From assembly GCF_002234535.1 (NCBI RefSeq), contig NZ_CP022521.1, positions 1,426,001 through 1,490,000 on the forward strand: a stretch of 64,000 nt of DNA. The letters run 5' to 3'. A model generated the notes under the pieces. It saw nothing but the letters and a program-made list of their open reading frames with translations. It was not told where the DNA came from and ran no database searches. Shown piece after piece: positions 1 to 64,000 of this stretch (its first letter is position 1; each line of letters starts with the position of its first letter). The DNA is from Actinoalloteichus hoggarensis (GTDB lineage Bacteria > Actinomycetota > Actinomycetes > Mycobacteriales > Pseudonocardiaceae). The position numbers and the translations under genes are program-made.

Positions 1-182
1 CCCGACTCGGCTGGCAGAAAGTCCGACCCGGCGACCCCGGCGTACCACCACGCGCACACGTCCTGCTGCACGCCATCTCCGAACGCCTCACCTGGAAAGC
101 CGAATACGACCGGGCCTTACTCGCCGCACAACCACCACCAGGCGGCGACACAGAACTTTCGGCAACTCCGCTCGCAGCCTGA
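1..182 (+). CDS. C-terminal fragment of an element-borne protein, possibly replication initiator
   Basis: An open frame enters from the left edge and ends at TGA 180-182. About 59 residues are visible, ending in a Pro/Gly-rich tail. In the frame I see a stretch with LTWKAEYDRALLAA but no motif I can assign. Position just upstream of xis and int in pSAM2-type elements is usually taken by the replication initiator or another element gene, so that identity is an inference from position alone. The stop lies 20 bases before the next likely start. Confidence 0.5.
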   Translation, partial: RLGWQKVRPGDPGVPPRAHVLLHAISERLTWKAEYDRALLAAQPPPGGDTELSATPLAA

Positions 183-202
183 TGACCTGGGGGAACAACG
201 AC

Positions 203-397
203 ATGACCGCGACCCGACTCGAACCACTTTGGACCGTCGACGACGTCTCCACCTACCTCGGCATCCCGGTGCACACGCTCTACGGCTGGCGAGCCAAGAA
301 CTACGGCCCACCCGCCCGCCGCATCGGCAAGTACCTCCGATACCGACCCGACGACGTCCGCCAGTGGGTGGATGCCCTCGACACCGAGGCGGCCTGA
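203..397 (+). CDS. xis: excisionase-like helix-turn-helix protein
   Basis: The product is about 64 residues and is built almost entirely of one winged-HTH domain of the excisionase/MerR type (WTVDDVSTYLGIP, then LYGWRAKNYGPP, then a basic wing and YRPDDVRQWVDAL). Such proteins bind the attachment region and bias the integrase toward excision. I chose ATG 203 because a G-rich ribosome-binding stretch (GGGGGAAC) sits about 9 bases ahead. An in-frame ATG at 182 overlaps the previous stop and would add 7 residues. The stop overlaps the integrase ATG (TGATG), so the two are probably translated together. Confidence 0.85.
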   Translation: MTATRLEPLWTVDDVSTYLGIPVHTLYGWRAKNYGPPARRIGKYLRYRPDDVRQWVDALDTEAA

Positions 398-1581
398 TGC
401 CGCGACCACCGCTCCCGCTGGGCACCCACGGCAAGATCAAGACTTATCACGTCGGCCCGAAGAGATACCGGGCTCGCTGCCGCTACCGCGACGTCAACGG
501 ACGAACCTACGAAGTCGAACGGTACGACTCGACACGAGCAAAGGCCGAGACACGACTCAAAGAGGCCGTCCGCGACTGGGTCCCGCCGCTGGCTTCCGCC
601 GAGATCACCGGAAATACTCGGCTTGCGGTGGTCGGCGCGGCCTGGCTGGCCGAGCTGGAAGCGGACGCCGAACGTGGGCATCTGTCCTGGGGAACGGTGG
701 ACACCTATCGAAGTCGGCTCAATGGAACGGTCGTTCCTGCACTGGGCGAACTGCGGATGCGGGAGTCCTCGCCCCAGGTGCTGGACGCTCTGTGCCGTCG
801 TATCCGTGATCAGTCCAGCGCCAGTTCGGCCAGAACCGTGCGGGCCGTGCTCGCTGGCATCTGCGCCTACGCCGTACGTGTAGGCGCGTTGGAGACCAAC
901 CCCGTGCGTGACATCGGCAAACTGGAGTCACGGAAAGCCCGGCACAAGCCCTCGGTCTCTCGTGCCCTGACCGCTGAGCAGGTGGTCGATCTCCTCGGCA
1001 AGCTGGACGCGGACTCGGCGGCGGTGGATGCGGATCTTCCCGACCTCATCCGCTTCTTCCTCGCGACCGGGGAGCGCACCGGGGAGGCCCTGGGGGCGTA
1101 CTGGTCCGACTTCGACGAGAAAGCAAAGCTGATCACCATGACCGGCAACGTCATCCGGGCCACGGGACGGGGCAAGATCCGCAACGACGGCAAGACCGAG
1201 AACTCCGGCCGTCCGATCCCATTACCCGACTGGTGCGTGCGGATGCTCGTCGAGCGGCGGGCCACTGCTCGCACGCTGGAAGGGCCGATCTTCCCGAGCA
1301 CGACCGGCACCGTTCGCGAGGCATCCAACGTCCGAAATCGGGCGTGGAAGCCGTTCACCGTGCGATCCGGCTACGACTGGGTCACCTTCCGCACCTTCCG
1401 TAAGACCGTGGCGACCCTGCTCGACGACGCAGGCTTGACCGCTCGACAGATCGCGGACATCCTCGGGCACGCACGCCCCTCGATGACCCAGGACGTCTAC
1501 ATGGGCCGCCGGTCGGTGTCCCGCCTCGGGGCCGATGCCCTCGGCGGGCTCGACGGGACAGCCCGCGAAAAGGCGGGGTAA
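397..1581 (+). CDS. int: site-specific tyrosine recombinase (integrase)
   Basis: The 394-residue protein has an N-terminal arm-binding region with a KYRARCRYRDVNG-like segment, a SAM-like core-binding domain near residues 75-170, and a C-terminal catalytic domain. Catalytic box I is seen as ATGERTGEAL, box II as FRTFRKTVATLL, followed by ADILGHARPSMTQ and the nucleophile in DVYMGR. This is closest to pSAM2-type Int. At the usual HxLR position of box II the residue three before the arginine is Arg rather than His, an unusual but not unprecedented change. It catalyses integration into and, with Xis, excision from the adjacent tRNA-Lys gene. Confidence 0.93.
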   Translation: MPRPPLPLGTHGKIKTYHVGPKRYRARCRYRDVNGRTYEVERYDSTRAKAETRLKEAVRDWVPPLASAEITGNTRLAVVGAAWLAELEADAERGHLSWGTVDTYRSRLNGTVVPALGELRMRESSPQVLDALCRRIRDQSSASSARTVRAVLAGICAYAVRVGALETNPVRDIGKLESRKARHKPSVSRALTAEQVVDLLGKLDADSAAVDADLPDLIRFFLATGERTGEALGAYWSDFDEKAKLITMTGNVIRATGRGKIRNDGKTENSGRPIPLPDWCVRMLVERRATARTLEGPIFPSTTGTVREASNVRNRAWKPFTVRSGYDWVTFRTFRKTVATLLDDAGLTARQIADILGHARPSMTQDVYMGRRSVSRLGADALGGLDGTAREKAG

Positions 1582-1606
1582 ACGCGGGGTTTGATCTCCA
1601 ATGCAA

Positions 1607-1632
1607 AAACCCCAGGCCTTTGACCTGGGGTT

Positions 1633-1633
<1 letters not shown>
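1607..1633 (-). terminator. hairpin terminator behind tRNA-Lys
   Basis: A perfect 10-bp stem (AAACCCCAGG 1607-1616 with CCTGGGGTTT 1624-1633) and a 7-base loop. Read on the minus strand it is followed directly by TTTTT, so it is a standard terminator for the tRNA gene. It may also stop plus-strand transcription from int. Its right arm touches the encoded CCA end of the tRNA. Confidence 0.85.
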
Positions 1634-1708
<75 letters not shown>

Positions 1709-2090
1709 ATGTTCACTTCTCTCGCTCCGCCGGAGGCCCTCCGTGCGGTGCGGCAGAACAGTAACACAGGCATCGTCGGACCCTGAAATCCGGCCCCCCT
1801 CTCCATCGGACCGGTGCCGGGAAGGGCGGGCGACGGCCGGCGCGGCGGTCGGGCGGGAGCCGCCGCGGCCTGCGGTGACTGGGAAGTGGATCGAGACTGA
1901 CGGGCTCCCCCATTAGGCTGATCGAAGAACCTCGGCGTCGATTGACCCGGGGATGCAACCAGGTGCGGTGTTGCGGCGTCTATCTGGGCAAAGAGGTTTC
2001 GGGAGTCACCGGTCAGGCCCGGGGCAGGCGTGACGCATGCCTCCGTTCAGGCTAGGTATCGAGCCGCTCGATAGCGGCATGGGGGAAACA
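1709..2090. other. intergenic region, no gene seen
   Basis: This 382-base stretch separates tRNA-Lys from the L,D-transpeptidase gene. I see no ORF with coding character and no convincing promoter pair, though a TTGACC at about 1940 could be a -35 element for the downstream gene. The tRNA promoter must lie in its first 100 bases on the minus strand. Confidence 0.4.
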
Positions 2091-3326
2091 GTGAGTAGAT
2101 CGCTTCGTGTCGGTGACCACGGCGGGCCGCGCGCGGTGCGCCGGACCGCGTCGGCTGTCGCCACCGGGCTTGTGGCGCTGTTGGTCGCGGCCTGCAGCTC
2201 GGCGGGCGGGGCCGGCGCGAGCGCGGGGGGCGGGGGCGGCCCCGAGACGTCGAGCGCGCCGCCCGCGCCGCCGGTGACGCTTGCGTTACCCGCCGACGCG
2301 GCCACGGACGTCGCACCGGGGGACCCGATCGAGGTCACCGCCGAGGACGGCGTGCTCACCGAGGTCGTGATGATCAATCCCGACGGCGAGGAGGTCGCGG
2401 GGGAACTGGCCGAGGACGGCTCGAGCTGGTCGCTGGCCGAGCCGCTCGGGTACGGCCGTACCTACACGCTCACCGCCACGGGGGAGAACGCGGACGGCGA
2501 GCCGGTCACCGAGACCTCGGAGTTCACCACCGCCACGCCGGTCCAACAGGCCTACGTCGGCTTCTCACCGCTGCCGGGCGCGACCGTCGGGGTCGGGCAG
2601 CCGTTGGCCTTCTACTTCGACGGCACGCCGATCCAGGACAAGGCCGCGGTGGAGGAGGCCATCTCCATCACCACGGAACCCGCGGTCGAAGGCTCCTTCT
2701 ACTGGTTCGAGGACACTCGAGCGCACTGGCGCCCCGAGGAGTACTGGGAGCCGGGCACGGTGATCACGATCGACGCCGACATCTACGGCAAGCACTTCGG
2801 CGACGGCGTCTACGGCAAGGAGAGCAGGCAGTCGACCCTGACCGTGGGCGACTCCTTCATCGCGCGTGCCGACGGCGCCGCCCATCAGCTGACCGTGGAG
2901 ATCAACGGCGAGGTGGTCCGCACGATGCCGACCTCGCTGGGCAAGGCCGACTTCCAGTCCTGGAACGGCGTGCACGTGGTCACGGAGAAGCACGCGCAGT
3001 ACACGATGGACTCCTCGACCTACGGCCTCGACGTCGCCTCGGGCGGCTATGTCACCGACGTCCAGTGGGCGACGCGGATCGCCAACAACGGCGAGTTCGT
3101 GCACGCGGCGCCGTGGAACGGGCTGCTAGGCCAGGCCAACGACAGCCACGGCTGCATCAACCTCTCCCTGGAGGATGCCAAGTGGTTCTACGACAACGTC
3201 AAGAGCGGTGACGTGGTGATCATCGAGAACGCGGGCGGCCGAGAGCTGCCCGGTGACGGTGGACGCGGTGGCTACAACGACTGGCAGATCTCCTGGGACG
3301 AGTGGAGCACCGGCGGCCGACGCTGA
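2091..3326 (+). CDS. L,D-transpeptidase lipoprotein with Ig-like domains
   Basis: The product makes 3-3 (meso-DAP to meso-DAP) cross-links in peptidoglycan outside the membrane. The N-terminus is a lipoprotein signal ending in the lipobox LVAAC, followed by a Ser/Gly-rich linker. Two bacterial Ig-like domains of about 100 residues follow, then a YkuD catalytic domain with HAAPW and the active-site motif SHGCINLS near the end. This layout matches the actinobacterial LdtMt2 family. I chose GTG 2091 because GGGGGAAACA precedes it; ATG 2079 and ATG 2037 are in-frame alternatives that would only lengthen the cytoplasmic tip. Confidence 0.93.
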   Translation: MSRSLRVGDHGGPRAVRRTASAVATGLVALLVAACSSAGGAGASAGGGGGPETSSAPPAPPVTLALPADAATDVAPGDPIEVTAEDGVLTEVVMINPDGEEVAGELAEDGSSWSLAEPLGYGRTYTLTATGENADGEPVTETSEFTTATPVQQAYVGFSPLPGATVGVGQPLAFYFDGTPIQDKAAVEEAISITTEPAVEGSFYWFEDTRAHWRPEEYWEPGTVITIDADIYGKHFGDGVYGKESRQSTLTVGDSFIARADGAAHQLTVEINGEVVRTMPTSLGKADFQSWNGVHVVTEKHAQYTMDSSTYGLDVASGGYVTDVQWATRIANNGEFVHAAPWNGLLGQANDSHGCINLSLEDAKWFYDNVKSGDVVIIENAGGRELPGDGGRGGYNDWQISWDEWSTGGRR

Positions 3327-3337
3327 CCCGGACGGCT

Positions 3338-3371
3338 CCTCGTCGCACCGATTCCCTCGTCGCACCGATTC
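3338..3371. repeat. two adjacent 17-bp direct repeats
   Basis: The 17-mer CCTCGTCGCACCGATTC occurs twice in perfect tandem (3338-3354 and 3355-3371) just behind the L,D-transpeptidase stop codon. It probably arose by slippage duplication; no function is evident. Confidence 0.85.
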
Positions 3372-3820
3372 GATGACGCCGTTCCCGGGGGCGACCGGCC
3401 CGCCCACATGGTCAGGACGACGCCGGGCCGGCGTCCTGCGGCGGGAGCACGTCGGGACGTCGGCGATCGACCGAGCCGACGCGCAGTCGGCATCGCACTC
3501 GTAGCCTGCCGGTCCCGAACGGGAGCGACCGGATCGCGGCGCCTCCCGATCCGCCGCGCCGCTGTGCGTGACCGGACGGCGCGGCATGCCGCGGTGGAGC
3601 GTGGCCGTCTTCATCAGGCCTGCCGCGCCACACGGCGCGAGTCGCCGAGTCGGCCGGTCCGAAGTGGTGCCGAGGCGGCTCGGTGCGGCCGGCCTGAAGC
3701 GGCGATCGAGGGACGTGCCTCTCCACGCCTCCGAGTCGGATCTCGATGAACGACGCCGACGCCTACTCCGGTCATGGTCGAGGGCGGTGCCTGCGAACCC
3801 GCCACCACGGCGGACACGAG
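3372..3820. other. intergenic region, no gene seen
   Basis: About 450 bases between the L,D-transpeptidase gene and the tRNA-His terminator. Open frames exist on both strands, but they are Arg/Pro-rich, overlap each other, lack ribosome-binding sites and match nothing I recognise. I treat the stretch as non-coding. Confidence 0.4.
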
Positions 3821-3873
3821 AAAGGGCCCGGATCTCCAGGCCACGGCACTGCCGTGGGAGATCCGGGCCCTTT
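3821..3873 (-). terminator. long double-stem terminator of tRNA-His
   Basis: A perfect 17-bp stem (3821-3837 with 3857-3873) carries a second 8-bp stem inside it (CCACGGCA/TGCCGTGG). On the minus strand it lies immediately behind the tRNA-His 3' end. The hairpin is unusually long for a tRNA terminator. Confidence 0.85.
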
Positions 3874-3877
3874 CCGA

Positions 3878-3954
3878 TGGGGTGAGTGACGGGACTTGAA
3901 CCCGCGGCCTCCGGGACCACAACCCGGCGCTCTACCAGCTGAGCTACACCCACC
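3878..3954 (-). tRNA. tRNA-His (anticodon GTG)
   Basis: A full cloverleaf is seen on the minus strand: acceptor GTGGGTG/CACTCAC, anticodon stem CCGGG/CCCGG with loop TTGTGGT (anticodon GTG), and a GTTCAAG T-loop. It has the histidine identity marks, an encoded extra G at position -1 and C at position 73, and an encoded CCA at 3878-3880. Confidence 0.96.
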
Positions 3955-4065
3955 ACGACTCGACGGTGTCGAAGCCGCCGTGACGTGACATAGCTTAGCG
4001 CGTCCCTGTGCGGCGCTCGAAACGGGTTCCCCTTTCAGCGGGTCGCCCCGTCGCGAAGCCTCCGA

Positions 4066-4719
4066 TCAGGCCGTACCGTTCGTCCGTTCCTGCGCCAGCG
4101 CGGTGCCGCCCACCTCGGTGGTCTCACCGAGCAGCCTCTTCGCCACGGCCTGGACCTGCTCCGTCGTCGGCCCCGGCTGGGCGACGAACGCCGTCTGCCG
4201 GTAGTACCGCAGCTCGCGGATCGACTCCTTGATGTCGGCGAGCGCGCGATGCGCCAGTCCCTTCTCCGGCTGCGCGTAGTAGATGCGCGGGTACCAGCGC
4301 CTGCACAACTCCTTGACGGAGGAGACGTCCACCATCCGGTAGTGCAGATGGGCGTCGAGCTCCGGCATGTCGCGGGCGATGAAGCCGCGGTCGGTGGCGA
4401 TCGAGTTCCCTGCCAGCGGCGCGGTGCGGGCGTCCGGGACGTACTCGCGGATGAACTCCAGCACCCGGCGTTCCGCCTCGGCCGTCGTCACCGAGGAGCG
4501 CCGGACCTCCTCGGTGAGCCCGGAGCGGGAGTGCATCTCACGGACCACCTCCGGCATCCCGTCCAGTGCGGACTCCTCCGTCCTGATCACGATGTCCACG
4601 CCCTCGCCGAGCACGTTGAGATCGGCGTCGGTGACGAGCGCGGCGATCTCTATCAGTGCGTCGGACTTCAGATCGAGGCCGGTCATCTCGCAGTCGATCC
4701 ATACCAACCGGTCATTCAC
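4066..4719 (-). CDS. orn: oligoribonuclease
   Basis: This 217-residue DEDDh-family 3'-5' exoribonuclease degrades 2-5 nt RNA and linear pGpG left by other nucleases and c-di-GMP phosphodiesterases. The DEDDh set is visible: [24 protein letters not shown], and [11 protein letters not shown]. Length and residues match the family. The GTG start overlaps the stop of the upstream PH-domain gene in a GTGA, and there is no separate ribosome-binding site, so translation is probably coupled. It is the last gene of a six-gene leftward operon. Confidence 0.95.
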
Positions 4720-6797
4720 GAGGAGGAGTTTAGGTGCTCGACCTGCCCCGTCCCGACGGGCGGCTGGTGTGTCGCGGTGCCGTCGCCGGTCGACTCCGCG
4801 CCGATCAGGAACGGTTGCAGCAGGTCGGGGACCGCCTCGTCGGCGATGCCCAGGGCCGCCTGCTCGCCGACGTCGATCACGGAGTAGGCGTTGCCGCCCG
4901 CCGCGGTGGTGGCGGTGAGGGTGACGAGGCCGGCCGAGCGTTGGAACACCGAACGACTGATGTTCCAGCCGATGATGCCCTCGCGTTCCAGCGCGACCGT
5001 GTTGCGGCTCAGCGAGCCGTGGCGGGTGACGAGGTACCGCGAGTCCAGCGAGTGCCCGAGACTGCGGTAGCGGTCGACACCGAGGAGCACTGCCGCAGGA
5101 ATCAACGCCGACGCGACCCAGGCGGGCCAGGACGGCCAGGTGCCCAGCAGAGCGAGCGCCCACAGCCCGCCCGCGAGCAGCAGCGTGGGGACCACGGCGC
5201 GGACCAGCCGACGGGAGAGCGCGGCGGCCGGATGCCGGCTCAGGTCGGTCTGGGTGGGGGATCGCTCCTGGCGAGACACACCGGCGGCGACGCGATGCGC
5301 CTCGTCCACCGGCGCGGGCGGAAGCAGCTGGCTGCTGTCGGGCGAGACGGCGCTGATGCCGACGGCGACCGCGTTGACCTGACCGGCCCGCGCCCCCCGG
5401 AGCAGCAGCGGCTCCTGCAACTCCACGCCGCGTAGCCGCTTCTCCTCCAGGGAGACCGCGCGGGTGGTCAACAGGCCGCGCCGTACGCGAATGGTGCCGT
5501 CCGTCTCGCGCGTGAGCACGTAGTTCCAGTACCGGATGGCGTAGACGACCAGCGAGAGGATGGTGCTGACGAGCAGCAGCGCGAGGATGACGCCGCCGAC
5601 GAGCACCCCGACGGGCAGCGCGTCGAGCCAGCTCAACCCGTCCTGGATCAGCCCGACCTCGTCCAGCGACAGCTCTTGGATCCACTGCATGCTCAGCCCG
5701 GCCAGCACACCGACGGCGGTGAGGCCCGCCAGGGTGAGCGGGGCGAAGCGCAGCCAGCGGGGATCGAGCCGGGACAGCACGGTACCGGTCTGCTCGACGT
5801 CGGTCCGTCCGGCGGCGTCCGCCTCGGGACCGTCCCCGGCCGCGACGCCCTCGGCGTCCGCGCCGGGCCGCGAGGCGGTGGCGGCGGTCGCGGCGGCGCG
5901 ATGCAGCAGGACCTGCCGCAGCCGTTCGGCCTCGGCCCGCGACACCGAGTCGAGGGTCATCTCATCGCTCAGCCCCGCGCCCTTCCGGCCGCCGGTACCG
6001 ATCTTCACCGTGGTGAGGCCGAAGACGCGGTGCATCAGCCTCGCGGTGAGGTCGACGGTGCGGATGCGTTCGCGCGGGACGGCACGTCGGGTACGGAACA
6101 GCCAGCCGGTGCGCAGCACCACCTGGTCCTCGGTGATGCGATATCGCGTGGTCAGCCAGCGCATCAGGCCGTTGACCAACAACAGGCCCGCGACGACCGC
6201 GGCGAGGCGGAACTGCCACTGATCGGCCCCCTGTACCACGAGCGCCAGGATCAGCACGGGGAGCAGACCCAAGGCCTCGTTGAGGGGCTTGACGGCGATC
6301 ATCCGCGCGTCGAGCCGCTGATCGGACTGCTCTGCCGCGATCAGCTCAGCCTCGGGCGGCGGTGGCGCGGACCCGCCGGGATGCCCGGTGAATCCGCCCC
6401 CTGCCGGTTGTGGGCCCGCGGGGTACGCCGGGGCTGCGGGATACGGCGGCCCTGCGGAGTACCGCGGTGCGGCGGGATACCACGGGCCGGTCGGGTACGG
6501 CCGGGCGGGCGGGGGCGCCTGTTCCCACGGGTCGGCCGTGGAACCCGCCGTCGGGGACGCGGGCGAGCCGTCGGCGGACGGCCCGACTGATCGGATGCCG
6601 TAGGCCGGGGTCGCCTGATCGTCGCGCACCGCATCGGGGTTCACCGCGGCGGCCGGGTCCGGAGACGGACCGGAGAGATCGGACCGCTCGCCGTCCCCCG
6701 GAGTCGGGCCCGGTCGAGCGTGCCGGACGCCGTTCTCCCCCGATTCGGGCCTACGGCTCGTTCCCGCGGCATGGCTCTCGGCATCACCGCTGGTCAC
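4716..6797 (-). CDS. large bacterial-PH (YdbT-like) membrane protein
   Basis: The protein has about 693 residues. The first 170 or so are disordered, with Pro/Tyr/Gly-rich repeats of the type YPAGPxYPAAPxY. The rest has several pairs of membrane helices, each pair followed by a bPH2 domain (for example [35 protein letters not shown] and [34 protein letters not shown], abbreviated here by position around residues 270-320 and 610-650). The smaller partner encoded just upstream makes the YdbS/YdbT pair known in Bacillus; the molecular role is not established. It starts with GTG in a GTGA overlap with its neighbour and ends in a GTGA overlap with orn. Confidence 0.85.
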
Positions 6798-7333
6798 GTG
6801 GCGTCTCCCGGATTGGCCTCCGTGGTCGCGGTCAGCTCTTCGACGATGCGGATGCCCGTGTCCCGGTCCAGCCCCGTGATCTGGAGCGGCCCGGCCGCCG
6901 AGGCGGTGGTCACGGTGACGGTCGACAGGCCGAGCAGCTGTTGGAGCGGGCCGCGTTCGGTGTCGACGGTCTGGATCCGCGACGCCGGGGCGACCCGCCA
7001 CTCCTGATTCAGCCACCCGCTCTGCGTGTAGACGGCGTGCTCGCTGAGTTCCCAACGATGCACCCGGTACCGCCAGGTCGGCATGACGGCGACGTGCAGC
7101 ACGGCGATCCCGCCCGCGATCGCCGCGGCCGTGCCGAGCGGGATCGGCGGGTCGGGCCACAGCCAACGGCCTGCCAGCAGCGGCGCGATCACGATGACCC
7201 AGCCGAAGGCGCAGCGCAGCGTCCACCAGACGATCGCCTTGCCGCTGACACGGTGCTCGGGCGGGCGCAGCCGCGGGCCGTGCGGCGACCCGGCGCCGGT
7301 CTCTGTCGAAGTCACGGCCTCAGCCTGCCTCAT
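6794..7333 (-). CDS. small bacterial-PH (YdbS-like) membrane protein
   Basis: This product of about 179 residues has two membrane helices (around residues 35-80, with a WWTLRCAFGWVIVIAPLLAG-type first segment) and one bPH2 domain containing YRVHRWELSEHAVYTQSGWLNQEWRVAP and QTVDTERGPLQQLLGL at positions about 90-150. It pairs with the larger YdbT-like protein encoded directly downstream, with which it overlaps by GTGA. ATG 7333 is preceded by AGGAGTGAGG; GTG 7315 is an alternative start. No catalytic motif is present; a scaffold or membrane-complex role is inferred. Confidence 0.82.
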   Translation of the reverse strand: MRQAEAVTSTETGAGSPHGPRLRPPEHRVSGKAIVWWTLRCAFGWVIVIAPLLAGRWLWPDPPIPLGTAAAIAGGIAVLHVAVMPTWRYRVHRWELSEHAVYTQSGWLNQEWRVAPASRIQTVDTERGPLQQLLGLSTVTVTTASAAGPLQITGLDRDTGIRIVEELTATTEANPGDAT

Positions 7334-7344
7334 CGCCGTGTGCC

Positions 7345-8685
7345 TCACTCCTGGTCGGTGGAACGGGGCTCCGACGCGCTGCCGTCCACGAACAGCAGAC
7401 CGGTCGCGTCGAGATGCCCGAGGTCGCCGGTGAACGCCCGGCCCGCCGGGCCGAAGGACTGCGCGACGGTGTCCTGTTCCCGTTGCAGCTCCCAGCCCGC
7501 GCCCTCGACGAAGATCCGGCCGGTCTCGCCGGGTGGCAGCAGCGTGCCCTGGTCGTCGCGGATCGTCACCCGGATGTCGCGCGGCGGCCGTCCGACGGTG
7601 CCCGGGGCGCGACGCAGGTCGGCCGGGGTCGCGATGCTGACCCAGGACAGCTCCGTCGTGCCGTAGAGGTTGTGCAGCACCGGGCCGAACTCGTCGTGGA
7701 AGCGGGCCGCGATCTCGCCGGGCAGCTGAGCGCCGGTGGACACCACGGCCCGCAGGGCGGGCAGCCCCTCCGGCGGCGGCCCCGCCTCCACGAGGCCGCG
7801 CAGCATCGTGGGCCTGGTGAACATCGACGTGCAGCGATAGCGGCGCAGAGCCGACAGCATCGAGGCCGAGTCGGGTTCGCGCAGCAGGATCAGCGTCGCG
7901 CCGAGGACGACCGTCAGATGCAGCGCCGACATCCCCCAGGTGTGGGAGAGCGGCGCCGCCATCAGCGTCCGTTCGCCCGCCTCCAGTGGGATGCGGCCGA
8001 ACACGGTCGCGGCGGGTGTGATGCGCGAGGGCGTCCGGCTGGGGACGGCGGTGGCCAGCCCGTGGCTGGTGGAGGTGAGGACGACGACGTCCTCCGGATT
8101 CTGGCGGCGGGCTCGCGGCGTGGACTCCGAGTCGATGATCAACTGCTCGATGGTGATCGATGAGACCGGCGTCTCCGACCAGGCGGTGATCGTCGTCAGT
8201 GCCCGGTCGACGGCACGCAGCCTCGGGCGGAACTCGTGGTCGATGACGACGGTGTCCACCTGATGGTCTTCGAGGAACCGCGCGACCTGGGCGGGGGACA
8301 GGGCGTCGGTGAGCAGGAGGATCCTGGCGCCGAGTTTGCTGCCTGCCACCAGCGTCTCGACGAGCGCGCGGTGATTGCCGCACAGCACGCCCAGCCAGGA
8401 GCCCTCTTGGACGCCCTGGCCTGCCAGCCCGTTGGCCAGCCGGGCGGTGCGCTCGTTGAGCTCGGCGTAGCTGACCGCGCCGTGCTCGTCGATCACCGCG
8501 GGTCGATCCGGATGGCGGACCGCGCCCGTCGCGTATCCGAGGGGAAGGCTGGTGTTCCACCGCCACATGGCGGCGAGCATCCGGATCAGTCGGTCGGGAC
8601 GCATCGGGCGGAGCACGCCGTTGTCGATCAGCGTCCGGATACCGCGCAGCCCGGTTCGGGCGCTGTTCAGCGCCGACCGGCTCAT
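7345..8685 (-). CDS. AMP-binding (acyl-CoA synthetase-like) protein, degenerate
   Basis: The 446-residue protein has the fold signatures of the ANL adenylating superfamily: an N-terminal region with SYAELNERTARLANGL, NLYGTTELSW (A5 motif) and TGDLGHLD (A7 motif). Two things are missing. The phosphate-binding loop, normally like TSGTTGxPK, reads LTSTSHGLATAVPSR with no Gly-rich turn or lysine. The C-terminal lid domain that carries the catalytic lysine is absent, since the protein ends about 15 residues after A7. It may not activate carboxylates. It sits 11 bases upstream of the PH-protein pair in the same operon. Confidence 0.78.
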   Translation of the reverse strand: MSRSALNSARTGLRGIRTLIDNGVLRPMRPDRLIRMLAAMWRWNTSLPLGYATGAVRHPDRPAVIDEHGAVSYAELNERTARLANGLAGQGVQEGSWLGVLCGNHRALVETLVAGSKLGARILLLTDALSPAQVARFLEDHQVDTVVIDHEFRPRLRAVDRALTTITAWSETPVSSITIEQLIIDSESTPRARRQNPEDVVVLTSTSHGLATAVPSRTPSRITPAATVFGRIPLEAGERTLMAAPLSHTWGMSALHLTVVLGATLILLREPDSASMLSALRRYRCTSMFTRPTMLRGLVEAGPPPEGLPALRAVVSTGAQLPGEIAARFHDEFGPVLHNLYGTTELSWVSIATPADLRRAPGTVGRPPRDIRVTIRDDQGTLLPPGETGRIFVEGAGWELQREQDTVAQSFGPAGRAFTGDLGHLDATGLLFVDGSASEPRSTDQE

Positions 8686-8716
8686 CGCGGGCGCCCGCCG
8701 CCCGTCGGACGGCTGC

Positions 8717-9256
8717 TCATCGCCGGTCCAGCCGCTGCTCGAGGATCTGACCGGGCCAGCCGTCGTGATCGAAGGTCTCGACCGGCTCGAAGCCTCGGCT
8801 CTGGTAGTACCTGACGAGGCGACCCTCGCCGCCGCCCCAGCAGTCCAGGCGCAGCCGGTCGACACCCTGTCCGACGGCGAGCCGTCCGGCCAGCTCCAGC
8901 AGCGTGCCGCCGACGCCCCTGGCAGCCGGGTCGCGGCCGGACACCAGCGCGATCACGTACAGCTCGGGCATCGTGGTCGGTGGGATGTAGTCGGGCGCGG
9001 GGCCGAGCGCGATGGCGCCGAGCAGCCGATGGTCCTGTTCGGCGACGCGGACGTAGCCGGCGCGCACCCAGCTGGTGACGCGGTCCACCGCCTGCTCGCG
9101 CGCGGAGAACGGCGTCGAACCCCACTGCCCTTCGGAACCGTTCTCGCACAGCCACTTCACGGCATCGTCCAGCAGCGCGAGGACGCCCGCGATGTCCGAG
9201 GTGTCGGCGATCCTGATGGACCGGGCGAGCCGGTCGTCGGTGTCGGTTCCGCTCAT
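8717..9256 (-). CDS. GNAT family N-acetyltransferase
   Basis: This 179-residue single-domain acetyltransferase has the acetyl-CoA loop seen as DPAARGVGGTLLELA (Q/RxxGxG/A type) around residue 115, followed by a C-terminal YYQSRGFEPVETF that is typical of the family. The substrate cannot be told from sequence. Its ATG overlaps the stop of the small upstream gene (ATGA), and the AMP-binding gene follows 31 bases later, so it belongs to the same leftward operon. Confidence 0.85.
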   Translation of the reverse strand: MSGTDTDDRLARSIRIADTSDIAGVLALLDDAVKWLCENGSEGQWGSTPFSAREQAVDRVTSWVRAGYVRVAEQDHRLLGAIALGPAPDYIPPTTMPELYVIALVSGRDPAARGVGGTLLELAGRLAVGQGVDRLRLDCWGGGEGRLVRYYQSRGFEPVETFDHDGWPGQILEQRLDRR

Positions 9257-9453
9257 TCCCTAGAGGCTACGGACGCGGTGACCACCGCGTCACGCAACGC
9301 GGCGCGAAGCCTGCCGACCTCTAACGGGGCGAGTACGGCGGTCTCGCCTGGAGGCGCCACGATGACGATCTGACCTTCGTTGACGTAGACGGTCAGATCC
9401 CGCTTTCTGCCCGCCACATCCCGGCAGTTCACCGACCATTGGTTGCGGACCAC
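9253..9453 (-). CDS. small conserved hypothetical protein
   Basis: This 66-residue protein starts at GTG 9453, preceded by a GGGGTC stretch. It contains CRDVAGRKRDLTVYVNEGQIV and a hydrophobic turn IVIVAPPGETAVL, predicted as beta strands, followed by a short helix. It is conserved-looking and its stop overlaps the next start (ATGA), which supports it being real. The open frame continues upstream to 9795, but that extension is Arg/Thr-rich and has no coding character. I do not know its function. It appears to be the first gene of the operon that ends in orn. Confidence 0.7.
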   Translation of the reverse strand: MVRNQWSVNCRDVAGRKRDLTVYVNEGQIVIVAPPGETAVLAPLEVGRLRAALRDAVVTASVASRE

Positions 9454-10165
9454 TACGACCCCACATTCCGCCGTCCCCGGCTTGTCTTCGCTGTTGTGCC
9501 TTCGCAGGCCCTCCCGAGGGAGACTCCACGAGCCCGGTCCTGTGACGACGGTTGCTCGGGGCGATGTCGACCTTCTCATTGAGTCGACGCACCGAACAGC
9601 GACGCCAGGCGTCGGTTGTGATGTATGACTCACTCGTTTTCGGGTAATCCCTGGCGTTGCCGGTCGGAAAGTTTGCTCTGTGTGAGATTTTTCGCCCCGA
9701 ACGGGGCGGTGGGGCAGGCGTCGGTGCTGCCGGTCCGCGCGCCCCGCCGAGCCTCGGCGCCCGGCGCCGCGGCACGCCTGCGACGTCCGTGTCACGCCCC
9801 GCCGTCGCTGGTCGAGGCGGTCGCCGACAGGTGCGATGGTCCGAGCCGACGACGTCGGACCGGTCCGTGACGCCGCGCCACCCGGCCGTCGCCGTCGATC
9901 CTCGGCATGTCGACTCCGAGCAGAGCTCGCCGAGGTCGCCCGCCCGTCCCGGCCGCGCGCACGAGACGCCGGGAGCGGAGTCGGCGAGAATCACCCGGCC
10001 GGGCGATACGCCATCGTCGCTCCGACCCTCGGTCCGCGCCCGGCGGCTTCGTCGCGCTCGGCCTCGGATCGAGACTCGTGGCGGCCGACCCCACGTCGCC
10101 CGCCCCACGCCCCACGGCCGCCGCAGGCACTCCCGCCACGCCGCGCGGAGGATTACCGTCACGCC
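9454..10165. other. divergent intergenic region, about 0.7 kb, no gene seen
   Basis: This region separates the leftward operon from the rightward exporter. Its middle (about 9610-9690) is clearly more AT-rich and is the likely promoter zone for both directions, but I cannot fix -35/-10 pairs. A small hairpin CGCCCC-gaac-GGGGCG lies at 9693-9708. Long overlapping frames run through here as upstream extensions of both neighbours, but they lack coding character. Confidence 0.4.
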
Positions 10166-11080
10166 GTGGGCGAACTGACGAACGGGACACCGCCGGGACC
10201 CTCGGGCGGTTCGCCTCCCCCGGCAGGCGGCAGGCCCGCCGCCCTGCTGATGGTGATGTCCAGCGGCTTCTCCGTCCAGTTCGGTGCGGCGGTGGCCGTC
10301 TCGCTCTTCGTCGTCCTCGGCCCGGTGGGCACGGTGGCGCTCCGGCTGGGGCTGGCCGCCGTGGTGCTGCTGGCGATCGCCCGGCCGAGGCTGCGCGGCC
10401 GGACCCGAGGCGACGTGCTCGCGGTGCTCGGGCTGGGGCTGGCGCTCGCCGCGATGAACATCGGCATCTACGAGGCGATGGCGCGGATGCCCCTCGGACC
10501 CGCCGTCACCCTCGAATTCCTCGGCCCGCTCGGACTGGCGGTCCTGCTCTCCCGGCGGCTGCGCGACGTGGCCTGGGTGCTCCTGGCGGGCGCGGGCGTC
10601 CTCCTGCTCAGCAGCGGCGGCTTCGACCGACTCGACCCGGTCGGCGTCCTGTTCTCTCTCGGGGCGGGGGCGGGTTGGGCCTGCTACATCCTGCTGAGCG
10701 CCCAGACGGGTCGGCGATTCCCCGGCGTGCAGGGCCTGGCGTTGGCCATGTGCGTCGCGGCGTTGATCGTCCTGCCGTCGGGCATCGCGTCGGCGGGCGC
10801 CGCGCTGTTCACCCCGGCGAACGCGGCCGTCGGCCTCGCCGTCGCGCTGCTGTCCTCCGTGCTCCCGTACTCCGTGGAGATGCACGCGCTCCGCAGGATC
10901 CCGGCGCGCGTCTTCGGGGTGTTGATGAGCCTCGGGCCCGCGATGGCCGCGCTCGCGGGGCTTCTCGTGCTCGGGCAGACGCTCTCCCCGGCGGAGGTGG
11001 CGGCCATCGGACTGGTCATCGTGGCCAGCGGCGGCGCGACCCTCTTCTCCCGACCGCAGGCGGAGCCGCCGCCCGTCTGA
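10166..11080 (+). CDS. EamA/RhtA-like drug/metabolite exporter
   Basis: The 304-residue integral membrane protein has about ten hydrophobic helices in two EamA halves. Segments such as LGPVGTVALRLGLAAVVLLAIARP and SSVLPYSVEMHALRRIPARVFGVLMSLGPAMAALAG (described by position, about residues 45-70 and 225-265) resemble the RhtA threonine/homoserine and YddG-like exporters. The GTG start 10166 follows GGAGG at 10147-10151, a somewhat long spacing. It is expected to export amino acids or small metabolites; the substrate is unknown. Confidence 0.85.
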   Translation: MGELTNGTPPGPSGGSPPPAGGRPAALLMVMSSGFSVQFGAAVAVSLFVVLGPVGTVALRLGLAAVVLLAIARPRLRGRTRGDVLAVLGLGLALAAMNIGIYEAMARMPLGPAVTLEFLGPLGLAVLLSRRLRDVAWVLLAGAGVLLLSSGGFDRLDPVGVLFSLGAGAGWACYILLSAQTGRRFPGVQGLALAMCVAALIVLPSGIASAGAALFTPANAAVGLAVALLSSVLPYSVEMHALRRIPARVFGVLMSLGPAMAALAGLLVLGQTLSPAEVAAIGLVIVASGGATLFSRPQAEPPPV

Positions 11081-11282
11081 GGGCTGCCGTGCGGGCGGCC
11101 GGACCCGGCGGCCGGACCCGGCGGACCGGGGGGCGGCGGCCACGCATGGAGTGGATCGGAACCGCTGAGCTTGTGGGCTTCGGACCTGGTGGGCGACGAT
11201 CAAGAAGACGGCCCGCGTTCCGGCGGGCGGGCGGGACGACCGCCACGTCGGATCGCACGGACGCGGGATCGGTGGTGCACGG

Positions 11283-13286
11283 GTGAACGAGGAACTGGCG
11301 GCCCTGGCTGAGGAGCACGGCGTGGCCACCTGGTACGAGGACTGGCGACACCAGCGGGTCGACGTCGACCCGACGGTGGTCGTCGCGGTCCTCGGCAGGC
11401 TCGGCGTGGACGCGAGCACGCCGGTCGCGGTGCGCGCGGCGCTCGCGGCGGCGGCCGAGCGACGTTCCCGGATGCCCGCCACCATCGTGCTGCGTCAGGG
11501 TGAGTCGTCGGGACTCACCGGACCCGCCGTGATCGAGCTGGAGGACGGCCGAGTCAGGGCCGTCGTCGACCGGCTGCCCACCGATCTGCCGCTCGGCTGG
11601 CATCGACTGCGCACCGGGGACGAGTTCACCACGCTGGTCGTCGCGCCACGCGCCGTGCCGCGGGTGCCGCGTGCCTGGGGGTGGATGGTGCAGCTGTACG
11701 CCCTGCACTCCACCGGGTCCTGGGGCATCGGCGACTACGGCGACCTGCGTGAACTGCTGGGCCGCTCCGCGACGGAACTGGGCGCCGACGTGGTGCTCCT
11801 CAACCCGCTGCACGCACCGGCGTTGACCGAGCCGGTGCAGCCCTCGCCCTATTCGCCGTCGAGCCGACGGTTCGCCAATCCGCTTTATCTGCGCATCGCC
11901 GAACTCGCCGAATACCAGGCCGCCCCGGCATCGGTTCGCGAGCGGATCGACGCCCTCGCGATCCCGGCGGCCGCCGACCGCATCGACTACGACGCCGTCT
12001 GGCAGGCCAAGCAGGCCGCGTTGGAACTGCTGTGGCCTTCGGCGGGACCGCTCGACCTCACCGACCAGCCCGCGCTGCGGGACTTCGCCACCTTCGCGGC
12101 GCTGGCGGAACGACACGGCGCCGACTGGCGCGACTGGCCCGCCGACCTGCGCGATCCCCGTTCACCCGCCGTCGACGCCGCACGAGCGGAGCTGGCCGAC
12201 CGGGTGGGCTTCCATGCCTGGTCGCAGCGGTGCTGCGTCGAGCAGCTCGACGCGGCGCACCGGGCGGGTCGGGACGCGGGGATGCGGGTGGGGGTGATCG
12301 CGGACCTCGCGGTGGGCGTCACCCCCGACGGCGCGGACTCCTGGGCATTGCAGGACGTCCTCGCCACCGAGGTCTCGGTCGGCGCCCCGCCCGACGACTT
12401 CAACCAGCAGGGACAACGGTGGGGGCTGCCGCCGTGGCGACCGGATCGGCTCGCGGAACTCGGCTACGCCCCCTACCGCGACATGCTGCGTGCCGTGCTG
12501 AGCCGGGCCGACGGCATCCGGATCGACCATGTCCTGGGACTCTGGCGGCTGTGGTGGGTGCCGCCGGGCGAGACCGCCGATCGGGGCACCTACGTCCGCT
12601 ACGACGCGGACGCGATGCTGGGCATCCTCGCGTTGGAGGCCGTCCGCGCGGGGGCGGTGGTGATCGGCGAGGACCTCGGCACCGTCCCCGACGGCGTCAC
12701 CGAGGCCCTGCACGAGCGGGAGATCCTGTCGTCCTCGGTGCTGTGGTTCCAGCGTGCCGAGGAGGACGATCCCGAACTGCCCGCCGGAACGCTGCTGCCG
12801 CCGAGCCGCTGGCGCGAGTTCGCCGCGGCCAGCGTCTCCACCCACGACCTTCCGACGGCGGCGGGCTTCCTCCGCGGCGAGCACGTCCGGGTCCGGGCCG
12901 AACTGGGGGTCCTCACGGCCGACATCGAGACGGAGCGCGCCAGAGCCGACGCCGAACGCGCCGAGTTCGTGGCCTACCTGAGCGACGAGGGCGTGCTGCC
13001 CGTGCGCGGCTCGACGAACCCGGGCGCGGTCGCGGAGCGCACCGCCGAGCCGAGCGAGGAGGAGATCATCCTGGCCATGCACGCCCTGCTCGCCAGGACG
13101 CCCGCCCGCCTCCTGTTCGCCTCGCCGTACGACCTCGTCGGCGAGCCCCGACAACCGAACCTGCCGGGCACGGTGGACGAGTACCCGAACTGGCGGCTGC
13201 CGCTGCCGGTGACGCTCGACGAGCTGCTGACCGATCCCAGGGTCCGCGCCGCCGCCGCGTTGCTGCGTCGCGCCCGGCCGAGGTGA
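11283..13286 (+). CDS. malQ: 4-alpha-glucanotransferase
   Basis: This 667-residue GH77 enzyme transfers maltooligosaccharide units between alpha-1,4-glucans (disproportionating enzyme) in maltodextrin and glycogen turnover. The GH77 catalytic signatures are present in order: nucleophile in [14 protein letters not shown], acid/base in IGEDLGTVP, and the stabilising Asp in STHDLPT, with the substrate loop [10 protein letters not shown] further upstream. The N-terminal 130 residues form the extra beta domain common to actinobacterial MalQ. The start is GTG right after the promoter-like gap; no operon partner is close by. Confidence 0.95.
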
Positions 13287-13377
13287 GTACGGGCGTCCGC
13301 CCGCCCGACGAGGCCGGTCCCTACAGCGTCTCCCGATGTCCCGACCGGGCGTTTCCGTCGCAGTGTGCCTGCGGTCG

Positions 13378-13479
13378 CGAGTGCGGGTCGACGGCGCGAT
13401 GCACGCGCTCACCGAGCCGCCCAGACCGACGAGGCAGGAGAAGCACGACATCGAGGCGGTGATCGACCGGCTCGCCGTG
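13378..13479 (+). pseudogene. uvrA remnant (internal fragment)
   Basis: In the frame beginning at 13336, residues encoded here read [17 protein letters not shown] then [15 protein letters not shown]. This is the well-known internal block of excinuclease subunit UvrA (RVRVDG...LTEPP...KQEKHDIEVVVDRL) that follows the first zinc-finger/ATPase region. Weak similarity continues to about 13545. Nothing UvrA-like is found on either side, and the surrounding frame is short, so this is a decayed fragment of a uvrA gene or of a UvrA-like paralogue, not a gene. It sits between malQ and an EamA exporter, which suggests a deletion or an old insertion scar. Confidence 0.75.
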
Positions 13480-13623
13480 ACGGCCCCGGCGGGTCGACTG
13501 CCCGACGGACTCGATCGAGACGGCGCCGCGACGGCCCGGGTCACCGGCGCGTGTCGGCGAAGACACAGGTGACAGCGGCTTTTCCGGTGGAATTCCCGCC
13601 GCCGGGAAAGCAGGCTGGGTGCC

Positions 13624-14733
13624 ATGCCGATGCGTGACCGGGGACTTGCCTTGATCGTGGCCCTGCTGTGGGGGCTCAACTTCCTCGCCATTCGCTACGG
13701 CCTTGATCACTTCCCGCCGCTGTTCTTCGGCGGGCTGCGCTTCGCGGTGCTGGCGGTGCCCACGATGCTGTTCGTCCGCAGACCCGGGGTCCGCTGGTAC
13801 TGGCTGGTCGGGTACGGGCTCGGCTTCGGCACCGTGCAGTTCGCCTTCCTGTTCATCGGCATGGACGTCGGGATGCCGACGGGACTGGCGTCCCTGGTGC
13901 TTCAGGCGTCGGCCCCGTTCACCGTCCTGCTCGGCGGCCTGCTGCTGCGGGAGCGGATCACCGCCCGCCAGGTCGGCGGCATCCTGCTCGCCGTCGCCGG
14001 GATGGCGTTGATCGGCTGGCAGCGGGCGCAGTTCGCCGCCCTGCTGCCCGTGCTGCTGACCCTCTGCGGCGCGCTGGGCTGGGCGTTCGGCAATCTGTGC
14101 AGCAGGCAGGCCCGCCCGGAGAGCCCGCTGCGGTTGACCCTGTGGATGTCGGTGGTGCCGCCGATCCCGATGTTCACGCTGTCGCTGCTGTTCGAGGGCC
14201 CGACCGCGGGCTGGGACGCCCTGCGCACCGTCGGCGAGCCCGGCGGGCTGCTCGCGCTGGCGGGCCTGGCGTACGTCGTCGGACTGGCGACGGTGGTGGG
14301 CACCGGGATCTGGACGACCCTGATGAGCAGACATCCCGCCGGGGTGGTCGCGCCCTTCTCGCTGCTGGTGCCGGTGGTGGGGATCGCCACGGCCTGGCTG
14401 GTCCTGCGGGAGGTCCCCACGGCGGTGGAGCTGATCGCCGGCGTGGTCGTGGTGGTCGGCGTGCTGCTCGGCATACCGCCCGCACCGCGGGCCGCCGGGG
14501 GAGCGGAGGCCGGGGACCCGGCATCGGCGGGAGTCGGCGCGGGAACGGCCGCCGGGCGGAGGGTTCGGCCGGTCGCGCCGGCGCCGGCAGCGGTCCTCGC
14601 CCCTACGCCTGCGCAGGTCGCCGGCGCGCCGGTGGCGGAGGTTGCGCCGGTGACGGAGGTTGCGCCGGTGGTGGAGTCGGCCGAGTCCGCCACCTCGGCG
14701 GAGCTGCCGAGTCCGCCCGCCTCGTCGAGCTGA
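13624..14733 (+). CDS. EamA family transporter with a long C-terminal tail
   Basis: The 369-residue protein has about ten membrane helices up to residue 285 (starting with LALIVALLWGLNFLAIRYGL) in two EamA domains, as in O-acetylserine/cysteine-type exporters (YdfC/EamA). It ends in an unusual tail of about 85 residues rich in Ala, Pro and Val, with a short repeat EVAPVTEVAPVVE encoded by a 16-bp direct repeat near 14638-14670. The tail has no recognisable domain and is probably disordered in the cytoplasm. The substrate is unknown. Confidence 0.85.
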   Translation: MPMRDRGLALIVALLWGLNFLAIRYGLDHFPPLFFGGLRFAVLAVPTMLFVRRPGVRWYWLVGYGLGFGTVQFAFLFIGMDVGMPTGLASLVLQASAPFTVLLGGLLLRERITARQVGGILLAVAGMALIGWQRAQFAALLPVLLTLCGALGWAFGNLCSRQARPESPLRLTLWMSVVPPIPMFTLSLLFEGPTAGWDALRTVGEPGGLLALAGLAYVVGLATVVGTGIWTTLMSRHPAGVVAPFSLLVPVVGIATAWLVLREVPTAVELIAGVVVVVGVLLGIPPAPRAAGGAEAGDPASAGVGAGTAAGRRVRPVAPAPAAVLAPTPAQVAGAPVAEVAPVTEVAPVVESAESATSAELPSPPASSS

Positions 14734-15122
14734 GCGTCGTTCCACCGCGCCGCATCGGCTGGGCAGGGCGTGTCCTGCCCGCGGCCGTCGTCCGAGTCCG
14801 GCCGTAGCCAGGTCTCGACCGGGTCGGCATCGGCATCGAGGACGGCAACGAAGCTTCAGTTCCGAGGAACGGGATCGGCTGCCCCGCCGTGGCCGATCGG
14901 GCGGCGGCCACGACGGGCGGTCCGCAGCGGCCCGCATCCCCGCCCCGCCCACGACGACGGCCTGCCGATGAGCGGTGCCGAGGACGGAGCGGCGTCGGGG
15001 CGGCCTGTCGGGCTGCCGCTCGACCAGCGGGTGACCGCGGCAGCCGAGTGACCGGCTCGGTCGGCTGTCGACCTCGCCGGGGCGAGCGCGGCCGCTCCTG
15101 CCACCGGTGCGGCCCCGCCGCG
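14734..15122. other. intergenic region between convergent genes
   Basis: This 389-base gap lies between the EamA gene and the convergent acetyltransferase. No frame with coding character, no RNA gene and no strong hairpin with a T tract is seen. Confidence 0.4.
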
Positions 15123-15623
15123 TCAGCGCAGGTCGTGAACCATGACCACCCTCGGGGCCACCGTGATCCCCGCCTCGATCTCCAACAGCCGTTGGGCGGC
15201 GAGTTCGGGGCCGTGGTCGCGCTCGGCGAGCACGCGGAAGCCGCGATGCGCGTACCAGGGCGCGTTGAACGGCAGGTCGGCGAAGGTGGTGAGGCTGACC
15301 CGGCCGAAGCCGCGCCGTCGAGCGCGGTCGATCGTGGCCCGGAGCAGCGAGCCGCCGATCCCGCGTCGGCCGTAGGCGGGGTGCACGGCCAGCTCCGCGA
15401 GATGACAGTCACCGTCGAGCACGGTCGTCGCGGCGAAGCCGACCGGCCCGGCCGACGGCAGGTCGGCCACGAGGACGTCGTCGGCCTCGGCGATGGTCGC
15501 AGCCGGATCGTCCTCGGGCAGGAGGATGCCGTGTTCGGCGAACAGTCGACCCGCTGCCGTGCTGGCCGCGACCAGCATGGGCACGTCGCTCGCCAGCAGC
15601 GGTCGCACGATCTCGTCGCTCAC
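15123..15623 (-). CDS. GNAT family N-acetyltransferase
   Basis: This 166-residue acetyltransferase has the acetyl-CoA binding motif YGRRGIGGSLLRATID (RxxGxG) near residue 85 and a typical C-terminal half with FNAPWYAHRGFRVL. Its overall look is that of the one-domain GNATs with HxAELAVHPAYGRRGIG. The substrate is not predictable. GTG 15623 begins the conserved sequence; the open frame continues upstream to 15770 without coding character. Confidence 0.85.
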   Translation of the reverse strand: MSDEIVRPLLASDVPMLVAASTAAGRLFAEHGILLPEDDPAATIAEADDVLVADLPSAGPVGFAATTVLDGDCHLAELAVHPAYGRRGIGGSLLRATIDRARRRGFGRVSLTTFADLPFNAPWYAHRGFRVLAERDHGPELAAQRLLEIEAGITVAPRVVMVHDLR

Positions 15624-15935
15624 CGCGCGGCTCCGTCCGGTGTGATTCCGACGGAGGCGATGTCGTGCCGGGGGCGGTCCCGACGTCGTCGTGACCGAGG
15701 GGAGACGGGAGCGAGGTCCGGACAGGCGGCCCGTCGCGGGCTGAGGATCACGCGGTGAGTGTGGGAGCACCGACGTGCGACGGCAACCGCTTTTCCGTCG
15801 GGACGAGAACGCCTCGTGTCCTGCCGCGTTGCCTGGCGATCATGGTGACGTGGTAATAACGGGGTGTGACCATCGGTGAGGCCCCGCCCCTGGGTATGAG
15901 GGGTCAGCGCAGTCAGGGACGGATCGGGCCGACGG
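15624..15935. other. divergent intergenic region
   Basis: This 312-base gap between divergent genes must hold promoters for both. The segment 15835-15870 (with TGGTAATAACGGGGTG) is the most AT-rich part, but I cannot assign clear -35/-10 boxes. Confidence 0.35.
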
Positions 15936-17279
15936 GTGGCGAGCGAGATGTCTGAGGTGGACGCGGACGCGACCGTCCGCCGGGCCGCCGCACTCAGCGA
16001 GGCGGGCAGGCACGCCGCCGCGATCCGCCTGCTGCGGCCGGTGGTCGACGCGGTGCCCAATCACGCCTCGGCGCTGTGTCAGCTCTCGGTGGCCTGTCTG
16101 CACTCGGGCAACCCCGAGGAGGCCGAGCAGTTCGCGCGGCGTGCCTCGGTGGTCGACCCGACTCACCACTGGCCGCACCTGCTCGGCTCCCTCGCCCTGA
16201 GTGATCTCGGCAGACACGCCGAGGCCGCCGAGGCCGCACGCAAGGCCGTTCGCCGGGACCCCTCGCAATGGCGCTGTCACGTGGCGTTGGCCGAGGCACT
16301 GATCTGGGGAGGCGATCGCGGGCTCTACGAGCAGGCGGTGGCCTCGGCGGGCCGCGCCGTGGAGCTCGCCCCCGAGGAACCGAGGACGCACGAGGTGCTG
16401 GGTGACGCGCTGCTGCGCGACGGGGACCGGCCCCGGGCCGCGGCGGCCTACCGGCGTGCCCTCGCGTTCCCACTGGCCGAGGATCAGCAGGCCGACATCG
16501 AGGCGAACCTTCGCATCGCCGAGGAACGTCGAGGGCAGGCAGGCCGCGGCGCCAAGCCGGTGGGCAGGCGCCCCGCCCCGGTCAGTGCGAAGACAGACGA
16601 GTCCGGCGGCGCGGCGGCACCCCCCGCCACGGGCGTCGCCGCCTGGAAGCGCATGGTCGCGATGTTGCGCGCGGGTCCCCGCGACAGGCCGACGGCCGAT
16701 GCGTCTCGAGCCGATGGATCTCTGGCCGGTGGGCCCCTCCCTGGAGCGAACGGAGCCGATGCGGACACAGCCGCGTCCGGCAGGACGACCGCCGTCGCTC
16801 GGGACGACGCGGCCCGGAACTCGAACGGTCGCACCACGTCGGGGCGGTCTGGCCGGGCCGCGGCGCCGTCCTCGGCCGGCCGGGGTCGGACCGCTCGAAC
16901 GGCGGGCGTGCCGACCCTGCTGCGGCGGGTCTGGCTGGTCCAGGGGCTCGGCACGCTGGCGCTGATGATTCAGGCCAGTCCCGATTCGAGCCGGTTCGAC
17001 GGCGGGCTCGGCCTGCTGCTGGCGGGTGCGATCGGCGTCGTGGCCTGGCCGATCGTGCTGGACGGCCGGGCGGCGGCGTCCACATCTCGCGTCAAGGTGC
17101 GCGACGCCAGGGTGCTGATCGTGGGGGCGCCGCTGGCGGCGGGCCTGCTGCTGCTCCTCTGGTGGGCGGTGTCGGTGTTGATCAGCCCCGGCACGCTGTC
17201 GCCGCTGAGCCTGGCGATGGGCTGCACCGCCCTGGGCGCGATCCTCAGCCTGATCACCGGGGCGGGCAGGCGTCGCTGA
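15936..17279 (+). CDS. TPR-repeat protein with C-terminal membrane helices
   Basis: The 447-residue protein has an N-terminal half (residues 10-200) of about five tetratricopeptide repeats, recognisable by A/L-rich helix pairs such as HAAAIRLLRPVVDAVPNHASAL and AEAAEAARKAVRRDPSQW. A disordered Ala/Gly/Arg linker of about 100 residues follows, then three or four membrane helices at the C-terminus. It is probably a membrane-anchored scaffold facing the cytoplasm. The start is GTG 15936; ATG 15948 is an alternative. I do not recognise a specific partner. Confidence 0.8.
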   Translation: MASEMSEVDADATVRRAAALSEAGRHAAAIRLLRPVVDAVPNHASALCQLSVACLHSGNPEEAEQFARRASVVDPTHHWPHLLGSLALSDLGRHAEAAEAARKAVRRDPSQWRCHVALAEALIWGGDRGLYEQAVASAGRAVELAPEEPRTHEVLGDALLRDGDRPRAAAAYRRALAFPLAEDQQADIEANLRIAEERRGQAGRGAKPVGRRPAPVSAKTDESGGAAAPPATGVAAWKRMVAMLRAGPRDRPTADASRADGSLAGGPLPGANGADADTAASGRTTAVARDDAARNSNGRTTSGRSGRAAAPSSAGRGRTARTAGVPTLLRRVWLVQGLGTLALMIQASPDSSRFDGGLGLLLAGAIGVVAWPIVLDGRAAASTSRVKVRDARVLIVGAPLAAGLLLLLWWAVSVLISPGTLSPLSLAMGCTALGAILSLITGAGRRR

Positions 17280-17698
17280 TCGCGGGTGCCCGAGTCGACT
17301 GAGGCGGCCTGCCGAGGCGGGGACCTGGCGATCGGTGACGGCCGAGCCTGCCGCACTGCCCACTGAGCCTGTCCGGCACTCCGAGCTTCGAGATTCGATC
17401 AGGATCTAGATGGCCGGACAAGGCTGTTCTCATCCGGACTGGATGTGGCCGACCGCAGAGTGTCTCGGGACCGAGCTGCTCCGATTTCGGCGGGAGCCGG
17501 GCATGCGCGGGCCCCGGCAGTCGGACGTAGGATATCCCGATTCCTCAGCTGCGACGAGGCCCTTGCTGCGCCGGTACCCGGCACGGGAGCATCTCTCCTG
17601 TGCAGCGGGACAGCCCGGTCTCGCCACGCCTGAAGGTCGGGCGCGCGGCAGTCTCGGGCACGATGACATGCAGCTGACTGATCCTCGTAAGGATGGTT
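17280..17698. other. intergenic region before the hsd operon
   Basis: This 419-base leader holds no recognisable gene. It should contain the promoter of the hsd operon. Base composition is slightly less GC-rich than in flanking genes, as often seen at the edges of acquired restriction systems. Confidence 0.4.
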
Positions 17699-19444
17699 GT
17701 GAGCACACTCGGTAGCTTCATCTGGTCGATCGCCGACCAGCTTCGGGGCCCTTACCGCCCCAACCAGTACGGGAACGTGATCCTGCCGCTCACGATCCTG
17801 CGCCGGCTCGACTGCATCCTCGAACCCGACCGCGAGACCGTGCGGGAGCTGGCCACCAGATTCCACAACCCCAACCGGCTCAGGGGCGAAGTCACCAAGG
17901 TCACTGGTCGGCCGTTCTACAACACCTCGCGCTACTCCTTCGCCAATCTGTTGGCCGATGCCGACGGTCTCGCGGACAACCTCGTCGACTACATCGACCG
18001 GTTCTCCGCGGACGTCGACGTGTTCGACTACTTCGACTTCAAGAAGGAGATCCTCGCTCTGGAGAAGGCGGGGCTCCTGCGCGAGGTCGTCAAGGCCTTC
18101 GGAGCCGTCGACCTCCATCCCGCCGTGGTGTCCAACTCGGACATGGGGGACGCGTTTGAGTACATCATCCGCAAGTTCAACGAGGCCGCCAACGAGACGT
18201 CCGGTGATCACTACACCCCGCGCGACGCGATCCGGCTGCTGGTCGACCTGCTCTTCGCCGAGAAGGAGACCGACCTGAGCGAGGCGGGCATCATCCGGTC
18301 GCTCTACGACCCCACGGCGGGGACCGGCGGCATGCTGTCGCTGGCGGAGGAACACCTGCTCGCGTATAATGCGGGCGCCCGGCTTAATCTGTACGGCCAG
18401 GAGTACAACCCGCAGTCCTACGCCATCTGCAAGTCCGACCTGCTGGCCAAGGGGCACGACGCGACCAACATCGCCTTCGGCAACACGCTGACCGACGATG
18501 CTTTCAAAGGTCGCCAGTTCGACTTCTGCATGTCCAACCCGCCCTACGGTGTGGACTGGAAGCAGTACGCCAAGGCCGTCCAGGCGGAGCGCGACTCCGC
18601 AGGTCCTTACGGCCGCTTCACGCCCGGCCTCCCGGCCACCTCCGACGGTCAGATGCTGTTCCTGCTGCACCTGGCCCACAAGATGCGGGCACCAGAAGAC
18701 GGCGGCGGCCGGGTCGGGATCGTCATGAACGGCTCCCCACTGTTCAACGGCGGCGCCGAGTCCGGCCCGTCGAACATCCGCAAGTGGCTGCTGGAAAACG
18801 ACCTCGTCGAGGCGATCGTCGCTCTGCCCACCAACATGTTCTTCAACACCGGCATCGCCACCTACATCTGGATCCTCGACAACGCCAAGCACCCCGACCG
18901 CAAGGGCAGAGTTCAGCTCATCGACGGCTCGTCGTTCTGGACCAAGATGCGCAAGAACCTCGGCGCCAAGGGCCGCGAGATCAGCGACCGCGACCGCGCC
19001 GAGGTCGTCAAACTGTACGCCGACTTCACCGATGCCGACCCTGACTTCTCCAAGGTGCTGCGCACTGACGAGTTCGGCTACTGGACCATCACCGTCGAAC
19101 GGCCCCTGCTGGACGAGGACGGCACGCCCGTCCGTGACCGCAAGGGCAAGATGAAGGCCGACGCCAAGAAGCGCGACACCGAGAACGTGCCCTTCACCTA
19201 CGGCGGCTCCACCGCGGGCCCGGCAGGCAAGCTCGACGTCGTTCAGGCCTACTTCGACGCCGAGGTGAAGCCACACGTCCCCGACGCCTGGATCGACTGG
19301 GCCAAGGCCAAGACCGGCTACGAGATCCCGTTCACTCGCCACTTCTACAAGTACGTCCCGCCCCGGCCGTTGGCCGAGATCGATGCGGACTTGGAAAAGC
19401 AGGTTGCGAAGATTCTTGAGCTGCTGCGGGAGGTGGAAGGATGA
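17699..19444 (+). CDS. hsdM: type I restriction-modification system, DNA methyltransferase subunit
   Basis: HsdM transfers a methyl group from S-adenosylmethionine to adenine N6 at the site chosen by HsdS, and is needed for both modification and restriction complexes. The N-terminal HsdM_N domain (STLGSFIWSIADQLRG, residues 1-160) is followed by the methylase domain with motif I DPTAGTGGM near residue 204 and the catalytic motif IV NPPYG near residue 281. At about 581 residues it is full length. I chose GTG 17699, which gives the family's usual STLGSFIW start behind AAGGATGG; ATG 17693 is in frame two codons earlier. Confidence 0.96.
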   Translation: MSTLGSFIWSIADQLRGPYRPNQYGNVILPLTILRRLDCILEPDRETVRELATRFHNPNRLRGEVTKVTGRPFYNTSRYSFANLLADADGLADNLVDYIDRFSADVDVFDYFDFKKEILALEKAGLLREVVKAFGAVDLHPAVVSNSDMGDAFEYIIRKFNEAANETSGDHYTPRDAIRLLVDLLFAEKETDLSEAGIIRSLYDPTAGTGGMLSLAEEHLLAYNAGARLNLYGQEYNPQSYAICKSDLLAKGHDATNIAFGNTLTDDAFKGRQFDFCMSNPPYGVDWKQYAKAVQAERDSAGPYGRFTPGLPATSDGQMLFLLHLAHKMRAPEDGGGRVGIVMNGSPLFNGGAESGPSNIRKWLLENDLVEAIVALPTNMFFNTGIATYIWILDNAKHPDRKGRVQLIDGSSFWTKMRKNLGAKGREISDRDRAEVVKLYADFTDADPDFSKVLRTDEFGYWTITVERPLLDEDGTPVRDRKGKMKADAKKRDTENVPFTYGGSTAGPAGKLDVVQAYFDAEVKPHVPDAWIDWAKAKTGYEIPFTRHFYKYVPPRPLAEIDADLEKQVAKILELLREVEG

Positions 19445-20664
19445 GAACGGAACCTCCGTCGTGGCTGCCCTTGATGCCCGAGCATTGGCATTTGACGCGC
19501 GGTGGGAAAATTGCCCGCCTAGTCCAGCGTTCCCCGTCCGTGAGAGAGGGCGTTGTGACTGCATTTCGGGATGGTCAAGTGACCCTACGGGTCAATAGGC
19601 GCGTGGACGGTTTCACGGAGTCATTGAAGGAGATCGGGTACCAAGGGGTCCGCGCAGGTGAATTGGTAATTCATAGCATGGACGGGTTCGCGGGCGCGAT
19701 GGGTGTCTCGGATTCGGACGGGAAGATGTCGCCGGTCGTACACATCTACGCAGTTCCTGACGACAATCCGTACTATGTTGCTCATGTGTTGCGTGTCGCT
19801 GCGGGTAGCGGCTTCATCCAGTCGTTGGCGAAGGGCATTCGAGAACGGTCAACTTCGTTCGATAAGTCGACTTTTAAGGACATGGCTCTGCCGCGCCCAC
19901 CCCGCAGCGAACAAGACAAGATCGTCGCATACCTCGACCGCGAGACCGCCCGCATCGACACGCTCATTGAGGAACAGCAGCGCCTCATCGACCTCCTCCG
20001 CGAGCGGCGTGCAGCTATCCTTTCATCCTCTTTGGAGTCGACCCATGGATGGGTTCGTTACCGAATCAAGCACATTGGCGAGGCAATCCTAGGAAAGATG
20101 CTTGATTCGGGACGTGCTATCCGCGAGGGCGACGAATTTAGGCCGTACGTGCGTGCAGCGGATGTGCGCGCAGGCGGGTCTGTGAACCTCGCTGACCTCA
20201 ATGAGATGCCCTTCTCGGTCGACGAGATGGCTACCTTCGAACTCCGTGCGGGAGATATTCTACTCGTCGAAGGCGGCGCTACCGGGCGACCCGGATTCCT
20301 GTTCGACGCGGCTCCGGGAATCGCGTTCCAGAAGACGGTCAACAGGCTCAGGGTTGGGGAACTTGCGGACGCACGGTTCGTCTACTGGTCAATGCTCCGG
20401 CTATACGAATCGGATTACTATGCGAATCACTACGGTTCTGTGTCCTTTGTCCATCTGACTGCTGAGAAGCTCCGCGAGATCGAATTGCTCTTGCCGTCGC
20501 TCGACGAGCAGCGACGTATCGCTGCCTATTTGGACGCGCAAACCGCGAAGATCGACGCTCTGATCGCGGAGGCCGAACAGTTCATCGAGCTTTCAAAAGA
20601 ACGCCGCGCCGCCCTCATCACCGCCGCCGTCACAGGACAGATCGACCTACGAGAGGTGGCGTGA
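19441..20664 (+). CDS. hsdS: type I restriction-modification system, specificity subunit
   Basis: HsdS recognises the bipartite target sequence for the HsdM and HsdR subunits. Its 407 residues show the standard two target-recognition domains (about 1-150 and 195-345), each followed by a conserved helical spacer (KIVAYLDRETARIDTLI and RIAAYLDAQTAKIDALI). The start overlaps the hsdM stop in an ATGA. Base composition in both recognition domains is visibly lower in GC than in hsdM and hsdR, the usual sign of domain exchange. The recognition sequence cannot be deduced here. Confidence 0.95.
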   Translation: MRTEPPSWLPLMPEHWHLTRGGKIARLVQRSPSVREGVVTAFRDGQVTLRVNRRVDGFTESLKEIGYQGVRAGELVIHSMDGFAGAMGVSDSDGKMSPVVHIYAVPDDNPYYVAHVLRVAAGSGFIQSLAKGIRERSTSFDKSTFKDMALPRPPRSEQDKIVAYLDRETARIDTLIEEQQRLIDLLRERRAAILSSSLESTHGWVRYRIKHIGEAILGKMLDSGRAIREGDEFRPYVRAADVRAGGSVNLADLNEMPFSVDEMATFELRAGDILLVEGGATGRPGFLFDAAPGIAFQKTVNRLRVGELADARFVYWSMLRLYESDYYANHYGSVSFVHLTAEKLREIELLLPSLDEQRRIAAYLDAQTAKIDALIAEAEQFIELSKERRAALITAAVTGQIDLREVA

Positions 20665-23600
20665 TGGCCGACCACAACGAGGTGGTCTTCGAGGCCGAGA
20701 TCTGCCGACACCTCCACGCCCACGGCTGGCTGTACTCGGACAAGGACACCGGCTACGACCGCGAGCGCGCCCTGTTCCCCGAGGACCTGTTCGCCTGGCT
20801 GGCGGCGACCCAGCAGCCGAAGTACGAGAAGGCCCTGAAGGCCGCAGGCTCACCGGCGAAATTCCTCGACGTCCTGGTCGCCGCGCTCGACAAGCCCTTG
20901 GAACACGGCGGCGGCACGCTCAACATCCTGCGCAACGGCGTGCAGTACATCGGCGGCGGGCGGCTCAAGCTGGCCCAGTTCCGCCCCGAGACGACGTTGA
21001 ACGAGACCACCAACGCCGAGTACGCCGCGATGCGGGTGCGGGTGATGCGGCAGGTGCGCTTCTCCACAGCCGACCAGCGCAGCATCGACCTGGTCTTCTT
21101 CGTCAACGGCCTCCCGGTGGCCACGGTCGAGTTGAAGACCGACTTCACCCAGTCCCTGGACGCGGCGATCAACCAGTACAAGAAGAACCGCAACGCGCTG
21201 ACGAACGGCCGCCCCGAGCCGCTGCTGTCCTTCGGCCACCGGGCGCTGGTCCACTTCGCCGTGTCGAACGACCTCGCCGCGATGACCACCCGATTGGAGG
21301 GGGAGAAGACCCACTTCCTGCCGTTCAACACCGGCTGCGACGGTGCGGGCAACCCTCCCGGCAAGGACGGGAGGTCCTCGACGGCGTACCTGTGGGAGCG
21401 GGTCTGGGAGAAGCACGCCTGGCTGGGCATCATCGGCCGCCTGATGATCGTGCGGACGAAGGAGGAGTGGGACGTCACCACCGGTACCTCGGTGCGCCGC
21501 ACGAGCATGCTCTTCCCCCGGTTCCACCAGTGGGAGGCAGTGACGAACATCGTGGCCGCGGTGGCCGAGGAGGGCGTGGGCCATCGCTACCTGATCGAGC
21601 ACTCAGCCGGGTCCGGGAAGACGAACACCATCGCCTGGACGGCCCATCGCCTGGCGCGGCTGCACGTCGAGGACGAGAAGGTCTTCGACTCGGTCATCGT
21701 GGTGGTCGACCGCACCGTGCTCGACGGGCAGTTGCAGGACGCGATCCGGCAGATCGACGGCACGGGCAAGATCGTGGCGACGATCAGTCCCGAGGACGTC
21801 CGCAAGGCGGGCGCCAAGTCGAAGTCCGGCCTGCTGGCACAGGCATTGACGAACGGTGAGCTGATCATCGCGGTGACGGTGCAGACATTCCCGCACGCTC
21901 TCGAGGCCATCCGGGCCCACTCCGGCCTGAAGGGAAAGCGGTTCGCCGTCATCGCCGACGAAGCGCACTCCTCCCAGTCCGGCCAGACCTCCACCAAGCT
22001 CAGGGAGGTGCTGACCGCCGACGAACTCGAGGAGATCGAGGACGGCGGCGAAGTCGACGTCGAGTCGGTCCTGGCCTCGGAGATGACCGAGCGCGCCGAG
22101 TCGCCGAACATCTCCTACCTGGCCTTCACCGCGACCCCGAAGAACAAGACGCTGGAGCTCTTCGGTCGCAAGGGTCCCGACGGCAAGCCGGTCGGGTTCC
22201 ACCTCTACTCGATGAAGCAGGCCATCGAGGAGGGCTACATCCTGGACGTGTTGAAGGGCTACCAGTCCTACGACACCGCGTTGAAGATCGCCGCCAAGGC
22301 GGACGGTGCTGGTGCTGGGAGCGACGGCTACGAGGTCGAGGAGGCCGCTGCCCGCAAGGGATTGATGCGATGGGTCCAGTTGCACCCGACGAACATCGGC
22401 CAGAAGGTCCAGATCATCGTCGAGCACTTCCACGCCAACGTCGCCCACCTGCTGGACGGCAAGGCCAAGGCGATGGTGGTGACCGGCTCGCGCAAGGCGG
22501 CGGTGAAGTACAAGAAGGCGATCGACGCCTACATCGCCAAGCGGGCGGCCGCCGACCCCGCCTACGACTACCGGACCCTGGTCGCCTTCTCCGGAGCCGT
22601 GACGATGGCCGAGGATGAGGAATGGGTCACGGAGTGGGGTCCGGCACCGACCAAGGACGACGAGTTCAGCGAGCGGAACATGAACCCCGGTGCAGCCACC
22701 GATCTGGCCGCCACGTTCCAGGACGAGACCTACAAGATCATGCTGGTCGCCAACAAGTTCCAGACCGGGTTCGACCAGCCGTTACTCTCCGCGATGTACG
22801 TCGACAAGAAGCTGTCCGGAGTGACTGCGGTGCAGACGCTCTCCCGACTCAACCGCACACACCGCACCGCAGGCGGGGAGCAGAAACGCAAGACCTTCGT
22901 CCTCGACTTCGTGAACAAGCCCGAGGACATCAGGGAGTCGTTCGAGCCGTACTTCACGAACGCCACGCTGGAGACCGAGACCGACCCGTACGTCGTCATC
23001 CACCTCGCCGCCAAGCTCGCGCAGGCCGGGATCTACACCGAGGACGACGTCCGCACGGTCGCCGGGCTGTGGGTCACCCGGAAGGGCAACAACGCGGTCT
23101 CCTCGGCGATCAGCCCGGCGCAGCACGACTTCCGACGCCGCTACGCCAGAGCCATCGACGAAGACGACAAGGTCACGCTCAGCACCCTAGACATGTTCCG
23201 CAAGGACGTCTCCACCTACGTGCGGCTCTACGACTTCATGAGCCAGATCGTCGACTACGGCGACCCGTATCTGGAGATGCTCTCGATCTTCCTGCGTCTG
23301 TTGGAGAAGGTCATCGCCGAGTCCGCCTGGGCCGCCGAAGTCGACCTCTCCGACGTGGTCCTGGTCGGGGTGAAGCATGACAAGGCGAGGGCGATGGACA
23401 TCTCGCTGTCGGGGGACGGCGAGCTGACGGGAATCACCGCGGCGGGGACCGGGACCAGGAAGGAACCCAAGTACGTCGCGATGCAGGTGGTCATCGACAA
23501 GCTGAACGACCTCTTCGGGGCCGAGTCGTTCACCCAGTCCCAGGTCCGGGAGTTCGTGCAGGGACTGGTCCAGCGCCTGCTCGACCACCCCGAACTGGTC

Positions 23601-23807
23601 ATGCAGACCAGGGTGAACTCGAAGAAGCAGTTCATGGAGTCGCAGGATTTCCAGACGGCCGTCACCGAGGCGGTGGTGGACAACCAGGACGCCCACAACG
23701 CGATGGCCGATTACTTCTTCAGCGACGGGCCCGCGATCAACGGCGTCATCCTGGCGATCGCGGATGCCTTCTACGAGGCGGCGATCGACCGACCCACGGA
23801 TGGCTGA
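20664..23807 (+). CDS. hsdR: type I restriction-modification system, restriction subunit
   Basis: HsdR is the motor and nuclease subunit, which translocates DNA with ATP and cuts unmodified DNA at a distance. In order it has an N-terminal PD-(D/E)xK nuclease domain with VELKTDF near residue 155, Walker A HSAGSGKTN near 314, DEAH box ADEAHSSQ near 431, FTATP near 485, and SRLNR of helicase motif VI near 725, followed by the long helical C-terminal domain. At 1047 residues it is intact. The ATG overlaps the hsdS stop (TGATG); GTG 20661 one codon earlier is an alternative. Confidence 0.96.
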   Translation: MADHNEVVFEAEICRHLHAHGWLYSDKDTGYDRERALFPEDLFAWLAATQQPKYEKALKAAGSPAKFLDVLVAALDKPLEHGGGTLNILRNGVQYIGGGRLKLAQFRPETTLNETTNAEYAAMRVRVMRQVRFSTADQRSIDLVFFVNGLPVATVELKTDFTQSLDAAINQYKKNRNALTNGRPEPLLSFGHRALVHFAVSNDLAAMTTRLEGEKTHFLPFNTGCDGAGNPPGKDGRSSTAYLWERVWEKHAWLGIIGRLMIVRTKEEWDVTTGTSVRRTSMLFPRFHQWEAVTNIVAAVAEEGVGHRYLIEHSAGSGKTNTIAWTAHRLARLHVEDEKVFDSVIVVVDRTVLDGQLQDAIRQIDGTGKIVATISPEDVRKAGAKSKSGLLAQALTNGELIIAVTVQTFPHALEAIRAHSGLKGKRFAVIADEAHSSQSGQTSTKLREVLTADELEEIEDGGEVDVESVLASEMTERAESPNISYLAFTATPKNKTLELFGRKGPDGKPVGFHLYSMKQAIEEGYILDVLKGYQSYDTALKIAAKADGAGAGSDGYEVEEAAARKGLMRWVQLHPTNIGQKVQIIVEHFHANVAHLLDGKAKAMVVTGSRKAAVKYKKAIDAYIAKRAAADPAYDYRTLVAFSGAVTMAEDEEWVTEWGPAPTKDDEFSERNMNPGAATDLAATFQDETYKIMLVANKFQTGFDQPLLSAMYVDKKLSGVTAVQTLSRLNRTHRTAGGEQKRKTFVLDFVNKPEDIRESFEPYFTNATLETETDPYVVIHLAAKLAQAGIYTEDDVRTVAGLWVTRKGNNAVSSAISPAQHDFRRRYARAIDEDDKVTLSTLDMFRKDVSTYVRLYDFMSQIVDYGDPYLEMLSIFLRLLEKVIAESAWAAEVDLSDVVLVGVKHDKARAMDISLSGDGELTGITAAGTGTRKEPKYVAMQVVIDKLNDLFGAESFTQSQVREFVQGLVQRLLDHPELVMQTRVNSKKQFMESQDFQTAVTEAVVDNQDAHNAMADYFFSDGPAINGVILAIADAFYEAAIDRPTDG

Positions 23808-24086
23808 TGGCAGGCGTGCGCTGACCTGGTGACGCTCAGGGGAGCGGCCGAGTACCCCGCGCGAGAAGGCGGATATGCCGGTGGCGAACCCCCACGCCAT
23901 CGTGCCGGTGTGTGCAGCGCCGTACTCGGCGCGCGAACAGCGCCTCCGTTCGTGATTCGAGGGATCACGCCGTAGCGATCTTCGCGATCCTGGTGGGCGA
24001 GCATCGTGCGGCCAGGGTCGACTCCGCCCGAGAAGCCGGCGTGGCACCGACCCGAAGAGTCGATGCCACGCCGCAGGCGGAGACCG

Positions 24087-25571
24087 TCAGCGCCGGTAGC
24101 TCGGCTGGGTCTGCGGGTTGAACTCGTCGTAGCGGACCCGCTTGGCGTCGTTGAGCCTGCGGTCCTTGATCTCCAGCACGTCCAGGCCCATCTGGATGTC
24201 GCTGGAGTAGATGTAGCCGTTGTAGTAGTAGGCCGACCAGGAGCCCGCCGTCCGGAGGTTCTCCGGGTCGAAGGCCTCCCGATCGAAGTAGCCGATCTCC
24301 TCGGGGTTCTCCGAGTCGGTGAAGTCCCACACGGAGACGCCGCCCTGGTACCAGGCCTGCACCATGTAGTCCCCGTCGCGGGTGGGGATCAGGGAGCCGT
24401 TGTGCGCCACGCAGTTCTCGGTGGCGCCCTGGTGGCGGGGGATCTTGTAATAGCTGCGGAACTCCAGGTTCAGATCGGTGCCCGAACCGGTGATGTCGTA
24501 GATGCCGTTCGCACCGCGCGTCGGCCCGATCTCGGCGTTGCAGGTGGCGGCGCCGCCACCGCCCAGCTCGTCGGTGAAGACGACCTTGGTGCCCTCGTTG
24601 TTGAACGTCGCCGAGTGCCAGAACGCGAAGTTCACGTCGTCGCGGACCTGCTCGATGACCACGGGGGACTCTCGGTCGGAGATGTCGAGCAGGATGCCGT
24701 CACCCATGCAGGCGCCGGCCGCGAGATCCTTCTCCGGGTAGGCGGTGATGTCGTGGCAGCCGGTGGTGGCGCGGGCGCCCTCCGGCGGTCCGGGATTCCC
24801 GCCGTCCGGGAAGAGCACCGGCTCGGCGACGACCTCGGTGGCCGACGGGTCGGCCAGCGGGACCTTCACGATCGAGATCTTGTCGTGCGGCGGGGCGCAG
24901 TTCGGGAAGTTCACCGACGGCGCGTACGAGGAGACGTACAGATAGTCGGCGTCGCCCTCGTGGTCGGGGACCAGCGTGTGGGTGTGCGAACCGCAGTCGG
25001 TGGCCACGTCGGCGACGTACTTCGGCCGGGTGGGTTTGCTGATGTCGAAGACGCGGATGCCCTCCCATGCGTTCGGGTCGGCCGCCGTGGTCGCCTCGCT
25101 GTCGCAGGTGTTGTTACTGCGGGGATAGTCGACCGAGAGATACAGCAGGTCGCCGCTCACCGACACGTCGCCCTGGCCGCCGGGGCAGTAGACCTGGGCC
25201 GCGATCTTGGGCTTGCGGGGGTTGCGGATGTCGTAGACGACGAATCCGTCGTAGTTGCCGACGTAGGCGTATCTGCCCTGGAACCCGATGTCGGTGCCGA
25301 AGGCCGCCGTGTTGTCGAAGGGCGGTGCCTTGGGAACCGATGCCAGCCTGCGGATGTTCGCGCTGTGCGAGATGCCGTCGCCCGGCCCCTGCGCGATGTG
25401 CTCGGCCACGGCGGGCGTGGGCGGGCCGTCCGGGCCGTCGGCGTCCCCGGTGGACTGTGCGGCGGCCCCCGGAACCGCCAGGACGGACGACGCCAGTAGG
25501 GCGATCGCCCCGGCGAAGACGCCTGCTCCGCGGGCATGACGACGGGAGTTTCCTCGTTGGACTCGTCTCAC
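24087..25571 (-). CDS. secreted LVIVD-repeat protein
   Basis: The protein of about 494 residues carries an N-terminal signal peptide (GVFAGAIALLASSVLAV, cleavage near AAAQS) and a beta-propeller of LVIVD-type repeats. Typical repeat cores are GRYAYVGNYDGFVVYDI, IRVFDISKPTRPKYVADV and VSVWDFTDSENPEEIGY. The family is extracellular and its function is not established. I chose GTG 25571 with AGGGAG ahead of it; GTG 25586 is possible. It is divergent to the DUF305 lipoprotein gene with 169 bases between the starts, suggesting shared control. Confidence 0.88.
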   Translation of the reverse strand: MRRVQRGNSRRHARGAGVFAGAIALLASSVLAVPGAAAQSTGDADGPDGPPTPAVAEHIAQGPGDGISHSANIRRLASVPKAPPFDNTAAFGTDIGFQGRYAYVGNYDGFVVYDIRNPRKPKIAAQVYCPGGQGDVSVSGDLLYLSVDYPRSNNTCDSEATTAADPNAWEGIRVFDISKPTRPKYVADVATDCGSHTHTLVPDHEGDADYLYVSSYAPSVNFPNCAPPHDKISIVKVPLADPSATEVVAEPVLFPDGGNPGPPEGARATTGCHDITAYPEKDLAAGACMGDGILLDISDRESPVVIEQVRDDVNFAFWHSATFNNEGTKVVFTDELGGGGAATCNAEIGPTRGANGIYDITGSGTDLNLEFRSYYKIPRHQGATENCVAHNGSLIPTRDGDYMVQAWYQGGVSVWDFTDSENPEEIGYFDREAFDPENLRTAGSWSAYYYNGYIYSSDIQMGLDVLEIKDRRLNDAKRVRYDEFNPQTQPSYRR

Positions 25572-25740
25572 CAGCTGCTCCCTCACTTGTGCTGCGCGTG
25601 GCCTGGAGAAAACATGGGTCTTTGCAGTATGGCCGTCACGAGATCGCAGGCAAGGGCTGTTCGGAGTCGGATTCACGCTCTGGGAACCCGCCGGAGATCA
25701 CGACGGCGGGAAAGTCGGGACCAGTAGGAAGAGGTGAACA

Positions 25741-26481
25741 GTGCGTCTCTCACACGTCCTGTCGCGACTGTCGGTCGCTGGTCTGCTGGTCGTCGGCCTG
25801 GCGGGCTGCACGACGAATCCTCCGGAAGAGGCGGCGTCGACAGGAGACGGTGCGCCGGTGATCATGCCCGGTGCCCCCGGCGACGATCCCCGGGACGCGA
25901 CCGAGGACGAGCTGTCCTCGGCGGGCGGGCAGCCCGCGGCCAACGCCGCCGACGTGCGCTTCGTGCGGATGATGATCCCGCACCACGAGCAGGCGGGAGA
26001 GCTGACCGCCCTCGTGCCCGATCGCACCGATCATGAGCAGCTGCGCGGCCTGGCGAGTCGGATCTCCGATGCTCAGGGCGCGGAGATCGAGGCATTGGCC
26101 GGCTGGCTGGACCACCAGGGCGCGGCCGGCGACGGCGAGCACGCCGCCTCGCACGGACACGACGGCCATGAGGGTCACGGCGGGGTCGAGGGCGGCGACG
26201 CCGACTCGACGGCCGACGGCGTCGATCCGGCATCGGCGCACGACGGCATGCCGGGGATGGCCACCGAGGAGGAGATCGCGGAGCTGGCCGAGGCGGACGG
26301 CACCGACTTCGACCGACTGTTCTTCGAGTTGATGATCACGCATCACGAGGGAGCGATCACGATGGCCGAGGAGGTCCTGACCGAGGGCGCCGACGTGCAG
26401 GTGGTCGCGATGGCGCAGGACGTCCTCGTCACCCAGGTCGACGAGATCGAGACGATGCGGCGGCTGCTGGCCGAGTTGTGA
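25741..26481 (+). CDS. DUF305 (CopM-like) lipoprotein
   Basis: The 246-residue protein has a lipoprotein signal ending in the lipobox VGLAGC, a disordered acidic linker, and two DUF305 halves. The His-rich pairs are VRMMIPHHEQAGEL and ELMITHHEGAITMAEE, and a His/Gly/Asp-rich loop (HGHDGHEGHGG) lies between them. DUF305 proteins are four-helix-bundle periplasmic or surface proteins; CopM of cyanobacteria binds copper. Metal binding outside the cell is therefore inferred. The start GTG 25741 follows AGGAAGAGGTG. Confidence 0.9.
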   Translation: MRLSHVLSRLSVAGLLVVGLAGCTTNPPEEAASTGDGAPVIMPGAPGDDPRDATEDELSSAGGQPAANAADVRFVRMMIPHHEQAGELTALVPDRTDHEQLRGLASRISDAQGAEIEALAGWLDHQGAAGDGEHAASHGHDGHEGHGGVEGGDADSTADGVDPASAHDGMPGMATEEEIAELAEADGTDFDRLFFELMITHHEGAITMAEEVLTEGADVQVVAMAQDVLVTQVDEIETMRRLLAEL

Positions 26482-26534
26482 CCCCCGTCGGCGGCCGGGT
26501 GCGGTAGGCGTCGCCCGGCCGCCGGCCGATGCTC

Positions 26535-26583
26535 GCCGGGTGCCGGGTGCCGGGTGCCGGGTGCCGGGTGCCGGATGCCGGAT
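26535..26583. repeat. 7-bp tandem repeat array
   Basis: Five perfect copies of GCCGGGT are followed by two copies of GCCGGAT, seven units in a row. The array lies between the DUF305 gene and the promoter of the sugar-uptake operon. Arrays of this kind change length by slippage and may differ between strains. Confidence 0.9.
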
Positions 26584-26761
26584 GCGCGCCGGTCGTGCTG
26601 CTGGACGGGTGACCTCCGTGGTCGATCCCGGCAGCCGGGCCGCGCTCCGGATGCGTGTCGCATCCCCGTCGTCCCGGGTGCCTGTCTCGGGGTCGACCAC
26701 GGGCCGCGGGCCCGGAGGACGCGAACAGATCACGGATCGAATTCGACGATCGACTCAGACC

Positions 26762-26804
26762 TTGACAGTGCCCCGCCGATGCATGACTGTGAGAGCGCTC
26801 TCAC
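26762..26804 (+). promoter_or_regulatory. promoter and LacI-family operator of the beta-glucoside operon
   Basis: A consensus -35 box TTGACA (26762-26767) is followed 17 bases later by a weak -10 (GACTGT). Overlapping its end is a perfect 16-bp palindrome, GTGAGAGCGCTCTCAC (26789-26804). The palindrome closely resembles the CebR/BxlR-type operator TGGGAGCGCTCCCA of LacI-family sugar repressors. Its position over the promoter downstream edge fits repression lifted by cellobiose or a similar beta-glucoside. Confidence 0.82.
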
Positions 26805-26839
26805 CACGGTGGGTGGTCGCACACGTCAAGGAGGACGTC

Positions 26840-28117
26840 ATGGGAGGCATTCGACCGGGTCGGGTCGTGGCGACGGCGCTGACCGCCGCAGCGGCGACCC
26901 TGCTCGCGGGCTGCGGCGGAGGCCGGGCAGCAGGCGACGAGAACACGATCGTCGTCGCGACCTTCGGGGACTTCGGCTACGACGCGCTCCAGGCCGACTT
27001 CGCCGAGGCGTTCCCCGATCTCACGCTGGAGACGAGGGTGTCCGAGTTCGACGCCCACCACCAGCAGTTGCAGACCCAGCTCGCGGGAGGCCGCGGCGCG
27101 GCGGACATCGTCGCCATCGAGGAGGGCTGGATACCCCAGTACCGGGAGTCCCACGAGCTGTTCGTCGAGCTGGGCGCCCTCGGCGCGTCCGACATCAAGG
27201 ACCGCTGGGCCGAGTGGAAGTGGGAGCAGGGCGTCGCCGACGGCGGCGAGTTCGTCCTGGGCCTCGGCACCGACGCCGGCCCGCTCGCGATGTGCTATCG
27301 CACCGACCTGTTCGAGGCGGCGGGCCTGCCGACCGACCGCGACGAGGTCTCCGCGCTGTGGCCGACGTGGGAGGACTTCGCGGCGGTGGCCGACGAGTTC
27401 AGCGCCGCGACCCCCGACGTCGCCTTCGCGGACTCGGCGGAGAACGTCTACGGCAGCATGATCAACCAGGCCCCCGAGGGCTACTTCGCCGCGGCCGACG
27501 ACAGCTTCATCGCCGACGAGAACCCTGTGATCAGTGAGGCGTTCGCGCTGGCGGGCGGGCTGGCCGAGGCCGGACAGACCGCCCAGGTCAAGCCCTTCAC
27601 CCAGGAGTGGAACGTCGGCCTGGCGCAGGGCGGCTTCGCGACGATGGCCTGCCCGGCCTGGATGCTCGCGCAGATCGAGAGCGCGGCGGGCGAGCAGAAC
27701 GCCGGGGTGTGGGACATCGCCTCGGTGCCCGGCGGCGGCGGCAACTGGGGCGGCTCGATCCTGACCATTCCCGCACAGGGCGACGACACCGAGACGGCCT
27801 ACCGGGTCGCCGAGTGGCTGACCGCGCCCGAACAGCAGAAGACGCTGTTCCTGGAGAAGGGCATCCTGCCGAGCCAGCCGGAGGTGTACCGCGATCCGGA
27901 GGTGCTCGGCGACGTCAACGAGTACTTCAACGACGCTCCGGTCGGCGAGATCTTCGCGGCCTCGGCCGACAGTCTCGCGCCCAACTACCGGGGCACCCGG
28001 GACTTCTCGGTGCGCAGCCGGTTCCAGGAGGCCCTCGGCCGGGTGGAGGAGGGCGTGCAGAGCGCCGACGAGGCCCTCGCCGACGCGCTGGAGCAGGCCG
28101 AACGGGACCTGGGCTGA
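26840..28117 (+). CDS. sugar ABC transporter, substrate-binding lipoprotein
   Basis: The 425-residue protein has a short lipoprotein signal ending in LLAGC and a CUT1-family binding-protein fold (IVVATFGDFGYDALQADFAEAF at the N-terminus, and WNVGLAQGGFATMACPAWML in the middle). It should capture an oligosaccharide outside the membrane and pass it to the two permeases encoded next. The ATG follows AAGGAGG at ideal distance. By context (GH1 beta-glucosidase, CebR-like operator) the ligand is probably cellobiose or another beta-glucoside, like CebE. Confidence 0.92.
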   Translation: MGGIRPGRVVATALTAAAATLLAGCGGGRAAGDENTIVVATFGDFGYDALQADFAEAFPDLTLETRVSEFDAHHQQLQTQLAGGRGAADIVAIEEGWIPQYRESHELFVELGALGASDIKDRWAEWKWEQGVADGGEFVLGLGTDAGPLAMCYRTDLFEAAGLPTDRDEVSALWPTWEDFAAVADEFSAATPDVAFADSAENVYGSMINQAPEGYFAAADDSFIADENPVISEAFALAGGLAEAGQTAQVKPFTQEWNVGLAQGGFATMACPAWMLAQIESAAGEQNAGVWDIASVPGGGGNWGGSILTIPAQGDDTETAYRVAEWLTAPEQQKTLFLEKGILPSQPEVYRDPEVLGDVNEYFNDAPVGEIFAASADSLAPNYRGTRDFSVRSRFQEALGRVEEGVQSADEALADALEQAERDLG

Positions 28118-28151
28118 GAGAGGTCGCCTCGGACCCTGATCGGGAGAACTG

Positions 28152-29141
28152 ATGATGGTTGCGTCGACCTCGCCGCCGGAGACGCCGAAGGCGTCGTCTC
28201 CGGCGGGCGGCGAGCCCGGCCCGAAGCGTGAATCGTGGCGGGATCGGCTGGCCCGCTGGGATCTCAAGGGCACGCCGTACCTGTTGATCCTGCCCTTCTT
28301 CGCGGTGTTCCTGGGCTTCGGGCTGTTCCCGCTGCTCTACACCGGCTGGGTGTCACTGCACGACTGGCACGTCGTCCTGGGTGATCAGGGCTTCGTCGGC
28401 CTGGCGAACTTCGCCAGGCTGCTCGGCGACCCGAACTTCTGGAACGCGCTGTTCAACACGCTGAGCATCTTCCTGATCTCCACGGTGCCGCAGCTGCTGG
28501 CCGCGCTGGGGCTGGCGGCACTGCTGGATCGACGGCTGCGCGGCCGTACCTTCTGGCGAGCCGGGGTGCTGCTGCCCAACGTCGTGTCGGTGGTCGCGGT
28601 CGCGCTGGTCTTCGCCCAGCTCTTCGGGCGCGACTACGGCGTCGTCAATCACGTGCTGGGCTGGGTCGGCATCGACCCGATCAACTGGCGCTCCGGCACC
28701 TGGGCCTCTCACCTGGCGATCAGCGTCATGGTCATGTGGCGGTGGACCGGCTACAACGCGTTGATCTACCTCGCCGCGATGCAGTCCGTCCCCCGCGAGC
28801 TGTACGAGCAGGCGGAGATCGACGGGGCGTCCCGGTGGCGGACCTTCTGGGCGATCACGGTGCCCAGCATCCGCCCGACGATCATCTTCACGGTGCTGGT
28901 GTCCACCATCTACGGGTTGCAGCTCTTCGCCGAGCCGCAGCTCTTCGATCCCAAGGGGACGGCAGGCGTCGGCGGCAACTCCCGCGAGTTCCAGACGGTG
29001 ACCATGTACCTCTACGAGGAGGGCGTCCGGCTCGGTGACGCGGGCTACGGCTCCGCCATCGCCTGGGCGTTGTTCCTGATCGTGCTGGTCTTCGCCGTGT
29101 TCAACTACCGACTGTCTCGACGCATCGCGTCCAAGGATTGA
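28152..29141 (+). CDS. sugar ABC transporter permease (MalF/CebF-like)
   Basis: The 329-residue protein has six predicted membrane helices and the coupling-loop EAA motif seen as YEQAEIDGASRWRTFWAITVP near residue 218. It forms half of the import channel together with the following gene. ATG 28152 (or 28155) is preceded by GGGAGAA. It lies 34 bases after the binding protein, in one transcript. Confidence 0.93.
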   Translation: MMVASTSPPETPKASSPAGGEPGPKRESWRDRLARWDLKGTPYLLILPFFAVFLGFGLFPLLYTGWVSLHDWHVVLGDQGFVGLANFARLLGDPNFWNALFNTLSIFLISTVPQLLAALGLAALLDRRLRGRTFWRAGVLLPNVVSVVAVALVFAQLFGRDYGVVNHVLGWVGIDPINWRSGTWASHLAISVMVMWRWTGYNALIYLAAMQSVPRELYEQAEIDGASRWRTFWAITVPSIRPTIIFTVLVSTIYGLQLFAEPQLFDPKGTAGVGGNSREFQTVTMYLYEEGVRLGDAGYGSAIAWALFLIVLVFAVFNYRLSRRIASKD

Positions 29142-29158
29142 AGGGGCGTGCCGACGAG

Positions 29159-30046
29159 ATGGCGACGATGACCCCCACCCCGCCCGTACGCCGGGCCCGG
29201 CCGCGCTCCGAGGACTCCCGGCGCGGCGGCGGCAGGCCCGGCCTGCTCGTCTACGGCGTGCTGTCCGCCGTGGCGGTGGCCTCGATCTTCCCGCTGTACT
29301 GGTCGTTCGTCGTGGCGAGCCGGGACAACAGCGCGGTGGCCCAGGCCACGCCGCCGATGCTGCCCGGCGGCAACCTGTTCGAGAACATCAGCCGGGTCTT
29401 CGACACGGTGGACTTCTGGCTGGCCATCCAGAACTCGCTGATCGTGGCGACCACGGTCGCGGCCTCCAACGTGTTCCTCTCCGCTCTGGCGGGCTTCGCC
29501 TTCGCCCGGCTGAGCTTCCCCGGCAGCCGCTGGCTGTTCGTGCTCGTCGTGGGGACGATGATGGTGCCCACGCAGCTCGGCATCATCCCGCTCTACATGC
29601 TGATGAGCGAGCTGGGCTGGTACGGCCGGCTGGAGGCCGTGATCGTCCCCGCGCTGGTCAGCGCGTTCGGCGTGTTCTGGATGCGCCAGGCGTGCGAGGA
29701 GACCGTGCCCTACGAGCTGATCGAGGCGGCCAGGGTCGACGGCTGCTCGGTGCTGCGGACCTTCTGGACGGTGGCGCTGCCCGCCGTGCGTCCGCAGGCC
29801 GCCGTGCTGGCGATGTTGACGTTCATGACGGCCTGGAACGACTTCTTCTGGCCGCTGGTCGTGCTCGACCCCAACGAGAGCCCGACGGTGCAGATCGTGC
29901 TGTCCAACCTGGCCAGCGGGTACTTCACCGACTATTCGCTCATGCTGACCGGGGCGACGCTGGGCGTCCTCCCGGTCGTCGTGCTGTTCATCCTGCTGGC
30001 CCGCTACATCGTCGGCGGAGTCATGCAAGGCGCTGTGAAGGGATGA
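29159..30046 (+). CDS. sugar ABC transporter permease (MalG/CebG-like)
   Basis: The protein of about 295 residues has six membrane helices and the EAA motif in YELIEAARVDGCSVLRTFW near residue 190. It is the second channel subunit. The frame is open from TTG 29138, which overlaps the previous stop, but ATG 29159 and 29168 are more plausible starts. No ATPase gene follows; in actinomycetes such CUT1 importers usually borrow the shared ATPase MsiK encoded elsewhere. Confidence 0.92.
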   Translation: MATMTPTPPVRRARPRSEDSRRGGGRPGLLVYGVLSAVAVASIFPLYWSFVVASRDNSAVAQATPPMLPGGNLFENISRVFDTVDFWLAIQNSLIVATTVAASNVFLSALAGFAFARLSFPGSRWLFVLVVGTMMVPTQLGIIPLYMLMSELGWYGRLEAVIVPALVSAFGVFWMRQACEETVPYELIEAARVDGCSVLRTFWTVALPAVRPQAAVLAMLTFMTAWNDFFWPLVVLDPNESPTVQIVLSNLASGYFTDYSLMLTGATLGVLPVVVLFILLARYIVGGVMQGAVKG

Positions 30047-30053
30047 GGAGAAC

Positions 30054-31496
30054 ATGGCCGTAACGAATTCGGCGGGCCGAGCCGCGACCTCCGGCGCCGT
30101 CGCGACCCCCGGGTCGCTGGTCTTCCCCGCCGACTTCCGGTGGGGGACCGCCACCGCCTCCTACCAGGTCGAGGGCGCGGTGACCGAGGACGGCCGGGGC
30201 CCGTCCATCTGGGACGTCTTCGCCGCGGAGCCCGGCCGGGTGCACGCGGGCGACAGCGGCGAGCGGGCCTGCGACCACTACCACCGGTATCCCGAGGACG
30301 TGGCGTTGATGCGGGAGCTGGGCATCGACGTCTACCGTTTCTCGGTCGCCTGGCCGAGGGTGCAGCCGGACGGTCGCACGCTGGAGCCGCGGGGACTGGA
30401 CTTCTACGACCGGCTGGTCGACGAGCTGCTGACAGCGGGCATCGACCCGATGCTCACGCTGTACCACTGGGACCTGCCGCAGGCGTTGCAGGAGACCGGC
30501 GGCTGGCGGAACCGCGACACCGCCCACCGCTTCGCCGACTACGCCGGAGAGGTCTTCGCGCGGCTCGGCGACCGTGTCGCTCACTGGACGACGCTGAACG
30601 AGCCGTGGTGCTCGGCCTACCTCGGTCACTTCACCGGCCTGCACGCGCCGGGTCTGACCGATGCCAGGGCGGCGCTCACCGCCGCTCACCACCTGCTCCT
30701 CGGACACGGCCTGGCGGCGTCGACCCTGCGTGCCTCGATGAGCGAGCGTCATCGACTCTCCATCGTGCTCAACCTCGCCTCGGTGCGGGTGGACGAGGAC
30801 GACGAGGCGCATCGCGAGGCGGCCCGGCGGGTCGACGGCCTGCAGAACCGGTTCTTCCTGGACCCGCTGCTGCGCGGCGCCTACCCGGCGGACGTGCTGG
30901 CGGACGTGAGCTGGCTGGGGGACTGGGACACCGCGGTGCGAGCGGGTGACGAGGAGCTGATCGCCGCGCCGCTGGACCTGCTCGGCATCAACTACTACAG
31001 CCCGAGTCGGGTCGCGCCCGCCGATCCGGAGTCCGTGGCGGGCGGGATGCCCGGCCTGCGCGGTGTCCGGCACCTGCCGCCGCGCGGCACGCTCACCGGC
31101 TTCGACTGGGAGCAGGAGCCCGCCGGGCTCCGAGACCTGCTGGTGCGGGTGAGCCGGGACTATCCCGAGGTGCCGTTGATGGTCACCGAGAACGGATCCG
31201 CGTGGCCGGACCGTGTGGAGGACGACGGCGGCGTGGTCGACCCCGACCGCGAGAACTACCTGCTGGAGCACCTGCGCGCCGTGCACGCCGCCATCGAGGC
31301 GGGCGCGGACGTCCGGGGCTACCTGGCCTGGTCGCTGCTGGACAACTTCGAGTGGGCCGCCGGGTACAGCCAGCGGTTCGGACTCGTCCACGTGGACTAC
31401 CAGACCCAGCGGCGGACCGTGAAGAGCAGCGGCCGTCGGTTCGCCTCGGTGATCGCGGACAACGCGGTGCCCCCGGCGGTTCCGCCGACCGGCTGA
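30054..31496 (+). CDS. GH1 beta-glucosidase
   Basis: The 480-residue cytoplasmic enzyme hydrolyses cellobiose and other beta-glucosides brought in by the transporter. GH1 signatures are clear: the N-terminal FPADFRWGTATASYQVEGA, the acid/base glutamate in TLNEPW (residue 183) and the nucleophile in VTENG (residue 379), plus the terminal SLLDNFEWAAGYSQRFGLVHVDY around residues 425-450. There is no signal peptide. It starts 7 bases behind the second permease with a GAGGAG site, as the last gene of the operon. Confidence 0.95.
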   Translation: MAVTNSAGRAATSGAVATPGSLVFPADFRWGTATASYQVEGAVTEDGRGPSIWDVFAAEPGRVHAGDSGERACDHYHRYPEDVALMRELGIDVYRFSVAWPRVQPDGRTLEPRGLDFYDRLVDELLTAGIDPMLTLYHWDLPQALQETGGWRNRDTAHRFADYAGEVFARLGDRVAHWTTLNEPWCSAYLGHFTGLHAPGLTDARAALTAAHHLLLGHGLAASTLRASMSERHRLSIVLNLASVRVDEDDEAHREAARRVDGLQNRFFLDPLLRGAYPADVLADVSWLGDWDTAVRAGDEELIAAPLDLLGINYYSPSRVAPADPESVAGGMPGLRGVRHLPPRGTLTGFDWEQEPAGLRDLLVRVSRDYPEVPLMVTENGSAWPDRVEDDGGVVDPDRENYLLEHLRAVHAAIEAGADVRGYLAWSLLDNFEWAAGYSQRFGLVHVDYQTQRRTVKSSGRRFASVIADNAVPPAVPPTG

Positions 31497-31585
31497 GGCG
31501 GCGGGCTTCGAACGCCGACATCGGGGCCGTCGAGAGACGGCCGCGCCGTCGGGCTCCCCATCGTCGGTCGTCGGCGGCCGGTTGC

Positions 31586-31616
31586 GAGCCCGCGCGTCCT
31601 TCCGACGCGCGGGCTC
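31586..31616 (+). terminator. terminator of the beta-glucoside operon
   Basis: A perfect 13-bp stem (GAGCCCGCGCGTC with its complement) and a 5-base loop CTTCC, about 90 bases behind the beta-glucosidase stop. It lacks a T run, as is common in actinomycetes. The rest of the gap up to 31915 shows no gene. Confidence 0.75.
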
Positions 31617-31915
31617 GAGGGGACTCGGCTCGAAGACGGCCGCGGCACCGACCGTGCTGCGGTGTCCGGGGTTCGTGTCGTCGCTGTGGGGTGGAGAGGC
31701 CGGGGCAGCCGATGCCGGCGGCGCTGCTCCACCGGGCGGACGGGACGTGGCTCGATCACGAGGGACACCAGGCCGGATCCGTCGTCCGGTGTGATCCACC
31801 TTTTCGCCGGCATGGTCTCCCGGCTACGGGCGGGCCACAGGCCGCGGGCGGGCACGGTCCCGTCGTGCCGTCGTGCCCGTCTTCGGCGTCCACGCGGCGC
31901 GGAAGCCTACGGCGA

Positions 31916-34900
31916 TCAGGGGCAGGGCGGCTCGGGGACGTCGAGGGCCGCCCACTCCCCGGCCAGGTCCGGACCCGCGAGCGCGGCGCAGAGCTCCGCC
32001 GCCGCATCGTCGACGTCCAACCGCCAGAGGCTCACCGCCCCCGCCTCCCCCAGACCCGCCAGGGTCGTCCCGCCCGTGGGATCCTCGACGAGGAGCACCT
32101 GGTTGATGCTGTTCTGATGGCCGCTCAGGGTGGCGAAGAGCTCACCGGAGTCCAGGTCCCACAGTCGGATCACGCGATCGTCCGGGGAGATCGTCGCGAT
32201 CAGGCCGGCGTTCTCCGAGATCGCGAGACCCCGGACGGGAACGGGATGCGTGGCGAAGGTGCGCAGCAGCGCGCCGTCGGTCAGGTCCCATTCACGCAGG
32301 CGGCCGTCGTCGTGGGCGCTGATCACCGAGTGCGCCGTCGGGGAGACCGCGATGTCGATGACGGTCGGTTCATCCGCTGTGACGACGTGCCGGAGAGTCA
32401 GGTCCTCGGCAGACAGCACTTCGATGCGCATCGGCGGGTCATCGGCGCGGTCGGCGTCGTTGCTCACGTCGTCGGACACGACCAGCTCGGTGCCGTCGCG
32501 GAGGAACTGGACGTCGGCCATCCCCGACAGTTCGCGGACCCGAGGCGGAGCCGCCACGCCGACCCGCCACATCCACAGCTTCGGGGCGTTCCCCGTCACG
32601 ACCGACTCCACCCGATCATCGGTGATCGCGACGAGACGCGATCCATCCGGCGAGAATCGGAGTTCCGCCACCGGCACACCGGGCTCGGCGGTCCACCTCT
32701 CGTACTCCTCGCCGTCGGGACCGTGCAGCGAGATGGTCCCGTCCGACCGGCCCACCGCGTGCCCGCCGCCGGGATCGTAGGCGACCATGGCCGGACCGCC
32801 GTCCCCGGCGGACTCGGCCACCAGCGACCCCTCGGCCGGGTTCCAGAAGCGCACGGCGCCGAGGGCGTCCGCGGCCGCCAGGACGTCGCCGTCGGGAGAG
32901 AAGTCGCCGCCGGCCAACGGCTCGTCGCCGCCCGACAACACCCGAGGCGTGATGTTGCGGCGGAACGTCCCTCGATCGAGGGTGGTCACGATCAGATCGG
33001 TGTGACTCAACCAGTCGACGTCCCAGGCGGTGGCGAACTGGATCGTCACCGGTTCCCAGGTCCGTGATCGGATCGACCAGAGCCGTACGGTGCTGCCCAC
33101 GCCCGTGGCCAGCATCGAGCCGTCGGGACTGAAGGCGAACGGGCCCCCGGTTCCCGAGGACTCACGCAACTCGTCCACGATCTCGCCGGTCATGCCGTCC
33201 CGCAGCAGGATCAGGCCGTCCGGACCCATCGTGGCCAGCATCCCGGTGTCGCGGGCGAAGGCGACGGTCACCATCTCGCCGCCCGCACGCTCGGCTCCGT
33301 CGGGGGCGGCGTGGCCGTCGAGCGGAACGGGCTCGACGCCTGTCTCAGGCTCCCATAACAGCGCGCTTCCGTCGCCGAACCCCACGGCGAGTCGATGACC
33401 GCCGGGGGAGAACGCGATGCTCGTGGGCGGGGCGCTGATCGGCAGTTCGGCAAGCACCTCGCCGGAACGCGGCTCCCAGACCGTCAGCCGGTCGCCCGCC
33501 GCACCGCCGGTCGCGGCGATCGCGCCGCCGTCCAGCCGCACGTCCACGACGCCGTAACCGGGCAGGTGCCGCAGCAGGACCTCGCGTCGCATGTCCCAGA
33601 CGCAGAGGCCGTCGGGCTCCAGCGATCCGGTGACCAGCAACTCCCCGTCGGCGGAGAACGCCGTGCCGAGGATGTCCGCCGTGTGGCAGTCCCACTCGGA
33701 TGCGACCAGCTCCCTGCTGTCGGCGTCATAGACGTCGAGCACGCCGTCCGGTCTGCCGACGGCGATCCGGCGGGTCTCGCCGGACGCGGCCACCGCCCAC
33801 GCGGACTGGGGCTCGTCGGCGCCGTAGCGTCCCGCGTAGTCGGTGCGTCGAGCGGCCAGCACCGCGCCTCGCGCCTCCACGGTCGGCGCCGCCCGCAGCG
33901 CGGCCAACGCGAACAGCATCGACTGGCGGGGATTGACGTCCAGGGCCGTCATGGTCTGGGCGGCGAACTGGCGGGACTGACCGATACGACGCTGCGCCTC
34001 GCTCTCCAGATTCGACCGCCACGCGAGCCCGCCGGCGGCCACCGCCACCACCAGTAGGACGGCGAGCCCGGTGACCAGGCCGCGAAGCCGACGAGTGACC
34101 CGCATCTCGGCCAGCCGCTCGGCTCGCTCCGCCGCCGTGCTCGCGTCGAGGAAGCGACGCTCCTCCTCGGTGAGGTCGTCCCGTCCCGCCGCCCATTCCC
34201 GGGCGGTGGCCAGTCTGCCCGCGCGATAGAGACCGCTCGGGTCCTGCCCGGACTCCGCCCAGTAGCGGGCCGAGTCGTCGAGTCTGCGGCGGATCACCAG
34301 CCCCGCTCGGTCCTCCCGCACCCAGCCCGCCAGCCGGGGCCACGCCGACAGCAGGATCTCGTGTGCGAACTCGACGCTCTCGTCGCCCGCGGTGACCAGT
34401 CGCGCGGTGACCAGCCTGGTCAGCAGCCAGTCGGGCACGGCGGAGCGCGGAACCCGGCGGCGGACCGGCCGGTCGCCCTCGGCGAGGGCGACGAGACTCA
34501 GCATGGTGGTGCGCAGGACACCGCGATCCGTCTCGTCGAGATCCTGGTGGATGCGCTCGGCGGTCTCGGCCACCGCGCCGTGGATGCCGCCCGCCGCGCG
34601 ATAATCGGCGACGGTCATGCGGCGGCCCCCGCCGCGCAGCCAGGTCGTCCGCAGGCTGTGGGCGAGCAGGGGCAGGGCGCCCGCAGGCGGCGGCCTGCCG
34701 TGATCGCCGACCAGTTCCGCGAGCAGCAGCTCGGTCAGGCCCGGTTCCAGCTCGATGCCCGCGCGGGCGGCGGGCTCGACGATCGCACTGCGCAACCCGG
34801 CGCGTCGCATGGCGGTGACCGAGACGTGACCCTCGCTCAGCAGCGCGGCCAACCGGTCGATCCGCAGGCAGTCCGGGAGGAAGTCGGCCCGGACGGCCGC

Positions 34901-36415
34901 CACGACCAGCGCCGAGCCCGCGGTGGTCAACGCCGTGACGAAGGCGGCCCGCTCCGCCGGATCGGTGCACAGGGTGAACAGCTCTTCGAGCTGATCGACG
35001 ACGATCAGCAGCCGGGCGTCGGGACGACCCGCCGTCACGGCGGCCTGCACGGCCAGCGCGCCGAACGCCGACGGCTCCGCCCGCACGTCCGAGATCGCGC
35101 GCGCCGCCGACACCCGTGCCAGCGCGGCCGTCCGGCCGACCAGCTCGGCCAGCGGCGTCCGGCCGGGCGTCATCCGCAGCCACGGCCAGGAGCCCGCGCC
35201 CTCGACCGGGAGCCCGCCGTCGGCCACGGCGGGCAGCAGCCCGGCGGCGAGCAGGGAGGACTTCCCCGCGCCGGAGTCGCCGACCACCAGCAGCGGGCCG
35301 CCGCCGTCCAGCTGCTCGGCGAGCCTGCTGAGCAACAGCGTGACCAGCTCTTCGCGACCGAAGAACCATTCGGCGTCGGCGATGCCGAAACTGGTGAGGC
35401 CGGGGAACGGGGTCGGCGCGTCGATCGGTTCGTCGGCTTCGGCGTCCGGAGCCGACGAGCCGGCTCGGCCCGCGGGCCCCCCGGCATCGGCACCGGGACC
35501 CGCCGACGGCTCCGGCCGCGGCGTGCCGGGGGCCGCCGGTCGGCGGGGCGGTGCGAGTGCCCGGCGGCGGGTCTCGGTCACCTCGAACAGGGTGCGCATC
35601 GCCAGATCGGTCTGCTGACGTTGGACGACGACCAGTTCTGCCAACAGCCGTTGGGCATCGGTGAGCAGCCAGCTCAGTTCGTCGAACCGGCCGCCCGCAG
35701 CGGCCATCGCGCTGGTCAGGTCGCGGTGCAGCTCGCCGGTCGCCTCGGCCAGGGCCACCGGGACGGCGTTCACCGCGCGCAGCAGCGCGGTGATCTCGGC
35801 TCGGATCGCCCGGCCCTGTTCATCGGTGGCGGCCAGCAGCGGGGCGACCGCCTCGGCGACGGCCTCCCGCCAGGCGGCCTCCGACGGAGGTTCCGCGTCG
35901 TCGGACCCCCCGCCTCGGTCACGCATCCGGTCGGCGGTGTCGGCGAGGACGTCCCCGAGGTAGCCACTGCCCATGTTGCCGAGCTGATCGAGCGCGGCGG
36001 AGAACTCCTCGGTCGTCTCGAGAGAGGGCGCGGCGATCGGCGCGACGGCGGAGGCGGCCAGGAACGCGATGATCCCGTACGGCGTGGCCTTGCGGAGCCC
36101 CCGTCCGGCACCGCGAATCCACGAACGGACCCCGCGCTCCGCTCGCCGTCGGAGCGTCAGGTCGGCGACGGGATCGCCTGCGTCCGACGGAGCGGCGCCG
36201 GCATCGGTTTCGGCATCGTCGGCGGGTCGCGGTTCGTTCGGCCCCGAGCTGCTCGACTCCCCGACCCGCGGTCTCGGCTCGTCCCGTCCTGAGTCGTGTG
36301 GTGCCTGCTCGGGCGCGGCCGGTTCGTCATCGGGCGTCTCGGTTGCGGGGCGCTCGGCGGGATCGCCTGTCGGGTCGATCGCTGAATCCTCGTTCGAGTC
36401 ACCCTCGCCCTGCAT
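31916..36415 (-). CDS. membrane-linked STAND NTPase with WD40 propeller
   Basis: The protein of about 1,499 residues has several regions in order. An acidic, Pro-rich disordered N-terminus covers 1-85, followed by a basic stretch and a hydrophobic segment at about 113-130. A helical region and Pro-rich linker lead to an nSTAND1 domain of about 330-780, with Walker A GDSGAGKSS near 380, Walker B LLIVVDQLEEL near 470, and a winged-helix end EFAHEILLSAWPRL. A strong membrane helix is at about 780-799, then two sets of WD40 repeats to the end. STAND proteins are ligand-triggered switches that oligomerise with ATP; WD40 blades serve as sensor. The target is unknown. ATG 36415 has a G-rich site upstream; GTG 36448 is possible. 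Confidence 0.87.
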   Translation of the reverse strand: MQGEGDSNEDSAIDPTGDPAERPATETPDDEPAAPEQAPHDSGRDEPRPRVGESSSSGPNEPRPADDAETDAGAAPSDAGDPVADLTLRRRAERGVRSWIRGAGRGLRKATPYGIIAFLAASAVAPIAAPSLETTEEFSAALDQLGNMGSGYLGDVLADTADRMRDRGGGSDDAEPPSEAAWREAVAEAVAPLLAATDEQGRAIRAEITALLRAVNAVPVALAEATGELHRDLTSAMAAAGGRFDELSWLLTDAQRLLAELVVVQRQQTDLAMRTLFEVTETRRRALAPPRRPAAPGTPRPEPSAGPGADAGGPAGRAGSSAPDAEADEPIDAPTPFPGLTSFGIADAEWFFGREELVTLLLSRLAEQLDGGGPLLVVGDSGAGKSSLLAAGLLPAVADGGLPVEGAGSWPWLRMTPGRTPLAELVGRTAALARVSAARAISDVRAEPSAFGALAVQAAVTAGRPDARLLIVVDQLEELFTLCTDPAERAAFVTALTTAGSALVVAAVRADFLPDCLRIDRLAALLSEGHVSVTAMRRAGLRSAIVEPAARAGIELEPGLTELLLAELVGDHGRPPPAGALPLLAHSLRTTWLRGGGRRMTVADYRAAGGIHGAVAETAERIHQDLDETDRGVLRTTMLSLVALAEGDRPVRRRVPRSAVPDWLLTRLVTARLVTAGDESVEFAHEILLSAWPRLAGWVREDRAGLVIRRRLDDSARYWAESGQDPSGLYRAGRLATAREWAAGRDDLTEEERRFLDASTAAERAERLAEMRVTRRLRGLVTGLAVLLVVAVAAGGLAWRSNLESEAQRRIGQSRQFAAQTMTALDVNPRQSMLFALAALRAAPTVEARGAVLAARRTDYAGRYGADEPQSAWAVAASGETRRIAVGRPDGVLDVYDADSRELVASEWDCHTADILGTAFSADGELLVTGSLEPDGLCVWDMRREVLLRHLPGYGVVDVRLDGGAIAATGGAAGDRLTVWEPRSGEVLAELPISAPPTSIAFSPGGHRLAVGFGDGSALLWEPETGVEPVPLDGHAAPDGAERAGGEMVTVAFARDTGMLATMGPDGLILLRDGMTGEIVDELRESSGTGGPFAFSPDGSMLATGVGSTVRLWSIRSRTWEPVTIQFATAWDVDWLSHTDLIVTTLDRGTFRRNITPRVLSGGDEPLAGGDFSPDGDVLAAADALGAVRFWNPAEGSLVAESAGDGGPAMVAYDPGGGHAVGRSDGTISLHGPDGEEYERWTAEPGVPVAELRFSPDGSRLVAITDDRVESVVTGNAPKLWMWRVGVAAPPRVRELSGMADVQFLRDGTELVVSDDVSNDADRADDPPMRIEVLSAEDLTLRHVVTADEPTVIDIAVSPTAHSVISAHDDGRLREWDLTDGALLRTFATHPVPVRGLAISENAGLIATISPDDRVIRLWDLDSGELFATLSGHQNSINQVLLVEDPTGGTTLAGLGEAGAVSLWRLDVDDAAAELCAALAGPDLAGEWAALDVPEPPCP

Positions 36416-36552
36416 TCTTCGCGCCCCCCGGAGAGAAGAAAAGGTCACCTTAGGACCGGGAAGGGTAGCCGCTGCACCGTCCGACGGGTGATCTATGGGT
36501 CACGATACGACTACGGTGCGACGCGGATCGGGGAGTGGCGTCGGCGGCTCGC

Positions 36553-37554
36553 TCACCGCGGTGGGAGAGGTGACCCGCCGTGACTCGGCGGAGGCGGTCC
36601 CGGCTGCGGCGGTGTTCCGCCGGGCTGTCCCGGCCTCGGCCGGCCGCCCGACGGCGGCCATGGCGAGCCCGTGACCGGGGTGAACGGCGGCCGCCCGTCC
36701 TGCGGTGGCCGTGATGGCCCACCGCCGCCCGCGAACGGCGGCAGGCCGCCCGCCGGGAGTCGGGGATCGCCGGGTGGCCGCGGCGGCGCCCCGGCCGGCC
36801 CCGGCGGGGGGCCGTACTGCGACGGGCCCGACCGGGGTGAGCCGAACTGGGGCGGATCGGGCTGGGGGGAGCCCGACGGCGGCGGGCCGAACCGCTGCGG
36901 GCCGCCGCCGGGATGCGGCGGGTGATGTCCCGGCGGGGCCGTGCCGCCGGGCGCGTCGGGTGCGACGCTCCGCCGGATCGCGCCCACGAGTGCGGCGAGT
37001 CCGTAGAGCACGTAGCCGACCACGATCAGTCCGACCAGGAATCCGACGACGACGCCGGCGAATCCGCCGTCTCGCGGATCGAGGAAGGGGTAGTTGTCCC
37101 ATCCCGCCGTGACGTAGCAGACGATGTAGAGCAGCGGGAACACCGGCCAGGTCAGGGGATGCCACCAGCGGGTGCGCTGCTGCCCCCGGCCGACCGCCGC
37201 CCAGTCGACGAGTACGAGCAACGGGGTGACCGCGTGGGTGAGCAGGTCGCGCGGGTGTGTCAGGCTGCCGCTCATCATCGTGAGATAGGTGCCGCCGACG
37301 AGCGTCATCAACACGGTGGTGGCGCCTCGAATCCACGAGGAGGCCGGCTCGTGTCGGCGTCCGCCGGTGAACAGCGGATAGAGCAGCAGGACCAGGTACA
37401 CGATGCTGGTGAAGAGGTTGCCCAGCTGCGTGAGGAAGGTCAGGTTCGGCAGGTGGCCGCCGTAGTAGAGCCAGAATCCCGTGAAGGCGCTCGCGACGAT
37501 CAGCAGCCGCCAGATGCTCACTCCGATGAGGACTCCGGGATGGACACGGGGCAT
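36553..37554 (-). CDS. Pr6Pr family membrane protein with Pro/Gly-rich tail
   Basis: The protein of about 333 residues has six membrane helices in its first 200 residues (beginning WRLLIVASAFTGFWLYY) and matches the Pr6Pr type seen in actinobacteria. Conserved-looking charged and aromatic residues include HAVTPLLVLVDW and YVTAGWDNYPF. The last 130 residues are almost entirely Pro, Gly, Ser and Gln, low in complexity and probably cytoplasmic. ATG 37554 has AAAGG ahead of it; an upstream ATG at 37665 is in frame. The biochemical role is not known. Confidence 0.8.
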   Translation of the reverse strand: MPRVHPGVLIGVSIWRLLIVASAFTGFWLYYGGHLPNLTFLTQLGNLFTSIVYLVLLLYPLFTGGRRHEPASSWIRGATTVLMTLVGGTYLTMMSGSLTHPRDLLTHAVTPLLVLVDWAAVGRGQQRTRWWHPLTWPVFPLLYIVCYVTAGWDNYPFLDPRDGGFAGVVVGFLVGLIVVGYVLYGLAALVGAIRRSVAPDAPGGTAPPGHHPPHPGGGPQRFGPPPSGSPQPDPPQFGSPRSGPSQYGPPPGPAGAPPRPPGDPRLPAGGLPPFAGGGGPSRPPQDGRPPFTPVTGSPWPPSGGRPRPGQPGGTPPQPGPPPPSHGGSPLPPR

Positions 37555-37828
37555 CTGCGCAGGCCTTTCGAATCGACGTTCCGCTGTGCTCGAACGCTCA
37601 TGGCGGTCGTTCGAGTGCAGGCCTGGGACGTCGGGCATCGCGGTCTGGTTCCCGCCGGTCGGCATCGGCGCCGGGGCCGTGCGCCCGGGCAGGCAGTCAG
37701 GCCGAGACCCGAGTGATCGACTCGGCGGCGGGTGCTCGCGGCGTGCGGCGGCGACCGCTGGGCCGTGCCGGGAGACCGCTTGGCGGTGAGGAGATCACCA
37801 GATTCGGTTCAATCTCGTTCTTTCCTTG

Positions 37829-37844
37829 ACTGGTGTAGACCAAT
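37829..37844 (+). promoter_or_regulatory. DasR-type operator of the chitinase gene
   Basis: ACTGGTGTAGACCAAT matches the DasR element (core TGGTCTAGACCA) with one core mismatch. It overlaps a TTGACT that could be the -35 box and lies 111 bases before the GH19 chitinase start. DasR is the GntR-family regulator that responds to glucosamine phosphates and controls chitin and GlcNAc genes in streptomycetes and relatives. Confidence 0.78.
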
Positions 37845-37954
37845 CCGGTTCCCTGGTAGTCGTTCCATCCGGCTACCTCCAGCGACGTACTCGGTATGGC
37901 GATCCGCATCGGCGCTCACCGGGTGCGCTTCGCACCGAATGAAGGAGCGATCAC

Positions 37955-38704
37955 ATGCCGAGGAAGCGTCTCCTGGCCGCACTGGCCTCCTTAGCCCTTG
38001 CGGGCGCGCTGACCGTCGGGGTGCCGACGGTCGTCGCCTCCGCGGCGGCGCCGTCGCCCGAGGCGAACTCGACGGCGGTGGAGCAGTCGTTCATCGTGAG
38101 CGAGGCTCAGTTCAACCAGATGTTCCCGAACCGGAACCCCTTCTACACCTACGGCGGGCTGACGGCGGCGCTGGGCTCGTACCCCGGCTTCACCAACACC
38201 GGCGACGAGACGACCCGCCGACGGGAGGCCGCGGCGTTCCTGGCCAACGTCGACCACGAGACCGGCGGGCTGGTCCACATCGTCGAACAGAACGAGGCCA
38301 ACTACCCGCACTACTGCGACTGGAGTCAGCCCTTCGGCTGCCCGGCGGGGCAGGCCGCCTACTACGGCAAGGGCCCGATCCAGCTCAGCTGGAACTACAA
38401 CTACAAGGCGGCGGGCGACGCGCTCGGCATCGACCTGCTGAACAACCCGTGGCTGGTTCAGAACGACGCGGCCGTGTCCTGGCAGACCGCCCTCTGGTTC
38501 TGGAACACCCAGCCCGGCGCGGGACATCGCCCCGCCCACGAGTCCATCGTGAACGGTCACGGCTTCGGCGAGACCATTCGCAGCATCAACGGCAGCATCG
38601 AGTGCAACGGCGGCAATCCGGCGCAGGTCGAGGCCAGGGTGAGCGCCTACCGGAACTTCACCGCGATCCTCGGCACCACCCCTGGCGAGAACCTGTACTG
38701 CTGA
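37955..38704 (+). CDS. secreted GH19 chitinase
   Basis: The 249-residue protein has an N-terminal signal peptide (RLLAALASLALAGALTVGV, cut near ASAAA) and a single GH19 catalytic domain without a chitin-binding module. The catalytic glutamate is seen in NVDHETGGL (residue 102), and the family block YYGKGPIQLSWNYNY and the region around SWQTALWFW follow. It hydrolyses chitin by inversion outside the cell. The upstream DasR box fits control by GlcNAc. The ATG follows GAAGGAGCG. Confidence 0.95.
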   Translation: MPRKRLLAALASLALAGALTVGVPTVVASAAAPSPEANSTAVEQSFIVSEAQFNQMFPNRNPFYTYGGLTAALGSYPGFTNTGDETTRRREAAAFLANVDHETGGLVHIVEQNEANYPHYCDWSQPFGCPAGQAAYYGKGPIQLSWNYNYKAAGDALGIDLLNNPWLVQNDAAVSWQTALWFWNTQPGAGHRPAHESIVNGHGFGETIRSINGSIECNGGNPAQVEARVSAYRNFTAILGTTPGENLYC

Positions 38705-38991
38705 GCCTCCCCACGGCCGGACACCGTATCGGCCCGGCGGTGACGAGTCGGTAGAGCCGAACCGTGTGTACTCGTCCCGCCCCGCCGAATCTCGCCCGGC
38801 GCCGACTCCTCGGCTCGCCGCGGACCGACTACCCGGTCCCACCCCTGCCCATGACCGTGGTGCGGCACGGCGAGCCGAGGACGTCCGCCCGGCGAGGACC
38901 GCGCGGACGGCACCCCGCCCGACCGACCCGGCCGCCGTCACCGACCTGCCGGTCGGCCGACCCGCCGAGCCGCTCGAATAGCGTTGTGCGG
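38705..38991. other. intergenic region, no gene seen
   Basis: A 287-base gap between the chitinase and phosphatase genes. It has open frames but no coding signature and no clear terminator. Confidence 0.35.
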
Positions 38992-39543
38992 ATGCGCCTC
39001 CTCTTCCTCTGTACAGGCAACACCTGCCGCTCCCCGATGGCGGCGGCGATCACCGCCGCCAAGGCGCAGGCCAGGGGCCTCCGAGTCGACGTGTCCTCGG
39101 CCGGAGTTCGTGCCGAGGACACGATCGCCCCGCCCGCCGTCGCGGTGCTGCGCGCCCGAGACATCGACGTGGCGGCCGACCGCCGTGCGGTGCAGGCCAC
39201 GGCGGACCTGGTGCGATCGGCGGACCTGATCCTCTGCGCCACCGTCGCGCACCGCGAGCTGGTGTGCGCCGAGTTCCTGCCCGCGACGGACGCGGACGCC
39301 GACGCGGGCGACCTCGCCGCTCGGATCGTCGTCTGGGCCGAGTTCGTGGCCAGGGCGCGGGCCGCGGCACCGGAGACCGACCTGGCGGGACTGCTCGCCT
39401 CCCCGCCGTTGCCGATGCCCGCGGCGGAGATCGACCTCGCGGACCCGGCGGGTCGGGGCGACCCGGCCTATGCGGCCGCCGCCGCACAGATCGACACCCT
39501 CGCCGACGCGCTGCTCGACATCGTGGCGACGCACTCGCGGTGA
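38992..39543 (+). CDS. low-molecular-weight protein-tyrosine phosphatase family protein
   Basis: The 183-residue protein begins directly with the phosphate-binding loop FLCTGNTCRSPMA (CX5R, Cys7 to Arg13), the hallmark of low-molecular-weight phosphatases and related arsenate reductases. The usual DP general-acid motif near residue 120 is not obvious; the matching region is poor, so catalytic activity is uncertain. Ala- and Asp-rich inserts make it longer than the typical 150 residues. ATG 38992 is used; GTG 38986 is possible. Confidence 0.8.
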   Translation: MRLLFLCTGNTCRSPMAAAITAAKAQARGLRVDVSSAGVRAEDTIAPPAVAVLRARDIDVAADRRAVQATADLVRSADLILCATVAHRELVCAEFLPATDADADAGDLAARIVVWAEFVARARAAAPETDLAGLLASPPLPMPAAEIDLADPAGRGDPAYAAAAAQIDTLADALLDIVATHSR

Positions 39544-39812
39544 GCCCGACGCCGTCGTCCGGCCGGCTTCGACGGTCCTGCCCGCCACGGCTCGATTCAC
39601 CGTCGGGGTGCCGGACCCGCCGGTGCGTCGGGATCGGTCGGACCGCGCACTCGGCTCCGGGCGGGCGGCGTGCGTTGCCTGCGGCGTGGACCCGGCCGCT
39701 CCCGTGAGACAGGACAGGCGCTCAAACGGCACGACGAACGCCGCCGAGGCTCAGGGCGGCCACGAGCATTTCCGTCGTCCTGTCCCGCTCCTGCGGATGA
39801 CGACCGACGCGG

Positions 39813-39886
39813 TGGGGCCGGTGGGACTCGAACCCACACTGGCACGGACCTAAACCGTGTGCCTCTGCCAATTGGGCCACGGCCCC
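39813..39886 (-). tRNA. tRNA with anticodon TAG (Leu by codon), short variable arm
   Basis: The minus strand folds with acceptor GGGGCCG/CGGCCCC, anticodon stem CACGG/CCGTG with loop TTTAGGT (anticodon TAG, reading CUA leucine codons), and T-stem GTGGG/CCCAC with TTCGAGT. The variable region is only 5 bases (CCAGT), whereas bacterial tRNA-Leu are normally class II with a long variable arm. The D-arm is one base longer than standard before the anticodon stem. CCA is not encoded. All stems pair fully, so it is probably functional. Confidence 0.88.
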
Positions 39887-39965
39887 GTGAGCGTGTGCCG
39901 TGGACCGGCTCACACCGGTCTCGAAGCCTACCGGGTGGCCGATCTCGGCTCCATGCTCGCCCTGC

Positions 39966-40382
39966 TCAGCCGCCGGAGCCGGTGAGCAGTCCGATGCCGA
40001 GGCTGACGACGCCGACGACCAGGCAGAGCGCTCCTGCCCAGAGCAGCACGACGGCCTTGTTGGGGCTGGTGCGCCCGCTGCCCGCCGAGGCGGCGAAGAA
40101 GCCGCCGGACATCAGGGCGGCGGCGAGCGGAAGGCCGAGTCGGGCGGACCAGCCGAGTACGCCGGTCATCGTGTCCGCGTAGAGCAGTCCGACGAGGCTG
40201 AGGATCACGAGCACGCCCGCGTGGCCGTGTCCGGCGCGGGCGAAGGACTTCTGGAAGTCGGTCATCGCGACCCGCCCCGTGACGATGCGGGTCATGAACC
40301 AGCCGCCTACGGCGATGCCCACCACGGTGAGCAGGACCAGGCCCGCGATGATCCGAGTGTGCGGCTGGAGCGTCGTCGTCAT
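39966..40382 (-). CDS. four-helix membrane protein of unknown function
   Basis: The 138-residue protein has four predicted membrane helices (at about 12-32, 55-72, 82-100 and 112-133) with a conserved-looking loop FQKSFARAGHGHAGVLVIL between the first two. The His/Gly cluster could be a ligand or metal site, but I do not recognise the family. It is a single gene with a strong promoter and two palindromes upstream, so it is probably repressed and induced by a small molecule. Confidence 0.75.
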   Translation of the reverse strand: MTTTLQPHTRIIAGLVLLTVVGIAVGGWFMTRIVTGRVAMTDFQKSFARAGHGHAGVLVILSLVGLLYADTMTGVLGWSARLGLPLAAALMSGGFFAASAGSGRTSPNKAVVLLWAGALCLVVGVVSLGIGLLTGSGG

Positions 40383-40427
40383 GAGCCTTGATCCCCCTGA
40401 TGGGCGTGGTGGGCGCGTCGCGCGCTG

Positions 40428-40467
40428 ATAACGCCGTTATGAAACAGTGTTTCGATACGGCTGTCAA
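40428..40467 (-). promoter_or_regulatory. promoter with two palindromic operators
   Basis: On the minus strand TTGACA (40462-40467) and TTTCAT (40439-40444) are spaced by 17 bases. Within the spacer and -10 lies the palindrome GAAACAGTGTTTC (40441-40453), typical of TetR-family sites. A second perfect palindrome, ATAACGCCGTTAT (40428-40440), abuts it over the start point. They face the four-helix membrane protein gene. Confidence 0.72.
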
Positions 40468-40535
40468 CCGTCCCGTCGTGGCATGCGAGCTGGTGATCTA
40501 ACGTTGTCCGCGCCGCATCGGTGCGAGGAGGAGAC

Positions 40536-40757
40536 GTGGCCCGCCATCCCCAAGAGATCGAACGTGACATCGAGCAGGCCCGCGACGCGCTGGCCGAGAC
40601 CCTGGACGAGCTGAGCACTCGTGCCCATCCCAAGCGGTTCGTCGAGACCGCACAGAGCAGTGTGCTCGCGAAGTTCGACGATCCCAAGGTCCGAATCTCA
40701 GTGATGGTGATCGCGGCTCTGGTCGTGCTCGCCGTTCTGCGCAGGCTCTTCCGCTGA
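40536..40757 (+). CDS. DUF3618 small membrane protein
   Basis: The 73-residue protein has an amphipathic N-terminal half (PQEIERDIEQARDALAETLDEL, residues 5-26), the conserved DUF3618 feature, and a C-terminal membrane helix (VMVIAALVVLAVLRRLF). DUF3618 proteins are common in actinobacteria and of unknown function. GTG 40536 follows GAGGAGGAGAC, an excellent ribosome-binding site. Confidence 0.88.
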   Translation: MARHPQEIERDIEQARDALAETLDELSTRAHPKRFVETAQSSVLAKFDDPKVRISVMVIAALVVLAVLRRLFR

Positions 40758-40808
40758 CGTCGGATGAGCGGCGTTCGGGGGTGCGGCGGCCCCCGAACGC
40801 CACCGTCC

Positions 40809-41339
40809 TCACGCCGAGTCGGCCGCCGGTCGCTCGGTATCGTCCGACCCGGTCGCCGAATCGGCGGCGTCGTCGGACGTCGATTCCGGCGCGGCGGCCT
40901 CGACGGGCATCGCCGTGGTGCGGCTGCCGCGACGGCGCCGTGATGCGGTGTCCTTCTTCTTGCGTGGTGTCGCGCCCGCGGTCTTCTCCTCGGCCGCCGC
41001 GGCGTCGGCCGGAAGCTCGTCGGCGGCCTCGGCCCGCTCGGTGATCCGGGATTCGTCGGACCTGGGCGTCAAGTGTCGGGCGGTGAGGTACGCGGAGGTG
41101 AACGCCAGCGCGTCCCCGTCCAGCAGATGCACGACGGTGGGGTCTCCTTCTCCGGCGTGAAGTTCGCGGGCGAGTCGGTCGGCGGCCTCACGGGCGGTGA
41201 GGATGTCGACCGCGTGCACGCTGCGGCTCTGGACCCCGTCCGAGACGGTGACGGTCCAGTCGTCGCCGTCCGAGGCGTACTCGGCGACGAGATGAGAGGA
41301 GGCCTGCGCCCCGTCGGCCTGGTGGCTCGCTTTCCGCAT
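40809..41339 (-). CDS. conserved actinobacterial protein with basic/Ala-rich tail
   Basis: The 176-residue protein has an N-terminal part of about 90 residues with a mixed alpha/beta pattern (DDWTVTVSDGVQSRSVHAVDI, then REAADRLARELH). A disordered tail follows with a lysine/arginine cluster RKKKDTASRRRRG. The folded part vaguely resembles the middle of the divergent neighbour at 41508. The cluster could bind nucleic acid. The function is unknown. ATG 41339 is the likely start; the frame is open to 41444. Confidence 0.65.
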   Translation of the reverse strand: MRKASHQADGAQASSHLVAEYASDGDDWTVTVSDGVQSRSVHAVDILTAREAADRLARELHAGEGDPTVVHLLDGDALAFTSAYLTARHLTPRSDESRITERAEAADELPADAAAAEEKTAGATPRKKKDTASRRRRGSRTTAMPVEAAAPESTSDDAADSATGSDDTERPAADSA

Positions 41340-41507
41340 GGGCCTATCGTCCGACGGCGTTGCGCCCTTCGCACGACGGGGCGTAGGCGAAACGGTCCAT
41401 CGGTCACTGGGCTGATCGGAGTATCGCCGACTCCGGTCGACCACGTGACGTTCCTGTCAGTGCGATAAGGCAACCTGATAGGGCTAATTGTTGATCAAGG
41501 AGAGACG

Positions 41508-42314
41508 ATGCCCCGAGTGCTGTCCGAGCAGGACCTTGAATACTTAGCGACGGAACTCGCGGCGGGGCGCCCACCCATGGTGTGGTTCACCTCCCGCGCC
41601 GTCGGCGTCGAGTCCGGTCGATCCGGCAAGGTGACGGCTCTCGACGAGCCCGCCGAAGGGGAGTTCATCCAGGTTCGCCCCACCGGCTCGCAGGATGTGC
41701 TCTCGTTCTCGGCTGCCGAGGTGACACTCACCAAGCCGGCTCGCAAGCCGCGCAAGCCGGACACGCCGGAGCCTGTGCAGTCCGACGGGCCGACGGCCCC
41801 CGGCCCGATCGAGCCGGTCTGGACGCCCGAGCCGCCGCCTGCGCCGACGAGCCGGGGTGCCAAGTCTCGATCCAGCACGGAGAACGGAGATTCAGTGACC
41901 GAGCCGACCGCGACTCGTAAGCCTGCCGCAGGCAAGCGAGCGAAGCCGGGTGCCGCGGCGACGATCGTCCTCACCTCCACTGCCGAAGGGCTGTGGACGG
42001 CAGAGGTGACCGTCGGCGCGAAGAAGGCGCTCAAGCCGACGACGATCAGCATGAGTGCCGTGGCGCAGGCCGTGAAGATCCTGCATCCCGAGGCCGACGC
42101 CGCGGTGCAGCCGGTGCTCGACGCCGCGCGTGAGCAGCAGCGTGCCAAGGTGGAGCAGCTTCAGGCCGAGCTGGAGGAGGCCCGGCGCCTGCTGGGTGAC
42201 CTCGACGAGCCCGCGTCGCAGACGGAGACGGAGTCGGCCGAGCGGTCCGGCGACGCCGACGCCGCGGCGGACGCCGCGCCCGCCGAGTCCTCTCCGGAGG
42301 GCGCGGGCGCCTGA
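41508..42314 (+). CDS. conserved actinobacterial protein (DUF6319-like)
   Basis: The 268-residue protein starts behind AAGGAGAG. The N-terminal 75 residues (LAAGRPPMVWFTSRAVGVE, EGEFIQVRPTGSQDVLSFSAAEV) form a small beta-rich domain. A Pro-rich linker, a second domain of about 75 residues around LWTAEVTVGAKK, a helical coiled stretch QQRAKVEQLQAELEEARRLL and an acidic tail follow. I believe it matches DUF6319, but from memory only. No function is known. A strong hairpin terminator follows. Confidence 0.75.
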   Translation: MPRVLSEQDLEYLATELAAGRPPMVWFTSRAVGVESGRSGKVTALDEPAEGEFIQVRPTGSQDVLSFSAAEVTLTKPARKPRKPDTPEPVQSDGPTAPGPIEPVWTPEPPPAPTSRGAKSRSSTENGDSVTEPTATRKPAAGKRAKPGAAATIVLTSTAEGLWTAEVTVGAKKALKPTTISMSAVAQAVKILHPEADAAVQPVLDAAREQQRAKVEQLQAELEEARRLLGDLDEPASQTETESAERSGDADAAADAAPAESSPEGAGA

Positions 42315-42327
42315 GCCGCCCACTCCG

Positions 42328-42372
42328 CCCAGGACGGTGCCCGGTCGACGGTCGGTCGACCGGGCACCGTCC
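42328..42372 (+). terminator. strong hairpin terminator
   Basis: A perfect 20-bp stem (42328-42347 with 42353-42372) and a 5-base loop, followed by TTT, 13 bases behind the stop of the DUF6319-like gene. Confidence 0.9.
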
Positions 42373-42589
42373 TGTTTCGGAGAGGTCACGACGCATTTCT
42401 CGCACTATGGTTGTATATCCTTTATAAGAAGTGATCTATATCACCATCGTCTCTCTTCGATGTGTATCCGACGCTATGTTCGTGATCAGTTCGTTAATTA
42501 CTGATTGCCGACTGAACGATCACCATTGAACTGTCCGGCAAAAGGGTCAGAACATGGCGGCCGAACGGTCGATCGAGGGGACGGTGTCA
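42373..42589 (+). promoter_or_regulatory. AT-rich promoter region of the subtilisin gene, with BldD-like box
   Basis: This 217-base region is the most AT-rich stretch of the window (for example TTGTATATCCTTTATAAG at about 42410). At 42430-42445 AGTGA-N6-TCACC matches the published BldD consensus AGTGA(N)TCACC. Farther down, GTGATCAGTTC and GAACGATCAC form an interrupted inverted repeat. A developmental control of the downstream protease is inferred. Confidence 0.6.
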
Positions 42590-45500
42590 ATGAAGAGCAG
42601 AAAAGTATCGGCAGTGGTGTTAGGACTGGCATTGAGCGCGGGCCTCACCGCGGGGACGGTGCAGGCAGGCGCACAGGAGACCTCCGGAGGCGCCGAGGCC
42701 TTCGCGAGCGCGCGCTCCGAGATCCTCACCCTGATCACGGGCGACCAGCTGCGAGTCGCCGCGACGTCGAACGGCCTGCCGACCGTCACGGTGCTGCCCG
42801 GCGCGGGACGCGAGTCCGTCACCTTCCACCGGATCGTCAGGGCTGACCGGCTTTCGGTCATTCCCTCCGACGCGCTCGGCCTGATCCAGGCGGGTCGACT
42901 CGATGAACGGCTCTTCGACGTCACCGGCCTGATCGAGCAGGGCTTCGGCGACTCGGGTCCGCTGCCGCTGATCCTGTCCTACACGCCCGGAGCCGAACGC
43001 ACCCTCGCCGATCCGTTGTCGGTGGCAGGCGCCGAGGTCGTCCGTGAGCTGCCCAGCCTGGACGGCGTCGCGGTGCGGACCGACCCGGACTCCGCCGAGG
43101 AGGTCTGGGACGTGCTCGGTGCCGAGCAGACCACCTTCGCGGGCGGCGTCGAACGAGTCTGGTTGAACGGTCGTGCCCGCGTCATGGACGAGGAGTCCAA
43201 CGCGCAGATCGGCGCGCCCGAGGCCTGGGAGGGCGGATTCACCGGTGCGGGGGCGACCGTGGCCGTGCTCGACACAGGCATCGACGCCGAGCACCCCGAC
43301 CTCGCGGACGTCGTCGTCGCCGCCGAGGACTTCACCGGCAACCCCGACGGGCCGAAGGACGGCGACGGCCACGGCACGCACGTCGCCGGGACGATCGCGG
43401 GCACGGGCGCGGCCTCGGACGGCGCTCACCGAGGCGTCGCTCCGGATGCGGAACTGCTCATCGGCAAGGTGTGCGGCGACGACGGCTTCTGCACCGAGGA
43501 CGCGATCATCGCCGGGATGGAGTGGGCGGCCGAGCAGGGCGTCGACGCCGCGAACCTCAGTCTCGGCGGCGGGCCCACCGACGGCACGGACCCGATGTCG
43601 CTGGCGGTGAACGCCCTCACCGAGCAGAGCGGCGTGCTCTACGTGATCGCGGCGGGCAACTTCGGCGCCGACGAGACGGTGAGCAACCCGGCCTCCGCCG
43701 ATGCGGCGCTGGCGGTCGCGAGCGTCACCAAGTCCGACGAGCTGAGCTCCTTCTCCAGTCGCGGGCCCAGGGTCGGCGACAAGGCGATCAAGCCGGAGAT
43801 CGCGGCGCCCGGCTCTGACATCCTCTCCGCCCGCGCCGCGGGCACGCCCGGCAGCGGCGACTACACCTCGCTGAGCGGCACCTCCATGGCGTCGCCGCAT
43901 GTGGCGGGCGCGGCGGCCGTGCTGGCCGCGCAGCACCCGGACTGGCAGGCCGAGGAGCTGAAGGCCGCGCTGACGGGATCGTCGGTGCCCCTGGAGGGCA
44001 TCGGCGTCACCGCGCAGGGCGCGGGCCGACTCGACCTCGCCGCCGCGGTGTCGACCGAGGTCCTGGCCTCGCCCTCCTCGTTGAGCCTGGGCGTGTTCCC
44101 CTACCCCCAGACCGAGGAGCCCGTGACGCACGAGCTGACCTACCGGAACACCGGCGGCGAGGACGTCACCTTCGACCTGACCTTCGAGCCGCTCGGACCG
44201 GACGGAGCCGCGGCCCCCGACGGGCTGTTCAGCCTCAGCGCCGACCAGGTGACCGTGCCCGCGGGCGGCGAGGCCACCGTCGAGCTGACCGTGGACCCCT
44301 CCGTCAACGAGCAGACCGGCTTCTTCGGCGGCTCGGTGCTGGCCACCAGCGTCGACGGCGAGACGACGGTGTCCACGGCGGCGGGCGCGTTCGTCGAGCC
44401 CGAGAGCTACGACCTGTCGATCGAGGCCGTGACGCAGTCCGGTGCCCCCGCCGAGTATCCCCTCATTCTCGCGGCCGACCGCGCGACCGGTGACAGCGTC
44501 CTGATCGGCTCGGGCGCCGACGGCGACTTCACGGCCCGTCTGCCCGCAGGCACCTACGACGTCCTCGGGGTCCTCGATGAGGAGTTCGAGGAGGACGGTG
44601 AGATCGTCGGCGGCGCGGTCACCCACGTGGTCGAACTGGGCGTCGACGTCACCTCGGACGCGACGATCACCCTCGACGGCACACAGGGCGTCCTGCTGAC
44701 CGCCGAGACGGAACGCGAGACCATCGTGGAGGCGACCGTCGTCGACATGGTCGTCGGCCAGAACGTCGTCGGCTCCTTCGACCTCGACTCGGTCGACCAG
44801 TACGCCGTGCCGACGGGCGACGTCGGCGACAGCGGCATGCGCTTCGTCTTTCGGCCGATGCTCGGCTCGCCCGAGGGCGCGGACGAGGTGTACGGCTACA
44901 ACCTCGTGTTCGAGGAGACGGGGATCCCCGAGTCGCCGAGCTTCGTCGTGAAGGATGCCGAGCTGGCGCGGGTGCAGGCCGACTACCGGACCCAAGGCCT
45001 CGAGGCGTCGGGATCGCGGGGCTCGATGGCCATTCTGCCCGCGGACAACGGGGGCTTCGGGATCGCGGTCCCGATCGATCTGCCCGCCGAGCGCCTGGAG
45101 TTCTTCACCCCGGGCGACATCACCTGGATCGAGTTCCTCACCTTCTCCGACCTGAACGGCTTCGAGGACTTCTCCACGGAGAAGACCTACGAGGTGGGCG
45201 AGAGCACGGCGACGTGGAACAGCGCACCGCTGGGCGTCGGAGTCGGGACCGCGTCCAATCCCGCGGGCCAGCGGCTCGGGGACGAGATCTTCGTGAGCCC
45301 CGGGGTGTTCGCGCCCAGCGGCGATCCGGTGAGCTATCTCCTCGCGGGGGACGAGACGCGGATCGCGGGCGCCACCACGCTGACGCACGACGGCGAGGTC
45401 ATCGGGACCCAGGACGGTCTGGGCGGCGCGCTGTTCTCGGTGCCCGCGGGCGACGAGGTGTTCACCCTGGACGTCGAGGGAACCCGTGACCTGCCGTGGT

Positions 45501-45880
45501 CGGCGTACGGCACCGAGATCGACGCCTCGTGGACCTTCTCCTCCGACACCGTCGACGCGGAGCTGCCCGGCGCGCTGCCGCTGCTGGGCGTCGGATTCGA
45601 CGGCGAGGTGAACGAGCTGGGGCAGGCGCCCGCAGGCGTCGAGTACCCGCTGGCCGTCCAGGTGAACGGCCTGGACGGCGAGCCGACCGAGTTGAGCATG
45701 GAGGTCTCCTACGACGACGGCGTCACCTGGACGGCCGTCGAGGTGACCGCGGACTCGACCGTGCTGCTCGAGCACCCCGCCGAGGACGGGTTCGTCTCGC
45801 TTCGGGCGAGCGCCGCCGACGGCGAGGGCAACAGCGTGGAGCAGACCATGCTGCGCGCCTACGGCATCACGGCGGGCTGA
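42590..45880 (+). CDS. secreted S8 subtilisin-like serine protease
   Basis: The preproprotein has about 1,096 residues. A signal peptide (KVSAVVLGLALSAGLTAGTVQ) and a propeptide reach to about 190. The S8 catalytic domain follows with Asp in AVLDTGIDAEHPDL (about residue 228), His in GHGTHVAGT (about 261) and Ser in SGTSMASPHVAGAA (about 432). Beyond 490 come beta-sandwich domains (ESTTVTVPAGGEATVELTVDPS-like stretches) of about 600 residues, typical of large streptomycete subtilases. It digests proteins outside the cell. ATG 42590 with GAGGGG upstream gives a regular signal peptide; ATG 42554 is an in-frame alternative. Confidence 0.95.
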   Translation: MKSRKVSAVVLGLALSAGLTAGTVQAGAQETSGGAEAFASARSEILTLITGDQLRVAATSNGLPTVTVLPGAGRESVTFHRIVRADRLSVIPSDALGLIQAGRLDERLFDVTGLIEQGFGDSGPLPLILSYTPGAERTLADPLSVAGAEVVRELPSLDGVAVRTDPDSAEEVWDVLGAEQTTFAGGVERVWLNGRARVMDEESNAQIGAPEAWEGGFTGAGATVAVLDTGIDAEHPDLADVVVAAEDFTGNPDGPKDGDGHGTHVAGTIAGTGAASDGAHRGVAPDAELLIGKVCGDDGFCTEDAIIAGMEWAAEQGVDAANLSLGGGPTDGTDPMSLAVNALTEQSGVLYVIAAGNFGADETVSNPASADAALAVASVTKSDELSSFSSRGPRVGDKAIKPEIAAPGSDILSARAAGTPGSGDYTSLSGTSMASPHVAGAAAVLAAQHPDWQAEELKAALTGSSVPLEGIGVTAQGAGRLDLAAAVSTEVLASPSSLSLGVFPYPQTEEPVTHELTYRNTGGEDVTFDLTFEPLGPDGAAAPDGLFSLSADQVTVPAGGEATVELTVDPSVNEQTGFFGGSVLATSVDGETTVSTAAGAFVEPESYDLSIEAVTQSGAPAEYPLILAADRATGDSVLIGSGADGDFTARLPAGTYDVLGVLDEEFEEDGEIVGGAVTHVVELGVDVTSDATITLDGTQGVLLTAETERETIVEATVVDMVVGQNVVGSFDLDSVDQYAVPTGDVGDSGMRFVFRPMLGSPEGADEVYGYNLVFEETGIPESPSFVVKDAELARVQADYRTQGLEASGSRGSMAILPADNGGFGIAVPIDLPAERLEFFTPGDITWIEFLTFSDLNGFEDFSTEKTYEVGESTATWNSAPLGVGVGTASNPAGQRLGDEIFVSPGVFAPSGDPVSYLLAGDETRIAGATTLTHDGEVIGTQDGLGGALFSVPAGDEVFTLDVEGTRDLPWSAYGTEIDASWTFSSDTVDAELPGALPLLGVGFDGEVNELGQAPAGVEYPLAVQVNGLDGEPTELSMEVSYDDGVTWTAVEVTADSTVLLEHPAEDGFVSLRASAADGEGNSVEQTMLRAYGITAG

Positions 45881-45928
45881 CCGCCGGCCGCCAGCGCGCA
45901 CGACCGTGTGAGCCTGGGCTGAGACGAT

Positions 45929-45968
45929 CCGGCCCGCACCGAGACCACCCCGGTTCGGTGCGGGCCGG
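45929..45968 (+). terminator. hairpin terminator of the subtilisin gene
   Basis: A perfect 14-bp stem (CCGGCCCGCACCGA with its complement), extended by a further imperfect GACGA/TCGTC pair outside it. It lies about 50 bases behind the stop codon. Confidence 0.8.
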
Positions 45969-47001
45969 GTCGTCGTCTGTCGGGGCGGGCCTCCGCCGGG
46001 ACGCGATCTCGGCGGACGGGGGCGGCCGGTGCTCGCCGCCCTGCCGGTGCGGGGCGAGGGCGGTGTTCGCGTGCCCGGTGTCGCGCCGCACGGCCTGCCG
46101 CGCCGGTGTCGCCGTGCGCCGCACCGCGAATCCCTCCGCCGGTCCGGTGCTCGATCCTCGGGTGTCGCGGCGCGATTCGCCGTGAATTAGCCGGCTGGTG
46201 CGTCGCATTCAATAGGAGGACTCATTCCGAGCCGTCGGCGCGGCGTGGGATTCGGCCTAGCAGGTTTTCCGCCCGACGTACCAAGGGAGTGTCGGCGGTT
46301 GCGAGAATACGCGGGTCGACTTCTCTCGACCTGCCCACCGGAATTCGAGCGAGTCGGACCGCGGATCACGGTGGTGTCTCGGCGTGGTTCGGGTGCATCG
46401 CCGATCGCTCGCGGCCTCGGATCCGCTCGCCTTCGGCCTGTGTCTCGCCGCCGACCCCGCTCACACGGCAGCTGATCGTGGCGGCACGGCGGGGCCGGAC
46501 GGCACGCACCCGGGTGCCGGGCGATCCGCCTCGCGCCGTGCGGTGGTGACGGCCGCGCTGGCTCCCGCCGGCCGAGCCGATCGATCCCGCGGTCGACGGC
46601 TCATGACGGCCTGCTCGGCATGGCGACCAACGCCGACGGTCGACGCGGCAGGCCGTATGCGGGATCGAGATCGGTCGACGGCAGGCGAGCGGCCGACTGC
46701 GACGCGCGATGCGCCTGCCGCGCGGGCGGTCGCGCGGCGGGACGGCGGGACGGCGCCGGGCTTGAGGGCGGGACATGAAGGGCGGGACAGGGAAGGGCGC
46801 GGTCCCTGTCCCGCCATGGGGTTCGGATGTCGAGAACCGACGTCCGACTTCGACTCCAGGAAGGAGAGTGATTTCACGGTACGGCCTGGTAGAGATCGTT
46901 GCGACGAGTGAACGCAGCAACCGGCTACCGACTTTCGGGCGCCGGCGTCTCACCCGAAGGGAGCAGTTGCACCGTTCCTGTCCGGTGGCGTGTTCGGAGA
47001 G
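45969..47001. other. 1-kb region without a recognisable gene
   Basis: Open frames fill both strands but are short of hydrophobic residues, rich in Arg/Pro/Ser and without family matches. A good ribosome-binding-like AGGAGG occurs at about 46214-46220 with no proper start behind it, and 46150-46350 is less GC-rich than the rest. This may be the remains of a lost gene or a divergent regulatory zone. A 13-bp hairpin lies at 46781-46815. Confidence 0.45.
46781..46815 (-). terminator. hairpin, candidate terminator behind the P450 gene
   Basis: A 13-bp stem GGCGGGACAGGGA / TCCCTGTCCCGCC with a 9-base loop. On the minus strand it lies about 190 bases behind the cytochrome P450 stop and could end that transcript. 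It has no T tract. Confidence 0.5.
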
Positions 47002-48327
47002 TCACAGCGACACGGGCAGCTCGGCGACGCCGCTGATCAACACGCGCCGCCAGCGGAGCTCCTCCGGAGCCACCGCGAGGCTCAGTCGCGGGAACCGCGC
47101 GGTGAGCACTCGCAGGGTCTCCTGGAGTTCGACACGGGCCAGGGGCGCCCCCAGGCAGTGATGGACGCCGTGCCCGAAGGCGAGGTGCGGATTGTCCGCC
47201 CGTTCCAGCCGGAGTTCGTCGGGCCTCTCGAAGGCGGCGTCATCGCGGTTGGCCGAGCCGATGGCCGCGATCACCCCCTCGCCTGCGCGAATCCGCACCC
47301 CGGCCAGCTCGACATCCGTCGCCGCCACTCGGTACTGGCCGGTCTCGCCGAGCCTGTTGAACCGCAGCAGCTCTTCGACGGCGGCCGGGATGTCCTGCGG
47401 AGCCGACACCAGTCGCCGCCACCGGACGGGCTCCCGCAGCAGGGTGATCAGGAAACTGCCGATCTGGTTCGCCGTCGTCTCGTGGCCCGCGACGAGCAGG
47501 GTGAGCCCCAGCGAGACGAGTTCGTCCTCCGACAGCGCGTCGCGTTCGTCCCGCACGAGGATCAGCTCCTCCAGCAGGTCGGCGGGCGGACGATCCTCGG
47601 TGAGGTCTCGGCGCTTCGCGGCGACCAGCTCGCCGACGTAGTGCTCAAGGCTGCCGTAGTCCGCCTCCACCTGGCCTCGCCGCGCAGGGTCCATGCTGTA
47701 GATCTGCTCGGACCATCGCTGGAACAGCGGGCGATCGTCGACCGGCACCCCCAGCAGCTCACAGATGACGGCGATGGGCAGCGGCAGCGCGAAGTGCGCC
47801 CTGACGTCCACCGGCTGCGGCTGCTCGGCGAGGCGGTCGGCCAGGGCTTCGGCGGTCGCGGTGATCCACGGCCGCATCCGCTGCATCCGACGGTGGGTGA
47901 AGGCCTTGGTGACCAGCCTGCGCAGCCGGGTGTGGTCCGGCGGGTCCATCGCCGTCATGGCCTGTGCCCTCGGCGTGGCCACGGCGGTCCGAGGTGCCCC
48001 CGGCCGTACGGTCAGCGCCCGGGAGAACCGGAGATCGCCCAGCACCGCGCGGACGTCGGCATGACGGGTCACCAGCCATACCTCGTCGCCGGTCAGGGTC
48101 CGCACCCGGCAGATCGGCTCATCGGCGCGCAGAGCAGCCCAGGTCGGGGACGGGTCCAGGCCGAAGGCATCGGGGAACGGCAGAGACCGTGGCTCGTCGG
48201 CGGTGTCGGAGCCCGTCGACGCCGGGGCGCCGCCTGCGTAAGGACAGCGCGGTCCCGCCGCATCGGGACCGGGTTCTCCGGAGTGGTGTGGTGTCGAGAC
48301 CGTGCCGGGGCCGCCGTCGCTCACCAT
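47002..48327 (-). CDS. cytochrome P450 monooxygenase
   Basis: The 441-residue class I bacterial P450 carries all the landmarks: I-helix oxygen-binding AGHETT near residue 268, the K-helix ExxR in EELLRF, and the heme-binding FGHGVHHCLGAPLAR near residue 385-400. It needs a ferredoxin and reductase that are not encoded beside it, and no biosynthetic genes flank it, so the substrate is unknown. It looks like the CYP105/107-type soluble enzymes of actinomycetes. The first 45 residues are Pro/Gly-rich. ATG 48327 has GAGGTGAT at the right distance. Confidence 0.95.
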   Translation of the reverse strand: MVSDGGPGTVSTPHHSGEPGPDAAGPRCPYAGGAPASTGSDTADEPRSLPFPDAFGLDPSPTWAALRADEPICRVRTLTGDEVWLVTRHADVRAVLGDLRFSRALTVRPGAPRTAVATPRAQAMTAMDPPDHTRLRRLVTKAFTHRRMQRMRPWITATAEALADRLAEQPQPVDVRAHFALPLPIAVICELLGVPVDDRPLFQRWSEQIYSMDPARRGQVEADYGSLEHYVGELVAAKRRDLTEDRPPADLLEELILVRDERDALSEDELVSLGLTLLVAGHETTANQIGSFLITLLREPVRWRRLVSAPQDIPAAVEELLRFNRLGETGQYRVAATDVELAGVRIRAGEGVIAAIGSANRDDAAFERPDELRLERADNPHLAFGHGVHHCLGAPLARVELQETLRVLTARFPRLSLAVAPEELRWRRVLISGVAELPVSL

Positions 48328-48404
48328 CGGATCACCTCACGCATCGCCCGCCAAATAATCAACGAGCGTATCGCGGTCACCCGCTCAGGGTCATCCTTTG
48401 CGGA

Positions 48405-49013
48405 TCACCTCTCCGTGAGTCCGAACAGGTCGGCCGCCTTGGCGGACTCCTGAGGCGCCCACTTCGGTCCCGGGGCGCGGTAGTCGTCGAAGCGTTCGAG
48501 CAGCCGTCGGGGATCGGAGTCGACCAGCAGCGCCTCGCGGTGCCGGTCCTGAAGGAACCCCTCGCCGGTCATATGCTCGATCATCGTCCGCAGCGGGTCG
48601 AAGTAGCCCTTGACGTTGAGCAGCCCGATCGGCTTGGCATGCAGCCCGAGCTGTCCCCACGTCCAGATCTCGAACAGTTCTTCCAGCGTGCCCGCCCCGC
48701 CGGGCATGGCGATGAAGGCGTCGGCGTTCGCGGCCATCATGGCCTTGCGTTCGTGCATGTCGCCGACGACGTGGAGCGTCGTCAGCCTCGGGTGAGCGAT
48801 CTCGCGTTCCACCAGCTGGCGGGGGATCACACCGATCACCCGACCACCGGCGTCGAGGCTCGCGTCGGCGACCGCGCCCATCAGGCCGACGGCGGCACCG
48901 CCGTAGACGAGTTCGGCGCCGCGTCCGGAGATCACCTGCCCCAGCGCGCGCGCCGCGTCGAGATACTCCTGGCCTCGGCCGGTCGACGACCCGCAGAACA
49001 CACAGATTCGCAC
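48405..49013 (-). CDS. LOG family protein (cytokinin riboside 5'-monophosphate phosphoribohydrolase type)
   Basis: The 202-residue protein shows the family motif PGGAGTLEELFE (PGGxGTxxE) near residue 105 and the Rossmann start ICVFCGSSTGRG. LOG proteins cleave nucleoside 5'-monophosphates into base and ribose 5-phosphate; in bacteria many were misnamed lysine decarboxylases. The start is GTG 49013. It is transcribed with or just before the P450 gene with a 77-base gap. Confidence 0.92.
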   Translation of the reverse strand: MRICVFCGSSTGRGQEYLDAARALGQVISGRGAELVYGGAAVGLMGAVADASLDAGGRVIGVIPRQLVEREIAHPRLTTLHVVGDMHERKAMMAANADAFIAMPGGAGTLEELFEIWTWGQLGLHAKPIGLLNVKGYFDPLRTMIEHMTGEGFLQDRHREALLVDSDPRRLLERFDDYRAPGPKWAPQESAKAADLFGLTER

Positions 49014-49033
49014 AGCGCCGACTGTATCGACCG

Positions 49034-49069
49034 CGCGTCCCCGATCGGGAGAACCCGATCAGGGACGCG
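49034..49069 (-). terminator. terminator behind the Bcr/CflA exporter
   Basis: A 15-bp stem with a single mismatch (CGCGTCCC-c-GATCGGG against CCCGATC-a-GGGACGCG) and a 4-base loop, 18 bases behind the exporter stop on the minus strand. Confidence 0.8.
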
Positions 49070-49087
49070 GCGACACGAGCGAGCGAA

Positions 49088-50386
49088 TCAGCGGACGCCG
49101 TTCGCGGCGATCTCCGCCCCGGTCTGCTCGGTGACCACGGCCGCGAGCTCCTGTTCCTCGGCCGGAATGGGGCGGGTCATCGTGCGGTAGACGACCAGCG
49201 CGCCCACCGAGACGACGGCCATGACCAGCGCCATCGGCAGCGCGGTGTCCTCTCCGCCCAGACTGACCAGCGGAGCAGCCAGCGCGCCGAGGAGGAACTG
49301 CAACGTCCCCAGCAGCGCCGACGCCGCGCCCGCGGCGTTCGGATACTCCGCGAGGGCGAGCGTCGTCGCGTTCGGCATGACCAGACCGAGGCTGGAGACG
49401 CCCACGAACAAGGCGACCATCACGCCGGGCAGCCCGAACAGCCCGGTGCTCACCAGCAACAGCAGCACGAGGCTGGCCGTGACCGACGACGCCATGCCGA
49501 TGTTGAGCAGAGTTCGGGGGGCGACCCGGCCGACGAGCCAGCCGTTCACCTGCCCGAAGATCAGGATGCCGACGGAGTTCAGCGCGAACAGCAGGCCGTA
49601 GACCTGCGGCGAGACCTCGTAGACCACCTGAAGCACGAACGGGGACGCCGAGACGTAGGCGAAGATCGTCGCGAAGCTGAGCCCGCCCGCCAACGCGTAG
49701 CCGACGAAGGAGCGGTCCTGGAAGAGACGGCCGAAGCTGCCGAGGGTGTCCTTCACCCCGCCTCGGCGTCGCTTCTCCCTCGGCAGGGTGTCCGGCAGGC
49801 TGAACAGGGCGGCGAGGCCCATGACGACGCCGTAGACGGCGAGGATGACGAAGACGCCGCGCCAAGACGTGAAGCTGAGCAGCTGGCTGCCGATCATCGG
49901 GGCCAGGATCGGTGCGGCGCCGGTCACCAGCATGAGCATCGAGAAGAACTTCGCCGCGGCCACGCCGGTGTAGAGGTCGCGGATGACGGCCCTGGCGATG
50001 ACGAGGCCCGCGGCGCCCGCCATGCCCTGCACGAAGCGCAGCACCACGAGCACCGTGGTCGACGGCGCGAAGGCGCAGAGCAGCGAGGCGATCAGATAGA
50101 CCGCGACGCCGACCAGCAGCGGCCTGCGACGGCCGAGTGCGTCGCTGACGGGACCGGCGAGCAGCTGGCCGAAGGCGAGGCCGATCAGACAGGCGGTGAG
50201 GGTCAACTGCACCTGAGCCGCGGTCGAGGAGAACTCGACGCTGATGTCCGGGAACGCGGGCAGGTACATGTCGATGGACAGCGGTCCGACGGCGGTGATC
50301 GCACCGAGGATGAGGGCGAGGCGCCAACGGGAGGGCACGGACGGGGCGGTTCGAGTCGTGTCGGTGAGTCGACCGGTGAAGCTCAA
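49088..50386 (-). CDS. MFS multidrug exporter, Bcr/CflA family
   Basis: The protein of about 432 residues has 12 predicted membrane helices. Helix 1 continues into PLSIDMYLPAFPDIS, the Bcr/CflA signature, and the loop-2/3 motif is present as QLLAGPVSDALGRRRPLLVG. It should expel drugs such as bicyclomycin or chloramphenicol-like compounds by proton antiport. I chose TTG 50386 with GGAGAA upstream; a GTG farther upstream is in frame. A motif shared with another intergenic region lies about 80 bases upstream. Confidence 0.93.
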   Translation of the reverse strand: MSFTGRLTDTTRTAPSVPSRWRLALILGAITAVGPLSIDMYLPAFPDISVEFSSTAAQVQLTLTACLIGLAFGQLLAGPVSDALGRRRPLLVGVAVYLIASLLCAFAPSTTVLVVLRFVQGMAGAAGLVIARAVIRDLYTGVAAAKFFSMLMLVTGAAPILAPMIGSQLLSFTSWRGVFVILAVYGVVMGLAALFSLPDTLPREKRRRGGVKDTLGSFGRLFQDRSFVGYALAGGLSFATIFAYVSASPFVLQVVYEVSPQVYGLLFALNSVGILIFGQVNGWLVGRVAPRTLLNIGMASSVTASLVLLLLVSTGLFGLPGVMVALFVGVSSLGLVMPNATTLALAEYPNAAGAASALLGTLQFLLGALAAPLVSLGGEDTALPMALVMAVVSVGALVVYRTMTRPIPAEEQELAAVVTEQTGAEIAANGVR

Positions 50387-51202
50387 CGAATTCTCCAGAC
50401 GAGTACAGGGGGTCTGGGCGCGGTACCCCCGGCGGTCCAACACGATCTCGACTCAGGTTCATCTCGAACGTGATGCAGCTAACCCGATAGGGCTAACTGG
50501 CGTTCCGCCTGGTGAGATGCGCTGGCCCGATCGGGGAATGGTTCGCCCGATCGACGAGGGATGGTCGGTTGCGGCGACATCCGCACGGCGCGGGCGGCAC
50601 CGGGGCACGGGTGGTGCGCCGCGACCCGACGTCCTCGGACACGAGGACGGGACCGGCTGAGCCCGCCGGGGCTCGAGACCGCCCGGCGCCCGCGCCCGCC
50701 CGCAGCGGCCTCGGCCCGGCTCGTCGTCTCGTGCCGCACCACGAAGGTGGTCCGGGGCCCGTCCGGGCCCGGCTCCTCACTCGCGCCGGTGCCCGCGTCC
50801 GCGTCGGTGCCTGCCCGCCTGGGTCCGTGTCCGCCCGTGCCCGTGCCTGCCGCTCGCGTCGCCGAGGGATTCGCCCCGACACCCGACCGAGCATCGCGGC
50901 CGCCGAGACGGCGGCTGATCGTCGACACCGAGGAAGACGACCCCGCAGGCGACGGGGACCGTCGCCATCGAGTCGAACGGTCGTCACCGATCTGCCAACG
51001 ATCCGGTGACTTGAGCACTATCGGGACCGCTCTGCCCTTAGGGTCCGGTGGCGGAGCGCCGGTCGGGTCGCCGACCTGCTCGTGCCCCGGCACGGGACGG
51101 TGGACGAAGCGGCGCGGCGCCGATCGGTCGCCGCGAGGCCGGGCGACGCGGGCCCGGCTCGCGGGGCGCCTCAGCGACATCGCCGCCGTGGAGGAACACA
51201 GC
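50387..51202. other. 0.8-kb divergent intergenic region
   Basis: Between the exporter and the membrane/GH5 gene. The frame of the GH5 gene is open through most of it, but the translation is Arg/Pro/Ala-rich without hydrophobic segments, so I start the gene at 51203. The segment 50471-50489 contains AACCCGATAGGGCTAACTG, also found with two mismatches at 41472-41490. A short hairpin-free promoter zone near 50480 is likely. Confidence 0.45.
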
Positions 51203-53752
51203 ATGCGCATGCCGGGACTCGTCTGGCTGAGTCGCTCCCCGGTCCTCGCGTCCGTGGTCGTCCTCCTGCTGATCGTCGGCGTGGGCGCGGCTCTCGATCC
51301 GACCGGGCTGTTCGCGATCTACACCCCGCCGCAGGCCGGGTCGGTCGCCGCGGGCGGACTCCGGGACGTCGCGCCGCTGCTGCTCCTGTTACCGACGCTG
51401 CTGCTCGGTACCGCGGCGGCGGCCTCGATCGCCTTGCGGGACGCCGGGCCGCACACGCCGTGGTGGTGGGTCTTCCTCCTGGTCTGGGGTGCGGGCGTGC
51501 TGTCCGCGATGATCGGCCGGGCCGCCGCCGATCTGCTCGCCGTCGCGCCGCTGCTCGCCTCGCCCTCGGGGATGGGGGCGCTCTCCGTCGCCGAGACGCT
51601 CAGGCACCTCGTATGGGCGAGCGGTTTCACGGGGATCAAGGCGCTGCTGTGCTGTTGGCCCGCCGCGCTGACGGCGGCGCTGTCGCGGCGCGGGCCGAGG
51701 CACGACGGGCTGCGGGACGCGGCCAATCCGCTGGTGCGCCGTGCCGACCGCCGGATGGTGCTCGTCTTCGGATTCGTGCTCGTCGGGTTCGCCGGACTGG
51801 TCGGCCCGTGGCCGGGCGGCGGCTGGTGGGCGGGCTCGGCCCTGGGCTTCACCTACGATCACGGCTTCCGGCTTCTCGCTCCGAGTCACGCGGCGGGCCT
51901 CGCGGGCTTCCTCACCGCGCTGGCCCTCCTGTCCGCCGTCTCGATCATGGTGTTCGCCCGGTTCGTCCGGCACATCGGCGCGCGGCGGCGGGCTCGGTCG
52001 GCGTTCCTGGCGGGCTGGATCGCCACCACCGTCGGCGCCTCGGCGCTCGGGCTCGCCCAGCTCACGGTGCTGCTCGGCACATCGAGCCCGGCGGACCGGC
52101 TCGACGGTGATCGATGGTGGCTCTCGCTCCTGCTCATCCGGCAGGCCGAAGGGCTCTCGTACGCCCTGTTCGTCGGCGTGTTCGCCGCGGGTGCGGTGGT
52201 GCTGAGCGCGTTCTGGCGTCCGATCTCGGGCAGGCCGAGCACCGGGCGTCGGATGACGGCCCTGCGCTTCGTCCGGGGCCTCCCGACCATCGCCGCGCTC
52301 GTCCTCGTCGTGATCCTCGCGGCGCCGCTGGCGCTGCTTCCCGCGGAACCGAGCCGCATCGGACGGGACGACGCACTGCTGGCCGAACCGGGGCTGCCGC
52401 CGGGCACCGGTCTGCCTCGGCTCACCGTCCATCCCGGCGAGCCCGCGGTGCTCGGCACCGGCGACGGTCGGGCCGTGCTGCTGCGCGGGGTCAACATCCG
52501 AGATCTGCTCACCGATGCCGCCGACCCGGCAGGCCGCGCCGACCCGAACCGAGACGACCTTGCCGCGCTGGCGGCTCGCGGCGCGGGCGTCATCCGAGTC
52601 GCGATCTCCTGGCACCGGCTCGAACCGCGGCCCGGACACGTCGACGAGACGTACCTCGCCGAGATTCACGAGCTGGTGGAGCGGGCCGCCCGGCATGAGA
52701 TCCACACCGTCCTCGCACTGCACGCCGATCTCCTCCGGCCCGCCGTGCCCTGTCCCGCCGAGCCCGGCCGCCCGCGGCGGATCACCGACGGACCCTGTCT
52801 GGACGTCCACGCCGATCGACTCGTCGACGCGACCGACTTCGCCTATGACGACGACGGCAGCCAGACCCGACTGGTCGACCTCTGGGGCAGGCTCGCGGCC
52901 GAGTTCGCGACGAACTCGGCGATCGCCGGATTCCACCTGCTCGACGATCCTCGGCTGGGCGGGGAGCCCCCGCTGACCTCGGGCCTGTTGCTGGGCCGCT
53001 TCTACGACCGGGCCGTGCGGGCGATTCGGGCGGCGGAGGACGCCGCGGCAGGCGGGTTCCCGCATCCGGTGTTCGTCGAGCCGAGCGCCACCTGGCCCGC
53101 CATCGGAGTCGACGTCCCGCCGCCGCCGGGCTTCACCGACGATCCCCGGCTGGTGTTCGCCCCGCCGTCCGGGGAGACCGACGGGCTCGAGGGCGACGCC
53201 GGGGCCGGGACGCTCCGTCTCGGCCGGGGCCTGGCCTTGGCCGAACGCCTGGCCGCCGATCACGGCGCGGCACTCTGGATCAGCGAATGGGGCGCGGCCG
53301 CGGACGTGGCAGGCGACGGGGAACTGCTGCGGCGCCAGGCCGCCGTCGCGGACGACCACCGACTCGGCGGCGCCTTCTGGCGCGATCCCGGCTGCGCGCC
53401 GCCGCCCGCGCCTGCCGGTCCTCGGACGAGCGCGGACGTGCCTCTCGACGGCTGCGCCTTGGGCGAGGGTGTGGCCGGTTCCGAGGCCGCGGCGGTGTTG
53501 AACAGGAGTTATCCGCGCGCCGCGCCGGGCACGCTGCGTCGGCTGGAGTCCGATCCGGTCCGCCGCACGATGGAATTGGCGGGCAGCAATCGGCAGACGG
53601 CGTCCAGCTGCGTGCTGGACGTCTGGGTCCCGGGGCCTGTCGAGCCGGAGGTGCGGGCCCACGGCGTCCGGGACGTCCTGACCCGGGCGGTTCCGGGAGG
53701 CTGGCGGATCACGGGGTGCGCCACCGGGGAGTACCGCCTCGCGGTGCGGTGA
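51203..53752 (+). CDS. membrane protein fused to a GH5-type glycosidase domain
   Basis: The protein of about 849 residues has an N-terminal half (to about 390) with roughly nine membrane helices. The C-terminal half (about 400-849) matches the cellulase-like GH5 fold of endoglycoceramidase type: AVLLRGVNIRDLLTD, a VIRVAISWHRLEP strand, and the nucleophile in WISEWGAAA (Glu695). At the usual acid/base motif NEP the sequence is HLLDDPRL (about residue 577), so the canonical glutamate is absent. The C-terminal domain should lie outside the membrane. GGAGGAACACAGC precedes ATG 51203. It may be a sensor or lectin-like pseudoenzyme. Confidence 0.8.
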   Translation: MRMPGLVWLSRSPVLASVVVLLLIVGVGAALDPTGLFAIYTPPQAGSVAAGGLRDVAPLLLLLPTLLLGTAAAASIALRDAGPHTPWWWVFLLVWGAGVLSAMIGRAAADLLAVAPLLASPSGMGALSVAETLRHLVWASGFTGIKALLCCWPAALTAALSRRGPRHDGLRDAANPLVRRADRRMVLVFGFVLVGFAGLVGPWPGGGWWAGSALGFTYDHGFRLLAPSHAAGLAGFLTALALLSAVSIMVFARFVRHIGARRRARSAFLAGWIATTVGASALGLAQLTVLLGTSSPADRLDGDRWWLSLLLIRQAEGLSYALFVGVFAAGAVVLSAFWRPISGRPSTGRRMTALRFVRGLPTIAALVLVVILAAPLALLPAEPSRIGRDDALLAEPGLPPGTGLPRLTVHPGEPAVLGTGDGRAVLLRGVNIRDLLTDAADPAGRADPNRDDLAALAARGAGVIRVAISWHRLEPRPGHVDETYLAEIHELVERAARHEIHTVLALHADLLRPAVPCPAEPGRPRRITDGPCLDVHADRLVDATDFAYDDDGSQTRLVDLWGRLAAEFATNSAIAGFHLLDDPRLGGEPPLTSGLLLGRFYDRAVRAIRAAEDAAAGGFPHPVFVEPSATWPAIGVDVPPPPGFTDDPRLVFAPPSGETDGLEGDAGAGTLRLGRGLALAERLAADHGAALWISEWGAAADVAGDGELLRRQAAVADDHRLGGAFWRDPGCAPPPAPAGPRTSADVPLDGCALGEGVAGSEAAAVLNRSYPRAAPGTLRRLESDPVRRTMELAGSNRQTASSCVLDVWVPGPVEPEVRAHGVRDVLTRAVPGGWRITGCATGEYRLAVR

Positions 53753-53853
53753 TCGACGCGTCCGAGGCCGGGGGAGTTCGTTCGGCGCGGGCCTCGGGTC
53801 TGCCGGACGGCGACGTACGGCCCGACGCCCTCGCCTGCGTGGTCCGTCGGGAG

Positions 53854-54894
53854 TCAGCGTGTCCACCGCCGCAGCCGAGGGCGGGCGGCACGGTGCCAGT
53901 GCTCGGCGAAGTCCTCCTCGATCCGTCGGGCGATCTCCTGGTCGCGCCCGTACCAGAGGCCGAAGGTGAATCCGTTCTGTCCTTGCGTCCGGGCCTGGGC
54001 GCCCAGCTCTCGGAGCGCCGCACGGCTGAGCACCGTGTCCTGATGGGTGCCCAGCGTGCGTTGCAGCCTGCGCAGAGCCCGGCTCAGCCTGCGTGCCTTC
54101 CGGCGAGCGACGGGACGAGCCACCTCGGCCGCGTAGCGGGTGCGCCTGGCCCGTTTGCGGACCTCGTGCAGCGCCGCTGTCAGGGCGGCCTGCTCGCGGG
54201 ATCCGCTCGTGGTGGTCCTCGTCTCGCCTGCGCCTGTCGAATCGATGCCCGCCGTACCGGTGCCCGCCGACGCCTCGGCCTGCATCGACAGTGCCGTTCG
54301 GGCGGTCCGATCCAGCCCGCGCCAGCTGCGGGCCACCAGCGCGGGCAGCACCGCACCGGCCCGATCAGCGGCCGTCGACGTCAGCGGCGGGCGGTCGAGC
54401 AGTTGCCGGATCGACTCGGTCAACGCCCGATACCGCTCGCTCGCCAGCTCCTCGATCACCGTCTCGTCCGCCGCGGCCTGTCGCCGTGCCGTCCGCCGGG
54501 TGAGCTGCCGGTCGACCTCGCCCAACACGAGTTCGGCGGGGGTCTCCTCGATACGGTCGCGCAGCCGCCTGGTGACCACCTCGGCGTCTCGCGACCTACC
54601 CAGCACGCGGCCCAGCCGCCTCAGCTCGTCGGTCAGCTCCCTGGTCTGCTCGCGGTCGACGATCGTGCCGAAGGACTGGAGCGCGCTGCGCAGTCGGCGG
54701 GTGGCGACGCGCATCCGGTGCACGGAGCCAGGCTCGCCCCGATGGAAGCCCTGCTCGTTCTCGAACAACGCGGCGGCCTGTCCACGCAGATGGTCGAGGA
54801 CGACGTCCCCGGCGGGCGACCTCGTGTTCAGCCCGGGCGACTTCTTCTTCGGCGCGGCGGGCGCGGGCGGACCGGATCGGGCGGCGGTGCTCAT
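53854..54894 (-). CDS. CHAD domain protein
   Basis: The 346-residue protein consists of an Ala/Pro-rich tip and a CHAD domain, an all-helical fold with conserved basic residues (VHRMRVATRRLRSALQSF near 70, RKRARRTRYAAE near 270, KARRLSRALRRLQRTLGTHQDT). CHAD proteins bind polyphosphate and localise to polyphosphate granules. An unusual Thr/Ser/Gly-rich insert lies near residue 230. ATG 54894 follows AGGAG at 8 bases. There is no adjacent CYTH or polyphosphate kinase gene. It is divergent to tatA. Confidence 0.9.
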   Translation of the reverse strand: MSTAARSGPPAPAAPKKKSPGLNTRSPAGDVVLDHLRGQAAALFENEQGFHRGEPGSVHRMRVATRRLRSALQSFGTIVDREQTRELTDELRRLGRVLGRSRDAEVVTRRLRDRIEETPAELVLGEVDRQLTRRTARRQAAADETVIEELASERYRALTESIRQLLDRPPLTSTAADRAGAVLPALVARSWRGLDRTARTALSMQAEASAGTGTAGIDSTGAGETRTTTSGSREQAALTAALHEVRKRARRTRYAAEVARPVARRKARRLSRALRRLQRTLGTHQDTVLSRAALRELGAQARTQGQNGFTFGLWYGRDQEIARRIEEDFAEHWHRAARPRLRRWTR

Positions 54895-55121
54895 CGGCGA
54901 TCTCCTGACGGACGTGACGCGGGGGTCTGCCCTGTCCGGTACCCGCCGAGTCGGAGCGATACACGGTCGAGATCGGCGGCGGGCGGCCCGCGGCCCCGGC
55001 CGTGGTGGTCCCTCGTCGCCGAACCCGAGGAGAAGTCGCGGACAACGATGTGCCACCGCTCTCGCTATCGCCGGGGTCGGCTGCGTACGATCGGCCCCAG
55101 TCGCTGATGGGAGGCCCGCGA

Positions 55122-55364
55122 ATGTTCGGTCTGGGCGCAACCGAGTTGTTGATCATCGCCGGAGTGCTGGTGCTGCTGTTCGGCGCGACCAAGCTGCCGC
55201 AGATGGCACGGTCGCTCGGCCAGTCGGCCCGCATCCTCAAGGCCGAGACGAGGGGACTCCGCAACGACGGCACGGCCGAGACGCCCGCCGTCGAGGGCGC
55301 GCAGCCCGTCGCGGCGGCGCAGCCCGTGCAGGCGGCGCAGCCCGTGCAGGACGAGAAGCGCTGA
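55122..55364 (+). CDS. tatA: Sec-independent protein translocase subunit TatA
   Basis: The 80-residue protein starts at ATG 55122 behind GGGAGG. It has one membrane helix (TELLIIAGVLVLLFGATKLP), the hinge FGATKLP and an amphipathic helix (ARSLGQSARILKAE), which are diagnostic of TatA. The tail carries a short AQPVQ-type repeat. TatA polymerises to form the pore for folded proteins with twin-arginine signals, together with TatC encoded next. Confidence 0.95.
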   Translation: MFGLGATELLIIAGVLVLLFGATKLPQMARSLGQSARILKAETRGLRNDGTAETPAVEGAQPVAAAQPVQAAQPVQDEKR

Positions 55365-55459
55365 GCCGTCTCGCTTCGGCATCGACGCCTGTGGTGGGAG
55401 ACCGTCGGTCGCCGTGAGACCGGCTGCTACACATCAGAGAGAAGGCAGGTCGCCTGATC

Positions 55460-56416
55460 GTGGTCCGATGGATTCGGTCGCTGCGTTGGTTCAAGGTGCT
55501 TCGGTTCGGCCGACGCGGCAGCCGTGGGAAGAGCAATCCCGACGGCACGATGCCGCTCATCGAGCACCTCTACGAGCTGCGTTTCCGGCTGGCCATGGCC
55601 TTCGCCGCCGTACTGGTGGGCGCGATCATCGGGTTCATCTGGTTCGACTTCGGGCCCGGGCCGATTCCGACGCTGTCGGCCTTGATCACGGGGCCGTACT
55701 GCTCGCTGCCCACGGACATGCGTTTCGAGGCCAATGACGGAACCTGCCAGCTCATGCAGACCACGGCGTTCGAGGTCGTCGGGCTGCGTTTCCAGCTGGC
55801 GTTCGCCTCGGGCGCGGTGTTGTCCTCGCCGTTCTGGCTCTACCAGATCTGGGCGTTCATCACGCCCGGTCTCTACGCCAAGGAACGCAAGTTCGCGGGC
55901 ATCTTCGTCGGATGCGCGAGCGTCCTGTTCATCTTCGGTGCCGTGCTGGCCTACCTTGTCGCGCCCGAGGGCCTGTACTTCATGGCCAGCTTCGGCGCCG
56001 GGAACTTCTTCACCGCCCTCACCGGCGGCGCCTATGTCGGCTTCATCCTCCTGCTGCTGATGATCTTCGGTATCAGCTTCGAGCTGCCGCTGCTGATCGT
56101 CATGCTCAACCGGGCAGGCGTGCTGCCCTACGCCAAGCTCAAGAAGTGGTGGCGGGGCATCGTCTTCGGCCTGTTCGTCTTCGCGGCCTTCGCGACGCCC
56201 GGTCAGGACCCGCTGTCGATGGTGGTCCTGGCCTGCGCGCTGGTGCTGTTGTTCGGCATCGCGAGTCAGTTCGCCCGGGTACACGACAAACGCAAGGCAC
56301 GGAAGCTGGCCGCGGCGGGCCTCACCGAGCTGGACCCGGACACGCCCTCCGAGGTGGACACCACGCCCAGCGAACTGCCGCCGCCGGATCGGAACCGCTA
56401 CGACGACACCCCGTGA
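55460..56416 (+). CDS. tatC: Sec-independent protein translocase subunit TatC
   Basis: The 318-residue protein has six membrane helices and the family blocks MPLIEHLYELRFRLAMAF near the start and FELPLLIVMLNRAGVL, TPGQDPLSM and ASVLFIFGAVLAYL later. TatC binds the twin-arginine signal and recruits TatA. It has a loop insertion around residues 75-95 (GPYCSLPTDMRFEANDGTCQ) and a charged C-terminal tail. It lies 95 bases behind tatA. The pafBC and helY genes usually flanking tatAC in actinobacteria are not here. Confidence 0.95.
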   Translation: MVRWIRSLRWFKVLRFGRRGSRGKSNPDGTMPLIEHLYELRFRLAMAFAAVLVGAIIGFIWFDFGPGPIPTLSALITGPYCSLPTDMRFEANDGTCQLMQTTAFEVVGLRFQLAFASGAVLSSPFWLYQIWAFITPGLYAKERKFAGIFVGCASVLFIFGAVLAYLVAPEGLYFMASFGAGNFFTALTGGAYVGFILLLLMIFGISFELPLLIVMLNRAGVLPYAKLKKWWRGIVFGLFVFAAFATPGQDPLSMVVLACALVLLFGIASQFARVHDKRKARKLAAAGLTELDPDTPSEVDTTPSELPPPDRNRYDDTP

Positions 56417-56598
56417 CCCGTTCCCGCCGGTGACGCGGGCTCGGCCCGGCCGCGGGCTCGGCCGGGCCGGGCATCCTCGGAGTGACGCGGCGCGAGGGGC
56501 CCTGTCGACTCACACCTGCCGTCGACTCGGGTCTTCTGCCGTCCGGCTCGGTGCGCGGCCCGCGTGGGCGACCTCGATCCGCGGGGCAGTTCGGCCGG

Positions 56599-57441
56599 TC
56601 AGCCGATAGACGTCGCCGTCCCCGAGACTCGCGATCGCCGGTCGCCGGGCGTCAGATCGAGGAGCAGTTCGCTCGGTCTTCCCAGGTCCTCGCCCTGCGT
56701 GATCCGCACCCGCAGCGGCTCTCGCACCCGCCCGAGGGCGTGCAGCAGCCCGCCGAAGGCCGCGGCGGCGGCTCCGGTGGCCGGGTCCTCCACGACGCCG
56801 CCGACCGGGAACGGATTCCTGGCGTGGAAGCGGGTCGGCGACTCCGCCCAGAACAGATTCGCCGTGGTCCAGTCCTGCTCGCGCATCAGCGCGGCGAGGC
56901 CGTCGACGTCGTAGTCCAGGTCGGCCAGCCGCCGCCTGCCGGCCGCCGCGAGCATCAGATGGCGGTTGCCGCCGAACGCCGTCGACGGGGGGAACGCGGG
57001 GTCCAGGTCCGCCGCCGACCACCCGAGCAGCTCCAGTGCCCGTGCCGTCTGTTCGGGGGCGAGCGGTTCCGCGAAGGTCGGGACGCTGGTGAGCGTCGCC
57101 CAGAGGTCGCCGTCCGCGCCGGGGCGGACGTCCACGGGGATCTCCCCGGCCCGGGTGTCGAAGGTCAGGGCGCCGGGCCCGATCGACTCGGCGAGTGCGA
57201 CGGCGGCGGCGATGGTCGCGTGGCCGCAGAAGGCGACCTCGGCGAGCGGGCTGAAGTAGCGGACGCCGTGTCGCCGATCGGTCCGGCGGGTCAGGAAGGC
57301 CGTCTCCGAGTAACCCACCTCGGCGGCGATCCGCAGCATGTCCTCCTCTGGGAGCCCGTCGGCGTCGAGGAGCACCCCGGCGGGATTCCCGCCGTCCGGC
57401 CGGCTGCTGAATGCGACGTAGCGCTGGATTCCGATGGTCAT
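56599..57441 (-). CDS. PhzF family isomerase/epimerase-like protein
   Basis: The 280-residue protein has the PhzF duplicated hot-dog-like fold. Motifs are RPDGGNPAGVLLD, the catalytic glutamate region VGYSETAFL, and FCGHATIAAA. PhzF itself isomerises a phenazine precursor, but most family members, including ones in no phenazine cluster, have unknown substrates. No phenazine genes surround it. ATG 57441 begins the conserved sequence. Confidence 0.88.
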   Translation of the reverse strand: MTIGIQRYVAFSSRPDGGNPAGVLLDADGLPEEDMLRIAAEVGYSETAFLTRRTDRRHGVRYFSPLAEVAFCGHATIAAAVALAESIGPGALTFDTRAGEIPVDVRPGADGDLWATLTSVPTFAEPLAPEQTARALELLGWSAADLDPAFPPSTAFGGNRHLMLAAAGRRRLADLDYDVDGLAALMREQDWTTANLFWAESPTRFHARNPFPVGGVVEDPATGAAAAAFGGLLHALGRVREPLRVRITQGEDLGRPSELLLDLTPGDRRSRVSGTATSIG

Positions 57442-57672
57442 GCGGCCATTCTGCGCACCAGTCGTCATCGAGTCCAACGATGAAACAAGATCTAGTGCAT
57501 CGGGCAATCCGATGGCATTGTCGGCGGGCGCACGCCCTCGGGCGCTCGCAGTCGCAGGCCGGTGTACGGCCGAGTGGGTGATCTCCGTGCGGCAGACGGC
57601 TCGAACAGGCCTGTGACGTGCGCCTCCCGCTCGGGCGCGACAGAGCCCGCCGGTCGTGCGATCGTCAGATTG

Positions 57673-57702
57673 TTGACAATAAATCGGTACCGGAGCTAGC
57701 TT
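57673..57702 (+). promoter_or_regulatory. promoter of the dehydrogenase gene with a palindrome
   Basis: A consensus TTGACA (57673-57678) and a TAGCTT -10 (57697-57702) are spaced by 18 bases. The -35 overlaps the palindrome ATTGTTGACAAT (57669-57680), the kind of site used by GntR-type regulators. Transcription should start near 57709, leaving a long leader of about 230 bases before the gene. Confidence 0.72.
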
Positions 57703-57741
57703 TCGGTGACGTCCCGGCGGCGGAGTGTGGAGGTGCCATCC

Positions 57742-57810
57742 ATGACGATCAGTGATGGTCTGCGTGCCTGGCTCTGCCTGCTGCGGGTCTTCTCACTCAG
57801 GCTGCGGTAG
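57742..57810 (+). CDS. putative Leu/Arg-rich leader peptide
   Basis: A 22-codon ORF (ATG 57742 to TAG 57808-57810) lies within the leader of the dehydrogenase mRNA. GGAGG stands 9 bases before its ATG. Six of its 22 codons are leucine and five are arginine, concentrated in the last 16 codons, along with one Trp, one Cys and one Phe. A GC-rich hairpin follows at 57834-57856 before the main gene at 57938. Enrichment for the amino acids handled by the downstream enzyme is the classic sign of translation-coupled attenuation. The peptide itself resembles nothing known to me. Confidence 0.6.
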   Translation: MTISDGLRAWLCLLRVFSLRLR

Positions 57811-57833
57811 TCCGTCTTCGACGCAGCGGCGTG

Positions 57834-57856
57834 CGGCGGCGCGGATCGCGCCGCCG
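57834..57856 (+). promoter_or_regulatory. candidate attenuator hairpin
   Basis: A perfect 10-bp stem CGGCGGCGCG/CGCGCCGCCG with a 3-base loop, 23 bases behind the stop of the leader ORF. Flanking GCGTGC and GCACGC can pair as an alternative outer stem. It could act as a terminator or as a ribosome-stalling-dependent switch; there is no T tract. Confidence 0.45.
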
Positions 57857-57937
57857 GTGCACGCATCCCTCATTCGGCCTCGGCCGGACGCCTACGGCGT
57901 TCGGCGGCTGCACGGCACACGGGAGGAGGTTCGGCTG

Positions 57938-59131
57938 GTGGCTCTCATCGACGACGACCCGCTGGTTCGGGTGACATGGACGGATCGGGAGACCGGGGTA
58001 CGCGGCTATCTGGTGGTGCACACGTTGGTGTCCGGCCTGGCCACCGGCGGCACCAGGATGCGCGCAGGCTGCACCCTGTCCGAGGTGGAAGACCTGGCCA
58101 GGGGCATGGCGATCAAGGCCGCGGTGTTCGACCTGCCGGTGGGCGGTGCGAAGGGCGGGATCGACTGCGACCCGAAGGACCCGAGGGCCAGGGGCGTGCT
58201 GAGCCGCTTCGTGCAGGCCATGCGCCCGTGGCTCGACGATCACTGGGTCACGGCCGAGGACCTCGGCGTCCCCCAACACCTGATCGACGAGGTGTTCGGC
58301 GAGGTCGGGCTCGACCAGTCCTATCACGCGGCGATCCGCCGGTCCGCCAATCCCGAGCTGACCCTCCGCCGCGTCCGGGCGGGTCTGAACTCGCCGGTGC
58401 CCGGCGGCTACCTGCTCGGCGACGTCGTGGGCGGCTACGGCGTCGCGCAGAGCTGCCTCGGCGTCGCGGCGGCGCGCGGCAGGCGCACCGCCGACACGAC
58501 GGTGGCCGTGCAGGGCGTCGGCACGATGGGCGGTGGCGCGGCCTGGTACCTGCACGAGGCGGGAATGCGGGTCGTGATGGTCGCCGACGCCGCGGGTGCG
58601 CTGTTCGACCCGGCGGGGCTGGACGTGCCCGCGCTGCTCGACGCCCGGGACCGCTACGGCGAGATCGACCGAGACCAGGTGCCCGCGGGGGTGGCCCGAC
58701 TGCCGAGGGAGGCCGTGCTCAGCGCCGAGGTCGATCTGTTGGTCCCGGCGGCGGTGTCCTACGCCATCACCGAGGAGACCGCCGACGCGGTGGCGGCTGG
58801 GGTCGTCGTGGAGGCGGCCAACGTCGCCACCACCCCCGCCGCCGAGCGCGGACTGGCCGAACGCGGCATCCCCGTCATGCCCGACTTCGTCGCCAACGCC
58901 GGTGCCGTGGCCTGGGCATGGTGGCTGCTGCTCGGCCGGGTGGACGCCGATCCGGCGTTGTCGTTCTCCGTCCTGCGTCAGGAGATGCTCGCCAGGATCG
59001 CCCCGCTGGTGGCCGACTGGGATCACGGCCGGGTACCGCCGAGGGTCACCGCGCTGGCGCTGGCGGATCTGCAGGTGGAGCGGCAGCGCGCCGCCGAGGC
59101 CGACGGCATGCGGTTGGTGACGATCCCGTGA
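57938..59131 (+). CDS. Glu/Leu/Phe/Val-type amino acid dehydrogenase
   Basis: The 397-residue NAD(P)-dependent enzyme catalyses reversible oxidative deamination of an amino acid. The catalytic lysine region [13 protein letters not shown] is followed by [14 protein letters not shown], the dinucleotide-binding [19 protein letters not shown] and the substrate-side [14 protein letters not shown] and [15 protein letters not shown]. It looks nearer to leucine/valine dehydrogenases than to hexameric glutamate dehydrogenase, but the substrate is not certain. GTG 57938 follows GGAGGAGG. The ectC gene starts 43 bases later, probably on the same transcript. Confidence 0.9.
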
Positions 59132-59174
59132 GACGACCGGCGGACGAGTCCGGTGGACGAGAGTGGAGGCAGTA

Positions 59175-59597
59175 GTGATCGTGCGTTCCGTGGCCGAGAT
59201 CGAGGACGGCGACCGAGACGTCAAGACACCGAACTGGCGGAGCAAGCGCATCGTGCTGGCCAAGGAGGGCGTGGGCTTCTCGGTCCACGAGACCACGCTG
59301 TATCCCGGAACGGTGAACGACTTCTGGTACGCGAATCACATCGAGGCCGTCTTCGTGGTCGAAGGCGAGGGCGAGCTTCTGGACAAGGAGACCGGGATCG
59401 TTCACCAGCTCGGTCCGGGCACGCTCTATCTGCTCGACGGGCACGAACGCCACCAGCTCCGGCCGACGACGCTGATGCGCACGGTGTGCGTGTTCAACCC
59501 GCCGGTGACGGGCGCCGAGGTCCACGATGAGAACGGCGTCTACCCGCTGGTGGTCGAGCAGGTCCCGGCCGCCGAGGAGGCGGCGCCGACCGGCTGA
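59175..59597 (+). CDS. ectC: L-ectoine synthase, without ectA or ectB
   Basis: The 140-residue cupin closes N-gamma-acetyl-2,4-diaminobutyrate to ectoine. Starting at GTG 59175 (GGAGG ahead of it) the iron ligands known for EctC fall at the expected numbers, Glu57 (NHIEAVF), Tyr85 (GTLYLLD) and His93 (HERHQL), and the C-terminal [21 protein letters not shown] is conserved. ectA and ectB normally precede ectC in one operon, but here the neighbours are an amino acid dehydrogenase and an amidohydrolase. It is therefore an orphan ectC; it may work on externally supplied substrate, complement genes elsewhere, or have a related cyclase role. Confidence 0.92.
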
Positions 59598-60221
59598 CCC
59601 GGAGCGAGATCGATCCCCGTCGCCGGGCCTGCCGATCCGCCGCCCGGCGAGCCGGGAACCCGCGGACCGCTCGGCGGGTGGGATCGCTTCGGCGGGCAGG
59701 CGGCGCACGTGACGGCCGCCTGCTCGTCGTCGTTCCGTGGCGACGCCCGGACCGGCGGGGAACGCCGCGCCGACACGGCGCGAATCTGCCCCGCACTCCG
59801 CACCCCGGTCGATCGAGCCGCCGCGGTGACCGACGTCGTCGAGATCGGCCGACTTCGGGCGAGCGGATTCGGCCGGGCCCCGGAGGCCTGCCTGTCCGGC
59901 CAGAGGCCGCACTGCTGCTGCGCCCAGGCGTTCACCCGACCGATGGCACGCCGTGGCGGACCGCTCGGGCGGGGAGGCCGATCCTGTCTGCCCTCGGAGA
60001 GCCCACGATGGGCGGGCGGCCCGGCGGACCGGCGAGCGTCCGGCGGGTCGTGAGAAGACCGGCGGGCCGACGACCGTCCGGTGCCCGCTGTCCTCGTCAG
60101 CCAGCCGATGCCACCACCGGGTCCCGGCGGCGGTACTCACTCGGGTGCCATCGGATCGCCGGCGCCCGATCGGAGCCGGCCGATCCGTATGTCACGCTGG
60201 CCGAGACGGTGCGGGGGAGAG
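59598..60221. other. 0.6-kb intergenic region, no gene seen
   Basis: Between ectC and the amidohydrolase gene. Both strands have open frames rich in Arg, Gly and Pro without family similarity or ribosome-binding sites, so I treat it as non-coding. No strong hairpin was found. Confidence 0.4.
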
Positions 60222-61313
60222 ATGACGGTGACGAGTACGACGCGGCGCTCCGATCACGCGGCGGCGGCGCATCTGCGTGCCCGGCTGCTCCCGGAGGGCC
60301 GGGAGACCGATCTGTGGATCGTGGACGGGACGGTCAGCCGAGAGCCGGTCGACGGCGCCCGCACGATCGCGTCCGGCGGCTGGATGCTCCCGGCGCTCGT
60401 CGACGCGCACCTGCACATCGGCGTGGTCGAGGCCGGCGGACCCCTCGAACTCGACGCGCTCGACCGTGACCTGGATCGGTTGTCCCGAAGCGGGGTCGGC
60501 GCCGTGCGGGTGCTGGGCAGTCCGCGGCCGCTTCCCGCCGACGCACTGGCGAGGCCCGGCGGACCGGTCGTCCTCACGGCCGGGGTGCCGGTCGCCGCGC
60601 CCGAGCGCTTCATTCCCGGTTGGGGGCGGCGCGCCTCCGACATCGAGCTGGCCGCCGCCTGCGTCGCGGAGGCGCGCTTCGGCTGGAGCAAGATCATCGC
60701 CGACTGGTTCGACGACGCGGGAGGGTACGGGCCCGCCTTCTCGGCGTCGGCGCTGGCCGAGGCCGTGGCAGGCGTCCATGGACGGGGCGCCGGGGTGGCG
60801 GTGCACACGCAGAGCGCCGCGGCAGGCCGGGACGCCGTGGCGGCGGGCGCCGACACGATCGAACACGGGATGCACCTGCCGTGGTCCGTTCTGCCCGCTC
60901 TCGCGGCGCGGGGCGGGGCGCTCGTGCCGACCGGCTTCGTCTTCGCCACGTCGGCCGCCGAGATGACCGATGACGCGGTGCCGCCCGCCCTTCGGCACTG
61001 GTACGCGGAAGGACTCGCCGCCCACCCCGGCCTCGTCCGGCGTGCGTGGGAGGAGGGCGTCACCGTTCTCGCGGGCACCGACCTGCCGGTCGGCGCGCTC
61101 GTCGACGAGATCCGCTGGCTGATCGACGCCGGCCTGCCGGTCGAGGACGCCCTCGGCGCCGCCTCCTGGACCGCGCGAGAGTTCTTCGATCTCCCTCGGC
61201 TGCGCGACGGTGATCGTGCCGATCTCGTCTGGCTGGAGCACGATCCCCGAGCGGACGTCGAACTGCTGCGGACACCGCCGTTGGTGCTCCTCGGCGGGCA
61301 CGAGATCCGCTGA
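60222..61313 (+). CDS. metal-dependent amidohydrolase
   Basis: The 363-residue TIM-barrel enzyme of the amidohydrolase superfamily shows the metal-binding DAHLHIG (HxH), the His of AVHTQSAAAG, the His of IEHGMHLPW and the final Asp in LAGTDLP. The active-site lysine position reads WSKIIADW. It hydrolyses C-N or related bonds of an unknown small molecule, probably a cyclic amide. The arrangement resembles the imidazolonepropionase/dipeptidase side of the family. ATG 60222 follows GGGGAGAG. It may be transcribed separately from ectC, as the gap is 624 bases. Confidence 0.88.
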   Translation: MTVTSTTRRSDHAAAAHLRARLLPEGRETDLWIVDGTVSREPVDGARTIASGGWMLPALVDAHLHIGVVEAGGPLELDALDRDLDRLSRSGVGAVRVLGSPRPLPADALARPGGPVVLTAGVPVAAPERFIPGWGRRASDIELAAACVAEARFGWSKIIADWFDDAGGYGPAFSASALAEAVAGVHGRGAGVAVHTQSAAAGRDAVAAGADTIEHGMHLPWSVLPALAARGGALVPTGFVFATSAAEMTDDAVPPALRHWYAEGLAAHPGLVRRAWEEGVTVLAGTDLPVGALVDEIRWLIDAGLPVEDALGAASWTAREFFDLPRLRDGDRADLVWLEHDPRADVELLRTPPLVLLGGHEIR

Positions 61314-61543
61314 GCCTGCCGGGTCGTGTCGGCCCCTGGACGAGGCGGTCTCCTGTTCCGGTGCGGCGGGCGGCGTCGGATGCGGGCCTCTCGTGCGGCC
61401 GCCTCGACTGCGAGACGTGGAGCGACCCCCGGTGTGTGATCGTGTCCAGCGCGCCTCGGCCTGCCCTGTGTCCGGTCAGGCGGGGGCTGGTGTGCCGGGA
61501 CGATCGGCGGGCGGGTCCGTCGCGTGCTGTCTCCGCCGAGAAC

Positions 61544-61589
61544 GACGAAGGCCCGCAGGGCGCTGAATCACCGCCTGCGGGCCTTCGTC
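61544..61589 (-). terminator. terminator of tRNA-Arg
   Basis: A perfect 16-bp stem (GACGAAGGCCCGCAGG with its complement) and a 14-base loop, on the 3' side of the minus-strand tRNA-Arg gene. It may also end transcription from the amidohydrolase gene in the other direction. Confidence 0.8.
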
Positions 61590-61601
61590 TTCTCTCGCTT
61601 G

Positions 61602-61674
61602 TGCCGTCGGCAGGAATCGAACCTGCGACACCTGCCTCCGGAGGGCAGTGCTCTATCCCCTGAGCTACGACGGC
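61602..61674 (-). tRNA. tRNA-Arg (anticodon CCG)
   Basis: A complete minus-strand cloverleaf: acceptor GCCGTCG/CGACGGC, anticodon stem CTGCC/GGCAG with loop CTCCGGA (anticodon CCG), and T-loop GTTCGAT. The CCA is not encoded (the flank reads CAA). It decodes CGG, a very frequent arginine codon at this GC content. Confidence 0.96.
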
Positions 61675-61950
61675 GTGTCGCCGTGGCGACGGGAGTAATC
61701 CTAGCGCATGCCGAACGGCGGCCTCGCCGGGGTCATGGTCTTGGGCTTGGGCTAGTGATCTCGCAGGTCGGGTGCGGCTCGGATGTCTGCGTCACCGCCA
61801 GGTGGCCGGAGCGTGGGCGTCGCGCCCCGCGGAGTTCGGCGACCAGACCGCCGGCTGCCCATCGGTCGTCGATGCGGGGCGGGCCGGGCACGCTCCGCCC
61901 TGCGTCCGGCTCGACGGTCGTCCACGGGCCGGGAGCGGGGAACGAGATCT

Positions 61951-61979
61951 TTGCATTCATGCGCATGTCACTATATGTT
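61951..61979 (+). promoter_or_regulatory. leaderless promoter with a palindrome, before the cation exporter
   Basis: TTGCAT (61951-61956) and TATGTT (61974-61979) are spaced by 17 bases, which places the start point on the A of the gene's ATG at 61986. The spacer holds the perfect palindrome CATGCGCATG (61958-61967), reminiscent of ArsR/SmtB-family metal-sensor sites. No ribosome-binding site is present in front of the ATG. Confidence 0.68.
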
Positions 61980-61985
61980 CTGGTC

Positions 61986-62909
61986 ATGGGACACGGTCAT
62001 GGGCACGGGATGCCCGCGGTCAGCGCATCGGGCAGACAGATGAGACGACTCGCCCTGGCCTTCGTCGTGCTGCTCGTCTTCCTCATCGTCGAAGTGGTGG
62101 TCGGCCTCGCGACCTCCTCGTTGGCGCTGCTCTCCGACGCGGGCCACATGCTCACCGACGTCCTGGGCATCGGAATGGCGTTGGCCGCCATCGCGGCCTC
62201 GCGGGCCTCGGCACGCAAGGCCGCAGGCTCCTCCCGCACCTTCGGGCTCTACCGGCTGGAGGTGCTCGCCGCCCTGGCGAACGCGGTCCTGCTCCTGGCC
62301 GTCGCCTGCTTCATCCTGGTGGAGGCCGTCGGGCGCTTCGCCGACCCGCCGGAGGTGGCGGGCGGGCCCGTGATGCTCGCGGCGGGCGCGGGCCTCGTCG
62401 CCAATCTGATCGCGTTCCAGCTCCTGCGCTCGGGAGCCTCCGAGAGCATCAACATGCGGGGTGCCTATCTCGAGGTCCTCGCGGACACGGTCGCCTCCAT
62501 CGGCGTGCTGATCGGCGGCGCGGTGACGCTGCTCTTCGGCTGGGCGCTGGCCGACCCGATCGTCGCCGTCGGGATCGCGCTCTTCGTCGTGCCCCGCACA
62601 CTCCGACTCGCCGCGCAGGCCCTGCGCATCCTGGTTCAACAGGCCCCGGAAGGCCTCGACGTCGCCGAGCTGACCCGACGGCTCGGGGACCTGCCGGGCG
62701 TCACCGAGGTGCACGACCTGCACGTCTGGACCCTCACCTCCGGGATGGAGGTGCTGGCGGCCCACCTGACCATCGCCGAGGGCGCCGACGCCGACGCCGT
62801 GCTGACCTCGGCCCGACGGATGCTGGTCGATCGGTACGAGATCGAACACGCCACGTTGCAGATCGAGTCCAGCGGCGGTTCGGCCCACTGCCACCAGCTG
62901 AGCTGGTAG
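61986..62909 (+). CDS. cation diffusion facilitator (zinc-type efflux protein)
   Basis: The 307-residue protein starts with a His-rich tip GHGHGHGM and has six membrane helices. The CDF signature is seen as LALLSDAGHMLTDVLGIG (helix 2, with the metal-site HxxxD) and YLEVLADTVASIGVLIGG (helix 5), followed by a cytoplasmic domain with VTEVHDLHVW. It exports Zn(II) or a similar ion by proton exchange. The His-rich tip and the ArsR-like palindrome in the promoter support metal induction. Confidence 0.94.
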   Translation: MGHGHGHGMPAVSASGRQMRRLALAFVVLLVFLIVEVVVGLATSSLALLSDAGHMLTDVLGIGMALAAIAASRASARKAAGSSRTFGLYRLEVLAALANAVLLLAVACFILVEAVGRFADPPEVAGGPVMLAAGAGLVANLIAFQLLRSGASESINMRGAYLEVLADTVASIGVLIGGAVTLLFGWALADPIVAVGIALFVVPRTLRLAAQALRILVQQAPEGLDVAELTRRLGDLPGVTEVHDLHVWTLTSGMEVLAAHLTIAEGADADAVLTSARRMLVDRYEIEHATLQIESSGGSAHCHQLSW

Positions 62910-62972
62910 CCCCGAGCCGAGTCGAGCCGGCGCGGACGCCCCCGCGTCGGCGCCACGCGAGATCGCACACCG

Positions 62973-63905
62973 TCAACGCTCCGGCCGTCGCGACGACGAC
63001 CGCACGATCGAGTTCAGGTCGGCGACCGGTCCGAGGTGTGCCAGCTTCTCGGGGTTGGTGATCGACCTGACGTCCGCGATCCGCCCGTCGACGATGTCGA
63101 GCGCCCAGACGGCGAGCAGCTCGTTCCCCTGGTGCAGACGCGCTCCCGGGCCGCCGTTCACCTCGACGAGCCGCACCGACAACCCGGGGATCAAGGCGTT
63201 CAGTCGACCCCACGTGGTCACCAGCATTCCGGCGATCCGGCCGCGGCCGTGCACGGGCTTCGTGAGGCTCGGCACCTTGCCGCCGCCGTCGCCGGTCAGC
63301 ACCGCGTCGTGTGCCAGCAGCGCCTCCAGCCCGGCGAGGTCCCCCTGCTCGACGGCCGCGAAGAACCGCCTGGTCAACTCCTCCTGCTGCTGTCGTGTCG
63401 GCCGGAAGCGCGGCCTGCGCTCGGTGACGTGCCGCCGGGCCCGACTGGCCAGCTGCCGCACGTTGCCCTCGCTCTTGTCGACGATCGTCGCGATCTCCGC
63501 ATAGCCGTAGCCGAACACGTCGTGCAGCAGCAGCACCGCCCGCTGCTCCGGAGACAGGCTCTCCAAGAGCACCAGCAGCGCCATCGACAGCGAGTCGGCC
63601 GTCTCGGCGTGCCGAGCCGGGTCGTCCCCGCCGTCGGTGATGATCGGCTCCGGCAGCCACTCGCCGACATAGCGCTCCCGGCGGGCCCGCGCGGAGCGCA
63701 GCGCGTTGATCGCCAGCCGGGTGGTCACGGTCGCGATGAAGGCGCGAGGCACCTCGATCGACGTCCCGGTGACCAACGCCTGATGCACCCGCAGCAGCGC
63801 CTCCTGCACCACGTCCTCGGCCTCGGAGACACTGCCGAGCATCCGGTAGGCGATGGCGAAGGCGCCCGGTCGCAGTTCCTGGAGCAGCCGCTCGTGATCG
63901 GTCAT
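62973..63905 (-). CDS. ECF sigma factor, ECF41 group
   Basis: The 310-residue protein has the sigma-2 region (GSVSEAEDVVQEALLRVHQAL) and sigma-4 region (VFGYGYAEIATIVDKSEGNVRQLASRARRHV), joined by the linker motif WLPEP. A SnoaL-like C-terminal domain follows. The three ECF41 hallmarks are present: WLPEP near residue 83, DGGGK near 212, and the NPEKL of the tail. In this group the C-terminal domain takes the place of an anti-sigma factor, and the target is usually a carboxymuconolactone-decarboxylase or oxidoreductase gene next to it, which would be outside the window to the right. Confidence 0.93.
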   Translation of the reverse strand: MTDHERLLQELRPGAFAIAYRMLGSVSEAEDVVQEALLRVHQALVTGTSIEVPRAFIATVTTRLAINALRSARARRERYVGEWLPEPIITDGGDDPARHAETADSLSMALLVLLESLSPEQRAVLLLHDVFGYGYAEIATIVDKSEGNVRQLASRARRHVTERRPRFRPTRQQQEELTRRFFAAVEQGDLAGLEALLAHDAVLTGDGGGKVPSLTKPVHGRGRIAGMLVTTWGRLNALIPGLSVRLVEVNGGPGARLHQGNELLAVWALDIVDGRIADVRSITNPEKLAHLGPVADLNSIVRSSSRRPER

Positions 63906-64000
63906 GCCGCGCCCTCCAGTCGGACCGCGCCGGCAGCCGCGTGCGCGTCGCGTGCCCTCGACGCGGGCGGACGCCCCCTGCGGTCGACGGCGGGCGCCCC

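Follow-up and report, generated by a model that had tools for sequence, protein, structure and literature searches.

A conserved leader peptide and a candidate GntR/FCD operator upstream of an amino acid dehydrogenase gene in Actinoalloteichus hoggarensis and its relatives

The DNA upstream of an amino acid dehydrogenase gene in Actinoalloteichus hoggarensis is most likely a conserved leader that regulates the dehydrogenase operon in cis at two levels. The first level would be a promoter whose -35 element lies inside a GntR/FCD-type operator, and the second a short, translated leader peptide. For this second level, it appears somewhat probable that the end of the leader peptide pauses the translating ribosome, likely through the nascent chain, and so resets two downstream hairpins, P1 and P3, together with the ribosome-binding site (RBS) of the dehydrogenase gene. 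Specifically, once at the conserved end of the leader ORF, the ribosome would pause in a manner dependent on the nascent peptide, perhaps helped by the conserved rare codons CGA and CAT. In this position it would alter the RNA ahead of it (P1, P3, and the RBS), such that the dehydrogenase gene is either transcribed further, past an early terminator, or has its RBS made available. This reading was built by comparing orthologous upstream regions, in which we find the ORF, constraint at the level of its protein sequence, a covarying P3, a tie between peptide, P3, and RBS, and the operator; from these we infer translation, pausing, the direction in which the pause acts, its effect on transcription or translation, and the signal. 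The natural guess for that signal is an amino acid related to the enzyme’s substrate.

The leader was studied within a 64,000-nucleotide stretch (hereafter, the window; positions 1,426,001 to 1,490,000 of contig NZ_CP022521.1) of a genome that consists of a single contig of 6.6 Mb. Its features, in window coordinates, are as follows.

57669..57680, + strand: candidate GntR/FCD operator, palindrome ATTGTTGACAAT, overlapping the -35 element
57673..57678, + strand: -35 element TTGACA, perfect, kept in the alignment of relatives
57697..57702, + strand: -10-like element TAGCTT, with an 18-nt spacer from the -35 element
57729..57733, + strand: Shine-Dalgarno sequence GGAGG of the leader ORF (GGAGGTG conserved in the alignment)
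57742..57810, + strand: leader ORF, MTISDGLRAWLCLLRVFSLRLR, 22 codons, ATG start and TAG stop, with a homologous ORF in relatives
57766..57792, + strand: leader-peptide core within the genus, AWLCLLRVF (six synonymous and zero nonsynonymous pairwise differences among three genomes)
57826..57864, + strand: hairpin P1, after the leader stop codon, containing a 10-bp stem at 57834-57856
57875..57910, + strand: hairpin P3, -24.8 kcal/mol, with 27 nt between its end and the dehydrogenase start codon
57922..57935, + strand: Shine-Dalgarno sequence GGAGGAGG of the dehydrogenase gene in its conserved context GGTTCGGC (36 of 37 intact leaders)
57938..59131, + strand: ELFV-family amino acid dehydrogenase, GTG start, 397 aa (Pfam PF00208, PF02812)
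59175..59597, + strand: ectC-like gene of the ectoine synthase family, GTG start, 140 aa (PF06339, NF009806)

The dehydrogenase belongs to the Glu/Leu/Phe/Val family, and its start was placed at the GTG at 57938 because orthologs align from that residue; a frame opening at 57752, which would give a longer dehydrogenase, is superfluous. Glutamate is doubtful as its substrate, since the lysine that we take to bind the side-chain carboxylate in glutamate dehydrogenases is replaced by threonine in the window’s predicted enzyme (GLATGGTRM). As the earlier note on this sequence had it, the dehydrogenase gene is followed by ectC, which begins 43 bases past the dehydrogenase stop. This ectC is a second copy; a canonical ectB-ectC-ectD cluster resides elsewhere in the genome (G000 C1:398979), and its EctC protein is 81% identical to the one encoded in the window. 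Among the genomes compared, ectC follows the dehydrogenase gene only in three genomes of the window’s genus, and in Saccharopolyspora the following gene is one for a cold-shock protein, recognised by its sequence. This confinement of the ectC linkage to a single genus indicates that the leader is a feature of the dehydrogenase gene and that ectC is a late addition, co-controlled with the dehydrogenase only in the window’s genus.

The 22-codon ORF behind GGAGG that the earlier note had described is present at 57742-57810, and the conservation in relatives that the note had proposed as a check was found as well. Upstream regions were gathered from 76 dehydrogenase orthologs in 200 genomes of the family and from 80 orthologs of named species, giving 156 regions in which some genomes are counted twice. 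A homologous leader ORF was found in 37 of these, spanning eight genus-level groups of the family, with homology scores of 64-120 against a maximum of 36 in a reversed-sequence control. The presence of a homologous ORF at the same place in 37 of 156 upstream regions, together with the strong purifying selection described below, places the leader ORF far beyond chance by these comparative measures. The carriers all come from one family and thus represent few independent events.

In these regions, the ORF occurs in three forms. The peptides of the window’s genus end in RAWLCLLRVFSLRLR, RAWLCLLRVFSFRL, or WAWLCLLRVFSSRLQ, and a second group carries MKIIDGHRAWLYWVRIYSLWARQR. In Saccharopolyspora, Halosaccharopolyspora, Halopolyspora, and allies, the peptide ends in RWLSSSSLWLRH plus zero or one residue, and RWLSSSSLWLRH directly before the stop is the usual ending of the related leader ORFs. 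Within the window’s genus the last codons vary (SLRLR, SFRL, and SSRLQ), so the stop-proximal register, fixed to within one terminal residue in the Saccharopolyspora-type peptides, is not kept there. A further, degenerate group (S. flava, S. dendranthemae, S. endophytica, S. ipomoeae, and S. rhizosphaerae) has an unrelated peptide ending that apparently arose through a small deletion and frameshift, and these five named Saccharopolyspora species retain the operator, the Shine-Dalgarno sequence, and the start codon. This clade (L105, L106, L108, L109, and L111) is a natural loss experiment, with a changed ending, no P3, and an altered RBS context. The 110 other regions, from Nocardia, Rhodococcus, Amycolatopsis, Pseudonocardia, and others, showed neither the leader ORF nor the operator. 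A degenerate DNA pattern searched in 397 genomes of the order gave seven matches, every one of them this leader, and a class-wide profile search with the peptide in 296 genomes returned only short partial matches at chance level.

It is the amino acid sequence of the leader core that selection appears to keep, as indicated by the ratio of nonsynonymous to synonymous pairwise differences over the 12-codon core of the Saccharopolyspora form (pS 0.37, pN 0.019, ratio 0.051) and by the exclusively synonymous change in AWLCLLRVF. For comparison, pN/pS is 0.71 in the ten codons before the core, and 1.5 and 5.1 in the out-of-frame readings. Both Trp codons of the core are fixed, and the Leu, Ser, and first Arg codons of RWLSSSSLWLRH change synonymously. 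The amino acids are thus conserved while the codons vary, as in a nascent-chain arrest peptide, and because most codons change in this way, dependence of the pause on the nascent peptide is probable. At the same time, all 19 cores keep the rare codons CGA (4.4% of Arg codons) and CAT (6.6% of His codons), and TCT (1% of Ser codons) occupies Ser5 of the core in 16 of 19, which suggests an extra constraint on the RNA or on the speed of the ribosome.

Downstream of the ORF, the 10-bp G+C stem recognised by the earlier note is present (57834-57843/57847-57856, with a GAT loop) and is retained in the window’s genus. A P1-type hairpin follows soon after the ORF stop in most leaders, its sequence differing between clades. 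The hairpin that persists across genera with compensatory changes is P3, not this stem. P3 is conserved in position, typically with some 25-40 nt between its end and the dehydrogenase start. Its mean folding energy over 22 intact leaders is -16.0 kcal/mol, and the hairpin reaches -12 kcal/mol or lower in 18 of the 22; dinucleotide shuffles average -9.1 kcal/mol, with 18% at or below -12, and five degenerate leaders average -3.3 kcal/mol. In nine sequences from several genera, six of its 11 pairs are altered on both sides. The covariation score of 0.364 compares with 0.234 in shuffled and at most 0.117 in slid versions, the contrast with the slid versions being inflated, as the segments were picked by eye and the structure derives from the same sequences. 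P3 itself was chosen after viewing the sequences.

The RBS of the dehydrogenase gene shows a corresponding distribution, with the GGTTCGGC context in 36 of 37 intact leaders, in none of nine degenerate ones, and in two of 110 genes that lack the leader. Across the compared leaders, then, the peptide ending, P3, and the RBS context are seen to be gained and lost together, and this joint coming and going gives the clearest hint of an action of the peptide in cis, on events at the RBS or immediately ahead of it. The outcome may be termination at P3, Rho-dependent termination, or translational gating. Ribosomes are unlikely to reinitiate directly at the dehydrogenase start, as the leader stop and the dehydrogenase start are separated by 95-243 nt, beyond the reinitiation distance of 10-11 bp (PMC4833913). 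Other scans of the RNA were less informative: the minimum free energy of the whole leader is unremarkable relative to shuffles (z = -0.74), and covariance models for Rfam leaders, riboswitches, and T-boxes gave only two chance matches, both outside the leader.

A simpler use of the same RNA, which we judge unlikely, though still worth weighing, is that the pyrimidine-rich run of Ser codons and its neighbours pair with the dehydrogenase Shine-Dalgarno sequence and its GGTTCGGC flank, and that translation of the ORF opens this structure with no sensing of any kind. The joint gain and loss of the ORF and the RBS context would follow from such pairing, as would the rare TCT at Ser5. Moreover, partition-function folding pairs the Shine-Dalgarno sequence with the ORF core over 5-10 of 13 nt in the main Saccharopolyspora clade and some others, and masking the ORF frees the Shine-Dalgarno sequence in several Saccharopolyspora leaders. 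Masking has no such effect in the window, however, and in other clades, the window included, the Shine-Dalgarno sequence has its pairing partner elsewhere. The best partner window is seldom the core, and the pairing is no stronger than that of synonymous recodings drawn at genomic codon usage. An anti-Shine-Dalgarno role of the Ser codon run is suggestive in one clade, with a negative recoding test.

If pausing driven by the nascent chain is the preferred reading, a bolder version of it may be considered, albeit at rather long odds. It is tempting to suggest that the RWLSSSSLWLRH-type peptides are a new actinomycete family of arrest peptides that sense a metabolite, and that a pause at the conserved CGA-CAT codons switches on a catabolic amino acid dehydrogenase. 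Here, the ribosome making the peptide would bind a free amino acid or a derivative of one, as with TnaC and tryptophanase. The leader shares with TnaC-type arrest peptides (PMC8429421, PMC3902921) a short leader peptide upstream of an enzyme of amino acid metabolism and conserved residues, including Trp, within the last dozen codons. The likeness is one of layout, with no sequence relation claimed; stalling and ligand are putative here, and the peptide ending, itself variable by one residue, is not retained in the window’s genus. Arrest peptides related to Sec and YidC, such as ApcA (PMC7897499, PMC10987492), likewise have a C-terminus conserved in amino acids and include members from the same phylum. 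These monitor protein export and carry RAPP-like motifs (PMC7897499, PMC10987492), whereas the present leader peptide has neither a RAPP-like motif nor an export-related gene downstream. A search of openly accessible full-text literature gave no match for the peptide motif and no leader peptide of an amino acid dehydrogenase.

The earlier note had interpreted the region as ribosome-mediated attenuation sensing charged tRNA-Leu or tRNA-Arg. Control of the dehydrogenase by a leader peptide is the part of that proposal that is well supported, by the conservation of the ORF; the sensing of these two tRNAs fares poorly, given that leaders outside the window’s genus do not preserve Leu and Arg codons as such. 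According to this classical scheme, which we regard as quite improbable, a shortage of charged tRNA-Leu or tRNA-Arg would stall the ribosome and prevent a terminator stem from forming. The leader does have a short ORF with a Shine-Dalgarno sequence and a G+C stem after it, and six of the 22 codons are Leu, as the note counted, with four for Arg (CGT, CGG, AGG, and CGG) rather than its five. Under the window’s own codon usage, and considering the leader ORF alone, the probability of so many Leu codons is P = 0.017, and of Leu plus Arg P = 0.002; this enrichment alone is weak evidence. Leu11, Leu13, Leu14, and Arg15 are also shared by all three genomes of the window’s genus. Conservation of the Leu codons, a further check that the note had named, did not hold, however: the three genomes of the genus have six, five, and four of them and relatives elsewhere two to four, most positions being unshared. 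Control codons for one amino acid do not form a conserved run, and the conserved core residues are R, W, L, S, and H, with no single one dominating, which speaks against a Leu or Arg counter.

A terminator scan of the leader found no U-tract terminator hairpin before the gene, and within the window neither the P1 nor the P3 tail is rich in U. Terminators of Actinobacteria may do without U-tracts, so this absence is not decisive. In thermodynamic folding with the ORF region masked, the pair probability of P3 was mostly unchanged and no antiterminator switch appeared; with P3 formed whether or not the ORF is masked, no textbook, mutually exclusive antiterminator emerges. The actinobacterial trp, ilvB, and leuS attenuators, by comparison, possess runs of regulatory codons and hairpins followed by poly-U (PMC1262725). 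The present leader resembles them in its short ORF behind a Shine-Dalgarno sequence, its G+C hairpins, its association with an amino acid metabolism gene, and its actinobacterial host, and differs from them in its mixed, conserved peptide, its lack of a U-tract, and a downstream gene encoding a dehydrogenase rather than a biosynthetic enzyme or tRNA synthetase. A parallel may also be drawn to the LEU element upstream of actinobacterial leuA, in which the codon run of the leader may pair with the Shine-Dalgarno sequence of the downstream gene (PMC1262725). In both cases codon identity alone does not explain regulation, but the present leader has no Rfam match, and its pairing between ORF and Shine-Dalgarno sequence occurs in only part of the leaders and fails the recoding test.

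That the ORF instead encodes a small trans-acting protein, its position in the leader being incidental, would account for the constraint at the protein level, but it is very unlikely, as conservation is confined to the C-terminal half, the ORF always lies directly upstream of the dehydrogenase gene with its pattern nowhere else in the 397 genomes of the order, and it is tied to P3 and the RBS context, both cis features.

The other level of control concerns initiation. Of the consensus promoter claimed in the earlier note, the perfect -35 element stands, while the -10 element, TAGCTT, is weak, and a strict sigma-70 scan called no promoter in the leader. The arrangement TTGACA-N18-TANCTT is preserved in the alignment of relatives carrying the palindrome. 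This palindrome, ATTGTTGACAAT, lies upstream of 35 of 37 orthologs with intact leaders, nine of nine with degenerate leaders, and none of the 110 others. The motif ATTGTYRACAAT is scarce, with 4-6 sites in each of seven genomes from five genera, and its reversed control has zero matches in the same seven. One site is the dehydrogenase leader, and three others in the window’s genome flank a GntR/FCD gene cluster, as do the corresponding sites examined in two Saccharopolyspora-type genomes. The cluster encodes the GntR/FCD regulator (single copy in 20 of 20 genomes tested), DUF3830, two EutA/arylmalonate-decarboxylase-like proteins, an amidase, a D-2-hydroxyacid dehydrogenase, a GABA-transaminase-like class-III aminotransferase, and a succinate-semialdehyde-dehydrogenase-like aldehyde dehydrogenase. 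The palindrome is thus common to the regulator’s own cluster and the dehydrogenase promoter, and since ATTGTYRACAAT sites are found at both, the dehydrogenase is probably a member of the GntR/FCD regulon, which looks catabolic. In openly accessible full-text literature, no paper mentioning DUF3830 was found, and the operator string had one match, in an unrelated paper on a LacI promoter. It is also very unlikely that the operator alone is in control and the ORF a chance occurrence in an ordinary 5' leader; the operator is indeed conserved more widely than the intact ORF, and is kept in the clade without the peptide ending, but the core pN/pS of 0.05 and the covarying P3 tied to the ORF argue against it.

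Regulatory leader peptides of actinomycetes are poorly catalogued, and most of those known for amino acids count one kind of codon. A mixed peptide conserved in its amino acids and tied to an RBS-proximal hairpin therefore makes a compact, testable example of pausing that depends on the peptide in an enzyme operon. In addition, the probable link to a defined GntR/FCD regulon limits where the substrate of this uncharacterised dehydrogenase need be sought.

Several observations on gene neighbourhoods may be added. The GntR/FCD cluster lies at G000 C1:2488000-2497900 (locus L181) in the window’s genome, with its regulator gene at C1:2493217-2493894 and three ATTGTYRACAAT sites among its genes, and is also seen at L210 and L211, being conserved across genera. 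Around the dehydrogenase-ectC pair, a PhzF-family gene (56599-57507, - strand) lies divergently upstream and an amidohydrolase gene (60222-61313, + strand) downstream, both also in a genus mate (L003). Finally, in some Saccharopolyspora, genes of the ornithine cyclodeaminase/mu-crystallin family, beta-lactamase-like genes, and amidohydrolase genes are found upstream of the dehydrogenase gene, among them the upstream genes at L092:1066-2010 (families scanned) and L107:1221-2171 (recognised by sequence).
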